This document shows, piece by piece, positions 1-64,000 of a stretch of DNA of 64,000 nt (position 1 is its first letter; every line of letters starts with the position of its first letter). This DNA comes from Draconibacterium orientale (GTDB lineage Bacteria > Bacteroidota > Bacteroidia > Bacteroidales > Prolixibacteraceae): contig NZ_CP007451.1 of assembly GCF_000626635.1 (NCBI RefSeq), forward strand, positions 1 through 64,000, written 5' to 3'. Under the pieces are notes generated by a model that worked only from the letters and a program-made list of their open reading frames with translations, ran no database searches and was not told where the DNA came from. The position numbers and the translations under genes are program-made.

Positions 1-99
1 TAGAATTATGATTTTTTTTTAACTTTTTTTCGCAACTTTTGTCCTCGGAATACCACTAGGGAAATTTTTTTGTAGAACCTCATTATCCAGCAATTGTAA

Positions 100-1527
100 A
101 TGAACAACGAATACAGATCTGCATGGGAAAAATGCCTCAACGTTATTAAAGATAACGTTCCTAGCAGCAGTTTTAAAACCTGGTTTGAGCCGATAGAACC
201 GGTTAAATTGGAAAATAAAGTATTAACTATTCAAGTGCCAAGTGCCTTTTTTTACGAGTACCTTGAAGAACAGTTTATCGATATTCTTCGCAAGACACTT
301 CGTATGGTTTTGGGTAACGGAGCCAAATTGGAATATAACGTTGTTTTAAGCAATAAAAACAGTAATGAACCGTATACTGTTAGTTATCCAACGAATAACA
401 ACAACAAAATTCAAAATAAACCACTTACTGTGCCTTTAAAAGCAGAGGAAAAAGCAACAATAAAAAATCCGTTTATAATTCCGGGGATCCAGAAATTACA
501 GATCGACCCGCAATTAAAAGCAGACAACACCTTCGAAAATTTTGTTGAAGGCGATTGTAACCGACTGGCGCGCAGTGCAGGTTTTGCCGTTGCACAAAAT
601 CCGGGAGGAACAGCTTTTAATCCCTTAATGATTTACGGTAACTCTGGTTTGGGAAAAACACACTTGTCGCAAGCCATTGGTATTCAGGTAAAAGAAAACT
701 TCCCCGACAAAGTGGTTTTGTATGTAAACGCAAATAAATTTCAAACACAATTTACCGAGGCAACACGTAATAATAACCGCAACGACTTTTTACACTTCTA
801 CCAAATGGTTGATGTGTTAATTCTTGACGACGTGCATGAATTTGCCGGGAAAGAAAAAACACAGGAAACATTCTTCCACATTTTCAACCACTTGCACCAA
901 ATGGGTAAGCAGCTGATTTTAACATCAGACAAGCCGCCTATTGAGTTAAAAGGAATGGAACAGCGCTTACTGTCGCGTTTTAAGTGGGGACTAACAGCTG
1001 ACTTGCAAACTCCCGACTTTGAAACCCGCATGGAAATTCTGCGTCGGAAAATTTATAAAGACGGCATTACCCTTTCGGAAGAAGTAATGGAATACATTGC
1101 ATCGCATGTAACCAATAACGTACGCGAGCTGGAAGGTGCATTGGTTTCGTTGCTGGCGCAGTCGATGTTGAACAAACGCGAAATCACCCTGGAGCTGGCA
1201 GCCAAGCTGATCAACAAACTGGTTAAAAACTCAAAACGCGAGCTTTCTATCGAGTACATCTCAAAGGTTGTTTGCGACTATTTCAGCATGCCCGTTGATG
1301 CACTGCAAACCAAAACCAGGAAACGCGAAATCGTTCAGGCACGGCAAATCGCCATGTATTTCTCGAAAAGTTTAACGAAATACTCGCTGGCAAGTATTGG
1401 GGCACAAATTGGCAGTAAAGACCACGCCACGGTTCTCCACGCCTGCAAAACGGTAAACAACCTGAAGGATACCGATAAGAATTTCCGACAGTTTGTTGAA
1501 GACATAGAAAAGAAATTAAAAATGTAA
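100..1527 (+). CDS. dnaA: Chromosomal replication initiator protein DnaA
   Basis: DnaA binds DnaA boxes and opens the replication origin. The 475-residue product has the usual family length and order: an N-terminal DnaB-interaction domain (about 1-75), a variable Asn/Lys-rich linker, an AAA+ domain with Walker A GNSGLGKT at residues 180-187 and Walker B ILDDVH near 241, and a C-terminal helix-turn-helix domain carrying the DnaA signature KDHATVLHACKTV near 441. The ATG at 100 gives the conserved start, with the W-x-KCL motif at residues 9-13. A strong intrinsic terminator follows directly. No convincing DnaA-box cluster lies in the 99 bases upstream, so the origin may be elsewhere. Confidence 0.98.
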   Translation: MNNEYRSAWEKCLNVIKDNVPSSSFKTWFEPIEPVKLENKVLTIQVPSAFFYEYLEEQFIDILRKTLRMVLGNGAKLEYNVVLSNKNSNEPYTVSYPTNNNNKIQNKPLTVPLKAEEKATIKNPFIIPGIQKLQIDPQLKADNTFENFVEGDCNRLARSAGFAVAQNPGGTAFNPLMIYGNSGLGKTHLSQAIGIQVKENFPDKVVLYVNANKFQTQFTEATRNNNRNDFLHFYQMVDVLILDDVHEFAGKEKTQETFFHIFNHLHQMGKQLILTSDKPPIELKGMEQRLLSRFKWGLTADLQTPDFETRMEILRRKIYKDGITLSEEVMEYIASHVTNNVRELEGALVSLLAQSMLNKREITLELAAKLINKLVKNSKRELSIEYISKVVCDYFSMPVDALQTKTRKREIVQARQIAMYFSKSLTKYSLASIGAQIGSKDHATVLHACKTVNNLKDTDKNFRQFVEDIEKKLKM

Positions 1528-1531
1528 TACC

Positions 1532-1559
1532 GGCAGGCTTTTAAGCCTGCCTTTTTTTT
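1532..1559 (+). terminator. Intrinsic terminator after dnaA
   Basis: A 9-bp perfect stem, GGCAGGCTT (1532-1540) with AAGCCTGCC (1543-1551), is followed by eight Ts. It starts five bases after the dnaA stop codon and separates dnaA from the transporter gene that starts at 1566. Confidence 0.93.
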
Positions 1560-1565
1560 GCCCGT

Positions 1566-2423
1566 ATGATTTATCTGATCCTGTGCATCCTTTCATCGTC
1601 AATGATTTATGTGATTTTCAGAGTTGCAAAAAATTACAATTGTAAACTCCAGTCGCTAATCACAATAAATTATTTGGCAGCCAGTTTGCTGGGCATCCTT
1701 TTGTTTCAACCCTTTGCCGAAAACGAAAACCCGTTAGCACTTCCCCACTGGATGCCTTTCGCTGTAATCCTTGGCATCCTTTTTATTGCCGTGTTTTACC
1801 TTATTGGGTACAGCTCGCAAAAAGCAGGAATTACCGTAACCACACTGGCCAATAAATTATCGCTGGTTTTTCCGGTGGCATTCTCGCTAATCTATTTTAA
1901 CGAAGCGCTTTCAATAATAAAAGCTATTGGAATAGTTACCGCCATAATTGCCGTTGGATTAACAGTTTACAAAAAAGAAATAACCAGAACAAACCTCATT
2001 TATATTGTTTTGCCGCTGTTTTTGTTTTTAGGAAGCGGAGTAATCGACTCGCTGGTAAAATATGTTCAGGCTGAAAAAATCTCCGACAGTGAAACCTCGC
2101 TATACACCATTTTAGTGTTTATGGTAGCCTTTTTATGTGGAGTTCTCGTTACTGTTTTCACAAAAACATACCGGCAACGACTGAATCCGGCAACACTACT
2201 ATTCGGAACACTTTTGGGTGTGGTAAATTTTGGTTCACTCTACTTTATAATAAAAGCATTGAATAATTCGGGACTGGAAAGTTCGCTCGTTTTCGCCCTG
2301 AATAATATGGCAATCGTCGCCTTTACGGCCATTTTAGGCAAGGTACTTTTTAAAGAACGCCTGAATAAAATTAACTTTGCGGGTGTTGTTTTAGCACTCA
2401 TCAGTTTATATTTTTTGTTGTAA
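1566..2423 (+). CDS. EamA/DMT-family membrane transporter
   Basis: The 285-residue protein is almost entirely hydrophobic with about ten predicted membrane segments, in two similar halves of about five (around 1-135 and 145-285). This is the layout of EamA (drug/metabolite transporter) proteins of the inner membrane. The substrate cannot be read from sequence. The ATG at 1566 begins a run directly into the first membrane helix. Its stop codon overlaps the start of the next gene (TAATG at 2421-2425), so the two are probably translated together. Confidence 0.85.
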   Translation: MIYLILCILSSSMIYVIFRVAKNYNCKLQSLITINYLAASLLGILLFQPFAENENPLALPHWMPFAVILGILFIAVFYLIGYSSQKAGITVTTLANKLSLVFPVAFSLIYFNEALSIIKAIGIVTAIIAVGLTVYKKEITRTNLIYIVLPLFLFLGSGVIDSLVKYVQAEKISDSETSLYTILVFMVAFLCGVLVTVFTKTYRQRLNPATLLFGTLLGVVNFGSLYFIIKALNNSGLESSLVFALNNMAIVAFTAILGKVLFKERLNKINFAGVVLALISLYFLL

Positions 2424-3025
2424 TGGACGATCAATACAAAACCATAGAAACACCAAGTACCGGCTACTTTAAAGATAAAGGCAGCAAGTTCTACTCGTAT
2501 GCCTACCCATTAAAAGATGAAGAAGAAGTAAAAGAGCTGGTTGCCGCATTAAAGAAAGAACACCACAGTGCCCGCCATCATTGCTATGCATGGCGATTGG
2601 GCACCGAAGAAATCCGTACCCGCGCCAACGACGACGGAGAACCTTCATCAACGGCCGGTAAACCGATTTTGGGGCAATTGCAAAGCTACGAGCTAACCAA
2701 TATTCTGGTGGTGGTAGTTCGCTATTTCGGCGGAACGCTGCTTGGCGTTAGCGGCCTTATCAATGCCTATCGCCAGGCGACAGTTGAAGCACTGAACAAT
2801 GCCGATATTTTATCAAAACTCATTGAAATTCAGCATGAACTAAAATTTGAATACGCCCTGCTGAATACCGTTATGAACAAGCTAAAACAGGATAATTACG
2901 ATATTGTAACCACCGATTTTCAGGAAAGCTGCCGGCTGATATTTAAAACACGAAAGTCGGAAGCTGAAAAGGCTTTCCAATCGTTTAACGAAATCTACGG
3001 GATAGAAATAAAACGACTGGATTAG
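2423..3025 (+). CDS. YigZ/IMPACT family protein
   Basis: This 200-residue protein matches the IMPACT/YigZ family in length and in its conserved core: KGSKFYSYAYPL near residue 20, the HHCYAWRLG and NDDGEPSSTAGKPIL stretches (about 52-84), and VVVRYFGGTLLGVSGL (about 96-111). The C-terminal part is the DUF1949-like domain. Family members are linked to translation-associated regulation, but the molecular role in bacteria is not settled. The start codon overlaps the preceding transporter stop, which fixes the start and suggests a two-gene operon. Confidence 0.93.
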   Translation: MDDQYKTIETPSTGYFKDKGSKFYSYAYPLKDEEEVKELVAALKKEHHSARHHCYAWRLGTEEIRTRANDDGEPSSTAGKPILGQLQSYELTNILVVVVRYFGGTLLGVSGLINAYRQATVEALNNADILSKLIEIQHELKFEYALLNTVMNKLKQDNYDIVTTDFQESCRLIFKTRKSEAEKAFQSFNEIYGIEIKRLD

Positions 3026-3070
3026 TATTTATCGGTGTTAATAAAATGCTGATAAGTACGCTACACTATT

Positions 3071-3102
3071 TTTGACAAACATTAAGTAACACTGTATTTT
3101 TG
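3071..3102 (+). promoter_or_regulatory. Promoter of the pyrBI leader (Bacteroidota type)
   Basis: TTTG at 3071-3074 and TATTTTTG at 3095-3102 match the -33 and -7 elements (TTTG / TAnnTTTG) of the Bacteroidota housekeeping sigma factor, with 20 bases between them. The predicted start of transcription is near 3107, which coincides with the ATG of the leader ORF, so the leader would be nearly leaderless. Confidence 0.75.
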
Positions 3103-3106
3103 AACC

Positions 3107-3343
3107 ATGATGCTACGCGTGATATTCCACTTTAATTTTCTTGAGCGAGGCACTAAAAATTGCTTTGAGAAGATTTCTCTTTCCCATCGCTGCATCAGAC
3201 GATTTTTAAAAGCAATCGTATTTTTCTATAAAAAAGGTTCTACTTTTTTTCACAATAACGAAGACCAACATTTTATTTTCCAAAATGTTGGTCTTCGTTT
3301 TTTAGGTCAATCAATTTATCAAATTCAATATTTAAGGCAATGA
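3107..3343 (+). CDS. Putative pyrBI leader peptide ORF
   Basis: A 78-codon ORF begins at the predicted transcription start and stays open across a T-rich stretch and the whole 18-bp terminator stem. It ends in an ATGA overlap with pyrB (stop TGA at 3341-3343, pyrB ATG at 3340). The peptide is rich in Phe, Lys and Arg and resembles no enzyme. Layout is like the enterobacterial pyrBI leader, where coupled translation stops a terminator from forming when UTP is low. This is an analogy and not a sequence match. A chance ORF is possible, although its start and stop positions are suggestive. Confidence 0.45.
3257..3303 (+). terminator. Attenuator/terminator in the pyrB leader
   Basis: A perfect 18-bp stem (3257-3274 with 3282-3299), a 7-base loop and six Ts form a strong intrinsic terminator. 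It lies after the pyrB promoter and 36 bases before the pyrB ATG, so it must be read through for pyrB to be expressed. T-rich runs at 3220-3226 and 3243-3250, preceded by a small hairpin (ACGATT 3199-3204 with AATCGT 3214-3219), are candidate UTP-sensitive pause sites. Confidence 0.82.
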
Positions 3344-4248
3344 AGAAGGATTTAATTTCAATCACAGATTTCTCGAAAGATGAATATCTGAGAATTATGG
3401 ACCTGGCTGCAGATTTTGAAGCAAATCCGAACCAGGAACTGTTGAAAGGGAAAGTTGTTGCCTCCCTTTTTTTTGAGCCATCAACACGCACACGCTTAAG
3501 TTTCGAAACAGCCATTAATCGTTTGGGGGGACGAATTGTTGGCTTTGCCGATCCGGATAGCTCCAGTGCAACAAAAGGCGAAACACTGCACGACACCATA
3601 CGGATGGTAAGCAACTACGCCGACCTGATTGTTATGCGCCACCCGCTGGAAGGAGCAGCACGCTATGCTGCTGAGGTTTCCAGCGTGCCTATTATTAACG
3701 CCGGCGACGGAGCGAACCAGCACCCAACTCAAACCCTGCTCGACATGTATTCGATTTTAAAAACGCAGGGAACGCTCGACAACATTAACCTGTTTATGGT
3801 TGGCGACCTGAAATTCGGAAGGACAGTACATTCGCTCTTGCAGGCCATGTCCGAATTCGAAAATCCGATTTTTAACTTCATTGCACCAGAAAGTTTGCAA
3901 ATGCCACGCGGCTATAAACACCACCTGGAAGAAAGAGGTATTCGTTATTTTGAGCACGAAGAATTTACCGATATTATTTCGGAAGCCGATATTATTTACA
4001 TGACCCGTGTTCAGAAAGAACGTTTTTCGGACCCCATGGAGTACGAAAAAGTGAAAGATGTTTACATTTTAAATAAAGCGATGCTGGAAAACACCAAACC
4101 AAATGTTCGGGTGTTGCATCCACTGCCACGCGTTAACGAAATTGCCACCGATGTTGACAGTAGTGAAAAAGCTTACTATTTCGATCAGGCACTGAACGGC
4201 GTTTTCACCCGCGAAGCAATTATCTCTCACGTAATGAACCTTAAATAA
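3340..4248 (+). CDS. pyrB: Aspartate carbamoyltransferase, catalytic chain
   Basis: PyrB condenses carbamoyl phosphate with aspartate, the committed step of pyrimidine synthesis in the cytoplasm. The 302-residue length is typical. The carbamoyl-phosphate loop [13 protein letters not shown] lies near residues 46-58, the [10 protein letters not shown] motif near 128-137, and the HPLPRVNEI motif near 256-264. It is followed after seven bases by pyrI, so the holoenzyme is of the allosteric class B type. Expression is probably controlled by the upstream attenuator and by coupling to the leader ORF through the ATGA overlap. Confidence 0.98.
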
Positions 4249-4255
4249 TACCGCC

Positions 4256-4729
4256 ATGGAAAAGAATGACATGAAAAAGAAGCTAAAATTAAAAGTTAGC
4301 GCCATTAAAGATGGAACAGTGATCGACCATATTCCTGCAAAAAGTTTATTTGAGGTAATTTCAATATTAGGGCTCGATAAAATTGAAAACCAAATCACTT
4401 TCGGAACCAATCTGGAAAGTGGGAAATTGGGGGCAAAAGCCATTATAAAAGTATCGGATAAGTTTTTTGAAAACGACGAGATCAACAAAATTGCACTGAT
4501 TGCACCACACGCCAAACTCAACATCATCAGAGATTACGAGGTGGCCGAAAAGAAAATTGTTGAGATCCCACAAAAAATTACAGGAATTGTAAAATGCTTT
4601 AATCCGAAGTGTATTACCAACCACGAAAAGATAACTACCTCTTTTAGAGTAATTAATACAAACCCGGTTGCTTTAAAATGTAAATACTGCGAAAAGATAA
4701 CGGCAGAAGACCAAATAAAAATGTTGTAA
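4256..4729 (+). CDS. pyrI: Aspartate carbamoyltransferase, regulatory chain
   Basis: PyrI binds nucleotide effectors and pairs with PyrB. The 157-residue protein has the N-terminal allosteric domain (KVSAIKDGTVIDHIPA near residue 12) and a C-terminal zinc domain with four cysteines in the spacing C-x4-C ... C-x2-C (CFNPKC near 117 and CKYC near 144). The ATG at 4256 sits seven bases after the pyrB stop; an alternative ATG at 4271 gives a more family-typical start (MKKKLKL). An intrinsic terminator follows. Confidence 0.96.
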   Translation: MEKNDMKKKLKLKVSAIKDGTVIDHIPAKSLFEVISILGLDKIENQITFGTNLESGKLGAKAIIKVSDKFFENDEINKIALIAPHAKLNIIRDYEVAEKKIVEIPQKITGIVKCFNPKCITNHEKITTSFRVINTNPVALKCKYCEKITAEDQIKML

Positions 4730-4750
4730 GAAATAACTGTTTTCAGCTAA

Positions 4751-4787
4751 ATCCGCCTTTAAAAAGAAACAAGAAGGCGGATTTTTT
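4751..4787 (+). terminator. Intrinsic terminator after pyrBI
   Basis: ATCCGCCTT (4751-4759) pairs with AAGGCGGAT (4774-4782), and the stem runs into a six-T tract. It ends the pyrBI operon just before the tRNA promoter. Confidence 0.9.
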
Positions 4788-4788
4788 A

Positions 4789-4796
4789 TATATTTG
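4789..4796 (+). promoter_or_regulatory. Putative -7 element for tRNA-Leu
   Basis: TATATTTG matches TAnnTTTG and lies 59 bases before the mature tRNA end, directly after the pyrI terminator. No clear TTTG is seen 20 bases upstream, so the call is moderate. Confidence 0.5.
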
Positions 4797-4855
4797 CACG
4801 ACCAAAATCGAACAGCTATAAACACTGAGCGATTTGGAAAGTTCTTAACAGATTT

Positions 4856-4942
4856 GCCCAGTTGGCGGAATTGGTAGACGCGCTAGTTTCAGGGACTAGT
4901 ATTCTTATGAATGTGAAGGTTCGAGTCCTTTACTGGGCACCA
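4856..4942 (+). tRNA. tRNA-Leu (anticodon CAG)
   Basis: The acceptor stem GCCCAGT pairs with ACTGGGC, followed by discriminator A and an encoded CCA (4940-4942). The anticodon stem CTAGT/ACTAG encloses the seven-base loop TTCAGGG, giving anticodon CAG, which reads CUG codons. The long variable arm is the class II form expected for leucine tRNAs, and the TpsiC arm contains GGTTCGAGTCC. A terminator-like hairpin follows. Confidence 0.97.
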
Positions 4943-4962
4943 GGAGAAATCCAAATAAAATC

Positions 4963-4998
4963 AAAAGCACTTAAAATCAATATTTTAAGTGCTTTTTT
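4963..4998 (+). terminator. Terminator after tRNA-Leu
   Basis: AAAAGCACTTAAAAT (4963-4977) pairs with ATTTTAAGTGCTTTT (4982-4996), ending in six Ts. It lies 20 bases after the tRNA CCA end. Confidence 0.85.
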
Positions 4999-5019
4999 GT
5001 TTTCGACAGTCAATCTTTT

Positions 5020-5151
5020 GAATTGAAGCGGTTCTTTTTTGAGTTCAAGTCCTTATTTTTTGAGTTCAAGTGGTAATTTTTTGAGTTGAAGCGCTTATTT
5101 TTTGAATTGAAGCAGTTATTTTTTAAGTTGAAGTGCTTGTTTTTTTGATAC
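5020..5151. repeat. Six-unit 21-bp degenerate tandem array
   Basis: The core GARTTSAAG (or AAGTTGAAG) starts at 5020, 5041, 5062, 5083, 5104 and 5125, an exact 21-bp period. Each unit is the core, six more variable bases, then six Ts. The variable bases differ in every unit while core and T-run persist. The array fills most of the 4943-5291 gap between tRNA-Leu and the lipoprotein gene. One frame reads as a 7-residue repeat but has a stop in unit 3, so it is not coding. Confidence 0.85.
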
Positions 5152-5291
5152 AATGAGATATTTCCTCCCGGCGCTGCTCAATTTGCGGTGTGGTTCTCTA
5201 ATACTTCATGAAAAACTACTCCGGGAATTAAACTTTTGCTTTTGGTTATCATCTAAAGCGGTTGAACTTCACAATAAAAAACAAAATTGAA

Positions 5292-5726
5292 ATGAAACGA
5301 ACAGTATTTTTAGTAATGGCGCTGGTAAGTGCACTGGTAATTTCGTGCAACAACGGAGGAAATAATTCGCGTCAACTACCATTTGGCAACGGTGGCGGAA
5401 TGGGCCCCGGAAATTTTGATCCGCAGGCCATGATGGACCGCATGGTGGACGATATGGACGAAACACTGGATTTAAGCAACGAACAGGAAGACCAGATCCG
5501 TAAAATTATGGAAGAGAATTTTGAGAATATGGCTGCCATGCGCGAAGAAATGCAAAACAGCGGCGCCGGTTTTGAAGGCATGCGCGAGAAAATGCAAAAA
5601 GTACGCGAGGAGCAAGATGCCAAAATGAAAACCGTTCTTTCGGAACAGCAATGGGAGCAATACCAGGTAATGCAGGAAGAAAGACGAGCACGCAGAGGCC
5701 AGGGTGGCTTCCCTCCTCAGAATTAG
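5292..5726 (+). CDS. Spy/LTxxQ-like periplasmic lipoprotein
   Basis: The 144-residue product starts with a lipoprotein signal peptide ending in the lipobox LVISC, so Cys19 is probably lipidated. After a Gly/Asn/Pro-rich linker comes a helical, charged, Met- and Glu-rich domain with the pattern LDLSNEQEDQIRKIM and a second LSEQQWEQY motif, which resembles the LTxxQ motifs of Spy/CpxP periplasmic chaperones. The ATG at 5292 is chosen over an upstream in-frame ATG at 5262 because it begins the signal peptide. Membrane or metal-stress function is inferred from family only. Confidence 0.7.
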   Translation: MKRTVFLVMALVSALVISCNNGGNNSRQLPFGNGGGMGPGNFDPQAMMDRMVDDMDETLDLSNEQEDQIRKIMEENFENMAAMREEMQNSGAGFEGMREKMQKVREEQDAKMKTVLSEQQWEQYQVMQEERRARRGQGGFPPQN

Positions 5727-5753
5727 TTCTCAGTTTGCAGTCGCAGTGAGCAG

Positions 5754-5799
5754 AAAGATCCGATCCGTATTGTTAAAAATTAAACGGATCGGATCTTTT
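5754..5799 (+). terminator. Intrinsic terminator after the lipoprotein gene
   Basis: A 15-bp stem, AAAGATCCGATCCGT (5754-5768) with ACGGATCGGATCTTT (5784-5798), lies 28 bases after the stop codon and runs into Ts. Confidence 0.9.
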
Positions 5800-5863
5800 A
5801 TTTTATGCGCAATTGTTATTAGGCAGGCCAAAAGTTGTACCTCTATCCACTTTAATTCTTTTT

Positions 5864-5980
5864 ACCCCTCACCCGTCAATTGACGGAAACTCATGAGGGG
5901 AGCCGGCATCAAGCCAAGTTCTGCATATCTTCGAAGCGGTTTTCCCTTTTTAAGGGAAAATGTCGATAGACAAAAGGGTA
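5864..5980. repeat. Left direct repeat flanking the DUF559 gene
   Basis: This ~115-bp sequence recurs at 6411-6551 in the same orientation. Both contain TCAATTGACGGAAACTC, GAGGGGAGCCGGCATCAAGC-type text, TTCGAAGCGG, a CCCTTTTTAAGGG palindrome and ATGTCGAYAGACAAAAGGGT. The DUF559 gene lies exactly between the copies. Confidence 0.85.
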
Positions 5981-5984
5981 GTGT

Positions 5985-6350
5985 TTAATCCGTAAACTCA
6001 GTAGAAATCTTTTGTAAAACAGAATCTATGTCATCTAAATCTTCATTTTTGAAACGCAATATTTTTATTCCCATATTCTTCAATATTTCATCGCGGCGTT
6101 CATCTCTCTTTTTATTGAATTTATGAATTTCACCGTCCAATTCAATTGCCATATTTTCTTTGAAGCAGTAGAAGTCTGGCACAAAAAAGAAATGTTCATC
6201 GCCTACCGATTCATAAACGATTGCATGTTGACGCAAAAATTTTCTTCCACATAATTGTTTTCGGCGTAAGTATCTCCATAATTTCTTTTCTGCAGATGTT
6301 GCGTTTCCTCTTAAATTTCGGGTTGTTTGTTTAATATGTTCGTAAAGCAT
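5985..6350 (-). CDS. DUF559 (Vsr-like) endonuclease-domain protein
   Basis: The 121-residue protein has the DUF559 layout: an N-terminal RGNATSAEKKLWRYLRRKQL block, FVPDFYC (a PD-type nuclease residue), AIELDGEIH (E-x-D), and a C-terminal ILRFKNEDL block. The fold is related to the very-short-patch-repair and restriction-endonuclease superfamily. In vivo function is unknown. The gene stands alone on the minus strand between two near-identical direct repeats, which suggests that gene plus repeats form one transferable unit. Confidence 0.85.
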   Translation of the reverse strand: MLYEHIKQTTRNLRGNATSAEKKLWRYLRRKQLCGRKFLRQHAIVYESVGDEHFFFVPDFYCFKENMAIELDGEIHKFNKKRDERRDEILKNMGIKILRFKNEDLDDIDSVLQKISTEFTD

Positions 6351-6410
6351 GATGTTTTGTTTTGGGTTTTTATTGAATCATAAAGTTAGTGTTTCTTTAT
6401 CAATTTCACT

Positions 6411-6551
6411 ACCTCTCACCCTTCAATTGACGGAAACTCCCCTCACAAGGGGAGCCGGCATCAAGCCAAGTTCTGCATATCTTCGAAGCGGTTTTCCCTT
6501 TTTAAGGGAACCTGCCTGCGATAGGCAGGAATGTCGACAGACAAAAGGGTA
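6411..6551. repeat. Right direct repeat flanking the DUF559 gene
   Basis: This is the second copy of the repeat at 5864-5980. It differs by an added ~20-base palindromic insert (CCTGCCTGCGATAGGCAGG, 6511-6529) and by a slightly longer CCCCTCACAAGGGGAG hairpin. Small ORFs in this region arise from the repeat and are not called. Confidence 0.85.
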
Positions 6552-6827
6552 AAGCAAACAAACCAGAATACGATACAATTGCCAGTAGCATACTGGATAT
6601 TGGATATTCAATATTGATTATTGAACATTTTGGTAACTTGCAACTTGTAAGAAGAAAGGATGCCATCCCTAAGTTTTTCAACTTATACGGATGGCATCCT
6701 TTTTTCTCGATGTTGGATTCTGGATACTGCGAACTTGCAACCTGTAACTTGCAACTTGCAACTTGCAACTTCTTTGGAACAGATCTCTCGCTGCGCTTCG
6801 AGATGACAGCAACTGTGTCAACTGAAC
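6552..6827. repeat. Intergenic low-complexity region with heptamer array
   Basis: No gene is seen. The stretch holds TGGATATTGGATATTCAATATTG-type text split across 6594-6630, a bidirectional hairpin at 6657-6706, and six heptamer units of the form AACTTGC/AACCTGT (about 6729-6771). The text TCGCTGCGCTTCGAGATGAC near 6788 resembles the dispersed element also found in odhB and at 33.3 kb. Confidence 0.7.
6657..6706. terminator. Bidirectional terminator hairpin (GGATG family)
   Basis: AAAGGATGCCATCC pairs with GGATGGCATCCTTT over 14 bp. The plus-strand side ends in six Ts. It lies downstream of the minus-strand odhB and probably terminates it. The stem resembles the hairpin split by the IS element at 33.7/35.2 kb. 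Confidence 0.75.
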
Positions 6828-8112
6828 CTAAATCCCCAGCATCAGTTCACCTGCATCTTTACCTCCTGTGAATAAGCGTTCCGGATTCTCCAGTAATTCT
6901 TTTAGTTTTACAAGGAAACCAACCGAGTCTTTGCCATCGATAATACGGTGATCGTACGACAAGGCCACATACATCATCGGGCGAATTACCACCTGACCGT
7001 TTACCGCCACAGGGCGCTCAACAATATTGTGCATGCCCAGAATAGCCGATTGCGGCGGGTTAATAATCGGCGTCGATAACAGCGACCCGAAAACACCACC
7101 ATTGGTAATGGTAAATGTTCCGCCGGTGAGTTCTTCAACCGATATTTTTTTTATTCCGTGCCTTTTCGGCGAGTTCTTTTATTTCCAACTCAATTGCCGG
7201 AATCGTTTTACTTTCGGCATTACGCACAATCGGCACCATCAAACCTTTTGGTGTTGATACGGCAATTCCCACATCAACAAACTGAGGGATCACAATTTCT
7301 TCGCCATCGATTTGTGCATTCACCATCGGATGGAAGTCCATAGTCGTAGCAACCGCCTTGGTAAAAAACGACATAAAACCCAGTTTGAATCCGTGTGTAT
7401 CCACAAACTTTGGCTGATACTTTTTGCGCATATCCATTACGTAGCTCATGTCGATCTCGTTGAATGTGGTGAGCATTGCCGTTTCGTTTTTCACCGAAAC
7501 CAGGCGCGCACTTAACTTTCGTCGCAGGCTCGACATCCGCTCACGTTTCTCATCGCGTGTAGCCTCTTTTTGCGGAATGGCGGCAGCAGCGGCCTGCGGT
7601 GCATTTACCACAGCTTCCACTTCTTTTTTGCCTAAGCGTTTTAAGCCGTTAATCACATCGTCAACCGACAGGCCATGCTCTTTCATCATTTCCTTAGCTA
7701 CCGATGTTACTTTTACTTTGTCGTGTTCGGTACTGGATACTGGATCCCCCGACGCTGACGGTCGGGATTTCGCTTCGCTCAACTCGATACTGGATTCTTG
7801 ATCCTTGGTGCTGGTTGCAGGTTCCTTATCTGTTGACTGAGACTGATACTGGCTACTTTCTGCAGCCGGTGCTTCCACGCTTGTATCAATGGTACAAACC
7901 ACTGCACCAACTTCCACGGCTTCTCCTTCTTCGGCTTTAATGGCTATTTTACCACCTTCGCTGGCAACAATGGTCAGTGTGGCTTTGTCCGATTCCACTT
8001 CGGCTATTTCCTGATCTTTGGCAACAACGGCTCCGTCTTCAACAAGCCAGCTGCCAATTTCAACTTCGGTTATGGATTCTCCCGGACTGGGAACTTTGAT
8101 TTCAATAATCAT
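6828..8112 (-). pseudogene. odhB: 2-oxoglutarate dehydrogenase E2, dihydrolipoyl succinyltransferase (frameshifted)
   Basis: E2 transfers succinyl groups from the E1-bound intermediate to CoA in the TCA cycle. Reading from 8112, the protein has a lipoyl domain (ESDKATL lysine near residue 44), a long linker, a peripheral-subunit-binding domain and most of the catalytic domain. It then hits a stop at 7135. The rest, including the catalytic [11 protein letters not shown] motif, continues in another frame to 6828. A run of eight As (minus strand, 7145-7152) causes the shift; with seven As the frame restores [14 protein letters not shown]. This may be a sequencing indel. The linker (about 7725-7800) also contains an inserted dispersed repeat. 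Confidence 0.9.
7726..7800. repeat. Dispersed GC-rich element inside the odhB linker
   Basis: The plus strand carries TACTGGAT, a CCCCGACGNNNNCGGTCGGG hairpin-like block, ATTTCGCTTCGCTCAACT and GATACTGGAT. The same series is found in intergenic DNA at 33275-33345. Inside odhB it is read in frame between the lipoyl and subunit-binding domains as a Ser/Glu/Pro-rich linker. Confidence 0.75.
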
Positions 8113-8123
8113 ATTTTGGTTTT

Positions 8124-10859
8124 TTATGACGCTACAACTTCTTTTTGTTTAAACACGGTTTCCAAAATCTGGTCGAGGCCTTTTTTGTGTTTTTCCATCA
8201 GTCCAACCGCTGGGCTGGCACTTTCAGGGCGGGCAACAACTTTAAAGCCCAGGCAGTCTAACTTACGATTGATAAACGGCCACGCTCCCATATTTTCGGG
8301 TTCGTCTTGTGCCCAAATCAACTCGGTTGAGTTTGAATACTTACTCAATGTTTCATTGATCTGCTTATTCGGAATCGGGTAAATTTGCTCCAAACGCACA
8401 ACTGCCGTATTCGAAATGCCGTGCTCGGTTTTGTATTTTGCCAGATCGTAATACAAACGACCGGAAACAAATACCACCTTTTCCACCAAATCGGGTTCTG
8501 CAACCGGATCGTCGATAATTTCTTTAAAATGTCCTTCTGCTAACTCTTCAATGGTTGAATGCACCATCGGATGACGCAACAAACTCTTTGGCGTAAACAC
8601 CACCAGCGGCAGGCGCATTTTCATTTTCACCTGGCGGCGCAACAGGTGGAACATATTGGCCGGCGTAGTTGGCATTACCACCTGAATGTTGTTGTTTGCC
8701 GAAAGCTCAAGGAAACGCTCCAGGCGTGCCGACGAGTGTTCCGGCCCCTGCCCTTCAAAACCATGAGGCAACAACAGCGTAAGGTTATTCATCAGCCCCC
8801 ATTTCTCGAAAGCCGAAGTAATGTACTGATCGATTATCACCTGCGCCACATTATGGAAATCGCCAAACTGGGCTTCCCAAATGGTTAGTCCGTTGGGTTC
8901 CGACAAGGCGTAACCGTATTCAAACCCCATTACGGCATACTCCGACAGCGGTGAGTTATATACTTTAAACCGCGCCTGATTTTCCGACACATGTTTCAGC
9001 GGAAAATATTTGTCTTCCGTACCTTCAATAACAAAAGCTGCATGACGGTGTGCAAAGGTTCCGCGCTCGGTATCCTGTCCGCTTAAACGCACCGGATGAC
9101 CTTCGGCAACCAGTGTTCCGTAAGCCAGCAACTCTCCCATTGCCCAATCCAAACGGTTATCATGAATCATCATTTTCCGGTCGGAAATAATCCGATTTAC
9201 TTTTTTGAAAAATGGAACATCAGTAGGTAGCGTATAAATCTTTTCAGCAATATTTCGAATGGTTTCCTCTCCAACGCCTGTTTCAACCGGCTCATTAAAG
9301 TTGGCTTTCGAAGGCATTTCGTATTGTTCATACTCCTTTACAAGGAATTTACGAATCTTCAACTTTTCAATCTTTTCCGATTCCTTGTATTTACCTTCCA
9401 GTAACTGGTCGAACTCACGAACTTTCTCTCGCGATTCTTCATGAGTCATAATTCCCAGCTTGTTGAGTTTATCGGCATAAATATCGCGTGGATTTTTGTG
9501 TTTTGAGATGGCTTTGTACAACATCGGCTGCGTAAAACGCGGTTCATCGCCTTCATTGTGGCCGTATTTGCGGTAACACAGAATATCGATAAACACATCA
9601 GAATGAAACTTCTGACGGAACTCCATAGCCAGTTTTATCGTCCAGATCAACGCCTCCACATCGTCGCCATTTACATGAAAAACGGGTGAACGTGTTACTT
9701 TGGCCACGTCGGTACAATAGGTACTCGAACGCGCCTCGAGATATGGAGTTGTAAATCCAACCTGGTTGTTGATTACCAAATGGATGGTTCCACCGGTTTT
9801 ATAGCCCGGTAACTGCGCCATTTGTACGGTTTCGTAAACCACTCCCTGCGTTGCAATTGCCGCATCGCCATGAATTACAATGGCTGCTGCTTTGCTGTAA
9901 TCGCGCTGGTATTCGTATTCAATCTGAGACCGAACCATTCCTTCCACAATCGGGGCAACCGTCTCCAGGTGCGACGGATTGGGAACCAGTTTCAGCTTTA
10001 CTTTTTTGCCGAAATCGGTCACTACTTCGTTTTCGTAACCCAGGTGATATTTTACATCGCCCTGCGCAATATCATCTTCGTATTCCGTTCCGTAAAATTC
10101 TTTAAATATATTTTGATAAGGCTTTTCCAGAATGTTTGCCAAAATGTTTAAACGTCCGCGGTGTGCCATTCCCATGATAAATTCTTCCATGCCCAGTTCG
10201 GCTCCACGTTCAATAACCGCATCAAGCGCCGGAATTATTGCTTCCGCTCCTTCAAGCGAAAATCGCTTTTGCCCAACAAACTTTTTATGGATAAAATTTT
10301 CGAATCCAACAGCCAGCTTCAGGTGATAGAAAAAGTGTTTTCGTTTTTCTTCAGTGTACTCTTCCGAGTTTTTGGTGCTTTCCATTCGCTCGCGCAACCA
10401 TTGCACTACCTCCGGATGCCGCATATATACGTATTCTACACCAATCGACCGGCAATAAGTAGCCTCAAGATGCGAAATAATGTCTTTTAGTTTTGCCGGC
10501 CCGATTCCAATTTCGTTACCGGCCTGAAATGTTTTTTCGAGATCAGCCTTTTCCAGTCCGAAATTTTCGATATCGAGCGTTGGTGAATACTTACGACGCG
10601 CACGAACAGGGTTGGTTTTGGTGAACAAGTGTCCACGCTGACGATAGCCATGAATGAGATTTAAAATGGCAAATTCTTTATCGATATTATCGAGCTTTAT
10701 TCCCGACGTTTTTTCAGGGTATTGCTTCCGGGCCAGTTCAAAACCCGAAAAAAACTGTTGCCAGCTTTTATCTACCGATTCCGGGTCTTCAAGATAAGCC
10801 TGGTAAAGGTTCTCAATCGCCTCGATTTCCTGGTTTCCCACAGACGAAAATTTATCCAT
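8124..10859 (-). CDS. odhA: 2-oxoglutarate dehydrogenase E1 component
   Basis: E1 is the thiamine-diphosphate enzyme that decarboxylates 2-oxoglutarate and passes succinyl to the E2 lipoyl group. The 911 residues match the family length, with the N-terminal E2-interaction segment (LYQAYLEDPESVDKSWQQFF near 18), the HRGRLN motif near 238, the thiamine-binding HGDAA region near 330 and NVAQVIIDQYI (the C-terminal pyrimidine-binding domain). odhB follows 11 bases downstream on the same strand, so odhA-odhB form an operon. No E3 gene is adjacent, as is common because E3 is shared. Confidence 0.97.
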   Translation of the reverse strand: MDKFSSVGNQEIEAIENLYQAYLEDPESVDKSWQQFFSGFELARKQYPEKTSGIKLDNIDKEFAILNLIHGYRQRGHLFTKTNPVRARRKYSPTLDIENFGLEKADLEKTFQAGNEIGIGPAKLKDIISHLEATYCRSIGVEYVYMRHPEVVQWLRERMESTKNSEEYTEEKRKHFFYHLKLAVGFENFIHKKFVGQKRFSLEGAEAIIPALDAVIERGAELGMEEFIMGMAHRGRLNILANILEKPYQNIFKEFYGTEYEDDIAQGDVKYHLGYENEVVTDFGKKVKLKLVPNPSHLETVAPIVEGMVRSQIEYEYQRDYSKAAAIVIHGDAAIATQGVVYETVQMAQLPGYKTGGTIHLVINNQVGFTTPYLEARSSTYCTDVAKVTRSPVFHVNGDDVEALIWTIKLAMEFRQKFHSDVFIDILCYRKYGHNEGDEPRFTQPMLYKAISKHKNPRDIYADKLNKLGIMTHEESREKVREFDQLLEGKYKESEKIEKLKIRKFLVKEYEQYEMPSKANFNEPVETGVGEETIRNIAEKIYTLPTDVPFFKKVNRIISDRKMMIHDNRLDWAMGELLAYGTLVAEGHPVRLSGQDTERGTFAHRHAAFVIEGTEDKYFPLKHVSENQARFKVYNSPLSEYAVMGFEYGYALSEPNGLTIWEAQFGDFHNVAQVIIDQYITSAFEKWGLMNNLTLLLPHGFEGQGPEHSSARLERFLELSANNNIQVVMPTTPANMFHLLRRQVKMKMRLPLVVFTPKSLLRHPMVHSTIEELAEGHFKEIIDDPVAEPDLVEKVVFVSGRLYYDLAKYKTEHGISNTAVVRLEQIYPIPNKQINETLSKYSNSTELIWAQDEPENMGAWPFINRKLDCLGFKVVARPESASPAVGLMEKHKKGLDQILETVFKQKEVVAS

Positions 10860-10994
10860 AGTTGATTTTTAATTAACTTTTATATGATATTCAAGAAACA
10901 ATGCAGTTTTTTTATTGTTTATCGGCAATCATAGTTTTTTCCTATCAAAATTAAGCTTTCCTGATGATTTTTAGCCACGCACAGCCATTTTGGT

Positions 10995-11024
10995 TTTGAG
11001 AAATATTTTGATTGGCTATTTTTG
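10995..11024 (+). promoter_or_regulatory. Putative promoter of the DUF4293 gene
   Basis: TATTTTTG at 11017-11024 matches TAnnTTTG and TTTG lies 18 bases upstream at 10995-10998. The spacing is slightly short. The gene starts 16 bases downstream. Confidence 0.55.
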
Positions 11025-11040
11025 CTGAAAAATTACGACA

Positions 11041-11484
11041 ATGATTCAAAGAATTCAGACCTTGTTTATACTGGCAGCCGGCATGCTGATCGGTTCGTTA
11101 TACCTTCAGAAATTTGCAAACATCATCGTTAACGACCAACTGCATATTTTCAACGCTTTTGGAATTTTTAAAGACGAAGAGCTGCTTTTTAGTGGTTTGC
11201 CGCTTATGATTTTAATTGGCATTATTGCCGTGCTTCACCTGGTAACCATCTTTTTATACAAAAAGCGGATACTGCAAATCCGTATTCTTGCATTTACAAT
11301 AATCCTGATGCTGGGCCTTTTCGGACTTTTCTTTTATTTCACCTACGCCAGTTTCGAGGAAGTAAAAGTGGCCTTTAAAGTTGCCGTTGCCCTACCGCTT
11401 GTTTGTGTTATTCTGGACTGGCTGGCTATTCGCGCCATCGGTAAAGACGAAGCTTTGGTAAGAAGTCTGGATCGAATAAGATAG
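11041..11484 (+). CDS. DUF4293 family membrane protein
   Basis: The 147-residue protein begins MIQRIQTLFIL, the conserved opening of the Bacteroidota-specific DUF4293 family, and has four predicted membrane segments (about 5-25, 55-75, 82-102 and 115-135) with a short charged tail DEALVRSLDRIR. Its function is unknown. The four-helix pattern and length fit the family. It stands alone between the odh operon and the nucleotidyltransferase. Confidence 0.85.
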   Translation: MIQRIQTLFILAAGMLIGSLYLQKFANIIVNDQLHIFNAFGIFKDEELLFSGLPLMILIGIIAVLHLVTIFLYKKRILQIRILAFTIILMLGLFGLFFYFTYASFEEVKVAFKVAVALPLVCVILDWLAIRAIGKDEALVRSLDRIR

Positions 11485-11495
11485 AAACCGAATGA

Positions 11496-11594
11496 CGAAT
11501 GTTGATTAACGATTTTTGATTGATGATTTGTTGAAGCACAAACAACACTCGTGTTTAGCGACTTCTGAAATCATTATTCGTTAATCTACATTCG
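11496..11594. repeat. Imperfect inverted repeat, about 100 bp
   Basis: CGAATGTTGATTAACGAT at 11496-11513 is nearly complementary to TTCGTTAATCTACATTCG at 11577-11594 (about 16 of 18 positions). The element fills the gap between two plus-strand genes and could be a small hairpin element or a remnant of the dispersed repeats. Confidence 0.5.
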
Positions 11595-11619
11595 AAATTC
11601 AAATCCTAAAATCTGAACT

Positions 11620-12342
11620 ATGCAAGCAATGCTATTCGCCGCCGGTTTGGGCACCCGTTTAAAAGACGAAACGGCCGATAAACCCAAAGCCCTGGTTGAT
11701 GTTGGCGGGAAACCGTTGCTACAGCATGCCATTGAGAAACTGAGTGATGAAGGTGCTTCGAGAATCGTGGTGAACGTTCATCATTTTGCGCCTCAGGTAA
11801 TCAATTTTATAAACAGTAAAGATTGGGGCGTTCCGGTTCTTATCTCCGATGAAAGCAACAAACTGTTGGAAACAGGTGGCGGACTAAAATTCGCATCTCA
11901 TCTTTTTACGCCCAACGAACCGATACTTATTTATAATGTAGACATTCTGAGCAACATTAATTTGCAGGATGTTATTTCGGCACATAAACAATCAAATGCA
12001 ATTGCGACTTTAGTGGTTCGGCAGCGCGAAACGCAACGCTACTTTAAATTTGATTCGGAGCACAACCTGGTGGGCTGGATCAATAAAAAAACGAGCGAAA
12101 CAAAAGTATCGCGGCCCGGAAATTTCGAGAAAGCCACAGAAATGGCTTTTAGCGGAATTCACATTGTTGAGCCACAGATTTTTGATTTTATGCCTGCAGA
12201 AGATCGCTTTTCAATTGTTCAGGTGTACCTCGAACTGGCAAAAACAAAAAGTATAAAAGGCTATTTCGACACTTCTGAATTGTGGATGGATGTTGGCAAA
12301 CCGGCTCAACTGGAGGAGGCCCGCCGGATTTATGGCAGCTAA
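11620..12342 (+). CDS. NTP-transferase family sugar-phosphate nucleotidyltransferase
   Basis: The 240-residue protein has the nucleotidyltransferase signature AAGLGTRLKDET near residues 7-18, with PKALVDVGGKPLL at 23-35, then LETGGGLKFA and YNVDILSNI (metal-binding Asp). Such enzymes activate sugar 1-phosphates with an NTP. The short form, without a C-terminal hexapeptide domain, resembles MurU-type and related enzymes, but no partner kinase gene is adjacent, so the sugar is not assigned. Confidence 0.85.
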   Translation: MQAMLFAAGLGTRLKDETADKPKALVDVGGKPLLQHAIEKLSDEGASRIVVNVHHFAPQVINFINSKDWGVPVLISDESNKLLETGGGLKFASHLFTPNEPILIYNVDILSNINLQDVISAHKQSNAIATLVVRQRETQRYFKFDSEHNLVGWINKKTSETKVSRPGNFEKATEMAFSGIHIVEPQIFDFMPAEDRFSIVQVYLELAKTKSIKGYFDTSELWMDVGKPAQLEEARRIYGS

Positions 12343-12476
12343 TGCGTAAAAAGTTGTGTTGGTAATTCTTTTGAAAAACGACTAAGTCAGCGAAGGTTTA
12401 CTGTTAGTTTTATCATTTCTGCTACCCGGCATTTACATAACTTCGCAATTCAGGATCGAATCTTTTAGCAAAAAAA

Positions 12477-12668
12477 ATACCTGAAGAATTTATACCAAAT
12501 TGACCACAAAATGCCGCATATAAATTTGTTCTTTTCCGTTTCTACTGCGTTGAAAAATTATAACGTAGCTCGGCTATGCTAAAATTTTTCGCCTTGTATA
12601 AACAGAAAATAACCGGCATATCCAATACGGCATTTTATAATCAAATTGGTATAAATTCTCCAGGTATT
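12477..12668. mobile_element. MITE-like long inverted-repeat element
   Basis: About 43 bases at the left end (from AATACCTGAAGAATTTATAC through AAAATGCCG, 12477-12516) are repeated in inverse orientation at 12629-12668 (CGGCATTTTATAATC through CCAGGTATT) with few mismatches. The centre is also self-complementary around GTAGCTCGGCTATGC. No ORF is present. It occupies the middle of the 12343-12728 gap between the nucleotidyltransferase and the porin gene. Confidence 0.75.
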
Positions 12669-12728
12669 CATTCCCATTAAAAGGATAATCAGTTTTTACA
12701 CTTTTTAATTTTGTGGCGATTCAACGGA

Positions 12729-14018
12729 TTAAAACCGGATGTCGACACCAATGGCGGCTACATAACTTTTATCGGTTACCGACACCGGAATTCCGGCATG
12801 CAACGAACGAATTGTTTTGTCTTGCCAGAAAGCTCGTGCCACACCCAAATCAACCATAATATTTTTGGTGATGTTGTAGCCGGCACCCAGCCCGATATTG
12901 AGGTTATCGTATTTTAAGGCTTCGTAAAGCCCCATTTTTGTATAATACAATTCCATATCATCGTACATAAAATTCGTAAAACTACCCCCGGCACTCAATT
13001 GCCATTTGTCGTTTAACAAATAGGTAAATCCGAGGTTGGCAGTAAAGCAATCGCCTGCTGCGTCCGATGCATCAACATATTGGCCAGTTTCCGGATGCTG
13101 CATTTTTCCCCATTCGGCACCTTTTTGGAAATAGTAGTTAAAATCGGCACCGGCAATCAACTTACTTGTTAACTGGTAGGTAAGTCCGGTATTCAGCACT
13201 GCCGGCAAATCGCGTCGGCGTTTTGTTCCATCGCTTTCCAACTCGTAGTTCCCACTGTTATCGTCAACCTCAAACTCAAGTTTTACCCTGCTTTCATAAT
13301 GAATAGCAATATTTAGTTTGTCGTTGGCCTTATAATTCACTCCCACAATTGCGCCATAACCAGTTGCACTACTTTTATAATCGATGTTTAAGGCATAATC
13401 GGGAGCCAGGTTCGAGCCAGAGAAAGTAATTCCGGCTTTGGTGTTGTTAATCCCGCGAATGTAACGACCACCAAGCGAAACGGCCACTTTTTCAGAAATG
13501 GCATAAGAAAAATTCAGCGGCACTGCCAGGTAATACGATGAAGCCTCCAGCATTTGCTTATCCAGCGAGCTATAATCACCTCCCATTACCGGAAGCATCA
13601 TATTTCCGATTAAGTTGGTATTAAACGAGCCATACGGATAATCCACGGTAGCACCGCCACCAACTACATAAACACCGGTTGAAACGGCCAGCTTATTTTT
13701 TTTATATGCCGCGTAAAACATGGGCAAAAACGGATCGCTTCCATCTTGCTCGTACGAAAGCTCTCCGGCTCCAAAATTAAAGGCATGCTGCGGACTCCGA
13801 AACAACATTTGATTACTAAAACTAAGGTAAATACCATCGTGTAAAATGGCTAACCCGGCCGGGTTATAATTTACCATATCAGCACCACCATCAAGGGCTG
13901 CATTACGCACATTCGACCGAATCCATTTGGCACTCATATTGGCCAGGTTATCCATTTGTGCATGCGCCGAAATCGCTACTATGCACAGTAGCGAAAAAGA
14001 TATTAAAATTCTTTTCAT
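12729..14018 (-). CDS. FadL/OmpP1-type outer membrane transport protein
   Basis: The 429-residue protein has a signal peptide ending AISAHA (residue 20). Its mature part begins MDNLANMSAKWIRSNVRNAALDGG and NYNPAGLA, the asparagine-proline motif found near the start of FadL/TodX-type barrels. The rest alternates polar and hydrophobic residues and ends in Phe (VDIRF), as expected for an outer-membrane beta-barrel. FadL proteins take up hydrophobic compounds; the ligand here is unknown. Confidence 0.82.
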   Translation of the reverse strand: MKRILISFSLLCIVAISAHAQMDNLANMSAKWIRSNVRNAALDGGADMVNYNPAGLAILHDGIYLSFSNQMLFRSPQHAFNFGAGELSYEQDGSDPFLPMFYAAYKKNKLAVSTGVYVVGGGATVDYPYGSFNTNLIGNMMLPVMGGDYSSLDKQMLEASSYYLAVPLNFSYAISEKVAVSLGGRYIRGINNTKAGITFSGSNLAPDYALNIDYKSSATGYGAIVGVNYKANDKLNIAIHYESRVKLEFEVDDNSGNYELESDGTKRRRDLPAVLNTGLTYQLTSKLIAGADFNYYFQKGAEWGKMQHPETGQYVDASDAAGDCFTANLGFTYLLNDKWQLSAGGSFTNFMYDDMELYYTKMGLYEALKYDNLNIGLGAGYNITKNIMVDLGVARAFWQDKTIRSLHAGIPVSVTDKSYVAAIGVDIRF

Positions 14019-14308
14019 AATTATTTATATCGAAATTAATTTTTCCAGAAGCTTCAAAATTAGAAAAATTGGAACAATTCAACTCGTTTTTAGGCATATA
14101 ATTAAACCAATGTGAAATACTGCCGCCCGGTAAAGCAACATTTTTTTGGAAAGAATAGTGTTCTCCGGAGTTCCTGCCACAAGCGCAAAACAACACCCCC
14201 GAACCAATGGCTTTAATAAGTTAAGAATTAAGCCTTACGGCCTTTCGAAAAAGAGATAGTGCTACCAACTTTAACAGAAAGAAAAGTTTCCTGTATTGGG
14301 TAAAGATG
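14019..14308. other. Intergenic region without recognised feature
   Basis: This stretch lies between the minus-strand porin gene and the minus-strand HAD phosphatase. Small ORFs overlap the porin start and have no recognisable composition. I see no terminator with a clear T tract. Confidence 0.5.
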
Positions 14309-15142
14309 CTATGCAAATAACGACTTCACTGAAAAAGCAAAGGCATCCTCTTCGTTGCTGGGCACCACCGGATATTTATGTTTTATTTCGTGGGGCGAGT
14401 TGTCGGTTAAAAACGAGTGCATGGTAAACTCGAGCAAATCAAAATCGTTGTAATCGTTTCCCAGCCCCATGGTTTCGTCTTTCGAAATTCCCAGTCGCTT
14501 GCAAATTTCATTCACACCGTTTCCTTTCGAAACGGAATGATGAAACACCTCAATCCAAATAAATCCAGGCGTAATTGGCGACGATGCACGAATAACTCTG
14601 ATCTCGGGGCATAAGGCTTCAATCTCTGCTTTCAGGCAATTAAACCGCTCTTCGTTTTGTTTAATAATAATCAGAAACTGGCACAATTCTCCTTTTGGTA
14701 AATCGTCGGTTTTTAAAGGTTCGGCATGAGCGACATTAAATTTAAAGTAACGTTCAAACTCTTCGCAATCGTCCTTCCCGCGGTAGTAATAATGTTTGTG
14801 ATTATCGGGAACCGGGTAAAAAGCATGAAAGTTTACATCGCGGTTAATAAAGTGAGCTAGCAGTTTTTGTGCCGACGAAACTTTTATATTCTGGTTGGCG
14901 ATCAATTCCTTTTTTTGCCAGTTGTAAACGCCTGCACCCGACGAAAAAACCACATAATCAAACGGCAAATCGGGCTGCAACACCTCTTTTACTTTCTGCA
15001 AATTCCGGCCCGTTGCTGCGACCCGAACAATCTGTTTCTCGCCCAGTTTGTGCAAGGCATCAATATTTGCGGCACTTACGGTACGGTCGTTTTTCAGAAA
15101 AGTACCATCCAAATCGGTTGCAACCAGTTTTATGTTTTTCAT
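14309..15142 (-). CDS. HAD-superfamily Cof-type phosphatase
   Basis: The protein (277 residues from the second Met at 15142) begins with the HAD motif I ATDLDGTFL (nucleophile and acid/base Asp). Motif II is near AATGRNLQKV, and motifs III/IV are K in SVSKGNGV and GLGNDYNDFDLLE. This order and the large C2 cap are typical of the Cof/YbjI subfamily of sugar- or cofactor-phosphate phosphatases. The substrate is not predictable. An in-frame Met at 15151 is also possible. Confidence 0.92.
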   Translation of the reverse strand: MKNIKLVATDLDGTFLKNDRTVSAANIDALHKLGEKQIVRVAATGRNLQKVKEVLQPDLPFDYVVFSSGAGVYNWQKKELIANQNIKVSSAQKLLAHFINRDVNFHAFYPVPDNHKHYYYRGKDDCEEFERYFKFNVAHAEPLKTDDLPKGELCQFLIIIKQNEERFNCLKAEIEALCPEIRVIRASSPITPGFIWIEVFHHSVSKGNGVNEICKRLGISKDETMGLGNDYNDFDLLEFTMHSFLTDNSPHEIKHKYPVVPSNEEDAFAFSVKSLFA

Positions 15143-15296
15143 CACCTTCAATTATTCCGATAAAATTAGCTAAAAATCAATTGTCTGAATATTTGCGGCT
15201 TTAAATTTCTGTTAACCCTTTTCACCCCTTATCCACCTGTGTTCATCGAAATAATTTTAAGTGCATAACTACTATGGCTACATTTGAGTATTGTTT

Positions 15297-15304
15297 TATA
15301 TTTG
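15297..15304 (+). promoter_or_regulatory. Putative -7 element for dapB-lepB
   Basis: TATATTTG matches TAnnTTTG, 35 bases before the dapB ATG. No good TTTG is present at the expected -33 position. Confidence 0.5.
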
Positions 15305-15338
15305 TGGCTTATTCTAAAAACAGATAATCAGCAAAATA

Positions 15339-16055
15339 ATGAGAATAGCACTAATTGGCTACGGGAGAATGGGAAAGGAAATTGAAAAAATCGCGGTATC
15401 ACGCGGGCACGAAATTGGCCTTATCATTGATCTCGATAATCAAAACGACCTTACGGTAGAGAATCTCAAAAAATGCAATGTTGCCATTGAATTTACTATT
15501 CCTGCATCGGCAGTAAATAATTATAAATTATGTTTCGAAGCGGGCATTCCCGTGGTTAGCGGAACAACCGGATGGCTCGATAAAAAAGACGAAGTGTATG
15601 GTAAATGTGCCGAAACCGATGGTACATTTTTTTATGGAAGTAACTTTTCGGTGGGTGTAAACCTGTTTTTCGAGCTGAATAAAAAACTGGCCGAGTTGAT
15701 GGCTCCACGTGCGGAGTATGGTGTTGAAATGACCGAAGTTCACCACACCAAAAAGCTTGATGCTCCTAGCGGAACAGCCATTAGCCTGGCAGAAGATATT
15801 CTGGAAAACCTTCCGGGAAAAGATGCCTGGGTAAACGACAAAACGCCTGCCAACAATGAAATGAACATAAAATCGGAGCGCGTTGGACAAGTACCCGGTA
15901 TTCACACGGTAAAATACGAATCGGAAATCGACTTTATTGAAATTACACACAGTGCAAAAAGTCGCACCGGATTTGCATCGGGCGCCGTACTGGCAGCCGA
16001 ATATTGCCTTGATAACAAAGGCATTCTTACAATGAAAGACTTACTAAAACTATAA
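15339..16055 (+). CDS. dapB: 4-hydroxy-tetrahydrodipicolinate reductase
   Basis: DapB reduces hydroxy-tetrahydrodipicolinate with NAD(P)H in the diaminopimelate/lysine pathway, which supplies peptidoglycan. The 238-residue protein has the N-terminal nucleotide fold (IGYGRMGKEIE at residues 6-16), SGTTGW near 75, SNFSVGVN near 100, and the substrate motif EVHHTKKLDAPSGTA near 133-147. lepB follows 11 bases downstream, so the two are likely cotranscribed. Confidence 0.97.
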   Translation: MRIALIGYGRMGKEIEKIAVSRGHEIGLIIDLDNQNDLTVENLKKCNVAIEFTIPASAVNNYKLCFEAGIPVVSGTTGWLDKKDEVYGKCAETDGTFFYGSNFSVGVNLFFELNKKLAELMAPRAEYGVEMTEVHHTKKLDAPSGTAISLAEDILENLPGKDAWVNDKTPANNEMNIKSERVGQVPGIHTVKYESEIDFIEITHSAKSRTGFASGAVLAAEYCLDNKGILTMKDLLKL

Positions 16056-16066
16056 AATAAGAATTA

Positions 16067-17407
16067 ATGATACGTTCCATCCTGACAAATAAGTGGTTTA
16101 AATTCATCACTGTAGGAATTCTTTACTCGCTTTGGGTAATCTGGCTGGGGAGCTACCTGTGGTTCCTGGGACTGGCCATAATTTTCGACATTTACATTAC
16201 CGAAAAAGTACACTGGGCTTTTTGGAAAAAGAAAAACCCGCCCAACGGCAAACAAACCAAAGTTGTTGAATGGGTTGACGCTATTATTTTCGCAGTAATT
16301 GCAGCTACTTTTATTCGTATGTTTTTTATTGAAGCATACACCATTCCAACCTCATCGATGGAAAAATCGATGTTGGTGGGCGATTACCTTTTTGTTAGCA
16401 AAACGGCTTACGGGCCAAAAACGCCAAACACGCCGCTATCGTTTCCGTTTGTGCACAATACCATGCCAATTGTTGGCGGAAAATCGTACTCTGAAGCCAT
16501 TCAGCGACCTTACAAACGACTGGCAGGTTTTACCGAAGTAAAGAATAACGACGTGGTTGTTTTCCACTTTCCGGAAGGCGACACGGTAGCTACAGGAGCG
16601 CCAACGCAAAGTTATTACCAGCTGATCAGATCGTATGGGCGTAACCGAGTTTGGACAGATAAAAGAAATTTTGGCGATATTATTTCGCGACCGGTGGATA
16701 AACGCGAAAACTACATTAAACGCTGTGTTGGTATTCCGGGCGATAAAATCGAAATTAAAATGGGCCAGTTGTATGTTAACGACGAGGCGCAGAAAAAGTA
16801 CGATGGCGTTCAGTACAACTACCTGGTTGAAACCAACGGAACAGCAATTAATCCGAAAGCGCTCGACCGACTGCACATTTCGGAAGCCGACCGCAACACT
16901 TTTTCAAGCAAACAATATTTATTGCCGCTAACCGAAGAGGCAGCTGGAAAAATTAAAGAATTTGCCAACGTTACTTCGGTTGAAAAAATGCTGGAAGAGC
17001 CCGGCGACTGGGAACAGGCTATTTTCCCAACCGACAGTCGTTACCCCTGGAATGTTGACAATTTTGGGCCGCTAACCGTTCCGGCAAAAGGCGAAACAAT
17101 CGATCTTACTGTTGATAATCTGCCGCTTTACGAACGTATAATCGACATATACGAAGCGAACGATTTGGAAGTGAACGGCGACCAGATAAAAATTAACGGA
17201 GAAGTAGCCACATCCTACACCTTTAAAATGGATTATTACTGGATGATGGGCGATAACCGCCACAACTCGGCCGACTCGCGCTACTGGGGTTTTGTGCCGG
17301 AAGACCACGTGGTTGGAAAAGCTAAATTTATCTGGCTTTCGTTGGATAAAGACAAAGGCTTCCCGGCAAACATTCGTTTTAAACGTCTGTTTACCAAAGT
17401 GCATTAA
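16067..17407 (+). CDS. lepB: Signal peptidase I
   Basis: LepB cleaves signal peptides of exported proteins at the inner membrane. The 446-residue form is longer than in E. coli, as is usual in Bacteroidota. There are membrane segments near 12-42 and 72-90. The catalytic Ser97 sits in PTSSMEKSMLVGD and the catalytic Lys218 in YIKRCVGIPGD. The C-terminal box GDNRHNSADSRYWG is intact. It is the second gene of the dapB operon and is followed by a terminator. Confidence 0.97.
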   Translation: MIRSILTNKWFKFITVGILYSLWVIWLGSYLWFLGLAIIFDIYITEKVHWAFWKKKNPPNGKQTKVVEWVDAIIFAVIAATFIRMFFIEAYTIPTSSMEKSMLVGDYLFVSKTAYGPKTPNTPLSFPFVHNTMPIVGGKSYSEAIQRPYKRLAGFTEVKNNDVVVFHFPEGDTVATGAPTQSYYQLIRSYGRNRVWTDKRNFGDIISRPVDKRENYIKRCVGIPGDKIEIKMGQLYVNDEAQKKYDGVQYNYLVETNGTAINPKALDRLHISEADRNTFSSKQYLLPLTEEAAGKIKEFANVTSVEKMLEEPGDWEQAIFPTDSRYPWNVDNFGPLTVPAKGETIDLTVDNLPLYERIIDIYEANDLEVNGDQIKINGEVATSYTFKMDYYWMMGDNRHNSADSRYWGFVPEDHVVGKAKFIWLSLDKDKGFPANIRFKRLFTKVH

Positions 17408-17432
17408 CAATTTACACAAATTATATTCGTTT

Positions 17433-17465
17433 AAAGGATAGCAGACAACTGTTATCCTTTTTTTT
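17433..17465 (+). terminator. Intrinsic terminator after lepB
   Basis: AAAGGATAGCAG (17433-17444) pairs with CTGTTATCCTTT (17449-17460), with one G-T pair, and ends in a tract of eight Ts. Confidence 0.9.
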
Positions 17466-17500
17466 ATAATTTCGGGATTGATACTTGAAAACCATCAGTT

Positions 17501-17851
17501 ATGCAGTTAATCGTTGTCATTCTACTTATTCTGGCCGTTTTGCTGGTAATTTTCACCCTGCAAAATGCTATGGACATCACCCTCAATATATTTTTCTGGG
17601 AAATTAAGGATGCTCCGTTGGTACTGGTTTTACTAAGCTGTATTTTTCTGGGTTATTTAATCTCAGCATTTTATTTTTATCCGCGCCTGTGGAAGGTAAA
17701 ACGCGAATACAAACAAATGCTGAAATTCAACACAGAACTACAGGAATTACACCAGATGAACGCTACTAAAAATCCGGAGGAAGAAACCGATCCGGAAGGT
17801 ATTGAACTGGACGATGACGACGATACCGACGACACCTTTTTTAAAGACTAA
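17501..17851 (+). CDS. LapA-domain (DUF1049-like) inner membrane protein
   Basis: The 116-residue protein has two membrane segments (about 2-22 and 40-62) with the LapA/DUF1049 pattern FTLQNAMDITLNIFFWEI between them, then a basic stretch, a short coiled region and a very acidic tail (ELDDDDDTDDTFFKD). Related E. coli proteins help assemble lipopolysaccharide at the inner membrane; that role is only inferred here. The WbqC-type gene follows two bases after its stop. Confidence 0.8.
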   Translation: MQLIVVILLILAVLLVIFTLQNAMDITLNIFFWEIKDAPLVLVLLSCIFLGYLISAFYFYPRLWKVKREYKQMLKFNTELQELHQMNATKNPEEETDPEGIELDDDDDTDDTFFKD

Positions 17852-17853
17852 AC

Positions 17854-18519
17854 ATGGATAACAGAGCACTTTTACTAAGTACCGCATACTTTGCGCCGGT
17901 ACATTTTTATACACGCTATTTACACCATTATGAAGTTTACATCGAACAATTCGAGAACTTCACCAAACAAACCTATCGCAACCGCTGCCAGATATTGGGA
18001 GGAAACGGGCCAATTTCGCTCGTTATTCCGGTGGTAAAAGGGCGCGGCCCTAAAGTGCTGATAAAAGATCTGCAGATTTCGTACGAAGAAAACTGGCAGC
18101 GCAACCACTGGCAAACCATTGTTTCGGCCTACAACTCGTCACCATATTTCGAGTATTACCAGGATGAACTGTATCCGTTTTTTGAGCGCAAAACAAAATA
18201 TCTGCTCGACTACAACCTGCAAATTCACGAACAACTTTGCGATTTTTTTGAGGTAGAAAATAAAATCCGCTTAACCGATGACTTTGAAAAAGTACCAGAA
18301 AACACCTTCAATTTGCGCGATGGTATTTCGCCAAAACTAAAACACAGTCCTGATGCGGACTTTCAACCGCAAACTTATACCCAGGTATTCTCCGACAAAT
18401 ACGGTTTTTTACCGAATTTAAGCATCCTCGATCTGCTTTTTAACGAAGGGCCAAATGCTTACACCATTCTTTTGCAAAGTTTGCAGCAAAAAAAAACCAT
18501 TGTCACTGAAAGTACATAG
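17854..18519 (+). CDS. WbqC family protein
   Basis: The 221-residue protein shows the WbqC-like opening LLSTAYFAPVHFYTRYL, then RNRCQILGGNGPISLVIPV and the NWQRNHWQTIVSAYNSSPYFEYY block that defines the family. WbqC genes were first noted in O-antigen clusters, but the biochemical role is not established and single copies are widespread in Bacteroidota. It starts two bases after the LapA-type gene, indicating an operon. Confidence 0.9.
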   Translation: MDNRALLLSTAYFAPVHFYTRYLHHYEVYIEQFENFTKQTYRNRCQILGGNGPISLVIPVVKGRGPKVLIKDLQISYEENWQRNHWQTIVSAYNSSPYFEYYQDELYPFFERKTKYLLDYNLQIHEQLCDFFEVENKIRLTDDFEKVPENTFNLRDGISPKLKHSPDADFQPQTYTQVFSDKYGFLPNLSILDLLFNEGPNAYTILLQSLQQKKTIVTEST

Positions 18520-18714
18520 GTTTAAGATTGAATGAAATTCAAAAAAAGAATAATTGACAAAGCAGACATGAGTATTGAGTAGAGATAAAAAGCAAAATGA
18601 GTCTCAATACTCAAATCTTTGTACTCAAATCTACTTCCTTTTCTAATGGAAATTTATAGAAATTAAAGTAGCTGCAATAAAATTGCAGGGTTTTAACCAT
18701 TAACTAGAAAATAA

Positions 18715-19011
18715 ATGACGAAACAATCCCCCGCGTTTGCTGTTTTGGATTTTATGAGTCGAAAAAACAGACAAATAAAAATCGGGATTTTCTTGATGAT
18801 CTTTTCCGGGGTATTCTTTGCCGCCACACTAATCATCCCGTTTTTTGATTTGCCCACCAAAACCAAAGTGGCTGCATCAACCACCAGTTTTATACTGATG
18901 GAAGTGGTGTTTTGGGCCGGAGGACTACTGGTTGGCAAAGAACTTTTCACCAAATATAAAAACCGGTTAAATCCGCTAAACTGGTTTAAAAAGAAGGAAC
19001 AAAACGGTTAA
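18715..19011 (+). CDS. Small two-helix membrane protein (transporter-suffix type)
   Basis: The 98-residue protein has two membrane helices (about 22-45 and 57-75) and a basic C-terminal tail (NRLNPLNWFKKKEQNG). This resembles short proteins annotated as transporter-suffix domain proteins. The ATG at 18715 fits the helix arrangement. No operon partner is adjacent, and the function is unknown. Confidence 0.65.
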   Translation: MTKQSPAFAVLDFMSRKNRQIKIGIFLMIFSGVFFAATLIIPFFDLPTKTKVAASTTSFILMEVVFWAGGLLVGKELFTKYKNRLNPLNWFKKKEQNG

Positions 19012-19129
19012 AACTTAAGAATTCCCACCCAATAAAACCACTTGAATTTCACCCCGTAAGAGCAGTCTCTCATCTTGCATTTCACACCGATTTTTTGTAA
19101 CTTATGTGTTACACCAAAAATCGTTATCC

Positions 19130-19564
19130 ATGAATATAAATGACTATATTTCGTTTGCCTCAGCAAACCCGGTTTGCTATTTGGCAACCTGCGAAGGCGA
19201 CCAGCCCCGTGTGCGAACCGTACTTTTGTTTTTTGCCGATAAAACGGGCTTTTATTTTGGCACGCTCTCACCAAAAGACATGTCGAAACAACTTCACCTC
19301 AACCCCAAAGTTGAAGTTTGTTTCTATAACAATCCCCACAATCAGGCACAAGCCAAACAGCTTCGTTTAACTGGTACCGTAGAATTTGTTGACGATCCGA
19401 AATTGATACACCGACTACACAAAGAACGCCTGTACCTCGACGATATCTCAGGAAGAAACCTGGAGCCGTTTAGCGAGATCTTCAAAGTAAGTGCCGGCGA
19501 TGTACATTTCTGGAGCCTGAGCGATGTAATGAACGAAGAAAATATTGAACACCTGACTTTCTGA
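19130..19564 (+). CDS. Pyridoxamine 5'-phosphate oxidase-family flavoprotein
   Basis: The 144-residue protein starts MNINDYISFASANPVCYLAT and shows the split-barrel FMN-binding pattern GDQPRVRTVLLFF, TLSPKDMSKQL and NPKVEVCFYN of the PNPOx-like superfamily. It is too short for true PdxH and lacks its C-terminal extension, so it is probably an F420/FMN-type reductase or general stress protein. The ATG at 19130 is chosen over an upstream GTG at 19106. Confidence 0.82.
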   Translation: MNINDYISFASANPVCYLATCEGDQPRVRTVLLFFADKTGFYFGTLSPKDMSKQLHLNPKVEVCFYNNPHNQAQAKQLRLTGTVEFVDDPKLIHRLHKERLYLDDISGRNLEPFSEIFKVSAGDVHFWSLSDVMNEENIEHLTF

Positions 19565-19635
19565 CGTTTACACGCCCTGCCTACTGCCCGTTTTTGTGAT
19601 AAAATCAACTTTAATCAAACTAAAAATTGATTGTC

Positions 19636-20865
19636 ATGAAAACTTATTTATCAATTCTTATTTCGTTTTTGCTATTTGCAATGGCATCCTGCGTTCAAGA
19701 TGAAGTTGCAGAAGAAGTTCTCGATGACGATGACTTGTTAAAAAGTCATCAAATTGAAGAAGGAAAATATAAAGGAATCCTCCCAAGAGCAGCCGAGTGG
19801 TATATTTCGCTACCCGAAGGCTGGGAAGACATGTATCCCCGCTACATGATTTTTTATGCCCACGGGTTGCAAGATCCGGAAGAAGGTCCCAATTTACCAA
19901 ACGACACAATAAGTAACAGGTCAGTTGAGGATATTATAACCGGAATGGGATTGGGTTATGCTACCACCAGTTACCGTGATGATGGTTTTATTGCTTACGA
20001 AGCAGTAGAAGATATTCAGGCGCTACATAAAAAAGTATGTAAAGTGCTAAAAAAAATGCCACCGGATGTTTTCATTCTTGGAGGTCCATCAGAAGGAGGA
20101 TTGGTTACTGCGCTTACACTTGAAAGATACCCAAAGAGCTTTGACGGAGCTCTGTCGATATGCGGTCCCATCGGAAACTTCTTTGAACAAGTTCAGTACA
20201 ACGGAAATTTCCATGTTCTATTCAATTACTTCTTTGGAGAAGACCTTGCTGCGCTAGGTTACAGTATCGGCAGTCCTCTGGGAGTTGGCGAAGACATTAT
20301 GGACCAGTGGCGATCAGGAGAACTTTCTGCGGCCGTGCAACAGGTTTTATATGCCGATGCATTGCAAGGAGGCCTAAAACTATTACAACTATTAACTTGT
20401 GCCCATGTAACAACAGACATGAAAGATCCGGTGGCCATGGGAACTGCAGCACTCCAATGTTTGCGTTACAACATAATGATTACCGACGATTTGATTGATC
20501 GTTTGGATGGAATTGTTCCGTTTAATAACCTGGAAACCGTTTACAGTGGTTCTATGAACGATGACGCACTAAACAACAACATTCTGCGAATTAACGCAAA
20601 CAGTTACCTGGCTGCAACGATGAGCGTAAAAAAATATGAAACCACAGGCAACATCCAAATCCCGTTTGTAACCATACACACTACTGGAGACCACGTTACG
20701 CCTTTCTGGCACGATGAAATTTACCAGGGGAAGATAGTATCAAATGGTAACGAAATGCTGCACACAAGTCTTCCTGTATCGAACTTCGGACATTGTACCA
20801 TTGAAGAATCGGATATTATTACAGGTTTGGGCATTGTGATTAATCAGATTGAAATGATGCCTTAA
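19636..20865 (+). CDS. Secreted alpha/beta-hydrolase lipoprotein
   Basis: The 409-residue protein has a lipoprotein signal peptide with lipobox AMASC (Cys near 18). The catalytic part has the nucleophile elbow GGPSEGG with Ser152, a later acidic candidate in TTGDHVTP and a His in NFGHCTIEE, giving a plausible Ser-Asp-His triad. It resembles prolyl-oligopeptidase or tannase-like hydrolases only in general fold. Substrate unknown; cell-surface location is inferred from the lipobox. The ATG at 19636 starts the signal peptide. Confidence 0.72.
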   Translation: MKTYLSILISFLLFAMASCVQDEVAEEVLDDDDLLKSHQIEEGKYKGILPRAAEWYISLPEGWEDMYPRYMIFYAHGLQDPEEGPNLPNDTISNRSVEDIITGMGLGYATTSYRDDGFIAYEAVEDIQALHKKVCKVLKKMPPDVFILGGPSEGGLVTALTLERYPKSFDGALSICGPIGNFFEQVQYNGNFHVLFNYFFGEDLAALGYSIGSPLGVGEDIMDQWRSGELSAAVQQVLYADALQGGLKLLQLLTCAHVTTDMKDPVAMGTAALQCLRYNIMITDDLIDRLDGIVPFNNLETVYSGSMNDDALNNNILRINANSYLAATMSVKKYETTGNIQIPFVTIHTTGDHVTPFWHDEIYQGKIVSNGNEMLHTSLPVSNFGHCTIEESDIITGLGIVINQIEMMP

Positions 20866-20968
20866 TTAGCCCGATCAAATCTCAATTGCTAACGCTGCAC
20901 ACATCGAAAATTGAGAAGGATGAAGAGGAAGGTTTAATCAGTTTTAAAAATCAATAAAACGAATAATC

Positions 20969-21550
20969 ATGAAAAAAACAGAGTTTGATCTGAACGGCCC
21001 AGATACAATAAAACTATCGTGGTTACTCAGTAATGGCCAGGTTTTTATGCTCAGTTGTACCAATGCCGATAAAACGATAAACGGAATAATTACAGCTTGC
21101 TGGATAACACCAACTTCTCATGATCCGCTCTTATTGACAGCATCTATTGGAAATGGAGAAGAAGGCACCGAGGCCTATCGCTTTTGTCATTCGCTGATTA
21201 ACGAAACCAAAGAATTCGGGCTGAATATTCCAACAACGGAATTAACTGAGGCCATTTTAAAAGTGGGAACAACACACAGCAACGTGGTAAACAAGTTTTC
21301 AGAAGCCGGTTTAACACCCATGACCGGCAAAAAAATTAGCGCCCCGCTGATAAAAGAATGTTTTATGAATATCGAATGCAAAGTAATCATCAGTTATATC
21401 ACAGGAGATCACACCGTTTTTGTAGCAAAACCGGTTGCAGCCTTTATGGATGAAGACGTGATGGTTAATGGAAAATTCTCCGATAAATATCACGACAAAA
21501 AAAACCAGGTACAAATATGCGACCTGATAACTAAATGGAATATGTGGTAA
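20969..21550 (+). CDS. Flavin reductase-family (flavoredoxin-like) protein
   Basis: The 193-residue protein has the flavin-reductase-like FMN-binding split barrel: SNGQVFMLSCTNADKTINGIITACW followed by P-x-LLTASIG, then the TKEFGLNIPT block and the VNKFSEAGLTP segment. Proteins of this kind bind FMN and act in electron transfer in anaerobes. It is 20 bases upstream of an aldo/keto reductase gene, with which it probably forms an operon. Confidence 0.8.
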   Translation: MKKTEFDLNGPDTIKLSWLLSNGQVFMLSCTNADKTINGIITACWITPTSHDPLLLTASIGNGEEGTEAYRFCHSLINETKEFGLNIPTTELTEAILKVGTTHSNVVNKFSEAGLTPMTGKKISAPLIKECFMNIECKVIISYITGDHTVFVAKPVAAFMDEDVMVNGKFSDKYHDKKNQVQICDLITKWNMW

Positions 21551-21570
21551 AATAAATTAAAGCAACAATT

Positions 21571-22584
21571 ATGGAAAACAATTTAAAAAGAAAACTGGGA
21601 CATTCTGGCATTGAAGTAAGTGCCATGGGACTAGGCTGCTGGGCTATTGGCGGCCCAACAAACCTTCAATCGTTACCGCTTGGCTGGGGGAAAGTGGAGG
21701 ATGCGGAATCGATACGGGCATTGGAAAAAGGAATTGAAATGGGCATTAATTTTATCGACACAGCCGATGTTTATGGTGCCGGCCATTCTGAAAAATTGAT
21801 TTCTCAGGTGATTAAAGGCCGTCGCGATAAATTGGTGATTGCCACTAAATTTGGAATGGGCTATAATCCGCAAACGAAGGAAGCTGTTCTCGGGATAAAA
21901 GTAACACCTGAATACACCCGAAAAGCATTGGAGAGCAGCCTTGCACGCCTGAAAACAGATTACATTGATTTATACCAGCTGCACATTGCCAATCTGAACC
22001 TGGAAGCTGCCGGACTTATTCGCGATACGCTTGAAGACCTCGTGCAGGAAGGAAAAATAAGAGGTTATGGCTGGAGTACCGACGATGAAGAACGTGCCGC
22101 CTTTTTTGCCGACGGAGATAACTGTATTGCCGTTCAACACGAGCTGAATGTTTTTGTTGGCAACAAAAAAATACTGAAACTGTGCAAAAACCGAAAACTC
22201 GCCAGCATTAACCGCGGACCACTGGCAATGGGTGTACTTACCGGAAAATACAACAACCAGTCAATCGTTCCTGAAGATGACTGTCGCTCAATCGTACATC
22301 TTTTGGGCGATGAATATTACATGTTTTTCGAAGAAGGAAAACCAAAGTCTGCACTACTGAAAGAACTGGAAGCTATCGGCGAGATTTTAAGAAGCGATGG
22401 CCGTACACTGGCACAGGGAGCACTATCGTGGATATGGGGCAAAAACAAACGAACGATTCCAATTCCGGGATTTAAAACCGTAAAACAGGTTAAAGAAAAT
22501 GCCGGTGCTTTGGAGTTTGGCCCGCTTAATAAGAGCCAGATGGCAGAAATCAAATCAATTCTTAAAAGAAAGATGGTTCATTGA
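21571..22584 (+). CDS. Aldo/keto reductase
   Basis: The 337-residue protein is a (beta/alpha)8 aldo/keto reductase. The catalytic residues are visible: Asp in FIDTADVYG, Tyr in DVYGAGHSE, Lys in ATKFGMG and His in LYQLHIAN. The C-terminal PIPGFKTVKQVKENAGAL stretch binds NADPH. It opens MENNLKRKLGHSGIEVSAMGLG, typical of the family. Natural substrate unknown; its pairing with the flavin reductase suggests redox metabolism of a small carbonyl compound. Confidence 0.9.
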   Translation: MENNLKRKLGHSGIEVSAMGLGCWAIGGPTNLQSLPLGWGKVEDAESIRALEKGIEMGINFIDTADVYGAGHSEKLISQVIKGRRDKLVIATKFGMGYNPQTKEAVLGIKVTPEYTRKALESSLARLKTDYIDLYQLHIANLNLEAAGLIRDTLEDLVQEGKIRGYGWSTDDEERAAFFADGDNCIAVQHELNVFVGNKKILKLCKNRKLASINRGPLAMGVLTGKYNNQSIVPEDDCRSIVHLLGDEYYMFFEEGKPKSALLKELEAIGEILRSDGRTLAQGALSWIWGKNKRTIPIPGFKTVKQVKENAGALEFGPLNKSQMAEIKSILKRKMVH

Positions 22585-22668
22585 ATTCCGATAGAAATAA
22601 ACAAAAAACATTTCATACGAACGATTCAAATCACTTATTGAAGTTGTTGAAAATTAAGTGCAAAAAAA

Positions 22669-22690
22669 GGCTTCGATTAAAACCGAAGCC
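22669..22690 (-). terminator. Terminator for the PorT-like gene
   Basis: GGCTTCG and CGAAGCC form a hairpin. Read on the minus strand it is followed by seven Ts, so it terminates the 22704-23285 gene; it may also act on the aldo/keto reductase transcript. Confidence 0.8.
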
Positions 22691-22703
22691 TCCTGTTTTT
22701 CTA

Positions 22704-23285
22704 TTACAAAATTTTAAAACCAAGTGTTAACATAAACGATGTTGATTTTCCATCAACAAAATCCGGGTCGTCGTACACTTTTCCTGCATGCTCCATGCGG
22801 GCATCAAGTGTAAAGAACAGAACATCAACACCCAAACCATATTGCACCCCAAATAAATTATCGTTGAGAAACTCATCATTAAATCTATCCGAACCGTCCG
22901 GGTAATCAGCATCGGTTACAAAACTAAATACCGGGCCGGCCATAACGCGAATATCGAGTACAGGAGTTTTTACCAGTTTGTATCCCAAAAGAACCGGTAC
23001 ATCAACGTTTTTATAATCGAAACCTCCAGATAAGGCATTGAAAGATAAATCGCCACCTTTTTTACTAAAATAAACCTCGGGTTGAACATACAAACGGTTA
23101 ACCCCTACCCGACCAAAGGCTCCCCAATGCATTTTGGTAATGGCATCTGAACTAAGGTCGTTATCTCCTTCAAAACTCATGTTTGAGTAATGTACACCGG
23201 CTTTCACTCCCAAATCAAAAAAAGGTTGGGCAAAACCAATCGTTGCAATTAAAACAAAGAGAGAAGCAAAAAGGAATCGTTTCAT
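22704..23285 (-). CDS. PorT-like outer membrane beta-barrel protein
   Basis: The 193-residue protein starts at the Met at 23285 with signal peptide MKRFLFASLFVLIATIGFAQ. The mature part opens FFDLGVKAGVHYSNM, the pattern of the PorT/outer-membrane beta-barrel domain, and ends in a hydrophobic strand TLGFKIL. Eight-strand barrels of this kind are common and of unknown function in Bacteroidota. An upstream in-frame Met (23333) adds 16 residues before the signal peptide and is rejected. Confidence 0.8.
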   Translation of the reverse strand: MKRFLFASLFVLIATIGFAQPFFDLGVKAGVHYSNMSFEGDNDLSSDAITKMHWGAFGRVGVNRLYVQPEVYFSKKGGDLSFNALSGGFDYKNVDVPVLLGYKLVKTPVLDIRVMAGPVFSFVTDADYPDGSDRFNDEFLNDNLFGVQYGLGVDVLFFTLDARMEHAGKVYDDPDFVDGKSTSFMLTLGFKIL

Positions 23286-23541
23286 CTGTTTAAAATTTTT
23301 TGATTTCTGAATGTTCAAAAAATTTGAAGACATTCAGGAACTCACATAAATTTTAATCATTCTTGTTTGTGAATTTAGAATGAGGAAAATTCATGTTCGT
23401 TTCATAACTATTCGTTTTGTATTTTGTTTATAACGCTAAATTTCGGTTTCAAGTATACTTTGTTTTTATAAATGTCTCCGTATCTTTTCCACACAATTCA
23501 GGCATGAAAATTGTAAAATTTACTTTCAAAACAAATTGGCC

Positions 23542-24057
23542 ATGAGAAAACACCTGCCATTTCTACTGATTATAAGCATCCTTCTTCTTTTTCAAAGTTG
23601 TTCGAGCCCCAGGTATATTTATGATAAATCGAGCTACGAACGACAAAAAGAATTGCGCAGCAGCCGGGGAGGAAATATTTTTGCCGAAGTAATGGTAGGA
23701 TTAGGATCGGCTTTTGTTGGTGCAATGTTGGAGTGCGAAATCGACTACATTCCTTCTGAACAGCAATTTAAAAAGCTCAAACTGATAAATCCCACAAACG
23801 ATACCATTTACGTGAATATGCTTACAGATTTGGTTTGGGACGATAAAAACTACTGCGATTTTATGGATATTCGTATTCCTCCGAAATTAAACTGCAAAGT
23901 AATGGTGCCCATGCACGCTGCCTACAATTTATATTTCAGTAACACCCCACAAAACGATGACGACGAGATGATTGAAATTTACACCACCGATGTAAAACGC
24001 TTCAGCCTATACCCCGGAATGACACAGGAAGCCAATACCACTTCTAAAGAAAAATAA
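23542..24057 (+). CDS. Hypothetical lipoprotein
   Basis: The 171-residue protein has a signal peptide and lipobox LLFQSC (Cys near 20). The mature part contains a Gly/Ala-rich hydrophobic segment (GGNIFAEVMVGLGSAFVGAM) and a possible immunoglobulin-like beta domain (KKLKLINPTNDTIYVNMLTD). I do not recognise the family. The ATG at 23542 begins the signal peptide. The following small membrane-protein gene lies about 100 bases downstream. Confidence 0.6.
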   Translation: MRKHLPFLLIISILLLFQSCSSPRYIYDKSSYERQKELRSSRGGNIFAEVMVGLGSAFVGAMLECEIDYIPSEQQFKKLKLINPTNDTIYVNMLTDLVWDDKNYCDFMDIRIPPKLNCKVMVPMHAAYNLYFSNTPQNDDDEMIEIYTTDVKRFSLYPGMTQEANTTSKEK

Positions 24058-24151
24058 GTTTTGTAAATAACCGATTGGTTATAAAATCTTTGTTCATTTT
24101 ACTGTTTTTGATTGACTTAAGTTGTTATTTTCCCTAAATTGTAAATCATAC

Positions 24152-24159
24152 AAGGAGGG
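24152..24159 (+). promoter_or_regulatory. Strong Shine-Dalgarno site, unusual for this genome
   Basis: AAGGAGGGG precedes the ATG at 24163 by about three to five bases. A full SD sequence is uncommon in Bacteroidota, whose translation starts generally do not rely on it, and I see no comparable site before neighbouring genes. Confidence 0.7.
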
Positions 24160-24162
24160 GAA

Positions 24163-24375
24163 ATGAAAATCTTAAAAAATAATGCAGCACCCGTTGTTGG
24201 CGTGGTTACCATTCTAACATCGATAGTTCTGTTTTTTCCAATAGCATTTGATAATCAAAGAATTTACACCATCATTATCTATACATCGATAGCGATACTT
24301 CTTTTGCTGTTATTATTTCTGATATGGGTGAATGTTTTTGCCCCCGACAAGCACAAAAACCATTACCCCGATTAG
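24163..24375 (+). CDS. Small two-helix membrane protein
   Basis: The 70-residue protein has two hydrophobic helices (about 9-30 and 35-58) and a short polar tail FAPDKHKNHYPD. No family is recognised. Coding status is supported by the strong ribosome-binding site and the clean membrane topology. It converges with the MerR-type gene on the other strand. Confidence 0.62.
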   Translation: MKILKNNAAPVVGVVTILTSIVLFFPIAFDNQRIYTIIIYTSIAILLLLLLFLIWVNVFAPDKHKNHYPD

Positions 24376-24385
24376 TATCAGCAAC

Positions 24386-25264
24386 TTATCCGAGGTATTT
24401 TTTAAACTCTCGATAATCTTTAACCACCTTAAAGTTTCGGGGTAATTTCGGAGCATGTTCTTTTACCTGCCAACCGGTTATAAATACCTTTTGGTGCTGG
24501 TACAATTCTTTCAATTTTTCAAGGTAATTTTCCAAATCCTCTTTTTGAATTGGAGTGATGAATGCAGTAAAAATAAAATCCAGCTCCACGTGATTCCGAA
24601 GTTTCTCCAAATCGGCAAACGGCACAAACTGCCCCAAATAAATAACGTTGTACCCCGACTTTACCGCCAGGTAAGAATAAAACAACAAACTCAATTCATG
24701 CAATTCTTCTTCACGGAGATAAAACAGAATAGTCTTTCCCTTGGTATTGGTAATACCATGCGCATCGATAGCAGCGATCATCTTCTGCCGAATAATATTG
24801 GAAACATAATGCTCCTGCGCAGGAAAAATAGAACCAACCTGCCAAAAGGTACCAATACGCTCGAACAAGGCGAAGAATAAATTTTGCATTGCCTCTTCGA
24901 TGCCATATTTCTCAATAATCTCGTTAACCAGTGCAGTAAAACCAACATTATCAAAGTTTACCATAAATAGTAGAAGCTGATCGACATAATCTGCCTCCGT
25001 TTTTTTTGTTTTGGCAACATCAAGCACCGTTTGTTTAATATCATCTTCTTTCCAGGCGGCTACTTTCGAAATTTTGTAGCCGTTGCGTACCAACAACGAA
25101 ACATTCAACATGCGTTTTAGGTCGTCATCGGTGTAATACCTTATATTGGTATCGGTTCGTTCGGGCTTCAGTAAATCATACCGCTTTTCCCAAATTCGTA
25201 TCGTGTGCGCTTTTATACCCGATAGGGTTTCCAAGTCTTTTATTGAATATCCTTCTGTTTTCAT
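24386..25264 (-). CDS. MerR-family regulator with cobalamin-binding-type domain (CarH/LitR-like)
   Basis: The 292-residue protein has an N-terminal MerR helix-turn-helix (YSIKDLETLSGIKAHTIRIW). Its C-terminal region resembles CarH/LitR, which use adenosylcobalamin as a light sensor. The W-x9-EH motif is present: Trp141, then Glu151-His152. The cobalt-ligand motif appears as E187-L-H189-E-L-S, with Ser in place of the usual Gly. Carotenoid genes, the usual targets, are not nearby. The ATG at 25264 starts the HTH domain; the longer in-frame extension to 25360 is rejected. Confidence 0.82.
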   Translation of the reverse strand: MKTEGYSIKDLETLSGIKAHTIRIWEKRYDLLKPERTDTNIRYYTDDDLKRMLNVSLLVRNGYKISKVAAWKEDDIKQTVLDVAKTKKTEADYVDQLLLFMVNFDNVGFTALVNEIIEKYGIEEAMQNLFFALFERIGTFWQVGSIFPAQEHYVSNIIRQKMIAAIDAHGITNTKGKTILFYLREEELHELSLLFYSYLAVKSGYNVIYLGQFVPFADLEKLRNHVELDFIFTAFITPIQKEDLENYLEKLKELYQHQKVFITGWQVKEHAPKLPRNFKVVKDYREFKKYLG

Positions 25265-25459
25265 TTTTCGAGAAATTATGTTGTCATGCGTATCAAAACT
25301 ATACTTACAACACAGGCAACCGGTTTTTTGTTTAATGTTAAAACTATAAATAATAAACAAAAATACATTACATTCTGCTCAAATAAATTTTTGAAACATT
25401 GAAGATTGAATGCTTCAACATGTTAAATTTTATGTCATTTTTGTAAGAAATTGCACACC

Positions 25460-26437
25460 ATGTTAAAAAAGACCTTATTTCTCGCCCTGTTTTTTGTGGC
25501 AGGATTACTCACCGTTCATGCTCAGAAATACGCCATTGTTATTCATGGAGGAGCCGGCGTTATGTCGAAAGACAAAATGGATGAAAAGGCCCGCGCCAAA
25601 TACAAAGCCAGGTTAAACGAAGCACTTGAGTTGGGCGAACAACTGCTAAAAAATGGCGCTGCCGCCACCGATGTTGTGGTGAAAGTGATTAACGTAATGG
25701 AAAACTCGCCACTTTTTAATGCGGGCAAAGGCGCCGTATTTACACACGACGGAGTAAACGAACTGGATGCATCAATTATGGAAGGTAAATCATTAAATGC
25801 CGGTGCCGTTGCCGGTGTTCAGGATATTAAAAATCCGATAAATGCGGCACGCGCTGTAATGGACAACTCTGAACATGTTATGCTGAGCGGCAAAGGCGCT
25901 TCGGAGTTTGCGAAAGAACAGGGACTTGAAATCGTTCCGAACAAATACTTTTATACCGAACGCCGTTACCAGTCGCTGCAAAGTTTATTGAAACACGAAC
26001 GCGAGCGCACCCAAAAAGACAATACCGGAACGGTGGGTTGTGCAGTGCTCGACACGCACGGAAATTTATGCGCAGGAACATCAACCGGTGGAATGACCAA
26101 CAAAAAATATGGCCGCATTGGCGACTCGCCAATTATTGGAGCCGGTACTTACGCCAACAATAAAACATGCGCGGTTTCGTGCACCGGCCATGGCGAATAC
26201 TACATTCGGCTGGGTTTTGCCCGCGACATTTCGGCCATGATGGAATACCAAAATCGGAGTGTTACCGAAGCCTGTAAAAAAGAAATCGGCAAGCTGAGCG
26301 AACTTGAAGGCACCGGCGGCGTTATTGCTGTTGATGCCGATGGTAATATTGCCATGGAATTTAATACCAGCGGAATGTTTCGTGGTTACATAAAATCGAG
26401 CGGCGAAAAAGAAATTGCTATTTTTGAAAACGAATAA
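25460..26437 (+). CDS. Isoaspartyl peptidase / L-asparaginase (Ntn hydrolase)
   Basis: The enzyme removes isoaspartyl or asparagine amides after self-cleavage. The 325-residue protein has a signal peptide (to about LLTVHA, residue 21), so it is exported. Then come the conserved YAIVIHGGAGVMSK opening and the nucleophile Thr191 in NTGTVGCAVLD, the self-cleavage site, followed by TSTGGMTNKKYGRIGDSP and the GTGEYYIR-like segment. Length and motif order match the type-2 asparaginase family. ATG at 25460 is preferred over an upstream TTG. Confidence 0.93.
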   Translation: MLKKTLFLALFFVAGLLTVHAQKYAIVIHGGAGVMSKDKMDEKARAKYKARLNEALELGEQLLKNGAAATDVVVKVINVMENSPLFNAGKGAVFTHDGVNELDASIMEGKSLNAGAVAGVQDIKNPINAARAVMDNSEHVMLSGKGASEFAKEQGLEIVPNKYFYTERRYQSLQSLLKHERERTQKDNTGTVGCAVLDTHGNLCAGTSTGGMTNKKYGRIGDSPIIGAGTYANNKTCAVSCTGHGEYYIRLGFARDISAMMEYQNRSVTEACKKEIGKLSELEGTGGVIAVDADGNIAMEFNTSGMFRGYIKSSGEKEIAIFENE

Positions 26438-26482
26438 AAAACCTGTTGTCCCATAATAAAAAAGACACAGCAATAAAACGGC

Positions 26483-28537
26483 ATGAAGTTTCTTTATCCA
26501 ACATTTTTGTTTGCACTACTGGCAGTTGTCCTCCCAATATTGATACACTTGTTTAGCTTCAAGCGCTATAAAACCGTGTATTTTAGCAATGTCAGTTTTT
26601 TAAAAGACATCAAAAAAGAGTCGAAAAAGAAATCGAGGCTGAAACAGTTGCTCCTTCTTGCCGCACGAATTCTTACCATCATTTTCCTGGTTTTTGCTTT
26701 TGCGCAGCCTTTTATTCCCACCAACACCGATACACAAAAACAAAACAAACAGTTGGTAGCCGTTTACATCGACAACTCCTTTTCGATGAATGCCCTTTCG
26801 AAACAGGGACAGCTGCTGGAAGTGGCGCGCAACAAAGCCCTGGAGATTTGTATGGCCTACCCTCCCGGAACAAAATTCAGGTTATTTACCAACGATTTAA
26901 ATCCGAAACACCGGCACATTTTTAATAAAGAACAGTTTATTCAGCAGGTTTCAGGCATTCAGGCCAGCCCAGCAGTGGTACCGTTATCGATTATTTACAA
27001 CCGCTTTGCCAGCGAAACGAACGATAACGAGGCCGACAAAAACCTGTATTTTATTTCCGATTTTCAACGCAGCATTACCGACATCTATAATTTTTCGGAT
27101 AACGGAATTTTCAGCTATTATCTGCCGCTGGTTGCCAACGAGGTGGCTAATCTTTATATCGATTCGTGTTGGGTGGAATACCCGGCGCACCGCTTGGGGC
27201 AGGAAGAAAATATGTTCGTACGCATTAAAAACAGCTCAAACCACAATTACCGGAATTTGCCCTTAAAGCTATTTCTGAACGATTCGATAAAATCAATAAC
27301 GAATTTTTCGGTTGAAGCGAAAAACGAAATTATTGCCAGTCTGAAATATAACAATACCAACAGCGGAGTGCAGTTGGGGAAAATTGAAATCACCGATTAT
27401 CCGTTTACGCACGATAACAACTGGTACATCAGTTATTTTGTGGAGCCCAAATTAAAAGCACTGGCACTTTACACCGATGCTGCCGACTCGCAGGAAGGGC
27501 TGAATTATTTACGCGCCCTCTTCAATAACGACGATTACGTGGTGCTCGACGAGATGAACCGGAAAAACCTGCAGGCCAACCGACTGAGCGACTACAACAC
27601 TATATTTTTGCTGAATATCGACAATTTCTCAAGCGGCTTGTTAAACGAGCTGGAATCTGTTGTAAGCGCCGGAACTTCAATAGTGCTATTCCCGAAATGG
27701 ATAAGCGACATGACGGCAGGCAACCGTTTACTGGCCACTTTTGGAGCCAACCGGATGGTGCGTATCGACTCCACAAAGCAAGATATTTCGGCCATCGATT
27801 ACGAGAATAAGTTTTACGCCGATGTTTTTAAAAAGCGGGAAGAAAACCCGGTTTTGCCACAGGTTGATGGTCACTTCCGTTTTGCTCAAACCATGCAAAC
27901 CGATGAACACACACTGCTGGCATTTCAAAATGGCGACAAAGCACTTTCGCAACTCAATTACCGGGATGGCAAAGTGTGGGTATTTGCATTTCCGCTGTCG
28001 CAAAAAAACGAATCGTTTGCCCGCGATGTATTATTTGTGCCAACACTGTACAATATTGTTCTGAATAGTTTGCCCAAACAGGAAATGTCGTTTATTGTTG
28101 GTAAAAACAGCTTTATCAACCTGCCCCGAAACCTGACGGTTGACCTAAACTCATCCATAGAAATCGAGCATGCCGGAACAGACGAAAAATTTATTCCAGT
28201 AAAAAATATTACCGGCAGAAATATACGTCTCGAGTTTGGCGAACAGATAACTACCGACGGCCATTACCTGATTGAAAACGACGACAATACTATTGCCTCA
28301 ATGGCCTTCAATTATAATCGTTTAGAATCGGACTTGCGTTATTTTCAGAGCAACGAACTGATCACCCGACTGCAAACCAATCAATTAACCAACGCAACGG
28401 TTATTAAAGAAGTTGACCGCAATTTTTCAGAACTATTCGACGATATTCAGAACGGCCGCCAATTATGGAAGTGGTGTTTACTGCTGGCATTGTTCTTTAT
28501 TCTCTGTGAAGTGCTCATTGCGCGTTTCTGGAAATAA
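26483..28537 (+). CDS. BatA-domain (aerotolerance-type) membrane protein with vWA-like region
   Basis: The 684-residue protein begins with the BatA N-terminal domain: two membrane helices around LLAVVLPILIHLF and the FKRYKTVYFSNVSFL motif, then LLLAARILTIIFLVFAFAQP. A von Willebrand-like segment starts AVYIDNSFSMNAL, although the MIDAS motif DxSxS is altered to DNSFS, which fits. A long extracytoplasmic part is followed by a C-terminal helix near residue 660. Function in Bacteroidota is not established. It follows the peptidase gene by 45 bases. Confidence 0.85.
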   Translation: MKFLYPTFLFALLAVVLPILIHLFSFKRYKTVYFSNVSFLKDIKKESKKKSRLKQLLLLAARILTIIFLVFAFAQPFIPTNTDTQKQNKQLVAVYIDNSFSMNALSKQGQLLEVARNKALEICMAYPPGTKFRLFTNDLNPKHRHIFNKEQFIQQVSGIQASPAVVPLSIIYNRFASETNDNEADKNLYFISDFQRSITDIYNFSDNGIFSYYLPLVANEVANLYIDSCWVEYPAHRLGQEENMFVRIKNSSNHNYRNLPLKLFLNDSIKSITNFSVEAKNEIIASLKYNNTNSGVQLGKIEITDYPFTHDNNWYISYFVEPKLKALALYTDAADSQEGLNYLRALFNNDDYVVLDEMNRKNLQANRLSDYNTIFLLNIDNFSSGLLNELESVVSAGTSIVLFPKWISDMTAGNRLLATFGANRMVRIDSTKQDISAIDYENKFYADVFKKREENPVLPQVDGHFRFAQTMQTDEHTLLAFQNGDKALSQLNYRDGKVWVFAFPLSQKNESFARDVLFVPTLYNIVLNSLPKQEMSFIVGKNSFINLPRNLTVDLNSSIEIEHAGTDEKFIPVKNITGRNIRLEFGEQITTDGHYLIENDDNTIASMAFNYNRLESDLRYFQSNELITRLQTNQLTNATVIKEVDRNFSELFDDIQNGRQLWKWCLLLALFFILCEVLIARFWK

Positions 28538-28656
28538 ACCTTACAGTTAATATCAACTTAATTAACTGATTTTTCTCACTGCTCTTTAACACCACTAATC
28601 CGGTTGCTTTTTCGGCGCAAAAATTGTATTTCTGCATTAAAATTAAACAACTTATT

Positions 28657-29880
28657 ATGACTAAACTAAGTTCTGCAGACTACATGGCCAAAGAAGATAA
28701 ATTTGGCGCTCACAATTACCATCCGCTGCCGGTAGTTCTATCGAAAGGCGAAGGCGTGTTTGTATGGGATGTTGAGGGAAAAAAGTATTTCGATTTTCTG
28801 GCAGCCTATTCGGCGGTAAACCAGGGACATTCTCACCCAAAAATTCTGAAGGCACTTACCGATCAGGCACAAACGCTGGCATTAACATCGCGGGCTTTTT
28901 ACAACAATGTGCTGGGCGAATGGGAAGAATACATGACCAAATTGTTTGGCTACGATAAAATGTTGCCCATGAACTCGGGTGCCGAAGCGGATGAAACAGC
29001 CTTAAAACTGATTCGCAAGTGGGCTTATAAAGTAAAAGGAATACCAGGCAACGAAGCCAAAATTGTAGTTTGCGATGGTAATTTCCACGGGCGAACGATT
29101 ACCATCATTTCCATGTCGAGCGATCCGGATGCCTACAGCCATTACGGGCCATACACACCCGGTTTTGTAAATATTCCGTACAACGATCTTAATCGATTGG
29201 AAGAAGAGTTGCAGGATCCGAATGTGGCAGGTTTCCTTGTTGAACCCATTCAGGCCGAAGCAGGCGTTTATGTTCCGGAAGATGGCTACCTGAAAAAAGC
29301 CAGTGAGTTGTGTAAAAAATATAATGTGTTATTTGTGGCCGACGAGGTGCAAACCGGATTGGCCCGCACAGGAAAAATGCTGGCTTGCGACCACGAAAAT
29401 GTTCGCCCCGATATTTTGGTGCTGGGAAAAGCACTGTCGGGTGGGGTTTACCCGGTTTCGTGCGTGCTGGCCGACGATGAAATTATGCTGACCATAAAAC
29501 CCGGCGAGCACGGCAGCACTTATGGAGGAAACCCGATTGCCGGAAAAGTGGCCATGGCTGCACTTGATGTTATTCAGGAAGAAAAGCTGGTTGAAAATGC
29601 CGAGCGACTGGGCAAAATATTCCGTGAAGAAATGCGATCGATTGATTCGCCACTGATTGAAATGGTGCGCGGTAAAGGATTGCTGAATGCTGTTGCCATA
29701 AAACCAATCAACGGAAAAACTGCATGGGATGTGTGCCTTGCCTTAAAAGAAAACGGACTGATTGCCAAGCCAACACACGAACACATTATCCGTTTTACCC
29801 CTCCTTTGGTAATTACCGAAGAGCAATTGATGCATGCAATTGAAATTATAAAAACTACGCTGAAAGAGTTTGAAGCTTGA
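28657..29880 (+). CDS. rocD: Ornithine--oxo-acid transaminase
   Basis: RocD is a PLP enzyme that converts ornithine to glutamate semialdehyde. The 407-residue protein has the class-III aminotransferase pattern: [19 protein letters not shown] near 106, FHGRT near 145, and [16 protein letters not shown] near 225. PLP-binding Lys258 is in [12 protein letters not shown]. It opens with the [21 protein letters not shown] block characteristic of ornithine aminotransferases. ATG at 28657 is preferred to the upstream ATT/TTG region. Confidence 0.95.
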
Positions 29881-29901
29881 TTAGCTCATAGTAAATAAAA
29901 A

Positions 29902-29942
29902 AGTCCGGGGCTGTATGAATTTCGTATATACAGCCCCGGACT
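29902..29942 (-). terminator. Terminator between rocD and oxyR (convergent)
   Basis: A 15-bp stem, AGTCCGGGGCTGTAT (29902-29916) with its complement at 29928-29942, separates the two convergent genes. On the minus strand it is followed by seven Ts, so it mainly terminates oxyR. Confidence 0.87.
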
Positions 29943-29963
29943 CTAAATATAGTTACTAACCAT

Positions 29964-30887
29964 TCACAAACGAATCGCAAACCTCTTTAAACGCTCATTA
30001 ATCATTTCATCGGGGATAATTGTTTTAAACGCATCACCAACAGCATTAATGATCCGCTCTTTCACAAAATTCTTGTGAATAACAATCGACACCTCGCGAA
30101 TAGCCGGCGGGTCTTTTATTTCGCGTACATTTTTGCGCTGCTCATCACTTAACAGAGGCAAATGCAATTCCGGTATCAAAGTATAGCCACCGTTTATATC
30201 AACAATTCGCACCAGCGTATCAATGCTTCCCGCTTCGAAAACATGATTATACGGCAATTTAGTGGTGCAAAAATTAAAAACCTGGTCGCGCAAACAATGC
30301 CCTTCTTCCAGTACCCAGAGTTTCTCCTGGGGCATATTTGCAGGATTCAACGGAACATCTTTCAGCGGATGATCGGCAGCGAAATAGGCATAAAACCGTT
30401 CGTAAAACAGAGGTATCTCCAAAAAGTCGGGCTCATCAAGCGGTGTGGCCGCAATAAACATATCAATCCGGTCCTTTTTTAGCATATCAACCAAAGTGGC
30501 CGTGTTCATTTCCGATATGGTCAATTGTACTGTTGGACAGTTCTCGCCAAACGATTTAATAAAACGAGGCACCAGATAGTTGGCCAAAGTGGGAATAACA
30601 CCAACATGTAAGGCCCCACTTAACGAATCCGTTTCATTCGATACCAATTCACCGATTTTTTGTATCTCTTTTATCGACCGCTCAGCCTGTTCAATAATTT
30701 TTTTGCCCAGCGCAGTTGGCTCTATCGGGTGTTTCGACCGGTCAAAAATATCAACTTCCAGTTCGGCCTCCAGCTTTTGTATCATCGTACTTAAAGTAGG
30801 TTGTGTAACCCCACATTGTTTCGATGCAGTTACAAAATGCCGGTATTTATTCACCGCCAAAATATATTCCAATTGTTGCAATGTCAT
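29964..30887 (-). CDS. oxyR: LysR-family peroxide sensor OxyR
   Basis: OxyR senses hydrogen peroxide through a disulfide and activates antioxidant genes. The 307-residue protein has the LysR helix-turn-helix (TLQQLEYILAVNKYRHFVTASKQCGVTQ) and both redox cysteines: Cys198 and Cys207 in EGHCLRDQVFNFC, with the nine-residue spacing of E. coli OxyR. It is divergent from ahpC, its likely target, with palindromes in the shared region. The ATG at 30887 begins the HTH; upstream in-frame starts add residues without homology. Confidence 0.95.
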   Translation of the reverse strand: MTLQQLEYILAVNKYRHFVTASKQCGVTQPTLSTMIQKLEAELEVDIFDRSKHPIEPTALGKKIIEQAERSIKEIQKIGELVSNETDSLSGALHVGVIPTLANYLVPRFIKSFGENCPTVQLTISEMNTATLVDMLKKDRIDMFIAATPLDEPDFLEIPLFYERFYAYFAADHPLKDVPLNPANMPQEKLWVLEEGHCLRDQVFNFCTTKLPYNHVFEAGSIDTLVRIVDINGGYTLIPELHLPLLSDEQRKNVREIKDPPAIREVSIVIHKNFVKERIINAVGDAFKTIIPDEMINERLKRFAIRL

Positions 30888-30891
30888 AATA

Positions 30892-30904
30892 TTGATTTTA
30901 TCAA
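30892..30904. promoter_or_regulatory. Palindromic operator candidate at the oxyR start
   Basis: TTGATTTTATCAA is a perfect dyad with 5-base arms. It lies at the predicted transcription start of oxyR (minus-strand -7 element TATATTTG at 30907-30914), so binding here would suit autorepression. The same half-site TTGAT recurs in the ahpC-proximal palindrome. Confidence 0.6.
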
Positions 30905-30906
30905 TA

Positions 30907-30914
30907 CAAATATA
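30907..30914 (-). promoter_or_regulatory. -7 promoter element of oxyR
   Basis: The reverse complement reads TATATTTG, matching TAnnTTTG. The predicted transcription start is about 15 bases before the oxyR ATG. Confidence 0.6.
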
Positions 30915-30925
30915 CAATTTATCTG

Positions 30926-30957
30926 TTTGATTAATAAATCAACTCGCATTATGTTTG
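30926..30957 (+). promoter_or_regulatory. ahpC promoter with overlapping OxyR-type palindrome
   Basis: TTTG (30926-30929) and TATGTTTG (30950-30957) are spaced 20 bases apart as in the pyrB promoter. The palindrome TTGATTAATAAATCAA (30927-30942) covers the -33 element, a position suitable for a LysR-type activator contacting RNA polymerase. Confidence 0.7.
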
Positions 30958-31008
30958 CAACAGAATTTTAGAACAACACAATTAAGTTAAATATTTAAAG
31001 AAAAAATT

Positions 31009-31572
31009 ATGTCACAAATTGGAAAACAAGTAGTAGATTTTGAAGTACAAGCATTTGCAAACAACGCTTTTAAAACCGTAAAAAAAGAAGATGTATTAGG
31101 TAAATGGTCAATCTTTTTCTTCTACCCTGCCGATTTCACTTTCGTGTGTCCTACCGAGCTGGAAGACCTGGCAAACAAGTACGAAGAATTTAAAGCCACC
31201 GGCGCAGAAATTTACTCGGTTTCAACCGATACACACTTTGTTCATAAAGCATGGCACGACACTTCAGATACAATCAAAAAAATCAATTACCCGATGTTGG
31301 CCGATCCAACAGGTGTTTTAGCTCGCGGATTTGATGTAATGATTGAAGAAGCAGGTTTGGCCGAGCGTGGAACTTTTATTGTAAATCCACAAGGCGAAAT
31401 TGTTGCTTACGAAGTTGTAGCCGGAAACGTTGGAAGAAATGCAGACGAGCTGCTTCGTCGTTTGAAAGCACTTCAGTTTGTTGCTGAGCACCCATCGGAA
31501 GTGTGTCCTGCAAAATGGCAAGAAGGACAGAAAACATTAGAGCCAAGCATCGACCTTGTTGGTGTGATCTAA
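31009..31572 (+). CDS. ahpC: Alkyl hydroperoxide reductase, peroxiredoxin subunit
   Basis: AhpC reduces peroxides using electrons from AhpF. The 187-residue typical 2-Cys peroxiredoxin has the peroxidatic Cys47 in DFTFVCPTELEDL and the resolving Cys166 in SEVCPAKW. It is the first gene of ahpC-ahpF, divergent from oxyR, and the promoter carries an OxyR-type palindrome. A hairpin in the ahpC-ahpF gap may set the ratio of the two products. Confidence 0.97.
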   Translation: MSQIGKQVVDFEVQAFANNAFKTVKKEDVLGKWSIFFFYPADFTFVCPTELEDLANKYEEFKATGAEIYSVSTDTHFVHKAWHDTSDTIKKINYPMLADPTGVLARGFDVMIEEAGLAERGTFIVNPQGEIVAYEVVAGNVGRNADELLRRLKALQFVAEHPSEVCPAKWQEGQKTLEPSIDLVGVI

Positions 31573-31602
31573 TAATACGCCAGAAAAGAAACTCAAAAAA
31601 CC

Positions 31603-31627
31603 AGGAGCAGCATTTTTTGCTGCTCCT
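31603..31627 (+). other. Intercistronic hairpin between ahpC and ahpF
   Basis: AGGAGCAGCA (31603-31612) pairs with TGCTGCTCCT (31618-31627). Only TCAAAAAACC follows, so it lacks a T tract. It is more likely an mRNA stabiliser or partial terminator that gives more AhpC than AhpF. Confidence 0.6.
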
Positions 31628-31643
31628 TCAAAAAACCAAAGTC

Positions 31644-33203
31644 ATGTTACAACAAACCATTAAAGATAAATTACAAGAAGTTTTCAGCCCGCTAAAAAAC
31701 AATTACACCTTTCAGGTTGCAGTTGCAAATTCACATCCAGACAAAGCCCAACTAACCGGTTTGTTGGATGATGTTGCATCTACTTCTGAAAAAATTAATG
31801 TTACTGCTGAAGAAGGAAAAGGGCTGGAATTTACTATTTTAAAAAACAATACGCCTACGAATATTATTTTTCGTGCAATACCCAACGGACACGAATTTCC
31901 ATCGTTGTTAACCGCAATTTTAAACCTCGACGGTATTGGCAAGAACCTTCCTGACGAAGCGGTTGCCAATCAAATTAAAGGATTAAAAGGCGAGATTGTG
32001 CTGAAAAGCTACATTTCCTTAACCTGCACCAATTGCCCCGAAGTGGTTCAGGCCTTGAATGTTTTAACCTTGTTAAACCCAAATATTCGTCACGAAATTA
32101 TCGACGGACAAATTAACAAGGAAGAAGTTGAAGCGCTGGGAATACAAGCTGTTCCAACGGTTTACGCCAATGGCGAACAATTGCATGTAGGCCGTTCATC
32201 AATTGGTGAGTTGCTGGCAAAACTGGAAGACAAAGTAGGATCGGAACCGGTTGCAAGTGCACCCGTTGAAAAAGAATACGATGTAGTTGTTGTAGGCGGC
32301 GGACCTGCCGGAGTTTCTGCTGCAGTTTATTCAGCACGAAAAGGATTTTCGGTAGCATTGGTTGCCGAGAAAGTTGGAGGCCAGCTGAACGAAACCGTTT
32401 CAATCGAAAACATGATTTCGATCCCTCAGACTACCGGAACAAAACTTTCGGCCGATTTAATGAGCCACTTAAGAGACTACCCAATCGACGTACTTGAAAA
32501 CCGCCGGGTTGAAAACGTATCATTAAAAGACGGCCTTAAAGAAGTGAAAACTTCGTTAAACGAAACATTTAAAACTCCGGCACTGATTATTGCTACCGGT
32601 GCCAGCTGGAGACGTTTGGGCGTTCCCGGAGAAAACGAATACATCGGTTCTGGCGTGGCATTCTGTACGCACTGCGACGGCCCGTTTTACAAAGGCAAAA
32701 AAGTGGTTGTTGTGGGTGGAGGAAACTCTGGCTTGGAAGCTGCCATCGACCTTTCATCAATTGCAGCCGAAGTTACAGTGCTTGAGTTTATGGACGAGCT
32801 AAAAGGCGACCAGGTTCTGCAAGACAAGCTAAAAACATTACCGAATGTAAAAATTCACACCAATGCGCAAACAACTGCCGTTAAAGGTGATGGCAACAAA
32901 GTTATCGCATTGGAATACAAAAACAGAGAAACAGAAAAAACAGAAACAATTACCACTGATGGCGTATTCGTTCAGATTGGATTGCAAGCCAACAGTAAGG
33001 TATTCTCCGAAATGGTTGATACCAACCGGATAGGAGAAATTGAGATTGACGCACATTGCCGTACAAAACAAGCGGGCATTTACGCCGCCGGAGATGTTTC
33101 GGTGGTGCCTTACAAACAAATTGTAATTGCAATGGGCGAAGGATCGAAAGCTGCCCTCTCAGCCTTTGAAGACAAGATTAAAAATAAACTGGTTCAGAAT
33201 TAA
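31644..33203 (+). CDS. ahpF: Alkyl hydroperoxide reductase subunit F
   Basis: AhpF is the NADH-dependent flavoprotein that reduces AhpC. From the ATG at 31644 it has 519 residues: an N-terminal double-thioredoxin domain with Cys128-Thr-Asn-Cys131, an FAD-binding fold ([16 protein letters not shown]), the thioredoxin-reductase-like CxxC at Cys341/Cys344 (FCTHCDGP), an NAD fold ([17 protein letters not shown]) and the final [13 protein letters not shown] motif. The upstream ORF extension to 31503 is rejected because it reads across the ahpC end. Confidence 0.97.
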
Positions 33204-33763
33204 CAACTGATAATTAACAGTGATACATTTTCGTTTTTAATTTATCCCGGCATTTTGTCGGGATTTTTTTTGTCTGGATACCCCGACGTTTCCGGTCGGG
33301 ATTTCGCTTCGCTCAACTGGATACTGGATGCTGGAATCTCGATACTCGCTGCTCAACCCACGAATCACTTTTGCCTTGCGAAGGATTAAAAGAAGAAATG
33401 CTTAAATGCTTTATTGCGATAATGCTTAAATGAGAACTCGCAGTTCGGATAATCGAGAAATTGAAAAAGGATATCGGATGCTGGATACCAGATGCTATAG
33501 AATTGTTTGATTGTTTTGTTTAAACGCTCCAAGTTTTTTTTGTGCTGCCATATAACCTTATTCCCTCCTCAGAAAACCTTAGTAGCCATCATTGTTCCCC
33601 CTGCAATAACCTTATAAACCTTATTTTTTGTAGAGTCTTTGGATATTGGGTATTGAACATTCAATATTGGGTATTGAACATTCAATATTGGATATTGATT
33701 TCTGGATACTCAATCCTCGCAGCTCGGATAATTGAAAAAGGATGTCATCTTTACATTTTTAAA
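33204..33763. repeat. Intergenic repeat-rich region between ahpF and the IS element
   Basis: No gene is supported. It contains a terminator (33244-33271), a copy of the dispersed element also found in odhB (33275-33345), an ATGCNNNA octamer array with the GAACTCGC tail (33398-33445), two 21-bp units of ATTGAACATTCAAT text (33652 and 33673), and the left arm of a hairpin split by the IS. A small ORF at 33542-33769 is low complexity and rejected. Confidence 0.75.
33244..33271 (+). terminator. Intrinsic terminator after ahpF
   Basis: ATCCCG (33244-33249) pairs with CGGGAT (33259-33264), followed by eight Ts. Confidence 0.8.
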
Positions 33764-35166
33764 CATTAGTGTCCGGTAAAAATTTACCGGGCAGTACATT
33801 TTAAAGAACCACCCGGTATGTCTACTTTTGAGTTACCACACCAAAAAGTTAGACATGGGTAAAAATACAATTTTTAGCGGACAGCCTATATTTAATCAGC
33901 TGTTAACGTTCATTGACAAGAGTGAGATTAGAAAAATAGCGAAGAAACACGGCAGTGAGTACTATGTCAAGAAGTTTACTACTTATAATCACTTAGTAGT
34001 TATGCTCTTCGTAGTCTTTGAAGGATATCATTCCATCAGGGAGGTTATTCTTGGTTTACTTGCCAATGCCCACAAACTGTCCCATTTAGGTTTAAGTTAT
34101 CTGGTACGGCGCAGCACTTTTTCAGAAGCTAATAAACGTAGGAGCAGCAAGGTGTTCGAGGATATTTATATGACCGTTTACCAAAAGCATTCTCGTTTTT
34201 TAGCGGACAGCCGGTTAACAGACAAGGATTTGAAACGACTTTATATCATGGATTCATCTACCATATCCTTGTTTAAGGACATTTTAAAAGGAGTTGGTCG
34301 TAATCCAAAGAGTGGTAAAAAGAAAGGCGGAATTAAAGCCCATACAATTATCAAAGCCAGTGAAAATGTTCCATGTTTAGTTCGGTACAGCGAAGCAGCC
34401 AGACACGACCATATGTTTCTACAAGAAGTGGAAGCTTTGCCATCAGGATCGATTATAACTTTTGACAAAGGCTATGTTGATTATGCGCAATATGAAACTT
34501 TTTCAGAAAAGTCGATTTGGTATGTAACCCGATTGAAAGAGAATGCATTTTATACAGCCGGGAAAGAGTTTGATATACCAGACGACACAGATTTTGGTGT
34601 CCTAAAAGATGAAGAAGTGGTGCTTCTGTATGGAGATAATAAAACGCAAGAACACAAGGCTCGTAGAATTGCTTATTGGGATAATGAAAACCAACGTTTA
34701 TTTGAGTTTATAACCAATAACTTTGAACTAGCTGCCGAAAAGATAGCTTGGATTTACAAAAAACGTTGGCAAATAGAACTGCTTTTCAAACAGCTAAAAC
34801 AGAACTTCCCATTAAAATATTTTCTTGGTGACAATGAGAACGCCATTGAGATACAGATATGGGCAGCTATGCTTGCCAACTTGCTAATTACTTTGGTAAA
34901 GAGCAAACTCAAGAGAAAGTGGGCATTCTCGAATATGGTGTCCATTATAAGACAGCAATTAATGAACTACATCAACATATATGCCTTCCTGGAAAACCCA
35001 GAGAAAAGCTGGCTCATATTGATAAAGCAAGACAAATACAAATACCAACATTCGCTATTCCCAGAAGTACAGGGGGCTTACTTTTGAAAAATAAAAATAC
35101 CTGACTTGAATATCAAGAAGTTAGAGATATGAATTTAAACTAGATCCGGTTTCCCGGACAACAATG
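33764..35166. mobile_element. IS4-family insertion sequence (complete)
   Basis: The element is about 1403 bp. Its terminal repeats read CATTAGTGTCCGGTAAA and, on the other end inverted, CATTGTTGTCCGGGAAA (14 of 17 matching). A 9-bp direct repeat ATTTTTAAA flanks it at 33755-33763 and 35167-35175 as a target duplication. It contains one intact transposase. The flanking host DNA forms a 16-bp inverted repeat (33738-33753 and 35180-35195), so the element entered the loop of a hairpin. Confidence 0.88.
33855..35087 (+). CDS. IS4-family transposase (DUF4372-type N-terminus)
   Basis: The 410-residue protein has the DUF4372-like start MGKNTIFSGQPIFNQLLTF and DDE-type catalytic motifs: Asp in YIMDSSTISLF, Asp in ITFDKGYVDY, and Glu in the YKKRWQIELLFK motif, which matches the Y-(2)-R-(3)-E-(6)-K signature of IS4. 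No internal stop or frameshift is present, so it looks functional. The ATG at 33855 is chosen; an earlier in-frame TTG is unlikely. Confidence 0.95.
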   Translation: MGKNTIFSGQPIFNQLLTFIDKSEIRKIAKKHGSEYYVKKFTTYNHLVVMLFVVFEGYHSIREVILGLLANAHKLSHLGLSYLVRRSTFSEANKRRSSKVFEDIYMTVYQKHSRFLADSRLTDKDLKRLYIMDSSTISLFKDILKGVGRNPKSGKKKGGIKAHTIIKASENVPCLVRYSEAARHDHMFLQEVEALPSGSIITFDKGYVDYAQYETFSEKSIWYVTRLKENAFYTAGKEFDIPDDTDFGVLKDEEVVLLYGDNKTQEHKARRIAYWDNENQRLFEFITNNFELAAEKIAWIYKKRWQIELLFKQLKQNFPLKYFLGDNENAIEIQIWAAMLANLLITLVKSKLKRKWAFSNMVSIIRQQLMNYINIYAFLENPEKSWLILIKQDKYKYQHSLFPEVQGAYF

Positions 35167-35233
35167 ATTTTTAAATGAATAAAGATGACATCCTTCTATT
35201 TGGCTACTGAATGCCCTAACTCGCAGCCAGCGT

Positions 35234-36037
35234 CTATTTCAAGGGCGAATCGGGTTCGTTTTTAAAAACGGTATAAATAATCTGATCAACTATCCAGGCC
35301 CAGAGTTTAGCCACTAAAACAATCACTTTTCCATCCCAGAAAGAAACGATCATTTTACGCCGGCGATTTTTAATGGCGCGGTACATTATAGCTGCACAAC
35401 GTTCGGCCGACATCATTTTATTTTCGTCGCGTGGTGTTTTTCCCTGCTGGCTTCCATCGGCAACCAGTGCACTTTCACGAATATCGGAAGCTGTGAACCC
35501 GGGTGCCACAACCAAAACGTGCAGTCCGGCCCGCAGGTTTTCAACACGCAGTGTATCCAGGAATCCCCGAACAGCAAATTTAGATGAGGAATAACCGGTA
35601 CGACCGGGCAAACCAATATAACCACCTGTTGAGATTACACCAACAACAGAACCTTTCTGCTCCAGCAAATACGGTAGCGCATATTTGGTGCAATAAACGG
35701 TGCCCCAGTAGTTCACGTCCATTACTTTTCGTAATACTTCCGTTTCAACGTCTTCCAAAACAGCCCGCATCGAAATTCCGGCATTATTAATTAGAATATT
35801 GATTTTCCCGAAGTGCTCAATGGCCATATCAATCAAATGTTTACAGTCCTCTTCGTTCGAGACATCGGTTTTTACCGGAAGTACTTCCACATTCGATAGT
35901 TTTTCTTTCAGCGCCTCTAAACGCTCAATTCTACGTGCCGCCAACACCAGGTTAAACCCTTCTGCGGCATACTTTTCGGCCAATGCTTTTCCTATTCCTG
36001 ACGAAGCTCCGGTAATTACAACTACTTTGTCTCTCAT
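35234..36037 (-). CDS. Short-chain dehydrogenase/reductase
   Basis: The 267-residue protein has the classical SDR motifs: TGASSGIGKAL at residues 9-19, NNAGISM near 87, and catalytic YSSSKFAVRG near 153. A basic and hydrophobic C-terminal region (about 230-255, VIVLVAKLWAWIVDQIIY) may attach it to the membrane. The substrate is unknown. Once separated from ahpF by a normal intergenic terminator, its downstream end now faces the IS element. Confidence 0.92.
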   Translation of the reverse strand: MRDKVVVITGASSGIGKALAEKYAAEGFNLVLAARRIERLEALKEKLSNVEVLPVKTDVSNEEDCKHLIDMAIEHFGKINILINNAGISMRAVLEDVETEVLRKVMDVNYWGTVYCTKYALPYLLEQKGSVVGVISTGGYIGLPGRTGYSSSKFAVRGFLDTLRVENLRAGLHVLVVAPGFTASDIRESALVADGSQQGKTPRDENKMMSAERCAAIMYRAIKNRRRKMIVSFWDGKVIVLVAKLWAWIVDQIIYTVFKNEPDSPLK

Positions 36038-36221
36038 TTAATATCTTAATTGATAATGCTGTCTGGTATCCCAGTTAATTTGTGCTGCAAAAGTATGCAT
36101 TTTTATGTTTCTAAATGCCTGATGTTTTACTATTATACAACAACCTTTGTAAATATAAATAAAAAATGTATTACGATAAATACAGCCTGCGATCAGCCTC
36201 ATCAAAATCAACAGTAACCCT

Positions 36222-38693
36222 TTATTTGAATAATTTCTTAAGTCCGTCTCCCAACTTGTTCAGCGAATTTTTCAGATCGTCTTTTGTGGCATCGGTAACG
36301 GCTTTTTGTGTGGCGCTTAAATCGAGGTTTACCTTTGCATCGCCAACAGGTCCTTTCAGCACAACACCGGCCGGCAACATGGTAATTTTTTCGTTTCCGG
36401 GTAATACAGCCAGTATTTTCTGAATATCAGGGCCAAACATTTCGCGCTGAACATTAAAATCCAGTCGCATATCGAGTAAACTTTCGGCATTCAAACTTCC
36501 TTGAATTTTTGTTTCCTGCCCAATTACTTTTGTAGTAAACGGACGCAGCAACAAACTGCCGTTTTCAACAGTTAAATTGGCGGTAAAATCACCGATGGTT
36601 ACATTCCCTAGTTTTTCTTTTTTCAGAATGCCGCTCAGTTGGTTAAACAAGGGCGAATCTTTAATTTCTACATTATTGGTGCTGAATGATCCTTTTCCGT
36701 TGGTTGTTGCAGCAATTAATTTTAACTGTGGGCTCAACCGGCCTTTCAGACCCAGGCTTGTACTGAGTTTTCCGGTGCTGTTCCCCGCTCCGGGAATCAG
36801 ATTCCGGAATCCCGCAACTGTATGGTACATGGTAGGAATATCAAATCCGGCAATATCAAATCCAAAGTCAAATAAAGGCTGATTTTGAGCGGTATTTTCA
36901 TACGATCCGTTCAGCATCATTTTTCCATCCAGCATATTCATGTCCAATCCGTCGAGAATCAGTTTTTTATCTACTGCCCGAACTTCACCCTTTATAGCAG
37001 TAATCGGAATGCGGTTAAAAACGGCACGGTTAATAGTTGAACGGAAGGTGATATCGATATTTTCGGGCACATCAAAAGCCAGTACGGCTTCGTCGTCTGT
37101 TTCAGCAGGAGCATCCTCTTCCATTACCTGCAAACGAAGCAACTCGTTTAAGTTAACATAGTTTGAATTGAGCTGCATGTTACCTTTTAGCTCGCCATCT
37201 TTCAGCACATAATTCAGGTAATTGCTCACTTTTCCCGATAAACGGAAATCACTTTCACCAACTTTAAGCATGAAATTTCCAAGGTTAATATGCTGCGGCG
37301 AAAAATCCAGCCGTCCCGATGGAATTACCACTTGCTGGGTGAGGTCGGGCGAGGCGTAAACAAAGTTGCTTAACAGCACAACACCATCCGATTTAATCTT
37401 ATCGTAAGCTTCGGTTTCAACATCCGAGTAACGACCTTGTGCAAACAAATTCGCATCAATAATTCCCGAAATATTTACGCTGTCCATTGGCAGCGCATCT
37501 TTTAAATGATCGAGATTTACTTTGCCTACAAATGCCCCATCGAATAAGGGATCGCTAACGAGATTCGAAATCTTCAAAGTCAGATCAACCGGGTTATTAC
37601 GAATTTCGGCGTGTGCTTTATTGATGTTTATTTTCAGCAAATCAAGATCGCCCTGAGGTTTCCCGATCAGCATTTCGGCACTCATGTTTTTGATTTCCTC
37701 CGGCATTTCGGCATACTCAAAATTGCCATTATCAACTTTTACCTGCAGGTCGATCTTCGGGTAATCCTCATCGATGTAATATCCTGAAACACCTCCTGAA
37801 ATCGTTGCCGAGCCGGTGGTGGTAATGTCTTTTAAATATTCCTCATAGTCTTTCGGAACCAACGCCAAAAAATTCTCGAAATCCGAAGCTTTTGTTTTTA
37901 ACTGAAGATTCAGAAAAGTAGTGTCGTTGGGCACGCTGAAATCGCCGCTCAATTCAAGTGGCAGCCGGTTTACCAGCAACTCACTTTCCGCAATGGTAAA
38001 CAGCATCGATTCAAAATCAACATCAAGCAAAGTTTTCAAATCCAGCGAAGTATTCGAAACATAGTTAACCCCCTCCATCGAATAAGTAAGATTGCGAACC
38101 ACTCCCCCAATGTTCAGCTGCGTGGTATTGCCAAACATTTCGCCCGAAATATCCAGGTTGATGTCTTCCAGATCAGCACGCATTTTTGCCAACTTATCGT
38201 TGTAAACCAGACGCGCATCGTTCACGTCAATATTTTCCAGCGCCAATTGAAACTCTTCGCCATCAGCCACTGTTGCATTTTCCTTTTCTGCCGAAGCAGA
38301 TGCCGGAGCAACATCCCAGTTCACGTTTCCTGATTCAGCAACCACCAGGTTCAGTAACGGTTTTTCAAGAATCACCTCCTCAATGCTGCGGTTGGAGCTA
38401 AATAGCGACGATAAATTCATGGTTGCCGCAAAACGCGGTACATTCAGCAATGTGTCTTGCGCAAACTCTCCTTTACCTTTAATCATCACCTCCTGAAGCT
38501 CTACCGTAACTTTGGGGAAATTTTTGATAAGCGAAAGTTTCAGGTCGGCAAACTCCACCTCTGCATTCATTTGTTTATTGAGTGTGGTTTTTGCAGTATT
38601 TAAAATGTTCTGTTTGAAGAACACCGGAATGGCCAAAATTGCTCCCAAAAGCACTACAATTACAATGAGTATAATTACAATAATTCGTTTCAT
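36222..38693 (-). CDS. AsmA-family protein
   Basis: The 823-residue protein has one N-terminal membrane helix (about 3-26) followed by a long beta-rich region. The opening FKQNILNTAKTTLNKQMNAEVEFADLKLSLIKNFPKVTVEL is typical of AsmA, and a C-terminal AsmA-type segment lies near KLGNVTIGDFTANLTVENG. AsmA-like proteins span the periplasm and are linked to lipid transport between membranes; the specific role here is inferred. It ends with an amphipathic helix. Confidence 0.87.
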   Translation of the reverse strand: MKRIIVIILIVIVVLLGAILAIPVFFKQNILNTAKTTLNKQMNAEVEFADLKLSLIKNFPKVTVELQEVMIKGKGEFAQDTLLNVPRFAATMNLSSLFSSNRSIEEVILEKPLLNLVVAESGNVNWDVAPASASAEKENATVADGEEFQLALENIDVNDARLVYNDKLAKMRADLEDINLDISGEMFGNTTQLNIGGVVRNLTYSMEGVNYVSNTSLDLKTLLDVDFESMLFTIAESELLVNRLPLELSGDFSVPNDTTFLNLQLKTKASDFENFLALVPKDYEEYLKDITTTGSATISGGVSGYYIDEDYPKIDLQVKVDNGNFEYAEMPEEIKNMSAEMLIGKPQGDLDLLKININKAHAEIRNNPVDLTLKISNLVSDPLFDGAFVGKVNLDHLKDALPMDSVNISGIIDANLFAQGRYSDVETEAYDKIKSDGVVLLSNFVYASPDLTQQVVIPSGRLDFSPQHINLGNFMLKVGESDFRLSGKVSNYLNYVLKDGELKGNMQLNSNYVNLNELLRLQVMEEDAPAETDDEAVLAFDVPENIDITFRSTINRAVFNRIPITAIKGEVRAVDKKLILDGLDMNMLDGKMMLNGSYENTAQNQPLFDFGFDIAGFDIPTMYHTVAGFRNLIPGAGNSTGKLSTSLGLKGRLSPQLKLIAATTNGKGSFSTNNVEIKDSPLFNQLSGILKKEKLGNVTIGDFTANLTVENGSLLLRPFTTKVIGQETKIQGSLNAESLLDMRLDFNVQREMFGPDIQKILAVLPGNEKITMLPAGVVLKGPVGDAKVNLDLSATQKAVTDATKDDLKNSLNKLGDGLKKLFK

Positions 38694-38797
38694 ATTTTTC
38701 TGTTTTCTGATTCAAAAATACATCTTTAGAACGTTTCAAAACGTTAGAAGTTGTTAAAAAAGCGTGAAGATTGAAGGCGGAAGACCGAAGCAGAAAA

Positions 38798-40045
38798 TTA
38801 TAGCTCGCCAAGCACCATTCGCCGCAGCAATTGCAGCGCCGTTTGTCCCGAGCGCACAATATTCCGGTCGCGCTGATCGCCAATAAAAGTGTACTTTTTC
38901 ACTAGCGTTTTCTCCGGCCCCGAAACAGCAATCCAGACTGTTCCCACCGGCTTTTCTTCTGTTCCTCCTGTAGGACCTGCAATTCCGGTGGTTGCTACCG
39001 CATAGTCTGCTTTCATCACACGCTTTACACCTTCTACCATTTCGCGTGCCACCTGTTCGCTTACCGCACCGTATTTTTCCAGATTTTCGCGGCTAACGCC
39101 CAGCAACTTTTCCTTTATTTCGTTGGAGTACGAGGTTACCGAACCGTTGTAGTAGGCCGAACTTCCGGAAACAGAAGTGATAAGATGCGAAATATAACCG
39201 CCGGTGCAACTTTCGGCAACAGCCAGTTTTTTGTTTTGCTTCACCAATTCCCTACCAATTACTTCCGACATGGTTTCGGTATCGTAACCAAAAATGGCCT
39301 CCGGAATTATCTTTTGTAGCTTTTCAATTTCACTCTCCACCTCGCTTTTCAACACCTGAACACGATCTCCAATTGCGGAAAGCCGCAGCCTCACGGCCAT
39401 TGGATTGGGTAAATACGCCAGTTTAATGTGCGCAGGTAAAGCTTCTTCCCAGGCCGCAATTCGTTCGGCCAGCATCGACTCCGGAACGCCTTGCGTTAAT
39501 ACGGTTTTATGAAAAATTGCCTTTGTTCGTTTGGTTTGGCGAAGGCGTGGCAGCAGCTCAAACTCTACCAGGTATTTCATTTCAAAAGGCACGCCCGGCA
39601 TCGACACAAAAATGGTGTCGTTTTTCTCAAACCACATGCCCGGAGCTGTTCCCATTTTATTAGGTAAAATAGTGCACGATTCAGGTAACATTGCCTGATC
39701 GCGGTTCAGTTTATTCATGTCAACGCCCCGGTGTTTAAAGCGCTCGGTTATAGCATTGAGCGTTGGCTCATGAAAAACCAGTTTGGTATTGAAATACTCG
39801 CAAAGTGTGTGTTTGGTTATGTCGTCTTTTGTTGGGCCAAGGCCACCGGTAATCACCACCAGGTCGGCATGCGCTTCTGCATTTTTTATGGCACGCATAA
39901 TATGATCGTGATCGTCGTGAACCGAAGTAATCTGGTAAATTTCAATACCGTTCAGGTTAAACTGCTCGCCCATCCAGGCCGAGTTGGTATCCACAATTTG
40001 TCCTATCAGTATTTCATCTCCTATGGTAATAATTTCTGCTTTCAT
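38798..40045 (-). CDS. cinA: CinA family nicotinamide-nucleotide amidase / competence-damage protein
   Basis: The 415-residue protein has two domains. The N-terminal MoaB/MogA-like domain (ITIGDEILIGQIVDTNSAWMG at the start, VVITGGLGPTKDD near 62) hydrolyses ADP-ribose-type or FAD substrates in relatives. The C-terminal PncC domain (AVAESCTGGYISHLIT near 279, ATTGIAGPTGG near 355) removes the amide of nicotinamide mononucleotide. The combination and length match full CinA, which recycles pyridine nucleotides. Confidence 0.95.
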   Translation of the reverse strand: MKAEIITIGDEILIGQIVDTNSAWMGEQFNLNGIEIYQITSVHDDHDHIMRAIKNAEAHADLVVITGGLGPTKDDITKHTLCEYFNTKLVFHEPTLNAITERFKHRGVDMNKLNRDQAMLPESCTILPNKMGTAPGMWFEKNDTIFVSMPGVPFEMKYLVEFELLPRLRQTKRTKAIFHKTVLTQGVPESMLAERIAAWEEALPAHIKLAYLPNPMAVRLRLSAIGDRVQVLKSEVESEIEKLQKIIPEAIFGYDTETMSEVIGRELVKQNKKLAVAESCTGGYISHLITSVSGSSAYYNGSVTSYSNEIKEKLLGVSRENLEKYGAVSEQVAREMVEGVKRVMKADYAVATTGIAGPTGGTEEKPVGTVWIAVSGPEKTLVKKYTFIGDQRDRNIVRSGQTALQLLRRMVLGEL

Positions 40046-40406
40046 TCTTTTAGTTTAAATGTACAGCCAAAAGTTGTGTGCTGTTTTCCGACAAACAAAT
40101 TTAACATTATAAAAGGCAAAAGGACAATGTGGAAAGGTAAAAAGTAAAAGTAAAAAGTAAAAAGGCAAAAGTAAAAGGTTGAGGACGGTCTTACCAGACG
40201 AATTGAAAATCGGCGACAGCCAAATCCCGATCGAAGCGCCGGGAGTAAAAGTAAAAAAGCATATTGCTTCGGGTTACAAGCCGCGAGTGCAATTTAACGA
40301 TTTATCGATACTGAAGAGTTAAACACTAAGTTACACAAAGGAGGCACAAAGCTTCGCAAAGTTTCTGCTTGTAACGTGTTACTGCGTTAAAATATTCAGC
40401 ACTAAC
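40046..40406. repeat. Intergenic low-complexity repeats
   Basis: No gene is seen. It holds AAAAGTAAAAGTAAAAAG-type text (about 40137-40260), the inverse complement of the CTTTTACTTTTACTTT text at 62.4 kb, plus ACACAAAGGAGGCACAAAG-type phrases. These belong to the dispersed phrase-repeat group of this genome. Confidence 0.65.
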
Positions 40407-40754
40407 CTAAAGGTTCACCACCTTTTCCGCCACTTTCTGAAAATGCATAATGTCAACCATTGTTGCTGTTATACCTACTTCAACTTTTTCAAGCAATTGA
40501 AAATGGTTTAGACAAGTTTTGCAAGCCACCAGTTTTACGCCTTTTTCCGCGAGCAGCTTTAAAGGCTCAAGTGCTTCAGAACCGGAGCAGATAAGTTTTA
40601 CACCTTCATTGTAAAAGGTAATCACTTGAGGAACTTCTGTTTCTTCGCAAAGCAATGTCAGGTAGTTTTTTGCCAGTAGCTGTCCCAGTTCTTCATTGCC
40701 TGATCCCATTCCGTTCTGCGTGATTTGAATGAGTGTATTTTTGAAAGAATTCAT
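40407..40754 (-). CDS. DsrE/YedF C-terminal-like protein (sulfur/selenium related)
   Basis: The 115-residue protein matches the DsrE-like C-terminal domain of YedF, often encoded next to selD. It has NGMGSGNEELGQLLAKNYL, LICSGSEALEPLKLLAEKGV, and the conserved cysteine pair Cys78-Lys-Thr-Cys81 in LVACKTCLNHFQL. The YedF N-terminal TusA domain is missing. It is 4.5 kb from mnmH-selD. A role in persulfide or selenide handling is inferred. The start at 40754 is chosen; an upstream in-frame start adds eight residues. Confidence 0.8.
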   Translation of the reverse strand: MNSFKNTLIQITQNGMGSGNEELGQLLAKNYLTLLCEETEVPQVITFYNEGVKLICSGSEALEPLKLLAEKGVKLVACKTCLNHFQLLEKVEVGITATMVDIMHFQKVAEKVVNL

Positions 40755-40810
40755 TTGAATTTTGTTTTGTTTGCACAAAAGTAAATGAAAAATTATTCCA
40801 ATGAAATAAA

Positions 40811-41100
40811 TTGGCTTTATTGCAAACTTCTACTTTTCTGCTTTGTGAAACTTGGAGGTTCAATCTTGAATGCGGAAATGCTTTAATGCGTAAATGCTAC
40901 AATGCGCAAATGCTGCAATGCTTTAATAGGCAGGAACTTTGCGCAACTCCGTGGCTCCTTGGTGAAACTTGGTGGTTAAGTTTTCAAATGCTTTAATGCG
41001 GAAATGCTTTAATGCTGCAATGCTATAATGCTTTAATAAATTTTCGAGGCAATCTCCGAGAGAAACATGAACCTTTATCTTCGCGTCTTAGCGCCTTTGC
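40811..41100. repeat. ATGCNNNA octamer arrays and linked phrases
   Basis: At 40870-40927 seven consecutive 8-base units read ATGCGGAA, ATGCTTTA, ATGCGTAA, ATGCTACA, ATGCGCAA, ATGCTGCA, ATGCTTTA. A second set of six starts at 40988. Between them lies CTTGGTGAAACTTGGTGG-type text and afterwards CTTCGCGTCTTAGCGCCTTT. No gene is present. Confidence 0.8.
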
Positions 41101-41113
41101 GAGAATTTTCGTC

Positions 41114-42352
41114 CTACTTCTCGAACGATTTTAGAAACGCCAGGCGCTGCAATAAAGTTGGGTGTGAATAATGAAAAAACACAAAGGTTTTATGTGGTGT
41201 TAAATTACTCAGGTTATTGATCGACAGCTTCTTTAATGCCGATGCCAGCGCTTCCGGCTTATAATTCTCGGCAGCAAAACGGTCGGCCTGATACTCGTTT
41301 TTCCGCGAAAGCATATTCATAAAAATGCCGGTAAAAAACGAAATAGGCGAATACAACACCCCAAAAGCCACCATGCCGATGTGAAAATTTGGCTCTTCAA
41401 CTCCCAAAGCTGCACTTAAAACCGGGCTGTCGATGAGCAAACCAAAAACAAACAAAACAATGGCCGTTTGTACCAATCCGATCAACAGCCCCTGCACCAC
41501 GTGTTTCTTTTTATTGTGGCCAATTTCGTGGGCCAAAACCGCTACCAGCTCTTCAGTTTCCAAATCGTTAATCAAGGTATCGTAAAGCACGATTCGTTTT
41601 TTAGCGCCCAAACCGGTAAAATAAGCATTGGCTTTTGTCGAGCGTTTCGATCCGTCGATCACAAAAATATTATCCAGTTTAAATCCCACTTTATGCGCAA
41701 AAGCACTGATGGCATCGCGCAACTCGCCTTCTTCAAGCGGCGTTTGTTTGTTAAACAGCGGCACAATGAGGTTCGAATAAAACATGGCCATAAAAATGGA
41801 AAATGCCGAAACTACAAGCCAGGCATACACCCAAAACATATTTCCGGTGAGCTGATAAATAAAAATTACCAGTGCCAGTAAACCACCTCCTATAACAGCA
41901 CTTACCAACCATCCTTTTACCTTATCAAGAACAAATATTTTTGGTGTGGTTTTGTTAAAACCGTATTTCTCCTCGATTTTAAAAGTGTCGTAAATTTCAA
42001 AAGGAGTGCCTATAATATCGGACGCGAACATTATAATTCCAAAGAAAATAAGCGCTGCCAGAATTGCATTTCCGGTAAAACTCCACGCCCAGCCATCAAC
42101 CAGGGCAAAGCCATACAACAAAAACATAGCCAGTGTAATTACCATACTAAAACTGCTGGTTAATATTCCGAAGCGATGATTTTCGCGCTGATAAGCCTGC
42201 TGCTTTTTGTATTTCTCTTCGTCGTAAATTCCCTTTACCTCTTCGGGAATGGTGTCGCTCATGGTCGTGGTATTCAGGTACGACAGGTATTTCTCGAAAA
42301 TAAAATCAACAACAAGAATTCCGATAATGATCCAGAAAAGTATTTCGTGCAT
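41114..42352 (-). CDS. M48 family Ste24-type metalloendopeptidase
   Basis: The 412-residue integral membrane protease has about six to seven membrane helices and the zinc-binding motif HEIGH (His275, Glu276, His279) in AVLAHEIGHNKKKH. A downstream NEYQADRFA supplies the third zinc ligand Glu. The KRSTKANAYFTGLG stretch just before is typical of Ste24/CAAX-protease-type enzymes, which in bacteria act in membrane protein quality control. Catalytic residues are complete. Confidence 0.93.
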   Translation of the reverse strand: MHEILFWIIIGILVVDFIFEKYLSYLNTTTMSDTIPEEVKGIYDEEKYKKQQAYQRENHRFGILTSSFSMVITLAMFLLYGFALVDGWAWSFTGNAILAALIFFGIIMFASDIIGTPFEIYDTFKIEEKYGFNKTTPKIFVLDKVKGWLVSAVIGGGLLALVIFIYQLTGNMFWVYAWLVVSAFSIFMAMFYSNLIVPLFNKQTPLEEGELRDAISAFAHKVGFKLDNIFVIDGSKRSTKANAYFTGLGAKKRIVLYDTLINDLETEELVAVLAHEIGHNKKKHVVQGLLIGLVQTAIVLFVFGLLIDSPVLSAALGVEEPNFHIGMVAFGVLYSPISFFTGIFMNMLSRKNEYQADRFAAENYKPEALASALKKLSINNLSNLTPHKTFVFFHYSHPTLLQRLAFLKSFEK

Positions 42353-42821
42353 AGCTGCTTTGTTTCAATTTGTGAGGCACAAATATAACAGAAGATTAAG
42401 AGTTTCCGAAACAGGCTCGGCCTTACCTATTTCTCTTAAATAGCCCCTCCTGCGCCCTTATCTCTAATCCTGTTAACTTTTTAGGCGCCCTGTTACACTT
42501 TTAGGCGTCCCTGTTGTTTTTTTAGTGTCCCTGTTACATTTTTACCCGCCCTGTTAACTTTTTTGCTCGTCCTGTACTCTTTTTTCCCGTCCTGTTCAAC
42601 AGGGAAGGCCAAAAACCCGACAGGGAGGGTGAACAACCTACAGGGAGGCCCAAAACCCAACAGGGCGCTATATTTCAACAAGTTACACAAGGCGCTCCAC
42701 AAAATTCCTAAATTTCAGAAATACCTGAAATGGGGCAGCACTTATTTAAATAACTGTTGTGCAGATATTGAGCAACTTTATGTTTTTTTTCCCATTTTTG
42801 CAGCGTTACAATAGGTAAACT
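42353..42821. repeat. Inverted, helically phased ~20.3-bp array
   Basis: CCTG cores start at 42469, 42489, 42510, 42530, 42550, 42571 and 42591. CAGG cores follow in inverse sense at 42600, 42621, 42641 and 42661. The spacing alternates 20 and 21 bases throughout. The forward units include a T-run and the inverse units an A-run. The remaining DNA (42670-42821) is AT-rich, leading into the M20 gene. No coding gene is seen. Confidence 0.8.
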
Positions 42822-43868
42822 ATGGAGAAATACATCGAGCTGTTAAAAACGCTGATCGCTACGCAGTCGTTTAGTAAAGAGGAGGAAAATGCGGCCGCCG
42901 TTATGCGTGCTTTTTTGGAAAAAGAAGGTATTCCGTTTAAAACAAAAGAGAACAACACCTGGGCCTTCAATAAATATTACTCGGACGAAAAGCCAACCAT
43001 TTTACTCGACTCGCATATCGATACGGTTCGTCCGGCAAAAGGCTACACTAAAGATCCGTTTTCGCCCATTGAAGAAGGCGATGTATTGTACGGACTGGGA
43101 AGCAACGACGCCGGTGGCCCACTGGTTTCGCTTCTGGCAACTTTTATTCATTTTTACGAACGCGAAGACCTGCCCTACAACCTTGTTTATGCGGCAACTG
43201 CCGAAGAGGAAATTTCGGGCCGGCGCGGAATGGAGATCGTTCTGCCTGAGATTAGCCCCATAACTTTTGCCATAATTGGCGAACCCACCCAAATGGAACT
43301 CGCCATTGCAGAAAAAGGCTTATTGGTGCTGGACTGTTACGCCCATGGAAAATCAGGGCATGCGGCCCGCGAGGAAGGCGAAAATGCCTTATACAAAGCA
43401 ATGGATGACATTGAAAAGCTGCGTAATTTCGAGTTCGATAAGGTTTCGGAAGTACTCGGAAAAGTAAAACTTTCGGTTACCCAAATAGAGGCCGGAACAC
43501 AACACAACGTTGTTCCCGATATTTGCCATTTTGTGGTTGATGTGCGCACCAACGAACACTACACCAACAAACAAGCCGCCGAAATTATCAACCAATTGAT
43601 TGATTCGAAAGTTAAGCCACGTAGCGTTCGATTAAACTCATCGGGCATTTCGGCACATCATCCGTTTGCAAAATTGGTTAAGGAAAAAGGCATAAATATT
43701 TACGGCTCGCCAACCACCTCCGATCAGGCCATTATTCCTTTCCTATCTGTAAAAATGGGACCGGGCGATTCGGCACGTTCGCACACCGCAGACGAATACA
43801 TTCACAAAAGCGAAATTATTGCAGGAATTGAACGCTACATCGAGCTACTGGAAGAACTAAAGCTGTAA
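42822..43868 (+). CDS. M20-family metallo-hydrolase (acylornithine/acetylcitrulline deacetylase-like)
   Basis: The 348-residue protein has the M20 zinc-peptidase pattern: LLDSHIDTVRP (zinc His and catalytic-side Asp), YGLGSNDAGGP (zinc Asp), ATAEEEISGRRG (catalytic Glu pair), IIGEPTQ and a terminal RSHTADEYI His. It resembles ArgE/DapE-type enzymes and the Bacteroidota acetylcitrulline deacetylase, but no arginine-synthesis genes are adjacent, so the substrate is left open. Confidence 0.87.
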   Translation: MEKYIELLKTLIATQSFSKEEENAAAVMRAFLEKEGIPFKTKENNTWAFNKYYSDEKPTILLDSHIDTVRPAKGYTKDPFSPIEEGDVLYGLGSNDAGGPLVSLLATFIHFYEREDLPYNLVYAATAEEEISGRRGMEIVLPEISPITFAIIGEPTQMELAIAEKGLLVLDCYAHGKSGHAAREEGENALYKAMDDIEKLRNFEFDKVSEVLGKVKLSVTQIEAGTQHNVVPDICHFVVDVRTNEHYTNKQAAEIINQLIDSKVKPRSVRLNSSGISAHHPFAKLVKEKGINIYGSPTTSDQAIIPFLSVKMGPGDSARSHTADEYIHKSEIIAGIERYIELLEELKL

Positions 43869-43920
43869 TTAGTCTTTGCAAGAAGACAAAGAAATGGCTG
43901 AGTTTTCTAGCAAGCACTAA

Positions 43921-45144
43921 TCAGCCACCTATTATTTTTCTGATACGATCGTCAAGCGCAGCCTGATCGGCTGTAAAACTTGCCAGTCCGGCCAGGTTTA
44001 ACAAAGTATCGATAGCCAGTTCGCCGCTGGCAATGCGTTGTGCCCATCGCTGATGATTGGGTATTTTTCCATCATCGTAAATCAGTTTATAATCTTTTTC
44101 GCTGAGGTACGGAAACATATCGCCACAACCTGCTTCATGCACCCGGTCGATCAGCTCATTTTCATTTTTAGGAAGTTGGGCATCCAGACTTTTTGCCAGT
44201 TGCAGTTCTTTTTCACTTACCTCCCACAATTTTTCGGGGAAATAGTTGGCCGCCTCATCAGTCAAATCCACCGGATAAACTTCGTTTAGTTTTGATTGAA
44301 AGTTGCCGTCCATATTTATTTTTCCATCGGCAGCCACTTTTGTGGGCATGGTAAACACATCGGTTCCGGCCAGCGCATCCAACTGCGAGTAATGGCGCAA
44401 ACTTGCGGCAATTAACTGGGTAGGTGTTTCATTATTTTTGGTCAATTCAGAAACAATATGCTGTGCGGAAATCACGGTTCGCTCGCCTGCTCCGCTGCCG
44501 CTTCCCAGTTCGTTATCTTTTATGTAAGCACCAATTCGCCCCAGAAACACATTGCAGTAATTGGGTTTTGTAATGGCAGCCACCATTGCATTTTGCCGGG
44601 CCGAAAACTCAAGCGTAAAACTAATCTTCACGCCCAGTTCGCGCAGTTTTCGCGCTCCCAGCAATCCGGTTGCCGTATAAGGTACTTTTATAATAAACTG
44701 ATCGGGGCAAATGGAGAAGTAGCGTAATGCATAATCAACAATGGAATCGAAATCGTAAGCGGTATTGGTGTGAAGTTCAACACTTACAAAGCCACTAAAC
44801 TTTTTGGCCAGCCGAATACCGTGCCTGGCATTTAGAATAAACGCGATCTCAACAATTTGCTCTTCTATTGGCAGGTCTTTCACAATTTCAACGGCCTGCT
44901 CAATAAATTCGTCGTAAATTCCTTTTTGAATTTCCTTGTTTACCAGCGTGTTGTTGGTAGTTAAAGCCGTCATTTCGGCCGACCAGTTTTTTTCGGCCTC
45001 CTCCATATCGCCGGTGTCGAGCCAAAGTTCTGTACCCGTGTTTTTTAATCCCTGCCAAAAAGAATCAGAAACGGCACTTACTTTAGTTTCATTTACCTCT
45101 TGTAAAACAAATTGTTTGATCTTTTCCTTTAACCTTTCATCCAT
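43921..45144 (-). CDS. Transaldolase-family protein
   Basis: Transaldolase shuttles a dihydroxyacetone unit between sugar phosphates in the pentose-phosphate pathway through a Lys Schiff base. The 407-residue protein shows LWLDTGDMEEAEKN and LTTNNTLVNKEI, then the active-site segment FIIKVPYTATG with Lys153, and NVFLGRIGAYIKD. The C-terminal extension (from about residue 300) is longer than in classical TalB. Catalytic Lys is in place, so activity is likely, but the substrate range is not certain. Confidence 0.88.
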   Translation of the reverse strand: MDERLKEKIKQFVLQEVNETKVSAVSDSFWQGLKNTGTELWLDTGDMEEAEKNWSAEMTALTTNNTLVNKEIQKGIYDEFIEQAVEIVKDLPIEEQIVEIAFILNARHGIRLAKKFSGFVSVELHTNTAYDFDSIVDYALRYFSICPDQFIIKVPYTATGLLGARKLRELGVKISFTLEFSARQNAMVAAITKPNYCNVFLGRIGAYIKDNELGSGSGAGERTVISAQHIVSELTKNNETPTQLIAASLRHYSQLDALAGTDVFTMPTKVAADGKINMDGNFQSKLNEVYPVDLTDEAANYFPEKLWEVSEKELQLAKSLDAQLPKNENELIDRVHEAGCGDMFPYLSEKDYKLIYDDGKIPNHQRWAQRIASGELAIDTLLNLAGLASFTADQAALDDRIRKIIGG

Positions 45145-45269
45145 AATGGTTTAGCTTTGTAATTATACCATCATTACGTTAATTTGATTTTAGGGTTATA
45201 CCCGCCAAATCAATACTTACCAACTACTTTTAAACATTATGTGCGTTGTATTTATGAAATATTGCCCGA

Positions 45270-46346
45270 ATGAATAACTTTGTCAGCATGTTACAGGAGA
45301 TCAGTATTTCAGAATATTTACAGCTAAACACCACGGTTCCGCTTGTTGATGTTCGCTCGCCGGGCGAGTACGAAAAAGGACACATACCGGGAGCTTTTAG
45401 CATTCCGTTGTTTTCGAACGATGAGCGGGCTGCTGTGGGAACGGTTTATGTTCAGCAATCAAAAGAGCAAGCCATTGAACTGGGTTATAAGTACGTAACT
45501 CCAAAGTTAAATTGGTTTATTTCGGAATCGCAAAAGCTGGCCCCGAATGGTGTAATTGCCGTGCATTGCTGGCGTGGCGGAATGCGCTCGAGATCGTTTG
45601 CCCAACACCTTTCCGACAATGGATTTTCGAAAGTTTATGTAATTACCGGCGGTTACAAAGCCTTCCGTAACCATGCTTTAGAATCGTTTAAAACAGAAGC
45701 GAATATTTGTATTCTGGGCGGTTATACCGGCAGCGGAAAAACACATATTTTATATGCGCTGAAAGAACAGGGTGAACAAATTATCGATTTGGAAGGACTG
45801 GCCAATCACAAAGGATCGGCTTTCGGGCGATTGGGAAACGGCAGTCAGCCAACGATAGAGCAGTTTGAAAACAACCTGTTTTGGGAATGGAAAGACCTGG
45901 ATTACAGCAAAACCATTTGGATTGAAGACGAAAGTCACCGCATTGGCCAAGTAAATATTCCCATGAACTTTTTTGAAAACATGCGCAGTCATCCGGTGAT
46001 TTTTCTTGATATTGCGCTGGAAGAAAGAGCACAGTTTTTAGTTCGTGATTATTCGGCTGCTGATAAAGCCATGCTGAAAGACTCCATTCTTCGCATAAAA
46101 AAACGACTGGGAGGATTAAATACTAAAAATGCGCTGGAACACCTTGAAAGAAACGAACTCTACGATGTGGCCACAATCTGCCTTTTGTATTACGATAAAT
46201 ATTACCTGAGAGGCCTACGCAACAGGGATCACCAGGAGGTTTTTACCCTGATGTGGGACTCCATTTCTCCAAAAATTATTAGTAAAGCAATTATTGAATG
46301 TTATGAATCCATCAGAAATAAAAAATATAAAGCTCACACAGTATAG
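45270..46346 (+). CDS. mnmH: tRNA 2-selenouridine synthase
   Basis: MnmH converts 2-thiouridine to 2-selenouridine at the wobble position using selenophosphate. The 358-residue protein has a rhodanese domain with catalytic Cys100 in [16 protein letters not shown] and a P-loop GGYTGSGKT at about 150-158. It overlaps selD by 44 bases, an arrangement that matches its need for SelD product. An internal Met at residue 7 is an alternative start. Confidence 0.95.
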
Positions 46347-47349
46347 CCACGGAGCCGGTTGCGGTTGCAAAATATCGCCCAAAGTTTTAAGTACCATTCT
46401 TGAAACGAAACTTGATATGGGACTTCAGCCCAATCTTTTGGTAGGCAACGATAGTCGCGACGATGCCGCCGTTCTGGATTTAGGAAACGGCACTGCCATT
46501 ATCAGTACCACCGACTTTTTTATGCCCATTGTTGACGATCCGTTTACTTTTGGCCGTATCTCTGCCACCAACGCCATCAGCGATGTTTTTGCCATGGGCG
46601 GAAAACCAATATTGGCCATTGCGATTCTGGGTTGGCCGATAAATAAACTGGCGCCCGAAATTGCCCGAGAAGTTGTTGAAGGTGGCCGTCAGGTTTGTAA
46701 AGAAGTTGGAATAAGTTTAGCCGGCGGACACAGTATCGACAGCCCGGAACCAATTTTTGGCCTTGCTGTTACCGGACAGGTGGATTTAAAAAACATCAAA
46801 CAAAACGACACTGCGACCAAAGGTTGTAAGTTACTTCTTACAAAACCGCTGGGAGTGGGTATTTTAACCACCGCGCAGAAAAAAGGTGTTTTGGCCAGCG
46901 AGCACGAACAAACGGCTCCCGAGTTGATGTGCCGGTTAAATACACCCGGTTTTGAACTGGCAAAAATCGATGGCGTAAAAGCCATGACCGACGTTACCGG
47001 TTTCGGTTTGCTGGGCCACCTTACCGAAATGTGCGAAGGCAGCAAGCTTTCGGCTCACATTGAACACGATAAAATACCAACGCTGCCAATGCTTCAACCT
47101 TACCTGGAACAAAACTGCATTCCGGGCGGAACATTGCGCAACTGGGAAAGCTACGGACATAACGTTTCGATGAAAGAGGAGAACTTTAAAAACATTCTTT
47201 GCGATCCGCAAACCAGCGGTGGTTTGTTACTGGCTGTTGAGCCGGAAGCACTTTCGGAAGTGGAAGCGTGTTTGGCAAAATTCAATATCCGGGCTACTCC
47301 ATTCGGCCAATTAACTGAAAAACAGGATAAACTTATAACGGTAGTTTAA
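46303..47349 (+). CDS. selD: Selenide, water dikinase (selenophosphate synthetase)
   Basis: SelD makes selenophosphate from selenide and ATP. The 348-residue protein has the active-site segment [12 protein letters not shown] with Cys20 and Cys22 (a Cys form without selenocysteine), DDAAV and [18 protein letters not shown]. The sequence is strikingly close to gammaproteobacterial SelD along its whole length, so gene transfer is possible. It overlaps the end of mnmH; ATG at 46303 is chosen over an upstream TTG. VF530 follows one base later. Confidence 0.97.
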
Positions 47350-47350
47350 T

Positions 47351-47593
47351 ATGGAAAAAAATTCAAATAAAACGCCTCAAAAGCAACCCAACAATCCGTT
47401 GCATGGGAAAACTCTTGAGGCCATTTTAGTGTACCTGGTAAGCTACTACGGATGGGAGGAGTTAGGAGATATCATCCGCATCAATTCGTTCCGGAATAAT
47501 CCCAGCTTAAAATCGAGCCTGAAATTTTTACGCAAAACTCCCTGGGCACGCGAAAAGGTGGAACAGCTTTATGTTGAAACGGTAGAAAAATAA
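47351..47593 (+). CDS. VF530-family (DUF2132) small DNA-binding protein
   Basis: The 80-residue protein contains [21 protein letters not shown], followed by [26 protein letters not shown]. This is the full VF530 pattern, described as DNA-binding in relatives. Most known members are from gammaproteobacteria. It starts one base after the selD stop, so it belongs to the mnmH-selD operon, which also argues for acquisition as a unit. Confidence 0.9.
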
Positions 47594-47618
47594 GCAGAGT
47601 ACCCTTTAAATTATAAGT

Positions 47619-48278
47619 TTAAACGGCCACTACCGGCGGAGCCCATACCTTTAAATCAATACATTCAATTCGGATTTTGTTGGCTTCGAGGTTTACAATT
47701 ACTCCGGAATGTATTTTTTGCATCATACAATGATTGGGTAAAAAACGTACCGTTTGCCCAACGGCCACATTTGTACCGGCCACTTTTCCTTCGAAAGCAA
47801 TAACCATACATGGCCCCAGACTCCTATAGCTTAAATTATCATCGATCCGCTTACAAGGACCAATAATATGAACCGTTAATAAACTATTTTCCTTTTCCAG
47901 AATTTTTGCATAATGAACCACCGGGCATCCGAGAGGACGGTACTCAATAATATCGCCCACGTTTAGCACTTCGGTCGAAAAATGAAGCAACACCTCGCGA
48001 CAGGAGTTTTCTCCATCCAGCGGATCGAGTACCATATCGGCTTCATATTCATCAATAACACCCTTTATTTTATGTTCTTTACAAAATTCCTCGTCCCTAC
48101 TATTCAGCAAAAGGTTTAGTTCGACTTTATTTTTCCTGAATTTTTCCTGGTGCAGCACTGTACAAGCAGAAAGCTTAGTTTCATTTTTTACTAGTGCCTG
48201 TGCAAACTCATCGCAGTTTCGGTAGGTGCAGTTTCCACAATTGTAGCCCGGTAAGTATTTAATAATTTGTGCTTCCAT
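47619..48278 (-). CDS. [4Fe-4S] cluster protein of a Cys-rich cassette
   Basis: The 219-residue protein opens with LPGYNCGNCTYRNCDEFA and a fourth Cys at 39, giving Cys14, Cys17, Cys22 and Cys39, the PF04060-type 4Fe-4S motif found in CO-dehydrogenase/corrinoid and Rnf proteins. The rest contains Cys-Pro motifs (LGCPVVHY, IGPCKRI, LGPCMVI, PNHCMM) in two similar halves. It is the last gene of ABC ATPase-P-loop-FeS, starting 10 bases after its neighbour. An in-frame Met at 48317 overlaps the previous gene and is less likely. Confidence 0.75.
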   Translation of the reverse strand: MEAQIIKYLPGYNCGNCTYRNCDEFAQALVKNETKLSACTVLHQEKFRKNKVELNLLLNSRDEEFCKEHKIKGVIDEYEADMVLDPLDGENSCREVLLHFSTEVLNVGDIIEYRPLGCPVVHYAKILEKENSLLTVHIIGPCKRIDDNLSYRSLGPCMVIAFEGKVAGTNVAVGQTVRFLPNHCMMQKIHSGVIVNLEANKIRIECIDLKVWAPPVVAV

Positions 48279-48288
48279 GCTTTGCTTT

Positions 48289-48990
48289 TTATTCGCCAAC
48301 ATATTCCTGAAATCCATTCATATTTCGCAATAATCCGCGGTGAAAATTCCGATTCACACGTTTTTCGCCTGCACAAAGTGTACAAACCGAAAATGGGGCA
48401 TTATGCCGTAATTGCTCGTGCCGGGTAACTTCCTTTTTGTTATCGCCAATCAATTGTGCCAGCTCTGCACAACCTTGTCCGCTTAGTCCGTTGGCGTCAA
48501 CAATTTTGCATTGTGGATTACTTTCCAGCACCCGCTCTCTGAAAATTTCGCGCTCGGCTTGCGATATCATATCTCCTTTGGTTACCACCACAATATCGGC
48601 ACAGCTTAAAAACGGACCGGTTTTCATTGGGTTGTTAGGGCCGGAAGTGGCGTCGGTAACACAAACTCCAACGCAGTTTTCGGTGTAAGGCGCACAACGA
48701 TGACACAATCCGGCGGTTTCAACAATCAAATAATCGGAATTATTTTTTTCTGCAAAACTTATCATTTCTTCGGTATTATAAATCGAAAAATGATCGGGGC
48801 ACATATCTTTCGATAAACCAAGTAAAACCGGAATATTACATTGCGAAAACCGTTCATGGTCGTCGGTATATAAACAATCTATTTTTACAATTGATGGGCG
48901 AACTCCCTGCCGAATAAGGGTTTTCAGCATATGAAGCAGCACTGCAGTTTTTCCGGCTCCCGGAGTTCCTGCAAATATAGTAAGTTTCAT
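48289..48990 (-). CDS. P-loop nucleotide-binding (HypB/CooC/CobW-like) Cys-rich protein
   Basis: The 233-residue protein has Walker A GTPGAGKT (8-15), a DYLIVETAG segment near 87-94 and a TKGD motif near 137-140, as in SIMIBI-class GTPases that insert metals or cofactors. It carries twelve cysteines, including CHRC (96-99), C106/C110 and CTLC (203-206). It lies between the ABC ATPase (11-base gap) and the Fe-S protein (10-base gap), so a metallocentre-assembly role is inferred. Confidence 0.78.
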
Positions 48991-49001
48991 TTTTTCGATT
49001 T

Positions 49002-49808
49002 CTATAGGTAACAGGCCGAATTGAAACAGCTGCCTAATAGTTCTGTTTCAATGTATTCAATCATTTTTCCCTGACGAACTTTTTCGCGCAAAGCCAGAAT
49101 TTCGTGATCGATCCGGTTTAATTGTTGAGCTACAAGTTTTTCCTGACTTGTACTTTCAATTAAATCCCGCATTCCTCCACACTGCATTATAATTCGTTTA
49201 TCGGAACTAAGTGCTAACACCGGATCGTGTGTTACCACCAAAATAATTTTGCCCTGGCCTGATAATAATTCCAATGCTCTGTGTTTTTTAATACCGGCAT
49301 TTTCAATCTCATCGATTAAAACAATTGGCGAAGAACTTATTACCGCCACATCGGCAACCATTAAAGCACGGGTTTGTCCGCCACTTAAAATGGTAAGATT
49401 ATCGGTTTTGTGAATGGGTTCTCCGGTTAACTGGTTGGCCAGAAAAATAATTTCATCGATATCGACCCCGGTTTTGTTGCGGCACCTGGCATGAAGACTT
49501 AGAAAATCGAAAACCGCCATATCGGCAAAAAAATTCATGTTTTGCGAGAGCTGTGCCACCATTTTCTTCCGCGGATCATTTCTCTCGGCTTCACCGGGCA
49601 CCTTTTCATTAATCAGTATTTTTCGTTGGGTACTTGTATCTTTCTGCGCAATTTGCTCGATATCTGAAATAAGCTGGCTTTTCCCACTTCCGGTTGGTCC
49701 AACAATTCCAATTATTTCGCCGCGTGTTACGGTAATTTCCTGCAACAATTCAGGCATTCCCTTTTTATCAATGCCTCCTTTAATAGTAATACTTTCAATG
49801 ATTTCCAT
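49002..49808 (-). CDS. Soluble ABC-type ATPase with C-terminal CxxxxC
   Basis: The 268-residue protein has Walker A GPTGSGKS (37-44), the ABC signature LSGGQ (141-145), Walker B IVLIDE (162-167) and the H-loop His194. There is no membrane subunit gene nearby. It ends [10 protein letters not shown] with Cys261 and Cys266, an unusual tail that could bind metal. It is the first gene of the three-gene cassette, 107 bases after a two-component system. Function unknown. Confidence 0.8.
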
Positions 49809-49915
49809 ATATCTGTTCGAATTTTACACCAACAAAAGTCGGAAACAGATACGGTGAAAAAAACAGTTAATAATCGTATTTTTACTATACGCTTTTATAC
49901 GTAGTGCGAGAAAAT

Positions 49916-50560
49916 TTAAACTTTAAAAAAGCCATTTCTTACGGCAAAAATTACTAATTCAGCCGTGTTTTTCGATTGTGTTTTTAATAAAATATTTTCG
50001 CGGTGTTTGTCAACTGTCCGTTTACTAATATTCAACAAATCACTTATTTCCTGATTCGACAAGCCTTTGCAGATATTATATAAAACCTCGCTTTCGCGTT
50101 TCGAAATCTCTTTCTGCTGCCCCGTTGAGTTTTTCTCGCTAATCGTATTAATTATGGAAGTAAGAATCGCGGGCGAGAAATAATTCCGGCCTTCGTAAAC
50201 TTCGTTAATCGCCTGTTGCACATCTTCAAATTTCGAGTCTTTTAATAAAAACCCCTTGGCACCGGCATGAATCATATCGGTGTAAAAATCATCGTTGGCA
50301 TACATCGAAAGGGCTATAACTTTTACTTCGGGCAACAGTTTTTGTAATTCCAGGGTCGCATCAATTCCGTTTAGCTCGGGCATTTCAATATCCATTAAAA
50401 CAATATCCGGCTGTATATTTTCAACTACTTTTAATAATTCCAATCCGTTTTGGGCCTCATAAATTTCTTCTACCCTACTCCAGGTTGAAAGTAAAAACCG
50501 CAATCCTTCTCTAAAAAGCGAATGATCATCTACAATAAATATTTTCAGGCCTTTGCTCAT
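49916..50560 (-). CDS. NarL/LuxR-family response regulator
   Basis: The 214-residue protein has a receiver domain with phospho-acceptor Asp57 in VLMDIEMPELNG and acidic residues in IVDDHS near 9-13. A LuxR-type helix-turn-helix follows (EISKRESEVLYNICKGLSNQEISDLLNISKRTVDKHR). It starts four bases after its kinase gene. ATG at 50560 is used; the longer ORF start at 50617 overlaps the kinase and lacks homology. Confidence 0.95.
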   Translation of the reverse strand: MSKGLKIFIVDDHSLFREGLRFLLSTWSRVEEIYEAQNGLELLKVVENIQPDIVLMDIEMPELNGIDATLELQKLLPEVKVIALSMYANDDFYTDMIHAGAKGFLLKDSKFEDVQQAINEVYEGRNYFSPAILTSIINTISEKNSTGQQKEISKRESEVLYNICKGLSNQEISDLLNISKRTVDKHRENILLKTQSKNTAELVIFAVRNGFFKV

Positions 50561-50564
50561 TGTT

Positions 50565-51533
50565 TTAAGGTTGAGTTGTAAGAATTTGCGTTTTATCTTG
50601 CGGAAATTTAATGTCAACAGCTACTCCATGAAGAGGTTGACTGTTAATGTCGATTGTACCGTTCAACGATTTAACCCTTGACTTGATATTTGTTAAACCC
50701 ATGCCCTTCCATTCCGTATTTTCCTGATCGAATCCTATTCCATCATCTTCGTATTGAAAATGAACAACATCAGCTGTTGCAGCAATGGTTAGCACCGCTT
50801 TTTTAGCATTTGCATATTTCAAGGTGTTATTAATTAGCTCGCAGGCAATCCGGTATATAATCACTTCAAAATGATGATTAAAACGAAGTTCTCCCATGTT
50901 TGATTTCAAAACAAATTCGGGCGAGTCTTTCGAAATAATATTTTTTAAAAAAGTATTTATGGCCTTTTCAATACCATACCTTTCAAGCACCTGCGGATTT
51001 AAATGATTTGAAATTTCGCGGGTGGTAACAATCGCATTATTAATCGAGTGTTCTGTTTTGGTAACAATCTGACTGTTAAATTTACCCAGCTCCTTTTTAT
51101 CCATGGCCGACAGAGCCATTTTTGCAGCTGAAAGAACAGGCCCTAATCCATCGTGCAGCTCCTTGGCAAAATGTTTTCGTTCTTTCTCTTCGGTTGAAAT
51201 AACTGCCGAAAGAAGGCGAGTTTCGTTTTTCTCGCGTAACTTCTGTAAATGATCAAGTAGTAAAAATATTTTACGAATATAAACTGCAGCCAACAACATT
51301 GCTATCGAAATTACCACGGCTATCCAACTGCTTACATGCGAAGTACTCTGTTCGGCTTGCGACGAAAATGTTGCAATTAACTCCATCACCCGCCGCAGTG
51401 CCATTAATAAAAATCCAACAGAAATACTAATCCAGGCAATATTAAACCGTGTTTTGGTAATTAAACTGATTGTAATACCAAAAGCAATAAACTGTACAAC
51501 AACGGCTAATATTAAGGCAATCTGAACAACCAT
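50565..51533 (-). CDS. NarX/HisKA_3-type sensor histidine kinase
   Basis: The 322-residue protein has an N-terminal membrane region with three helices (about 3-27, 32-52 and 68-88) and no large periplasmic domain. The HisKA_3 phospho-acceptor His127 lies in ERKHFAKELHDGLGPVLS. The ATPase domain has NTLKYANA and DDGIGFDQ boxes. It pairs with the adjacent response regulator. Its signal is unknown. The nearby Cys-rich cassette makes a redox, metal or gas signal plausible, which is inference. Confidence 0.93.
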   Translation of the reverse strand: MVVQIALILAVVVQFIAFGITISLITKTRFNIAWISISVGFLLMALRRVMELIATFSSQAEQSTSHVSSWIAVVISIAMLLAAVYIRKIFLLLDHLQKLREKNETRLLSAVISTEEKERKHFAKELHDGLGPVLSAAKMALSAMDKKELGKFNSQIVTKTEHSINNAIVTTREISNHLNPQVLERYGIEKAINTFLKNIISKDSPEFVLKSNMGELRFNHHFEVIIYRIACELINNTLKYANAKKAVLTIAATADVVHFQYEDDGIGFDQENTEWKGMGLTNIKSRVKSLNGTIDINSQPLHGVAVDIKFPQDKTQILTTQP

Positions 51534-51905
51534 CTTACAAAATTATTTTTATTCCAATTTAAGCCAACACAATTTTCAATTTTTAACTCAACTGCAATAA
51601 GAATTTGTAGAAAACATTCAGTACTGTTCCTTCCCCGTTTTAAAGGCAAAAGAAATTTGTACGGCAGCCGGCATGTTTTAGCTGCTAATTCTTATTTTCA
51701 CTCAATATTCCTAAATGGCAATTAAATGGCCTTAAAGTATTCCATATCCAAAGTAGTATCGGGCAAACAGCACAATAAATAAGTAAGTTATGTGAACAGC
51801 ACAAGCCAAAAAACTGTTATAAATCATAACAATAAACTTTTCCGTGTACGAACACGGTGAATTAATTTTTATAGATTTACAGAATAACTATCTAAATAAA
51901 AATTT
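51534..51905. other. Intergenic region upstream of pntAA with dyads
   Basis: The 372-bp gap lies between divergent operons. TGTTAT-AAATC-ATAACA (51815-51831) is a perfect dyad; CCGTGT-ACGA-ACACGG (51842-51857) is another. The first resembles a Rex-type site, but its spacing is one base longer than the usual form. I see no gene. Confidence 0.55.
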
Positions 51906-53036
51906 ATGATTCTTGGATTATTAAAGGAACACGGTAAAGAAACACGTGTCGCTTTACTTCCGGAAACTGTGCAAACTTTTACCGATTTGAAAGTTGAGGT
52001 ATTGGTTGAGCAGGGAGCCGGCGAAAAAGCATTTGCATCCGACGCCGACTACGAAGCTGTTGGAGCAAAAACAGTTTCGCGCAACGATGTGTTTGCCAAA
52101 GCCGAAGTTCTGCTGCAAATTCAGCCACCCGCTGAAGGAGATACTGAGCGAATTAAAGATTCTCAGGTTTGGATTAGCGCTTTTAACCCGCTTTGGGATA
52201 CGGCGCTGGTAAAAACTTTCCTCAACAAAGGGATCACAACGTTTAGTCTCGATTTGATTCCGCGTACCACACGTGCGCAAGCCATGGACATTTTATCGTC
52301 GATGGCAACGGTTTCGGGCTATATGGCGGTGTTGGAGGCTGCGGCAAAACTGCCCACTTTCTTCCCGATGTTTATGACAGCTGCCGGTACAATTCGTCCG
52401 GCAAATGTGCTTATTCTGGGGGCCGGAGTTGCAGGATTACAGGCCATTGCAACCTCGCGCAAACTGGGTGCTCAGGTACAGGTTTTCGATGTGCGTTCGG
52501 CGGTAAAAGAAGAGGTAATGAGCCTTGGTGGTAAATTTGTTGAAGTGGAAGGAGCAACAGAAGACAAAGCTGCCGGCGGATATGCCGTGGAACAAACCGA
52601 AGAATATAAAAAGAAACAACAGGATAGAATCAATGAGGTGGCGGCCAAATCGAATGTGGTAATTTGTACCGCGCAGATTCCGGGGCGCAAAGCACCGCTC
52701 TTGATTCCGAAAGAAGCTGTTGATGCCATGAAACCCGGTTCGGTAATTATCGACCTGGCTGCTTCAACAGGCGGAAACTGCGAACTTACCAAAAACGACG
52801 AGGTTGTTGAATACAAAGGCGTTTCAATAATCGGCCAATCAAATTACCCGGCACAAAAACCGGTTGATGCCAGTCGTATGTTCGGCAAAAACGTATTGAA
52901 CTTCATGAAATTAATGATTGGAGAAGAAGGCGAGCTCAACCTGAATTTTGAAGACGATATTGTAAAAGGAACCTGCATTACCCATGCAAAAGAGATTTAC
53001 AACGAACGAGTTAAATCAGTTATCGAAACCAAATAA
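51906..53036 (+). CDS. pntAA: NAD(P) transhydrogenase subunit alpha, NAD-binding part
   Basis: This proton-translocating transhydrogenase component binds NAD(H) and transfers hydride to NADP. The 376-residue soluble protein has the GLLKEHGKETRVALLPETV opening, the SMATVSGYMAVLEAA block near 138, the Rossmann motif LILGAGVAGLQAIATSRKLGA near 169, and KEEVMSLGGKFVEV. In Bacteroidota the alpha chain is split in two, and here the membrane part follows 11 bases later. The enzyme sits in the inner membrane and balances NADH and NADPH. Confidence 0.96.
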   Translation: MILGLLKEHGKETRVALLPETVQTFTDLKVEVLVEQGAGEKAFASDADYEAVGAKTVSRNDVFAKAEVLLQIQPPAEGDTERIKDSQVWISAFNPLWDTALVKTFLNKGITTFSLDLIPRTTRAQAMDILSSMATVSGYMAVLEAAAKLPTFFPMFMTAAGTIRPANVLILGAGVAGLQAIATSRKLGAQVQVFDVRSAVKEEVMSLGGKFVEVEGATEDKAAGGYAVEQTEEYKKKQQDRINEVAAKSNVVICTAQIPGRKAPLLIPKEAVDAMKPGSVIIDLAASTGGNCELTKNDEVVEYKGVSIIGQSNYPAQKPVDASRMFGKNVLNFMKLMIGEEGELNLNFEDDIVKGTCITHAKEIYNERVKSVIETK

Positions 53037-53047
53037 ATGAATGAATT

Positions 53048-53353
53048 ATGGAAAGTATATTAACTTTTTTAACCGAAAATAAAGATGCGATATTCATTAT
53101 AGTGTTATCGATATTTCTTGGATTCGAGGTAATTTCAAACGTGCCGTCGGTATTGCACACTCCCCTTATGTCGGGAGCCAACGCAATTAGCGGTGTAATT
53201 ATTATCGGAGGAATTATCCTTGTTGGGCACGCGTCATCTACTTTCGAGTGGATACTGGGTGCAATTGCCCTGTTTATGGCTACGCTTAACGTGGCCGGAG
53301 GATTTGTTGTTACCGACCGCATGCTCGAAATGTTTAAAAAGAAGAAAAAATAA
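53048..53353 (+). CDS. pntAB: NAD(P) transhydrogenase subunit alpha, membrane part
   Basis: The 101-residue protein has three membrane helices and the family stretch IFLGFEVISNVPSVLHTPLMSGANAISGV, followed by GGFVVTDRMLEMF at the C-terminus. It supplies half of the membrane channel. It lies between pntAA and pntB with only short gaps, so all three genes form one operon. Confidence 0.97.
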   Translation: MESILTFLTENKDAIFIIVLSIFLGFEVISNVPSVLHTPLMSGANAISGVIIIGGIILVGHASSTFEWILGAIALFMATLNVAGGFVVTDRMLEMFKKKKK

Positions 53354-53355
53354 CG

Positions 53356-54778
53356 ATGAACGCTATGATTATACTCAATACATTAATGCCGGGACAAGTT
53401 GTTCTGGAATACAGTTATCTTCTTTCAGCCATTATGTTCGTCATCGGTCTGAAACTGGAGAGTAATCCTGCCACCGCTCGTAAAGGAAACTTCTGGGCTG
53501 CCTCGGGTATGATTCTTCCAATGATCACAACCCTGCTACTAAATAAAGATGCTGCCGGCGAAGGAATATCTTTGGCCAATGCAGCAGCAGTAATCCTGAT
53601 TATTGCCGCCGGTGCAGTAGTTTGGAACCGTAATGGCCCGAAAAGTAAAAATGACGGCCATGCCACAAATGGTATCCTTTTTTAATGCTACCGGTGGTGC
53701 GGCATCAGCAGCTGTGGCTTTAATCGAGTTTACAAAAAATCCGGGTCAGGCACTTTTGGTCACTTTACTTGGCTTGGTTGTAGGTAGTATTGCCTTTAGT
53801 GGTAGTATGGTTGCCTATGGTAAACTGGATGGGAAAGTGGGTGATATTTTTGCCAAATTTATGACCTACCTGAACCTGTTCTTTATGTTGCTGATTGTTG
53901 TCATCATTCTGCTGGTACTATTTGGCGGATTCGATCAGATAACCGTTTCTTACCTTGTTTACGGACTACTGGTATTAAGCCTTATATACGGAGTAAGTTT
54001 TGTTATGCCAATTGGTGGCGCCGATATGCCTGTTGTAATTTCGCTACTGAACTCGTTAACGGGTATTGCAGCTGCTATGGCCGGTTTTATCTATCAGAAT
54101 GAGGCCATGATTCTTGGTGGTATTTTGGTAGGTGCAGCCGGAACCATTCTTACGCTGCAAATGTGTAAAGCAATGAATCGATCTTTGATCAACGTGATAA
54201 TTGGAGCATTTGGTGGCGGTGGTGCAAGCCATGCTGATGTTCAGGGAAGTATTAAGGAAATTACCCTGAGCGACGCAGCTGTTTTGTTGAGTTACTCGCA
54301 AAAAGTGGTTATAATTCCTGGTTATGGACTGGCTGTTGCACAGGCACAGCACATTGCTCACGAACTGGATTCGTTGCTGGAGAGCAAGGGCGTTGAAGTA
54401 AAATATGCCATTCACCCGGTTGCCGGTCGTATGCCAGGGCACATGAATGTTCTGTTGGCAGAAGCCGATGTACCTTACGAGCAATTGGTAGAAATGGATG
54501 ACATTAATCCGGATATGCCAAATGTTGACGTAGCAATTGTGGTTGGTGCCAACGACGTTGTAAACCCTGCAGCTTACGACGATCCGGGAAGCCCCATTTA
54601 TGGAATGCCAATCATCGATGCACACCTTGCCAAAAACATTATTATCATGAAACGTGGTATGGGTAAAGGTTACGCAGGTATCGAAAACTTCCTGTTCTTT
54701 AACGACAAAACACGCATGTTGTTTGGCGATGCTAAAAAATCGATTACCAGCCTGGTTAACGAAATTAAGAGCATGTAA
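53356..54778 (+). pseudogene. pntB: NAD(P) transhydrogenase subunit beta (frameshifted)
   Basis: PntB contains the rest of the membrane domain and the NADP-binding domain. The first frame (53356 on) has the LEYSYLLSAIMFVIGLKLESNPATARKGN start and is open to 53685. From about 53630 the correct sequence (MARKVKMTAMPQMVSFFNATGG) is in another frame up to 54778, with the NADP site VIIPGYGLAVAQAQ near 54310. Removing one T from TTT at 53621-53623 joins the frames as AVVGTVMARK. Either a sequence error or a recent mutation explains this. Confidence 0.93.
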
Positions 54779-54800
54779 TAACTACAGTTATATAAAAATG

Positions 54801-54837
54801 AATGCCACCTCTTTTTTTTGAAGAGGTGGCATTTTTT
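54801..54837 (+). terminator. Intrinsic terminator after pntB
   Basis: AATGCCACCTCTT (54801-54813) pairs with AAGAGGTGGCATT (54821-54833), followed by Ts. Confidence 0.93.
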
Positions 54838-54866
54838 GTTTTCTTTATATCGGATAAAAGGAAAAG

Positions 54867-55649
54867 ATGAAGCGTAAAAGTGTAGTAGGAAGAGTACTTC
54901 AAAAGTTGGTTCTTGTTTTAATTGGATGCTCAGCATTGTTGGCCTGCCAAAAATCAAAACAACAAGGTGCGGTCGTATATTCGTTCGACGACCAATACAT
55001 TGATGAATGGTACAAGCAGCGCGATCTTTTCAATCAGTACAATATAAAAGCTACTTTCTTTATAAACCGCCCGCAAAACCTAAGCACCGACCAGGTAGCC
55101 AGGTTGAAACAACTGGAAGCTGACGGGCACGAAATTGCTTGCCACGGACTGAATCACCGAAATGTGGTTGACTTTAAAGATTCGCCGGATGTACTGATTA
55201 ACTCCGAGATAATACCCGCTATAAAAATTCTTGCAGATTACGGATTCGAAATCAGGTCGTTTGCCCATCCGTTTGGGAAATCGTTACCTGAAATTGATAC
55301 GCTGCTATTGGATCAGTTTGGCTACCTGCGAAAAGCCACTTACAATATAAAAGACACAACCATTGATTATTACGACGACATTTTCGCTACAAAAAACAAC
55401 TACCGGATAACCAGTTCAATGGGAATTGATACCAACTACAATATTTCTTTGCAAAATTTCGAAACCGGATTACTTCGTGCTAAAGAAAAGAATGAAGTAC
55501 TCATTCTTCATGCGCACCGCATTGACAGGAGCCTGACAAACTATTCCATTAGCCCCGACTACCTGGAAGAAACTTTTAAGCTTTGCAGAAAGCATAACAT
55601 CCGATCATTGCGAATTTCAGACCTTGAAACATTTTTTATCAGCGATTAA
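54867..55649 (+). CDS. Polysaccharide deacetylase-like lipoprotein
   Basis: The 260-residue protein has a lipoprotein signal peptide with lipobox LLAC (Cys27). The NodB-type deacetylase pattern is seen: VVYSFDDQY (metal-binding Asp pair) and EIACHGLNHRNV (HxxxH), with later SFAHPFGK and LILHAHR His residues. Such enzymes remove N-acetyl groups from glycans at the cell surface. Here the fold seems complete, but the substrate is unknown. Confidence 0.85.
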   Translation: MKRKSVVGRVLQKLVLVLIGCSALLACQKSKQQGAVVYSFDDQYIDEWYKQRDLFNQYNIKATFFINRPQNLSTDQVARLKQLEADGHEIACHGLNHRNVVDFKDSPDVLINSEIIPAIKILADYGFEIRSFAHPFGKSLPEIDTLLLDQFGYLRKATYNIKDTTIDYYDDIFATKNNYRITSSMGIDTNYNISLQNFETGLLRAKEKNEVLILHAHRIDRSLTNYSISPDYLEETFKLCRKHNIRSLRISDLETFFISD

Positions 55650-55788
55650 ATACAGTCCCCTTTCACCTTCAAAATCGCAAGGTCATTAAATTATTAAACA
55701 GTGCTTCATTCCATTAACCCAGAGTTTAGGATACACGTTTAGTGCTATTTTCGCGGGCTCAAAATTTCAACTATTTAAACATTACAAA

Positions 55789-56361
55789 ATGAGTACTCAA
55801 AAAATTGGAAATCCGGCAGTTGTTGGTCTGGCCGGTTTCGGATTAACTACCCTTTTACTTCAGATTCACAACATCGGCTTATTAGGCATTGGCCCCGTAC
55901 TGGCCATGGGCCTTGTTTTTGGCGGGCTGGCACAAATGATTGCCGGATTTATGGAACAAAAAGTGGGCAACAATTTTGGTTTCAGTGCCTTTGTTGCTTA
56001 CGGTTCGTTTTGGATCGGGCTGGCAATTATCTGGCTACTAAACCATTTCAATATTTACTCCGCCTCGCACACCGATGTGGGTTGGTACCTGGTTGCCTGG
56101 GCTTTGTACACCTGTATTATGCTTGCAGCATCGTTTTATGTACACAAAGCAATGGCTATTACTTTTATTTTGCTCGAATTGGGTTTTATTCTTTTAGTTA
56201 TTGGTCATTTTGGAAACCCTAAAATGAATATTGTTGCCGGTTACGAGCTTATTTTCTGCGCTTTGTCGGCCTGGTATATGATGGCCGCCATTATTATTAA
56301 CGACCTTGCCGGAAAAACAGTTCTGCCACTTGGTACTGCATGGGCAAAAAAAGCAAACTAG
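55789..56361 (+). CDS. GPR1/FUN34/YaaH (SatP) family transporter
   Basis: The 190-residue protein has six membrane helices and the family signature GNPAVVGLAGFGLTTLLLQ near residues 7-25, with GLAQMIAGFMEQKVGN near 52. E. coli SatP moves acetate and succinate with protons, so a short-chain acid transporter is likely. The predicted promoter is weak (TATTTTCG near 55745). A terminator follows. Confidence 0.92.
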   Translation: MSTQKIGNPAVVGLAGFGLTTLLLQIHNIGLLGIGPVLAMGLVFGGLAQMIAGFMEQKVGNNFGFSAFVAYGSFWIGLAIIWLLNHFNIYSASHTDVGWYLVAWALYTCIMLAASFYVHKAMAITFILLELGFILLVIGHFGNPKMNIVAGYELIFCALSAWYMMAAIIINDLAGKTVLPLGTAWAKKAN

Positions 56362-56384
56362 TTTCTTAGTATCAATACGATAGA

Positions 56385-56424
56385 AAAGGGCTGATCGGTA
56401 ACCGATACAGCCCTTTATTTTTTT
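56385..56424 (+). terminator. Intrinsic terminator after the SatP-type gene
   Basis: AAAGGGCTG (56385-56393) pairs with CAGCCCTTT (56408-56416), with an internal ATCGG/CCGAT stem, and is followed by a T-rich tract. Confidence 0.88.
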
Positions 56425-56519
56425 CATATCATGTACACCTTACGGTCATTATTTTCTAAATAATTTATAATATTTATCTAATAATCAGCAATAAACTTTC
56501 ATTTATTCAACACATTAAT

Positions 56520-56527
56520 TACATTTG
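56520..56527 (+). promoter_or_regulatory. Putative -7 element of the PAS kinase
   Basis: TACATTTG matches TAnnTTTG; TTTC lies about 20 bases upstream as a weak -33 match. It precedes the ATG at 56560 by 32 bases. Confidence 0.55.
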
Positions 56528-56559
56528 TTGTACAAACCATTTATCGAAAGGACGTACTC

Positions 56560-57690
56560 ATGCTTGAAGAACAAACCCTAACAAGTTATGCTCCGTCAAC
56601 GCGTTATACAAACGGGCAGCTTGAAAGCCAATTCAAAACAATCCTTGAAAATAAACAACTGGTGAATTTTGTGGAGTCGATCTCACAAATGGTGATCATA
56701 TTAAACAAGCACCGCCAGGTAGTTTATGCCAACAAAAGTTACAAGGATTTTTGCAAACAGCTTAATCATGATCCTCTTATAGGGAAACGCCCGGGAGAAA
56801 CGTTCAATTGCGCCAATGCATTCAATTCGGCTGCCGGATGCGGAACCAGCAATGCCTGCAAATCATGCGGAGCTGTAAATGCAATTCTGGAAGCGCAAAA
56901 AGGGAAACGTTCAACAAAAGAATGTCAGATACTCACACTCGAAAATGATGCCCTGGACCTTGAAGTGACAGCTAATCCTTTAGATCTCGACGGAGAAAAA
57001 CTGACAATATTTTCGGTAACCGATATAAGCGCCGATAAAAGAAGAAAATCGCTGGAACGGGTTTTTATTCACGATATATTAAACAGCGCAGGAGCTATTT
57101 CCGGACTATCTGCTATTCTTAAAGAAGTTGATGATCCTGAACAAATACAAGACATCGCTCAAACAATTGAATACGCTTCGCAAAACCTTATTGAAGAGAT
57201 ACAGGCACAGCGTGAATTAGGGGCAGCAGAAAGAGGCGAACTTCAATTGCAACTTCGTGAAGTGAACAGTAACAACCTCCTTTCAGACCTGCAGCGAACC
57301 TATGCAAAACACGAATTGAATAACGGCAAACCTATTCAAATAAGCATGGATTCAACCAACTGCACATTTACATCCGATCTTGTATTACTACGACGTATTC
57401 TGGGTAATATGATTAAGAATGCCATTGAAATGAATGTGCCGCACGATACAATAACACTGGACTGCAAGGAAAGTGAAACTATCGTGAAACTATCGGTACA
57501 CAACAACAGCATTGTAGCCGACATAGCAAAAGTTCAGCTGTTCAAACGTTTTTTCTCCACCAAGGGAAAAGGCCGCGGACTTGGTACCTACAGCATGAAA
57601 CTTTTGGGTGAAAAATACCTGAATGGCAAAGTTGGTTTTACCAGTTCCGAAGAAAGTGGAACAACTTTTTTTATTCAACTTCCTAAATAG
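56560..57690 (+). CDS. PAS sensor histidine kinase with Cys-rich PAS domain
   Basis: The 376-residue soluble protein has a PAS domain (about 33-155) that contains four cysteines, Cys84, Cys94, Cys100 and Cys103 (FNCANAF, GCGTSNACKSCG). Histidine-kinase parts follow: His171 in RVFIHDILNSAG, an N-box region with GNMIKNAIEMN, and a G-box GKGRGLGTYSMK. Cysteine spacing of this type can hold an Fe-S cluster or heme, which would make it an oxygen or redox sensor (inference). No partner regulator is adjacent. Confidence 0.88.
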   Translation: MLEEQTLTSYAPSTRYTNGQLESQFKTILENKQLVNFVESISQMVIILNKHRQVVYANKSYKDFCKQLNHDPLIGKRPGETFNCANAFNSAAGCGTSNACKSCGAVNAILEAQKGKRSTKECQILTLENDALDLEVTANPLDLDGEKLTIFSVTDISADKRRKSLERVFIHDILNSAGAISGLSAILKEVDDPEQIQDIAQTIEYASQNLIEEIQAQRELGAAERGELQLQLREVNSNNLLSDLQRTYAKHELNNGKPIQISMDSTNCTFTSDLVLLRRILGNMIKNAIEMNVPHDTITLDCKESETIVKLSVHNNSIVADIAKVQLFKRFFSTKGKGRGLGTYSMKLLGEKYLNGKVGFTSSEESGTTFFIQLPK

Positions 57691-57725
57691 TTATATCCAA
57701 CGCATAACATAACAGTTAAGCTTTT

Positions 57726-57733
57726 TATCTTTG
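57726..57733 (+). promoter_or_regulatory. Putative -7 element for the GreA-like gene
   Basis: TATCTTTG matches TAnnTTTG and lies 16 bases before the ATG at 57749. Confidence 0.5.
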
Positions 57734-57748
57734 GTTGTTTTAAACAAA

Positions 57749-58195
57749 ATGACCAAAGATAAGCTTTATACAAAAATTATGGCGCTGATCGATGAACGGA
57801 TCGAATCGGCAAAAATGGCTATTGCATTGGCTAAAGAGTCGCGCGATAACGAAACCAAAAGCAGCGTGGGCGACAAATACGAAACCGGCCGCACCTTAAT
57901 GCAACAGGAAGTGGAGAAAAACCGTGTTCAGTTGCATAAAGCCGAAAGACTAAAAACCGAACTGGAGAACATCGACCTTAAAAAGAGGTTCGGCAAAGTA
58001 GAATTTGGCAGTCTCGTTTCCGATGGCAAAAACCTGTATTTCATAGCAACAGCCCTTGGTAAAATTGAAGTGGATGGCAAAAGCTGTTTTTGTATATCCC
58101 TGGCTTCGCCCATTGGAAAAGCGCTGCACAATAAATGCGTTGGCGACAAGATTAGTTTTATGGGTAAAACCATTGAAATTATAGAAATCAATTAA
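57749..58195 (+). CDS. GreA/GreB-like protein (coiled-coil with C-terminal domain)
   Basis: The 148-residue protein has an N-terminal helical coil (about 1-75, with ERIESAKMAIALAKESRDNETKSSVGDKYETGRTL) and a small beta domain (FGSLVSDGKNLYFIATALGKI, SLASPIGKALHNKCVGDKISF) that resembles the C-terminal domain of GreA/GreB transcript-cleavage factors. The usual acidic tip residues of GreA are not obvious. Its true function is unknown. Start at 57749 is preferred. Confidence 0.65.
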   Translation: MTKDKLYTKIMALIDERIESAKMAIALAKESRDNETKSSVGDKYETGRTLMQQEVEKNRVQLHKAERLKTELENIDLKKRFGKVEFGSLVSDGKNLYFIATALGKIEVDGKSCFCISLASPIGKALHNKCVGDKISFMGKTIEIIEIN

Positions 58196-58205
58196 CTTTA
58201 AGTTT

Positions 58206-59285
58206 CTGAAAAAATATTTAACGATACAATCATCAAAACTGGCTCCAACGAGATTAAGCACTCTAACTGTTCTTTTATTATTTGTACTGTTCAACGTTTC
58301 AACAAATGCACAGGAATATGCCGTTGGTGCCGACCTCTCGTTTTTAAAACAAGCCGAAGACAATGGTTTTAAGTTCAAGGAAAACGGAGAAGTGAAAAAA
58401 GGCATCGAAATATTCAAAAACCACGGATACAACTGGATACGTTTGCGGCTGTTCCACACGCCAACACAATTACCAAATAATTTGGAATACACCATTGCTA
58501 CGGCAAAAATGGCCAAAGAGCATGGTTTTAAATTTCTGCTCGACTACCATTATTCCGATACCTGGGCCGATCCTGCAAAGCAATTCATTCCCAAAGCATG
58601 GGAAGGACTTTCGCACGAAACACTGGTTGACTCGGTTTACGAATACACGCGACAAACCATGATCGCTTTTCGCGAAGCCGGAGTTTTCCCCGACATGGTG
58701 CAGGTGGGCAACGAGATAAGTAACGGAATGCTTTGGCCCGATGGCAAACTGCCCGACAACTGGGATAATCTGGCCGAACTGATACAAGCCGGAATTAATG
58801 GGTTTTATGCCAGCTGCGGCAACAATCCATGCCCGCAGATCATGATTCATATCGACAAAGGCGGCGATAAGCAATTCACCAAATACTGGTTCGATAAGCT
58901 TCTTTCGTACGGAGTGGATTTTGATGTAATGGGACAATCGTATTACCCGTGGTGGCACGGCTCCATTCTCGATTTGCGCGAAACACTAAATTTTATGGCA
59001 CGTGCCTACCAAAAAGAAATTATTGTGGTGGAAGCCGCCTACAACTTTGCCCCGGCCGAGTACATCGGTAAACCGGCACCATTTGTGGAGTCGCCCGAAG
59101 GACAACGTCAGTTTTTGGAGGAAGTTAACCGCGTGGTACTAAATGTACCGAATGGTTTGGGTGTTGGTGTTTTTTGGTGGGAACCGGCCGTGGAAAACAA
59201 AGGTTTTGGCTACCGTACTTTTTTTGATGCCGATGGAAATGTGCAACCGGTAATTGAAGTTTTTGACCGATTTACAAGGTATTGA
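58206..59285 (+). CDS. GH53 arabinogalactan endo-beta-1,4-galactanase (no ATG start)
   Basis: The enzyme cuts beta-1,4-galactan side chains of pectin outside the cell. Translation from a CTG at 58206 gives KKYLTIQSSKLAPTRLSTL, a hydrophobic signal peptide to about residue 36 (NVSTNAQ), and then the GH53 start EYAVGADLSFLKQAEDNG. Catalytic Glu170 (NEISNGMLWPDG) and Glu276 (VVEAAYNF) are present. No ATG is in frame upstream; an in-frame GTG at 58392 would cut away the signal peptide. Either a CTG start or a lost ATG. Confidence 0.8.
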   Translation: MKKYLTIQSSKLAPTRLSTLTVLLLFVLFNVSTNAQEYAVGADLSFLKQAEDNGFKFKENGEVKKGIEIFKNHGYNWIRLRLFHTPTQLPNNLEYTIATAKMAKEHGFKFLLDYHYSDTWADPAKQFIPKAWEGLSHETLVDSVYEYTRQTMIAFREAGVFPDMVQVGNEISNGMLWPDGKLPDNWDNLAELIQAGINGFYASCGNNPCPQIMIHIDKGGDKQFTKYWFDKLLSYGVDFDVMGQSYYPWWHGSILDLRETLNFMARAYQKEIIVVEAAYNFAPAEYIGKPAPFVESPEGQRQFLEEVNRVVLNVPNGLGVGVFWWEPAVENKGFGYRTFFDADGNVQPVIEVFDRFTRY

Positions 59286-59603
59286 AGGACGGAAGGAAGA
59301 AATGCGTGAATGATTTAATGCGTAAATGCTTTAATAAAAACTCGCGACTTGTAACTCGCAGCTAGAGGCTTTTTATACTTTTGCCTTTAGTCTATTGAGG
59401 GACTGAGGGATTGAGGAAGAACTTTGTGTAGCTTTGTGCTTTCTTTGTGAAACTTTGTGGTTAAGTTTTTTGAATGTTACAATGCATCAATGCAAAAATA
59501 CTTTAATAAAAACTCGCGGCATGACTAATGGCGAATGACCAATGACCAATGACCAATGACTACTTTTGCCTTTCAATTTCTACTTTTGCCTTAAAAAATA
59601 CAA
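59286..59603. repeat. Octamer and heptamer arrays, no gene
   Basis: Four ATGCNNNA-type units lie at 59302-59333 and four more at 59474-59505, each ending in ATAAAAACTCGCG-type text. A GACTGAGGGATTGAGG-type stretch lies near 59400. Heptamers of AATGACC repeat near 59535-59560, followed by TTTTGCCTTTCAATTTC-type text. No ORF is convincing. Confidence 0.78.
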
Positions 59604-60170
59604 ATGACATACATTACCGACAAAGTTTTTAAAAACCAGGATTTCTCCGAAAAAGGATTGGAACAAGCCGACTACGAAAACTGTAATTTTAACGATTGCA
59701 TTTTTTCATCGGCCAACCTTAGTAGTTACAGTTTCGAAGACTGCTCGTTTGAAAACTGCGATTTCAGCAACACAAAAATTACCAATGTTGCCTTTAAAAA
59801 TGTGAGCTTCAAAAACTGCAAACTCATCGGGCTGCAGTTCGACGAATGCAATCCTTTTTTGCTTGAATTCAGTTTTAACGGATGCATGCTGAATTACGCC
59901 TCGTTTTACCAGTTAAAAATAAAAGGCACACATTTTAACCGCTGCACCATGCACGAGGTTGATTTTAGCGAAACCGATCTTAGCAAAGCCATATTCTCGG
60001 AATGCGATTTGGCCGGAGCTATTTTTAGCCGTTCCAACCTGCAAAAGGCCGATCTGCGCAATTCGATCAACCTGGTTCTCAATCCGGAACAAAACCAGCT
60101 GGCCGGAGCTCACTTCTCGCTCGACATGCTTCCCGGACTGTTAAGTAAGTATAACATTAAGGTGGATTAA
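59604..60170 (+). CDS. Qnr-like pentapeptide-repeat protein
   Basis: The 188-residue protein is built of pentapeptide repeats (A/C-D/N-L/F-x-x), for example NCNFNDCIFSSANLSSYSFEDC and DCSFENCDFSNTKI, with a break at LEFSFNGCMLNYASFYQL and a terminal region ending GLLSKYNIKVD. Length and the two-block structure resemble Qnr proteins, which form a right-handed beta-helix and protect DNA gyrase from quinolones. Whether this copy confers resistance is unknown. Confidence 0.85.
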   Translation: MTYITDKVFKNQDFSEKGLEQADYENCNFNDCIFSSANLSSYSFEDCSFENCDFSNTKITNVAFKNVSFKNCKLIGLQFDECNPFLLEFSFNGCMLNYASFYQLKIKGTHFNRCTMHEVDFSETDLSKAIFSECDLAGAIFSRSNLQKADLRNSINLVLNPEQNQLAGAHFSLDMLPGLLSKYNIKVD

Positions 60171-60191
60171 TTTTTTTTGTTGTTTTGCAGT

Positions 60192-60803
60192 ATGGATCTT
60201 TTACTTTGGTTTGACTACATCGGAACATTTGTTTTTGCAATTAGCGGCACACTGACTGCGGCCGACAAACGCCTCGACTTTTTTGGAGCAACCGTAACCG
60301 GCTTTGTTACAGCCATTGGCGGTGGTACTATGCGCGACCTTATGCTGGGCGATACCCCAGTGGCATGGATGCGAACCAACAATTATTTCTGGATGATTAT
60401 TGCGGCCGTTGTGGTAACCATCATTTTCCGCCGCCATGTAATGAGACTAAAGCGCACCCTTTTTCTTTTCGATACCATTGGAATTGCCACCTTTACCTTG
60501 CTGGGACTAAAAAAGGCTTTGCTTTTTAATATCGATCCGGCTATGGCCGTGTTGATGGGCCTGTCGACGGCAGTGGTGGGAGGCGTTATCCGCGATATTT
60601 TGTGTAACGAAGTGCCACTGATCTTTCACCGCGAGATTTATGCTACCGCCTGTATTGCCGGAGCGCTGGTGTACCTCGTGCTAAGCCGACTGGGCGTTTC
60701 AGAAGTGATTTGCGAAACAGCAACCGTATCGTCCATTATCGCTATTCGGATACTGGCCATTCGATTTAATATTGCACTGCCCCGGTTGACGCATACGGAT
60801 TGA
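60192..60803 (+). CDS. TRIC/YicG-type (UPF0126) membrane channel protein
   Basis: The 203-residue protein has about seven membrane segments and two repeats of the family motif: GGGTMRDLMLGDTPVAWM near 48-65 and GGVIRDILCNEVPLIF near 133-148. Homologues form trimeric cation channels or transport glycine-type solutes; the substrate here is unknown. The start at 60192 is chosen; an upstream TTG start is unlikely. Confidence 0.9.
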   Translation: MDLLLWFDYIGTFVFAISGTLTAADKRLDFFGATVTGFVTAIGGGTMRDLMLGDTPVAWMRTNNYFWMIIAAVVVTIIFRRHVMRLKRTLFLFDTIGIATFTLLGLKKALLFNIDPAMAVLMGLSTAVVGGVIRDILCNEVPLIFHREIYATACIAGALVYLVLSRLGVSEVICETATVSSIIAIRILAIRFNIALPRLTHTD

Positions 60804-61162
60804 TGGGGTGATGGACTGAAGGACTGAAGGACTGAAGGATTGAGAGATTGAGGGATTGAGGGAAGAAATGCGTGAATGCTTTAATGCTAAAATGCTTAAA
60901 TTTAAATTCGCAGCTAGTAACCAGAAGCTAGTGGCTACTTTTTACTTTATACTTTTGCCTTGCGAAGGCCTGAGGGATTGAAAGACTGATGGACTGCAGG
61001 ATTAAGGGAAGAAATGCTTAAATTCAGTGATTGTATTGCTTGAAATTGTAAAACTGATAAATTGCAAAATTGAACTTGAAGCTTGAAGCTAGCGGCTAGT
61101 AGCTTGAAAATCAAAACTTTTGACTTTCTACCTTTACCTTTTGCCTTGAACCTTGAACTCCC
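60804..61162. repeat. GAYTGARG and ATGCNNNA octamer arrays
   Basis: GACTGAAG-type octamers run from 60813 to about 60862, directly followed by ATGCNNNA octamers from 60868, then CAGCTAGTAACC-type heptamer text and CTTTTGCCTTGCGAAGG. A second, more decayed copy follows near 60961-61020, and AGCTTGAAGCTAGCGGCTAG text at 61080. No gene is seen. Confidence 0.78.
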
Positions 61163-62065
61163 CTACCACTCCACCAGCGACAGCCCAAACCCAACAACTG
61201 TTTGCCGGTGGTTATAATCGATCATACTTTCGCCATAGCCCGAAAATACCTGCGCCCGAAATCGAAGGTTATCGATAATTTTTATGGAATAAGCCAGGCG
61301 AAGGCTGCCGCGGTTATTATCACCAAAACGTAAACTATGACGAGCGGTACAATTAACCGTATGAATTCCTTTTCCCCACGCAAATAGTAGCTCGCTGCGC
61401 CCCAGGTAATTTTCAATTCCCGGGTTATCATCCTTTTCATCCGATTCGGGCAAACGCCACCACGGTTTAAATACCACCGATGCATTTTTTCCCTCAAGCG
61501 CCACTTGTGCCACAATACGGTTCCAGCTGCGCGACAGCGGATTTGCACGGCCATTGCTTTGATGATTATACCCCACCAGAAAAACACCATCCAACCCAAA
61601 AAGGCGATAACGAACAGGAAGGACAAACATCACTTCCGGCTCGTAATTTGTTTCGCGAAAAGGGCGCGACAAGTCGGTGTTAAACACCTGCCAGAACGAT
61701 ACCTGCGTATACGCGGCCCAAATATCGCCGCCAACTTTATCGCCAAATACATCGTTAAACACCTTTGTTTTCAGGCTCAGCTGAAACATTTGCTCCGTTT
61801 TATTCAGCGGAATGGATTCATCGATATTCCTTTCGGGATTAGCGCTGTGGGGCATGCGGTTTACATTGTCCGACACTTTGGCTACCAATACATAAACCGG
61901 TTTATAGGTACGTATTACAAACAAATCTTTATCGTCGTTTTCACTATCACCAATATCCCAGTGATCGGCCAACGTGTTTTTCTCCTGCCCAAAAAGTTCC
62001 TGCGCAAAAGTGTTGTAGCCTGCAAACATCAGGCCCATTAGCAACATTGTTAGTGTAATTTTCAT
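61163..62065 (-). CDS. pldA: Outer membrane phospholipase A1
   Basis: PldA is a beta-barrel that hydrolyses phospholipids in the outer membrane. The 300-residue protein has a signal peptide (to about NTFAQ, residue 22), then a barrel that ends in Trp. The catalytic triad is visible: His168 and Ser170 in GYNHQSNGRANP and Asn182 in SRSWNR, with the same spacing as E. coli PldA. It is flanked by repeat arrays on both sides. Confidence 0.93.
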   Translation of the reverse strand: MKITLTMLLMGLMFAGYNTFAQELFGQEKNTLADHWDIGDSENDDKDLFVIRTYKPVYVLVAKVSDNVNRMPHSANPERNIDESIPLNKTEQMFQLSLKTKVFNDVFGDKVGGDIWAAYTQVSFWQVFNTDLSRPFRETNYEPEVMFVLPVRYRLFGLDGVFLVGYNHQSNGRANPLSRSWNRIVAQVALEGKNASVVFKPWWRLPESDEKDDNPGIENYLGRSELLFAWGKGIHTVNCTARHSLRFGDNNRGSLRLAYSIKIIDNLRFRAQVFSGYGESMIDYNHRQTVVGFGLSLVEW

Positions 62066-62689
62066 TATTCGGCTTTTACGCTACGAAGATAGGCAATAAC
62101 CCAATGCCTTACATTATGTAAGACCTGTTTGGCTAACATCTTTTAACAGTTGAAGGACTGAGAGATTGAGGGACTGAAGGGTTGAAGGATTGAGCTGCGA
62201 ATGCTTTAATGCGGAAATGCTTTAATGCTTTAATAGTTGATCGACTTTGTGAAACTTTGTGCATCCTTTGTGAAAACTTTGTGGTTAGTGCTTAAAAAAA
62301 AGGACTGAGGGACTGAAGGATTGAGGGACTGAATGCATAAATGCTTTAATGCAATAATGCTTAAATGAGAACTCGACAACTCGCAGCAACTTTTGCCTTT
62401 TTACTTTTACTTTTACTTTGCCTTGCGAAGGATTGAAGGAAGAATGACATAAATGCTTTAATGCGATAATGACTTTAATGAGAACTCGCAACTCGCAGCA
62501 ACTTTTGCCTTTTTACTTTTACTTTGCCTTACGAAGGACTGAAAGAAGAAATGCATAAATGCTTTAATGCGATAATGCTTAAATGAGAACTCGCGGCTAG
62601 TAACTAGAGGCTAGTGGCTACTAACAGGTTTCATGAAAAAAAGACACCGATACAGATAAAACAGGTAAATTTTTCCAAGTAAGATAATG
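62066..62689. repeat. Composite module repeated in tandem
   Basis: The region has GAYTGARG octamers and ATGCNNNA octamers at 62155-62235. From 62301 to about 62605 a ~105-110-bp module is repeated three times. Each module runs octamers, ATGAGAACTCGC tail, CTCGCAGCAACTTTTGCC, TTTTTACTTTTAC text and CCTTRCGAAGG. The last ends in CTAGTAACTAGAGGCTAGTG heptamers. No gene lies here. Confidence 0.83.
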
Positions 62690-62697
62690 TATATTTG
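62690..62697 (+). promoter_or_regulatory. Putative -7 element of the antiporter gene
   Basis: TATATTTG matches TAnnTTTG, 28 bases before the ATG at 62726. Confidence 0.5.
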
Positions 62698-62725
62698 GGG
62701 GGGGACTTTTATCAGAAAAACATAA

Positions 62726-64000
62726 ATGAATTTAACAATTGAAAATATACTATTAGTTGGTTCACTTCTACTTTTGATAAGCATTATTGCAGGCAAAACC
62801 TCATACCGATTTGGCATACCAACACTTTTACTGTTTTTAGTTATCGGGATGCTGGCAGGCTCTGATGGCATTGGTGGTATTAATTTTGACAATCCTCAGG
62901 TAGCCCAATTTATAGGTATTGTGTCTCTTAATTTTATTTTGTTTTCGGGCGGGCTTGATACGAATTGGAAATCAGTAAAACCAGTACTCCGGGAAGGTAT
63001 TGTTTTGTCAACTCTTGGCGTTTTACTAACAGCATTATCGCTTGGCGCTTTTGTATGGTTGATTACAGATTTCACGCTCCCTGAAAGTATGTTGCTGGGC
63101 TCGATTGTTTCATCAACCGATGCAGCAGCAGTTTTCTCCATTTTACGTTCAAAAAGTCTTGCTTTAAAAACAAACCTCCGACCAACTTTAGAATTGGAAA
63201 GCGGAAGTAACGACCCAATGGCTTATGTGCTAACACTTGCCTTTCTAACTTTGGTAATTCACCAAGACCAAAGTGTTGTTACACTTATTCCGCTTTTTCT
63301 GCAACAAATGATTTTCGGCGGTATTGCAGGTTTTGTTTTTGGGTTTCTAAGTAAGATAATTATAAATAAAATAAAACTGGTTTATGAAGGCCTGTATCCC
63401 GTTTTGGTGATTGCGCTGATGTTTGTTACATTTTCGGTAACCGACTTTATCGGCGGCAATGGTTTTCTTGCTATATATATTTGTGCGGTTTATTTAGGAA
63501 ATCAAGACCTGATACATAAGAAAACCATCCTGAAAATGTACGACGGCCTGGCCTGGCTTATGCAAATCGTATTGTTCCTGACCTTAGGGTTGCTGGTTTT
63601 TCCAACGCGTGTGATTCCGTATATTGGTATTGGCCTGCTTATTTCTGTTTTTTTAATTCTTGTTGCGCGTCCTATTAGTGTTTTTATCAGCCTGATGTTT
63701 TTCAAGATGAAGTTAAGCAGGCGTTTTTATATTTCCTGGGTTGGCCTACGTGGTGCTGTTCCAATTGTATTTGCCACCTATCCATTATTGGCCGGAATAG
63801 AAAAAGCAGACATGATTTTTAATATCGTATTCTTTATTTCTGTTACATCGGTTTTAATTCAGGGCACAACGTTATCTGTTCTAGCAAAATGGCTGCGTGT
63901 TTCATTACCCCAAGAAGAAAAACCTCTTTCTGAAACCGACAAATTTATTTCGGACATTACTAAAACGGCAATGAAAGAAATTACTGTTTTGCCCGATTAT
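62726..64000 (+). CDS. Potassium/proton antiporter, NhaP2/CvrA type (partial at window end)
   Basis: The gene is open from the ATG at 62726 to the window edge: 425 codons without a stop. The protein has about twelve membrane helices and CPA1 motifs: TSYRFGIPTLLLFLVIGMLAG, FSGGLDTNWKS, SSTDAAAVFSIL, LESGSNDPMAYVL and SWVGLRGAVPIVFATYPLL. After the last helix it continues with PQEEKPLSETDK, where NhaP2-type proteins have a C-terminal TrkA-C regulatory domain, so the end is missing. The family moves K+ or Na+ out against H+. Confidence 0.93.
   Translation, partial: MNLTIENILLVGSLLLLISIIAGKTSYRFGIPTLLLFLVIGMLAGSDGIGGINFDNPQVAQFIGIVSLNFILFSGGLDTNWKSVKPVLREGIVLSTLGVLLTALSLGAFVWLITDFTLPESMLLGSIVSSTDAAAVFSILRSKSLALKTNLRPTLELESGSNDPMAYVLTLAFLTLVIHQDQSVVTLIPLFLQQMIFGGIAGFVFGFLSKIIINKIKLVYEGLYPVLVIALMFVTFSVTDFIGGNGFLAIYICAVYLGNQDLIHKKTILKMYDGLAWLMQIVLFLTLGLLVFPTRVIPYIGIGLLISVFLILVARPISVFISLMFFKMKLSRRFYISWVGLRGAVPIVFATYPLLAGIEKADMIFNIVFFISVTSVLIQGTTLSVLAKWLRVSLPQEEKPLSETDKFISDITKTAMKEITVLPDY

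Follow-up and report, generated by a model that had tools for sequence, protein, structure and literature searches.

The ATGCNNNA octamer arrays found in a 64,000-nucleotide stretch of the Draconibacterium orientale genome (hereafter the window) are best read, with about even confidence on our part, as a single module within composite repeat islands that are non-coding, dispersed in Draconibacterium and Maribellus, and changed by block copying. In D. orientale (G000) and ten relatives, these islands were built of several degenerate tandem words of 7-11 bp, lay between genes and were mostly inherited with their flanking genes, while their word mixture and length differed among close species. 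We infer that the islands would spread and change by the copying of blocks (16-bp dimers and composites of ~100-200 bp) between and within tolerant gaps, and that the copying may take place by unequal recombination or by switching of templates as the DNA is replicated. The islands probably have no dedicated function; if active at all, they might act as a substrate for local rearrangement.

The two main arrays are on the plus strand, inside the 359-bp gap between a DsrE-like gene (40407..40754, minus strand) and an M48 peptidase gene (41114..42352, minus strand). As the preliminary description had reported, they are exact and consist of seven and then six head-to-tail units: the first array (40870..40925) has the inner triplets GGA TTT GTA TAC GCA TGC TTT, and the second (40988..41035) has TTT GGA TTT TGC TAT TTT. 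Its figure of at least nine loci also held, since runs of at least two units numbered 10 on the plus strand of the window and one on the minus strand, the latter inside a gene. Further plus-strand ATGC arrays included those at 33398..33429 (one core mismatch), which shares a gap with a transposase gene, 59302..59333 (four units, one of them ATGA), 59474..59505 (four units, degenerate), 60868..60899 and 62201..62232 (four units each). The window contained 17 three-unit matches, compared with none in 100 dinucleotide shuffles; across the whole genome (5.13 Mb, one contig), 51 matches were found for the pattern and 0 for the reversed pattern. When up to two mismatches were allowed, the counts were 136 versus 8. 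The preliminary description had named a lack of enrichment and restriction to this contig as outcomes that would speak against the pattern; we found strong enrichment over shuffles and over the reversed pattern, and the pattern was present in relatives.

The units had been described as a fixed ATGC and final A around a variable triplet. The core was indeed near-uniform: across 105 distinct internal units that had strict units on both sides, 512 of 525 cells carried the core letter, and the commonest letter at the three inner positions of these units reached only 57, 62 and 46%. However, the triplet was not free, as it was rich in TTT (60/176 units) and alternating. In 45 distinct arrays of 54, T-starting and non-T-starting triplets alternated in 94 of 131 neighbours, compared with a shuffle mean of 73 (0/1000 shuffles as high), so that the effective period is 16 bp, that is, a dimer. 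Array decay was also evident from ATGATTTA, ATACTTTA and similar units.

These unit properties bear on two other readings. An ordinary replication-slippage microsatellite, of the STRR or long simple sequence repeat (LSSR) type, would account for the head-to-tail units and for the differences in unit number between orthologues. We regard this reading as very unlikely; in D. orientale and relatives, identical neighbours were depleted (9/111 versus 15.1 in shuffles, P 0.0125) and next-nearest identity was favoured (16/74 versus 9.9, P 0.0145), the uniform core is combined with a heterogeneous triplet, and homogeneous octamer arrays sit in other taxa. Identical neighbours were likewise rare in Saprospiraceae (1/69, P 0.0005), and Maribellus showed a like but non-significant direction (0/36, P 0.24); in the distinct arrays of the remaining genome_contigs loci, among the matches listed, 325 of 415 neighbours were identical. 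Single-unit slippage was rejected because of the depletion of identical neighbours, although slippage of dimers may still operate.

In the second reading, ATGC..A recurring every 8 bp (or as a 16-bp dimer) would form putative contacts for a DNA- or RNA-binding protein, with the triplet as spacer and the core under selection. We consider such a recognition array unlikely. It is supported by the fixed core beside the soft triplet and by a like mix of fixed and soft positions in the words GGAYTGAR (24 internal units) and AAYTGNNA (61). By reasoning, a period of 8 bp gives no consistent helical phase, which argues against it. A core far more uniform than the triplets is not predicted by drift alone, and this observation counts against the composite-island reading that we prefer.

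Comparison of orthologous arrays addressed the same question. In aligned orthologous arrays, the core differed at 115 of 1185 sites and the triplet at 286 of 709, and a second comparison gave 10/165 versus 39/101. In BLAST-aligned orthologous arrays, where the pairs are directed and not independent, the core differed at 25/295 sites and the triplet at 49/177, while the four-fold-site rate would predict 61.6 triplet differences and half of this rate 51.4 core differences; this last comparison favours a recognition array. Taken at face value, the aligned arrays point to slow change in the core and nearly neutral change in the triplet. One pair, G002-G000 at 60803, was clearly misregistered, with 11 of 25 core sites differing. 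In six hand-chosen, gap-free and register-checked sets (others, such as G012 at 40045 with a deletion, were left out), 9/100 core and 10/60 triplet sites had changed (P 0.21). This non-significant difference counts against a recognition array, and selection on the core is therefore not claimed. The triplet hypervariability of aligned orthologues was not upheld in the register-checked arrays and probably reflects, for the most part, turnover of units or misregistration.

Most arrays did not stand alone. Among 25 arrays of at least three units found in 351 kb of D. orientale sequence (the window, L207 and another 19 stretches), 20 were judged by eye to stand in composite islands, with GGAYTGAR just 5' or with AAYTGNNA, RCTNGNR, CTTTTNC, CTTTGTG, CTTAGCG or AATGACN around them. 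The other five (L209, three in L214, and L215; by eye) were without the usual neighbour words. In the gap that holds both main arrays, a AACTTTGCGCAACTCCGTGGCTCCTTGGTGAAACTTGGTGGTTAA word lies between them (40935..40979, plus strand, read from sequence) and a CTTCGCGT-CTTAGCGC-CTTTGCGAG word lies at the end (41079..41103, plus strand, read by eye). By eye, a similar word was present at the latter place in G002, G003, G005, G007, G009, G013 and G045, and no such word was present at the equivalent place in G012, G024 and G046. A GGAYTGAR word array (60797..60863, plus strand) lies directly 5' of an ATGC array. The composite island at 62315..62594 (plus strand) is made of a ~106-bp block repeated head to tail ~2.6 times, with each copy comprising GGAYTGAR-type words, an ATGC array (62333-62364, 62453-62468 and 62551-62582, plus strand), CTCGCA-type words and TTTTGCC/TTTTAC words. 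Head-to-tail composites were also found in the relative G046, where four were seen by eye in one gap. Nine 20-kb stretches of the D. orientale genome taken at round-number positions contained few words (0-3 matches each), which indicates that the islands are discrete.

Upon comparison of D. orientale with the ten relatives, we found a preferred order on one strand: GGAYTGAR, then ATGCNNNA, then AAYTGNNA or RCTNGNR, and then CTTTTNC. For 75 arrays with at least two units, the words of seven other families lying no more than 150 bp away numbered 266 on the array strand and 0 on the opposite strand; these are array-by-bin counts over 722,223 bases of D. orientale stretches and ten relatives, in which overlapping arrays share words. 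The window had been read before the word patterns were drawn up, and the search treated both strands alike. Word strands (same/opposite) were 5/0 overall in four named Draconibacterium loci, and GGAYTGAR was 4/1 in six further loci of the genus. In Maribellus (seven loci, 17 arrays in all), the words were mostly on the strand opposite the array (GGAYTGAR 4/37, RCTNGNR 0/57 and AATGACN 0/8), with the exception of AAYTGNNA (3/0), which indicates that the modules were re-arranged between lineages. This re-orientation and the five arrays without their usual neighbours both count against the composite-island reading.

Other repeats were observed in the window. At 6727-6808, a 7-bp AACTTGC array is followed by a GATCTCTCGCTGCGCTTCGAGATGAC semi-palindrome, and the GATCTCTCGCTGCGCTTCGAGATGAC word recurs in the islands of relatives. 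Degenerate ~20-bp tandem repeats (CCTGTTAACTTTTT.., CAACAGGGAGGCC..) occupy 42469-42665, part of the gap before the gene at 42822, and the corresponding gap of G046 holds a different, GC-rich degenerate repeat (L183, by eye). A 21-bp degenerate tandem repeat, TTTTGAGTTGAAGCGCTTATT, is present at 5016-5163.

All 18 clusters with at least two seed hits, which cover every exact three-unit match in the genome, were intergenic, and 3/6 single-seed matches were inside genes; for this count, ORFs of at least 80 aa were called mechanically and the nine round-number stretches were left out. With respect to their neighbouring genes, eight clusters were antisense to both, three sense, three convergent and four divergent. 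A location bias had been raised for the arrays; among the 18 clusters, neither location nor orientation relative to genes followed a rule, and the lack of an orientation rule also argues against a recognition array. The window adjoins the origin, with a dnaA domain at 514-999, and array strands are mixed in the genome.

To compare orthologous gaps, the M48 peptidase gene, which had a match in 28 of 31 genus genomes, was used as the anchor, and ~40 kb around it was compared in ten relatives (only 11 kb in G009). The orthologous gaps held differing word mixtures and array lengths, or none, and gene loss and a gene inversion were also seen; in the gap 40755-41113, the ATGC array was absent in G012, G024 and G046. 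The best match was the orthologous island for 30 of 38 islands (37 had an orthologue in the set), so vertical descent dominates. For the remaining eight, the best match was at another locus, and six of these matches reached 77-91% across 75-140 bp. An array in G046 differed from that of G002/G024 by exactly two units, GTA TTT. The gap 59285-59604 contains a ~370-bp ORF, read from sequence, in five relatives and an island instead in D. orientale and G024; G012 and G046, which kept the ORF, showed no match to the upstream gene. We found no empty-site junction with a target duplication and caught no copying event in the act, and the orthologous gap at 60803 in G003, which lacks the words, could not be aligned.

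Rearrangements or length changes of at least 300 bp were found in 5/6 island gaps and 4/31 other gaps (Fisher P 0.0016), an association in which gap length and the length changes of the islands themselves are confounders. When only gene-level changes were counted (hand classification), the values were 4/6 versus 4/31 (P 0.013), with two of the four representing one inversion. Island gaps were thus more often rearranged or resized, a result that is suggestive but confounded. The gaps on both sides of the DsrE-like gene bear words, and 5 of the 10 relatives have this gene in inverted orientation. We also observed that the island gap with the DDE transposase gene (33855-35087; DUF4372 and DDE_Tnp_1) is 1242-1945 bp shorter in the nine relatives having both flanking genes.

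A miniature mobile element, with a transposase or another recombinase moving the composite in trans, would also fit two observations: a single genome has similar composites at several of its loci, and within one species group their internal order and polarity are fixed. We think this reading quite unlikely: no target duplications were seen, no inverted repeat spanned the arrays in the one gap examined (40755-41113), and the words are re-oriented in Maribellus. No transposase was tied to the islands in a comparison that covered Y1-transposase and GxxExxY loci. The ATGC word occurred at 0/12 Y1-transposase loci (~1.5 kb on each side; any other word, 1/12) and at 0/7 GxxExxY loci (CTTTGCG-type words, 3/7), and a link of this word to either gene type was rejected. 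At L160 and L161 (2.204 and 2.191 Mb of the D. orientale genome), GxxExxY (PF13366) genes are flanked by ACCGCAGAGACGCAGAG- and CTTAGCGTCTCAGCGGT-like inverted repeats with 8-9-bp units. An origin from plasmids or phages was rejected, since no plasmid or phage homologue of the 186-bp composite at 60790-60975 was found; two viral_contigs stretches carry the three-unit pattern with a TTT middle unit.

The three-unit pattern was present in 15 of 24 genus relatives, and the other 9/24, some of which are incomplete assemblies, had no match; this patchiness is a further point against a recognition array. It was also found in 1/16 genomes of other families in the order and in 10/394 other genomes sampled across the phylum, several of these being single or near-homogeneous matches. 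A four-unit scan of genome_contigs gave at least 118 stretches, mostly homogeneous octamer microsatellites from many phyla. Among the matches listed, heterogeneous arrays came mainly from Draconibacterium, Maribellus, Saprospiraceae MAGs and a few Bacteroidales, and three Saprospiraceae MAGs had several such loci. The reversed control was not always empty, as 84 matches in one genome belonged to a ATTCCGTA/ACTCCGTA octamer family; G159, from another Bacteroidota family, had 19 places with this family (L248 and others). The preliminary description knew of no described octamer version of such arrays. Octamer arrays as such proved not to be unique, whereas no account of the ATGCNNNA family was found in the full-text literature searched, which was open-access only and is thus weak evidence of absence. 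The family is a real and largely genus-level variety of intergenic short-repeat islands that is apparently undescribed.

In the Saprospiraceae MAGs, the same octamers and AATGAGTG words form long hairpins. Intergenic hairpins built from AATGAGTG and AATGCNNN octamers, very long and almost perfect, occur at L059 (425-670) and at other Saprospiraceae loci. An opposite-strand partner within 300 bp was found for 18/24 Saprospiraceae arrays (18 loci chosen among the matches listed, L068 left out), 4/14 Maribellus arrays and 1/46 arrays of the Draconibacterium set. The L059 hairpin, the only such locus folded, contains the octamer unit and gave a fold z of -8.81, which is in favour of a structured RNA, terminator or translated mini-ORF array. 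We nevertheless regard this reading as extremely unlikely. Compared with shuffles, the arrays and islands of the window showed no excess of folding (12 stretches, z from -0.99 to +2.10), the z values were -0.38 for the whole gap 40755-41113 and +0.20 for L214, no Rfam match up to E 1 was found in 40000-63000, and the low partner count in the Draconibacterium set is also against it. A mini-ORF or stop-start array, with ATG in all frames, was rejected, as in-frame stops were no closer than with redrawn triplets.

It is also conceivable, though rather improbable in our view, that the arrays are a recognition code, with constant letters at constant spacing around free triplets, whose words are common to distant Bacteroidota and are read by a putative nucleic-acid-binding or recombination factor that keeps and spreads them. 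Such a code might, with the same low probability, take in both the direct composites of Draconibacterium and Maribellus and the long hairpins of Saprospiraceae.

If this picture of the composite islands is real, some Bacteroidota would have intergenic DNA composed in part of degenerate 7-11-bp words from a small common set. Re-mixing of these words between close species would provide a tractable system for the origin and spread of short repeats and for gap rearrangement, and the octamer array with its core and soft triplet would be left unexplained by single-unit slippage.

The arrays had been likened to the STRR heptamers of cyanobacteria. The STRR heptamers of heterocystous cyanobacteria are dispersed, short tandem intergenic arrays with a period of 7 and uniform units. 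They resemble the ATGCNNNA arrays in being intergenic and present at many loci but differ in period (7 versus 8/16), unit uniformity and taxon. The likeness to intergenic heptamers is therefore apt, but the ATGCNNNA arrays mostly form composite islands with alternating units rather than stand-alone simple repeats. REP/REPIN and MITE-type elements are multi-copy, intergenic and short; REP/BIME elements with RAYT are palindromic with a linked Y1 transposase, and MITEs have terminal inverted repeats and a target-site duplication. Compared with REP/REPIN and MITE-type elements (PMC3116915, PMC3733652), the ATGCNNNA arrays have no palindrome in the genus and no Y1 transposase beside them; a palindromic form of the octamer unit was found only in the Saprospiraceae MAGs. 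The LSSR, with units of 5-11 bp (Mrazek 2007, as cited in the accessible part of MacGregor 2015, PMC4679880), share the unit-length class, but the identical neighbours predicted by slippage are not seen in the ATGCNNNA arrays.

The accessible part of MacGregor 2015 (PMC4679880) describes arrays of TAACTGA from Beggiatoaceae, Cyanobacteria and five Bacteroidetes that are in some places interspersed with further heptamers. It also reports unit-sized indels between two Cyanothece strains and suggests that some heptamer arrays play a role in rearrangement. As described there, these repeats are similar to the ATGCNNNA arrays in being short direct repeats that are intergenic, patchy among close relatives, present in Bacteroidetes and subject to word mixing. 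In contrast, their unit is invariant and 7 bp long, while the ATGCNNNA unit has 8 bp, a soft triplet and alternating forms. In the same text, TAACTGA in a Beggiatoaceae genome is mostly located just upstream of start codons, whereas the ATGCNNNA arrays follow no start-codon rule.
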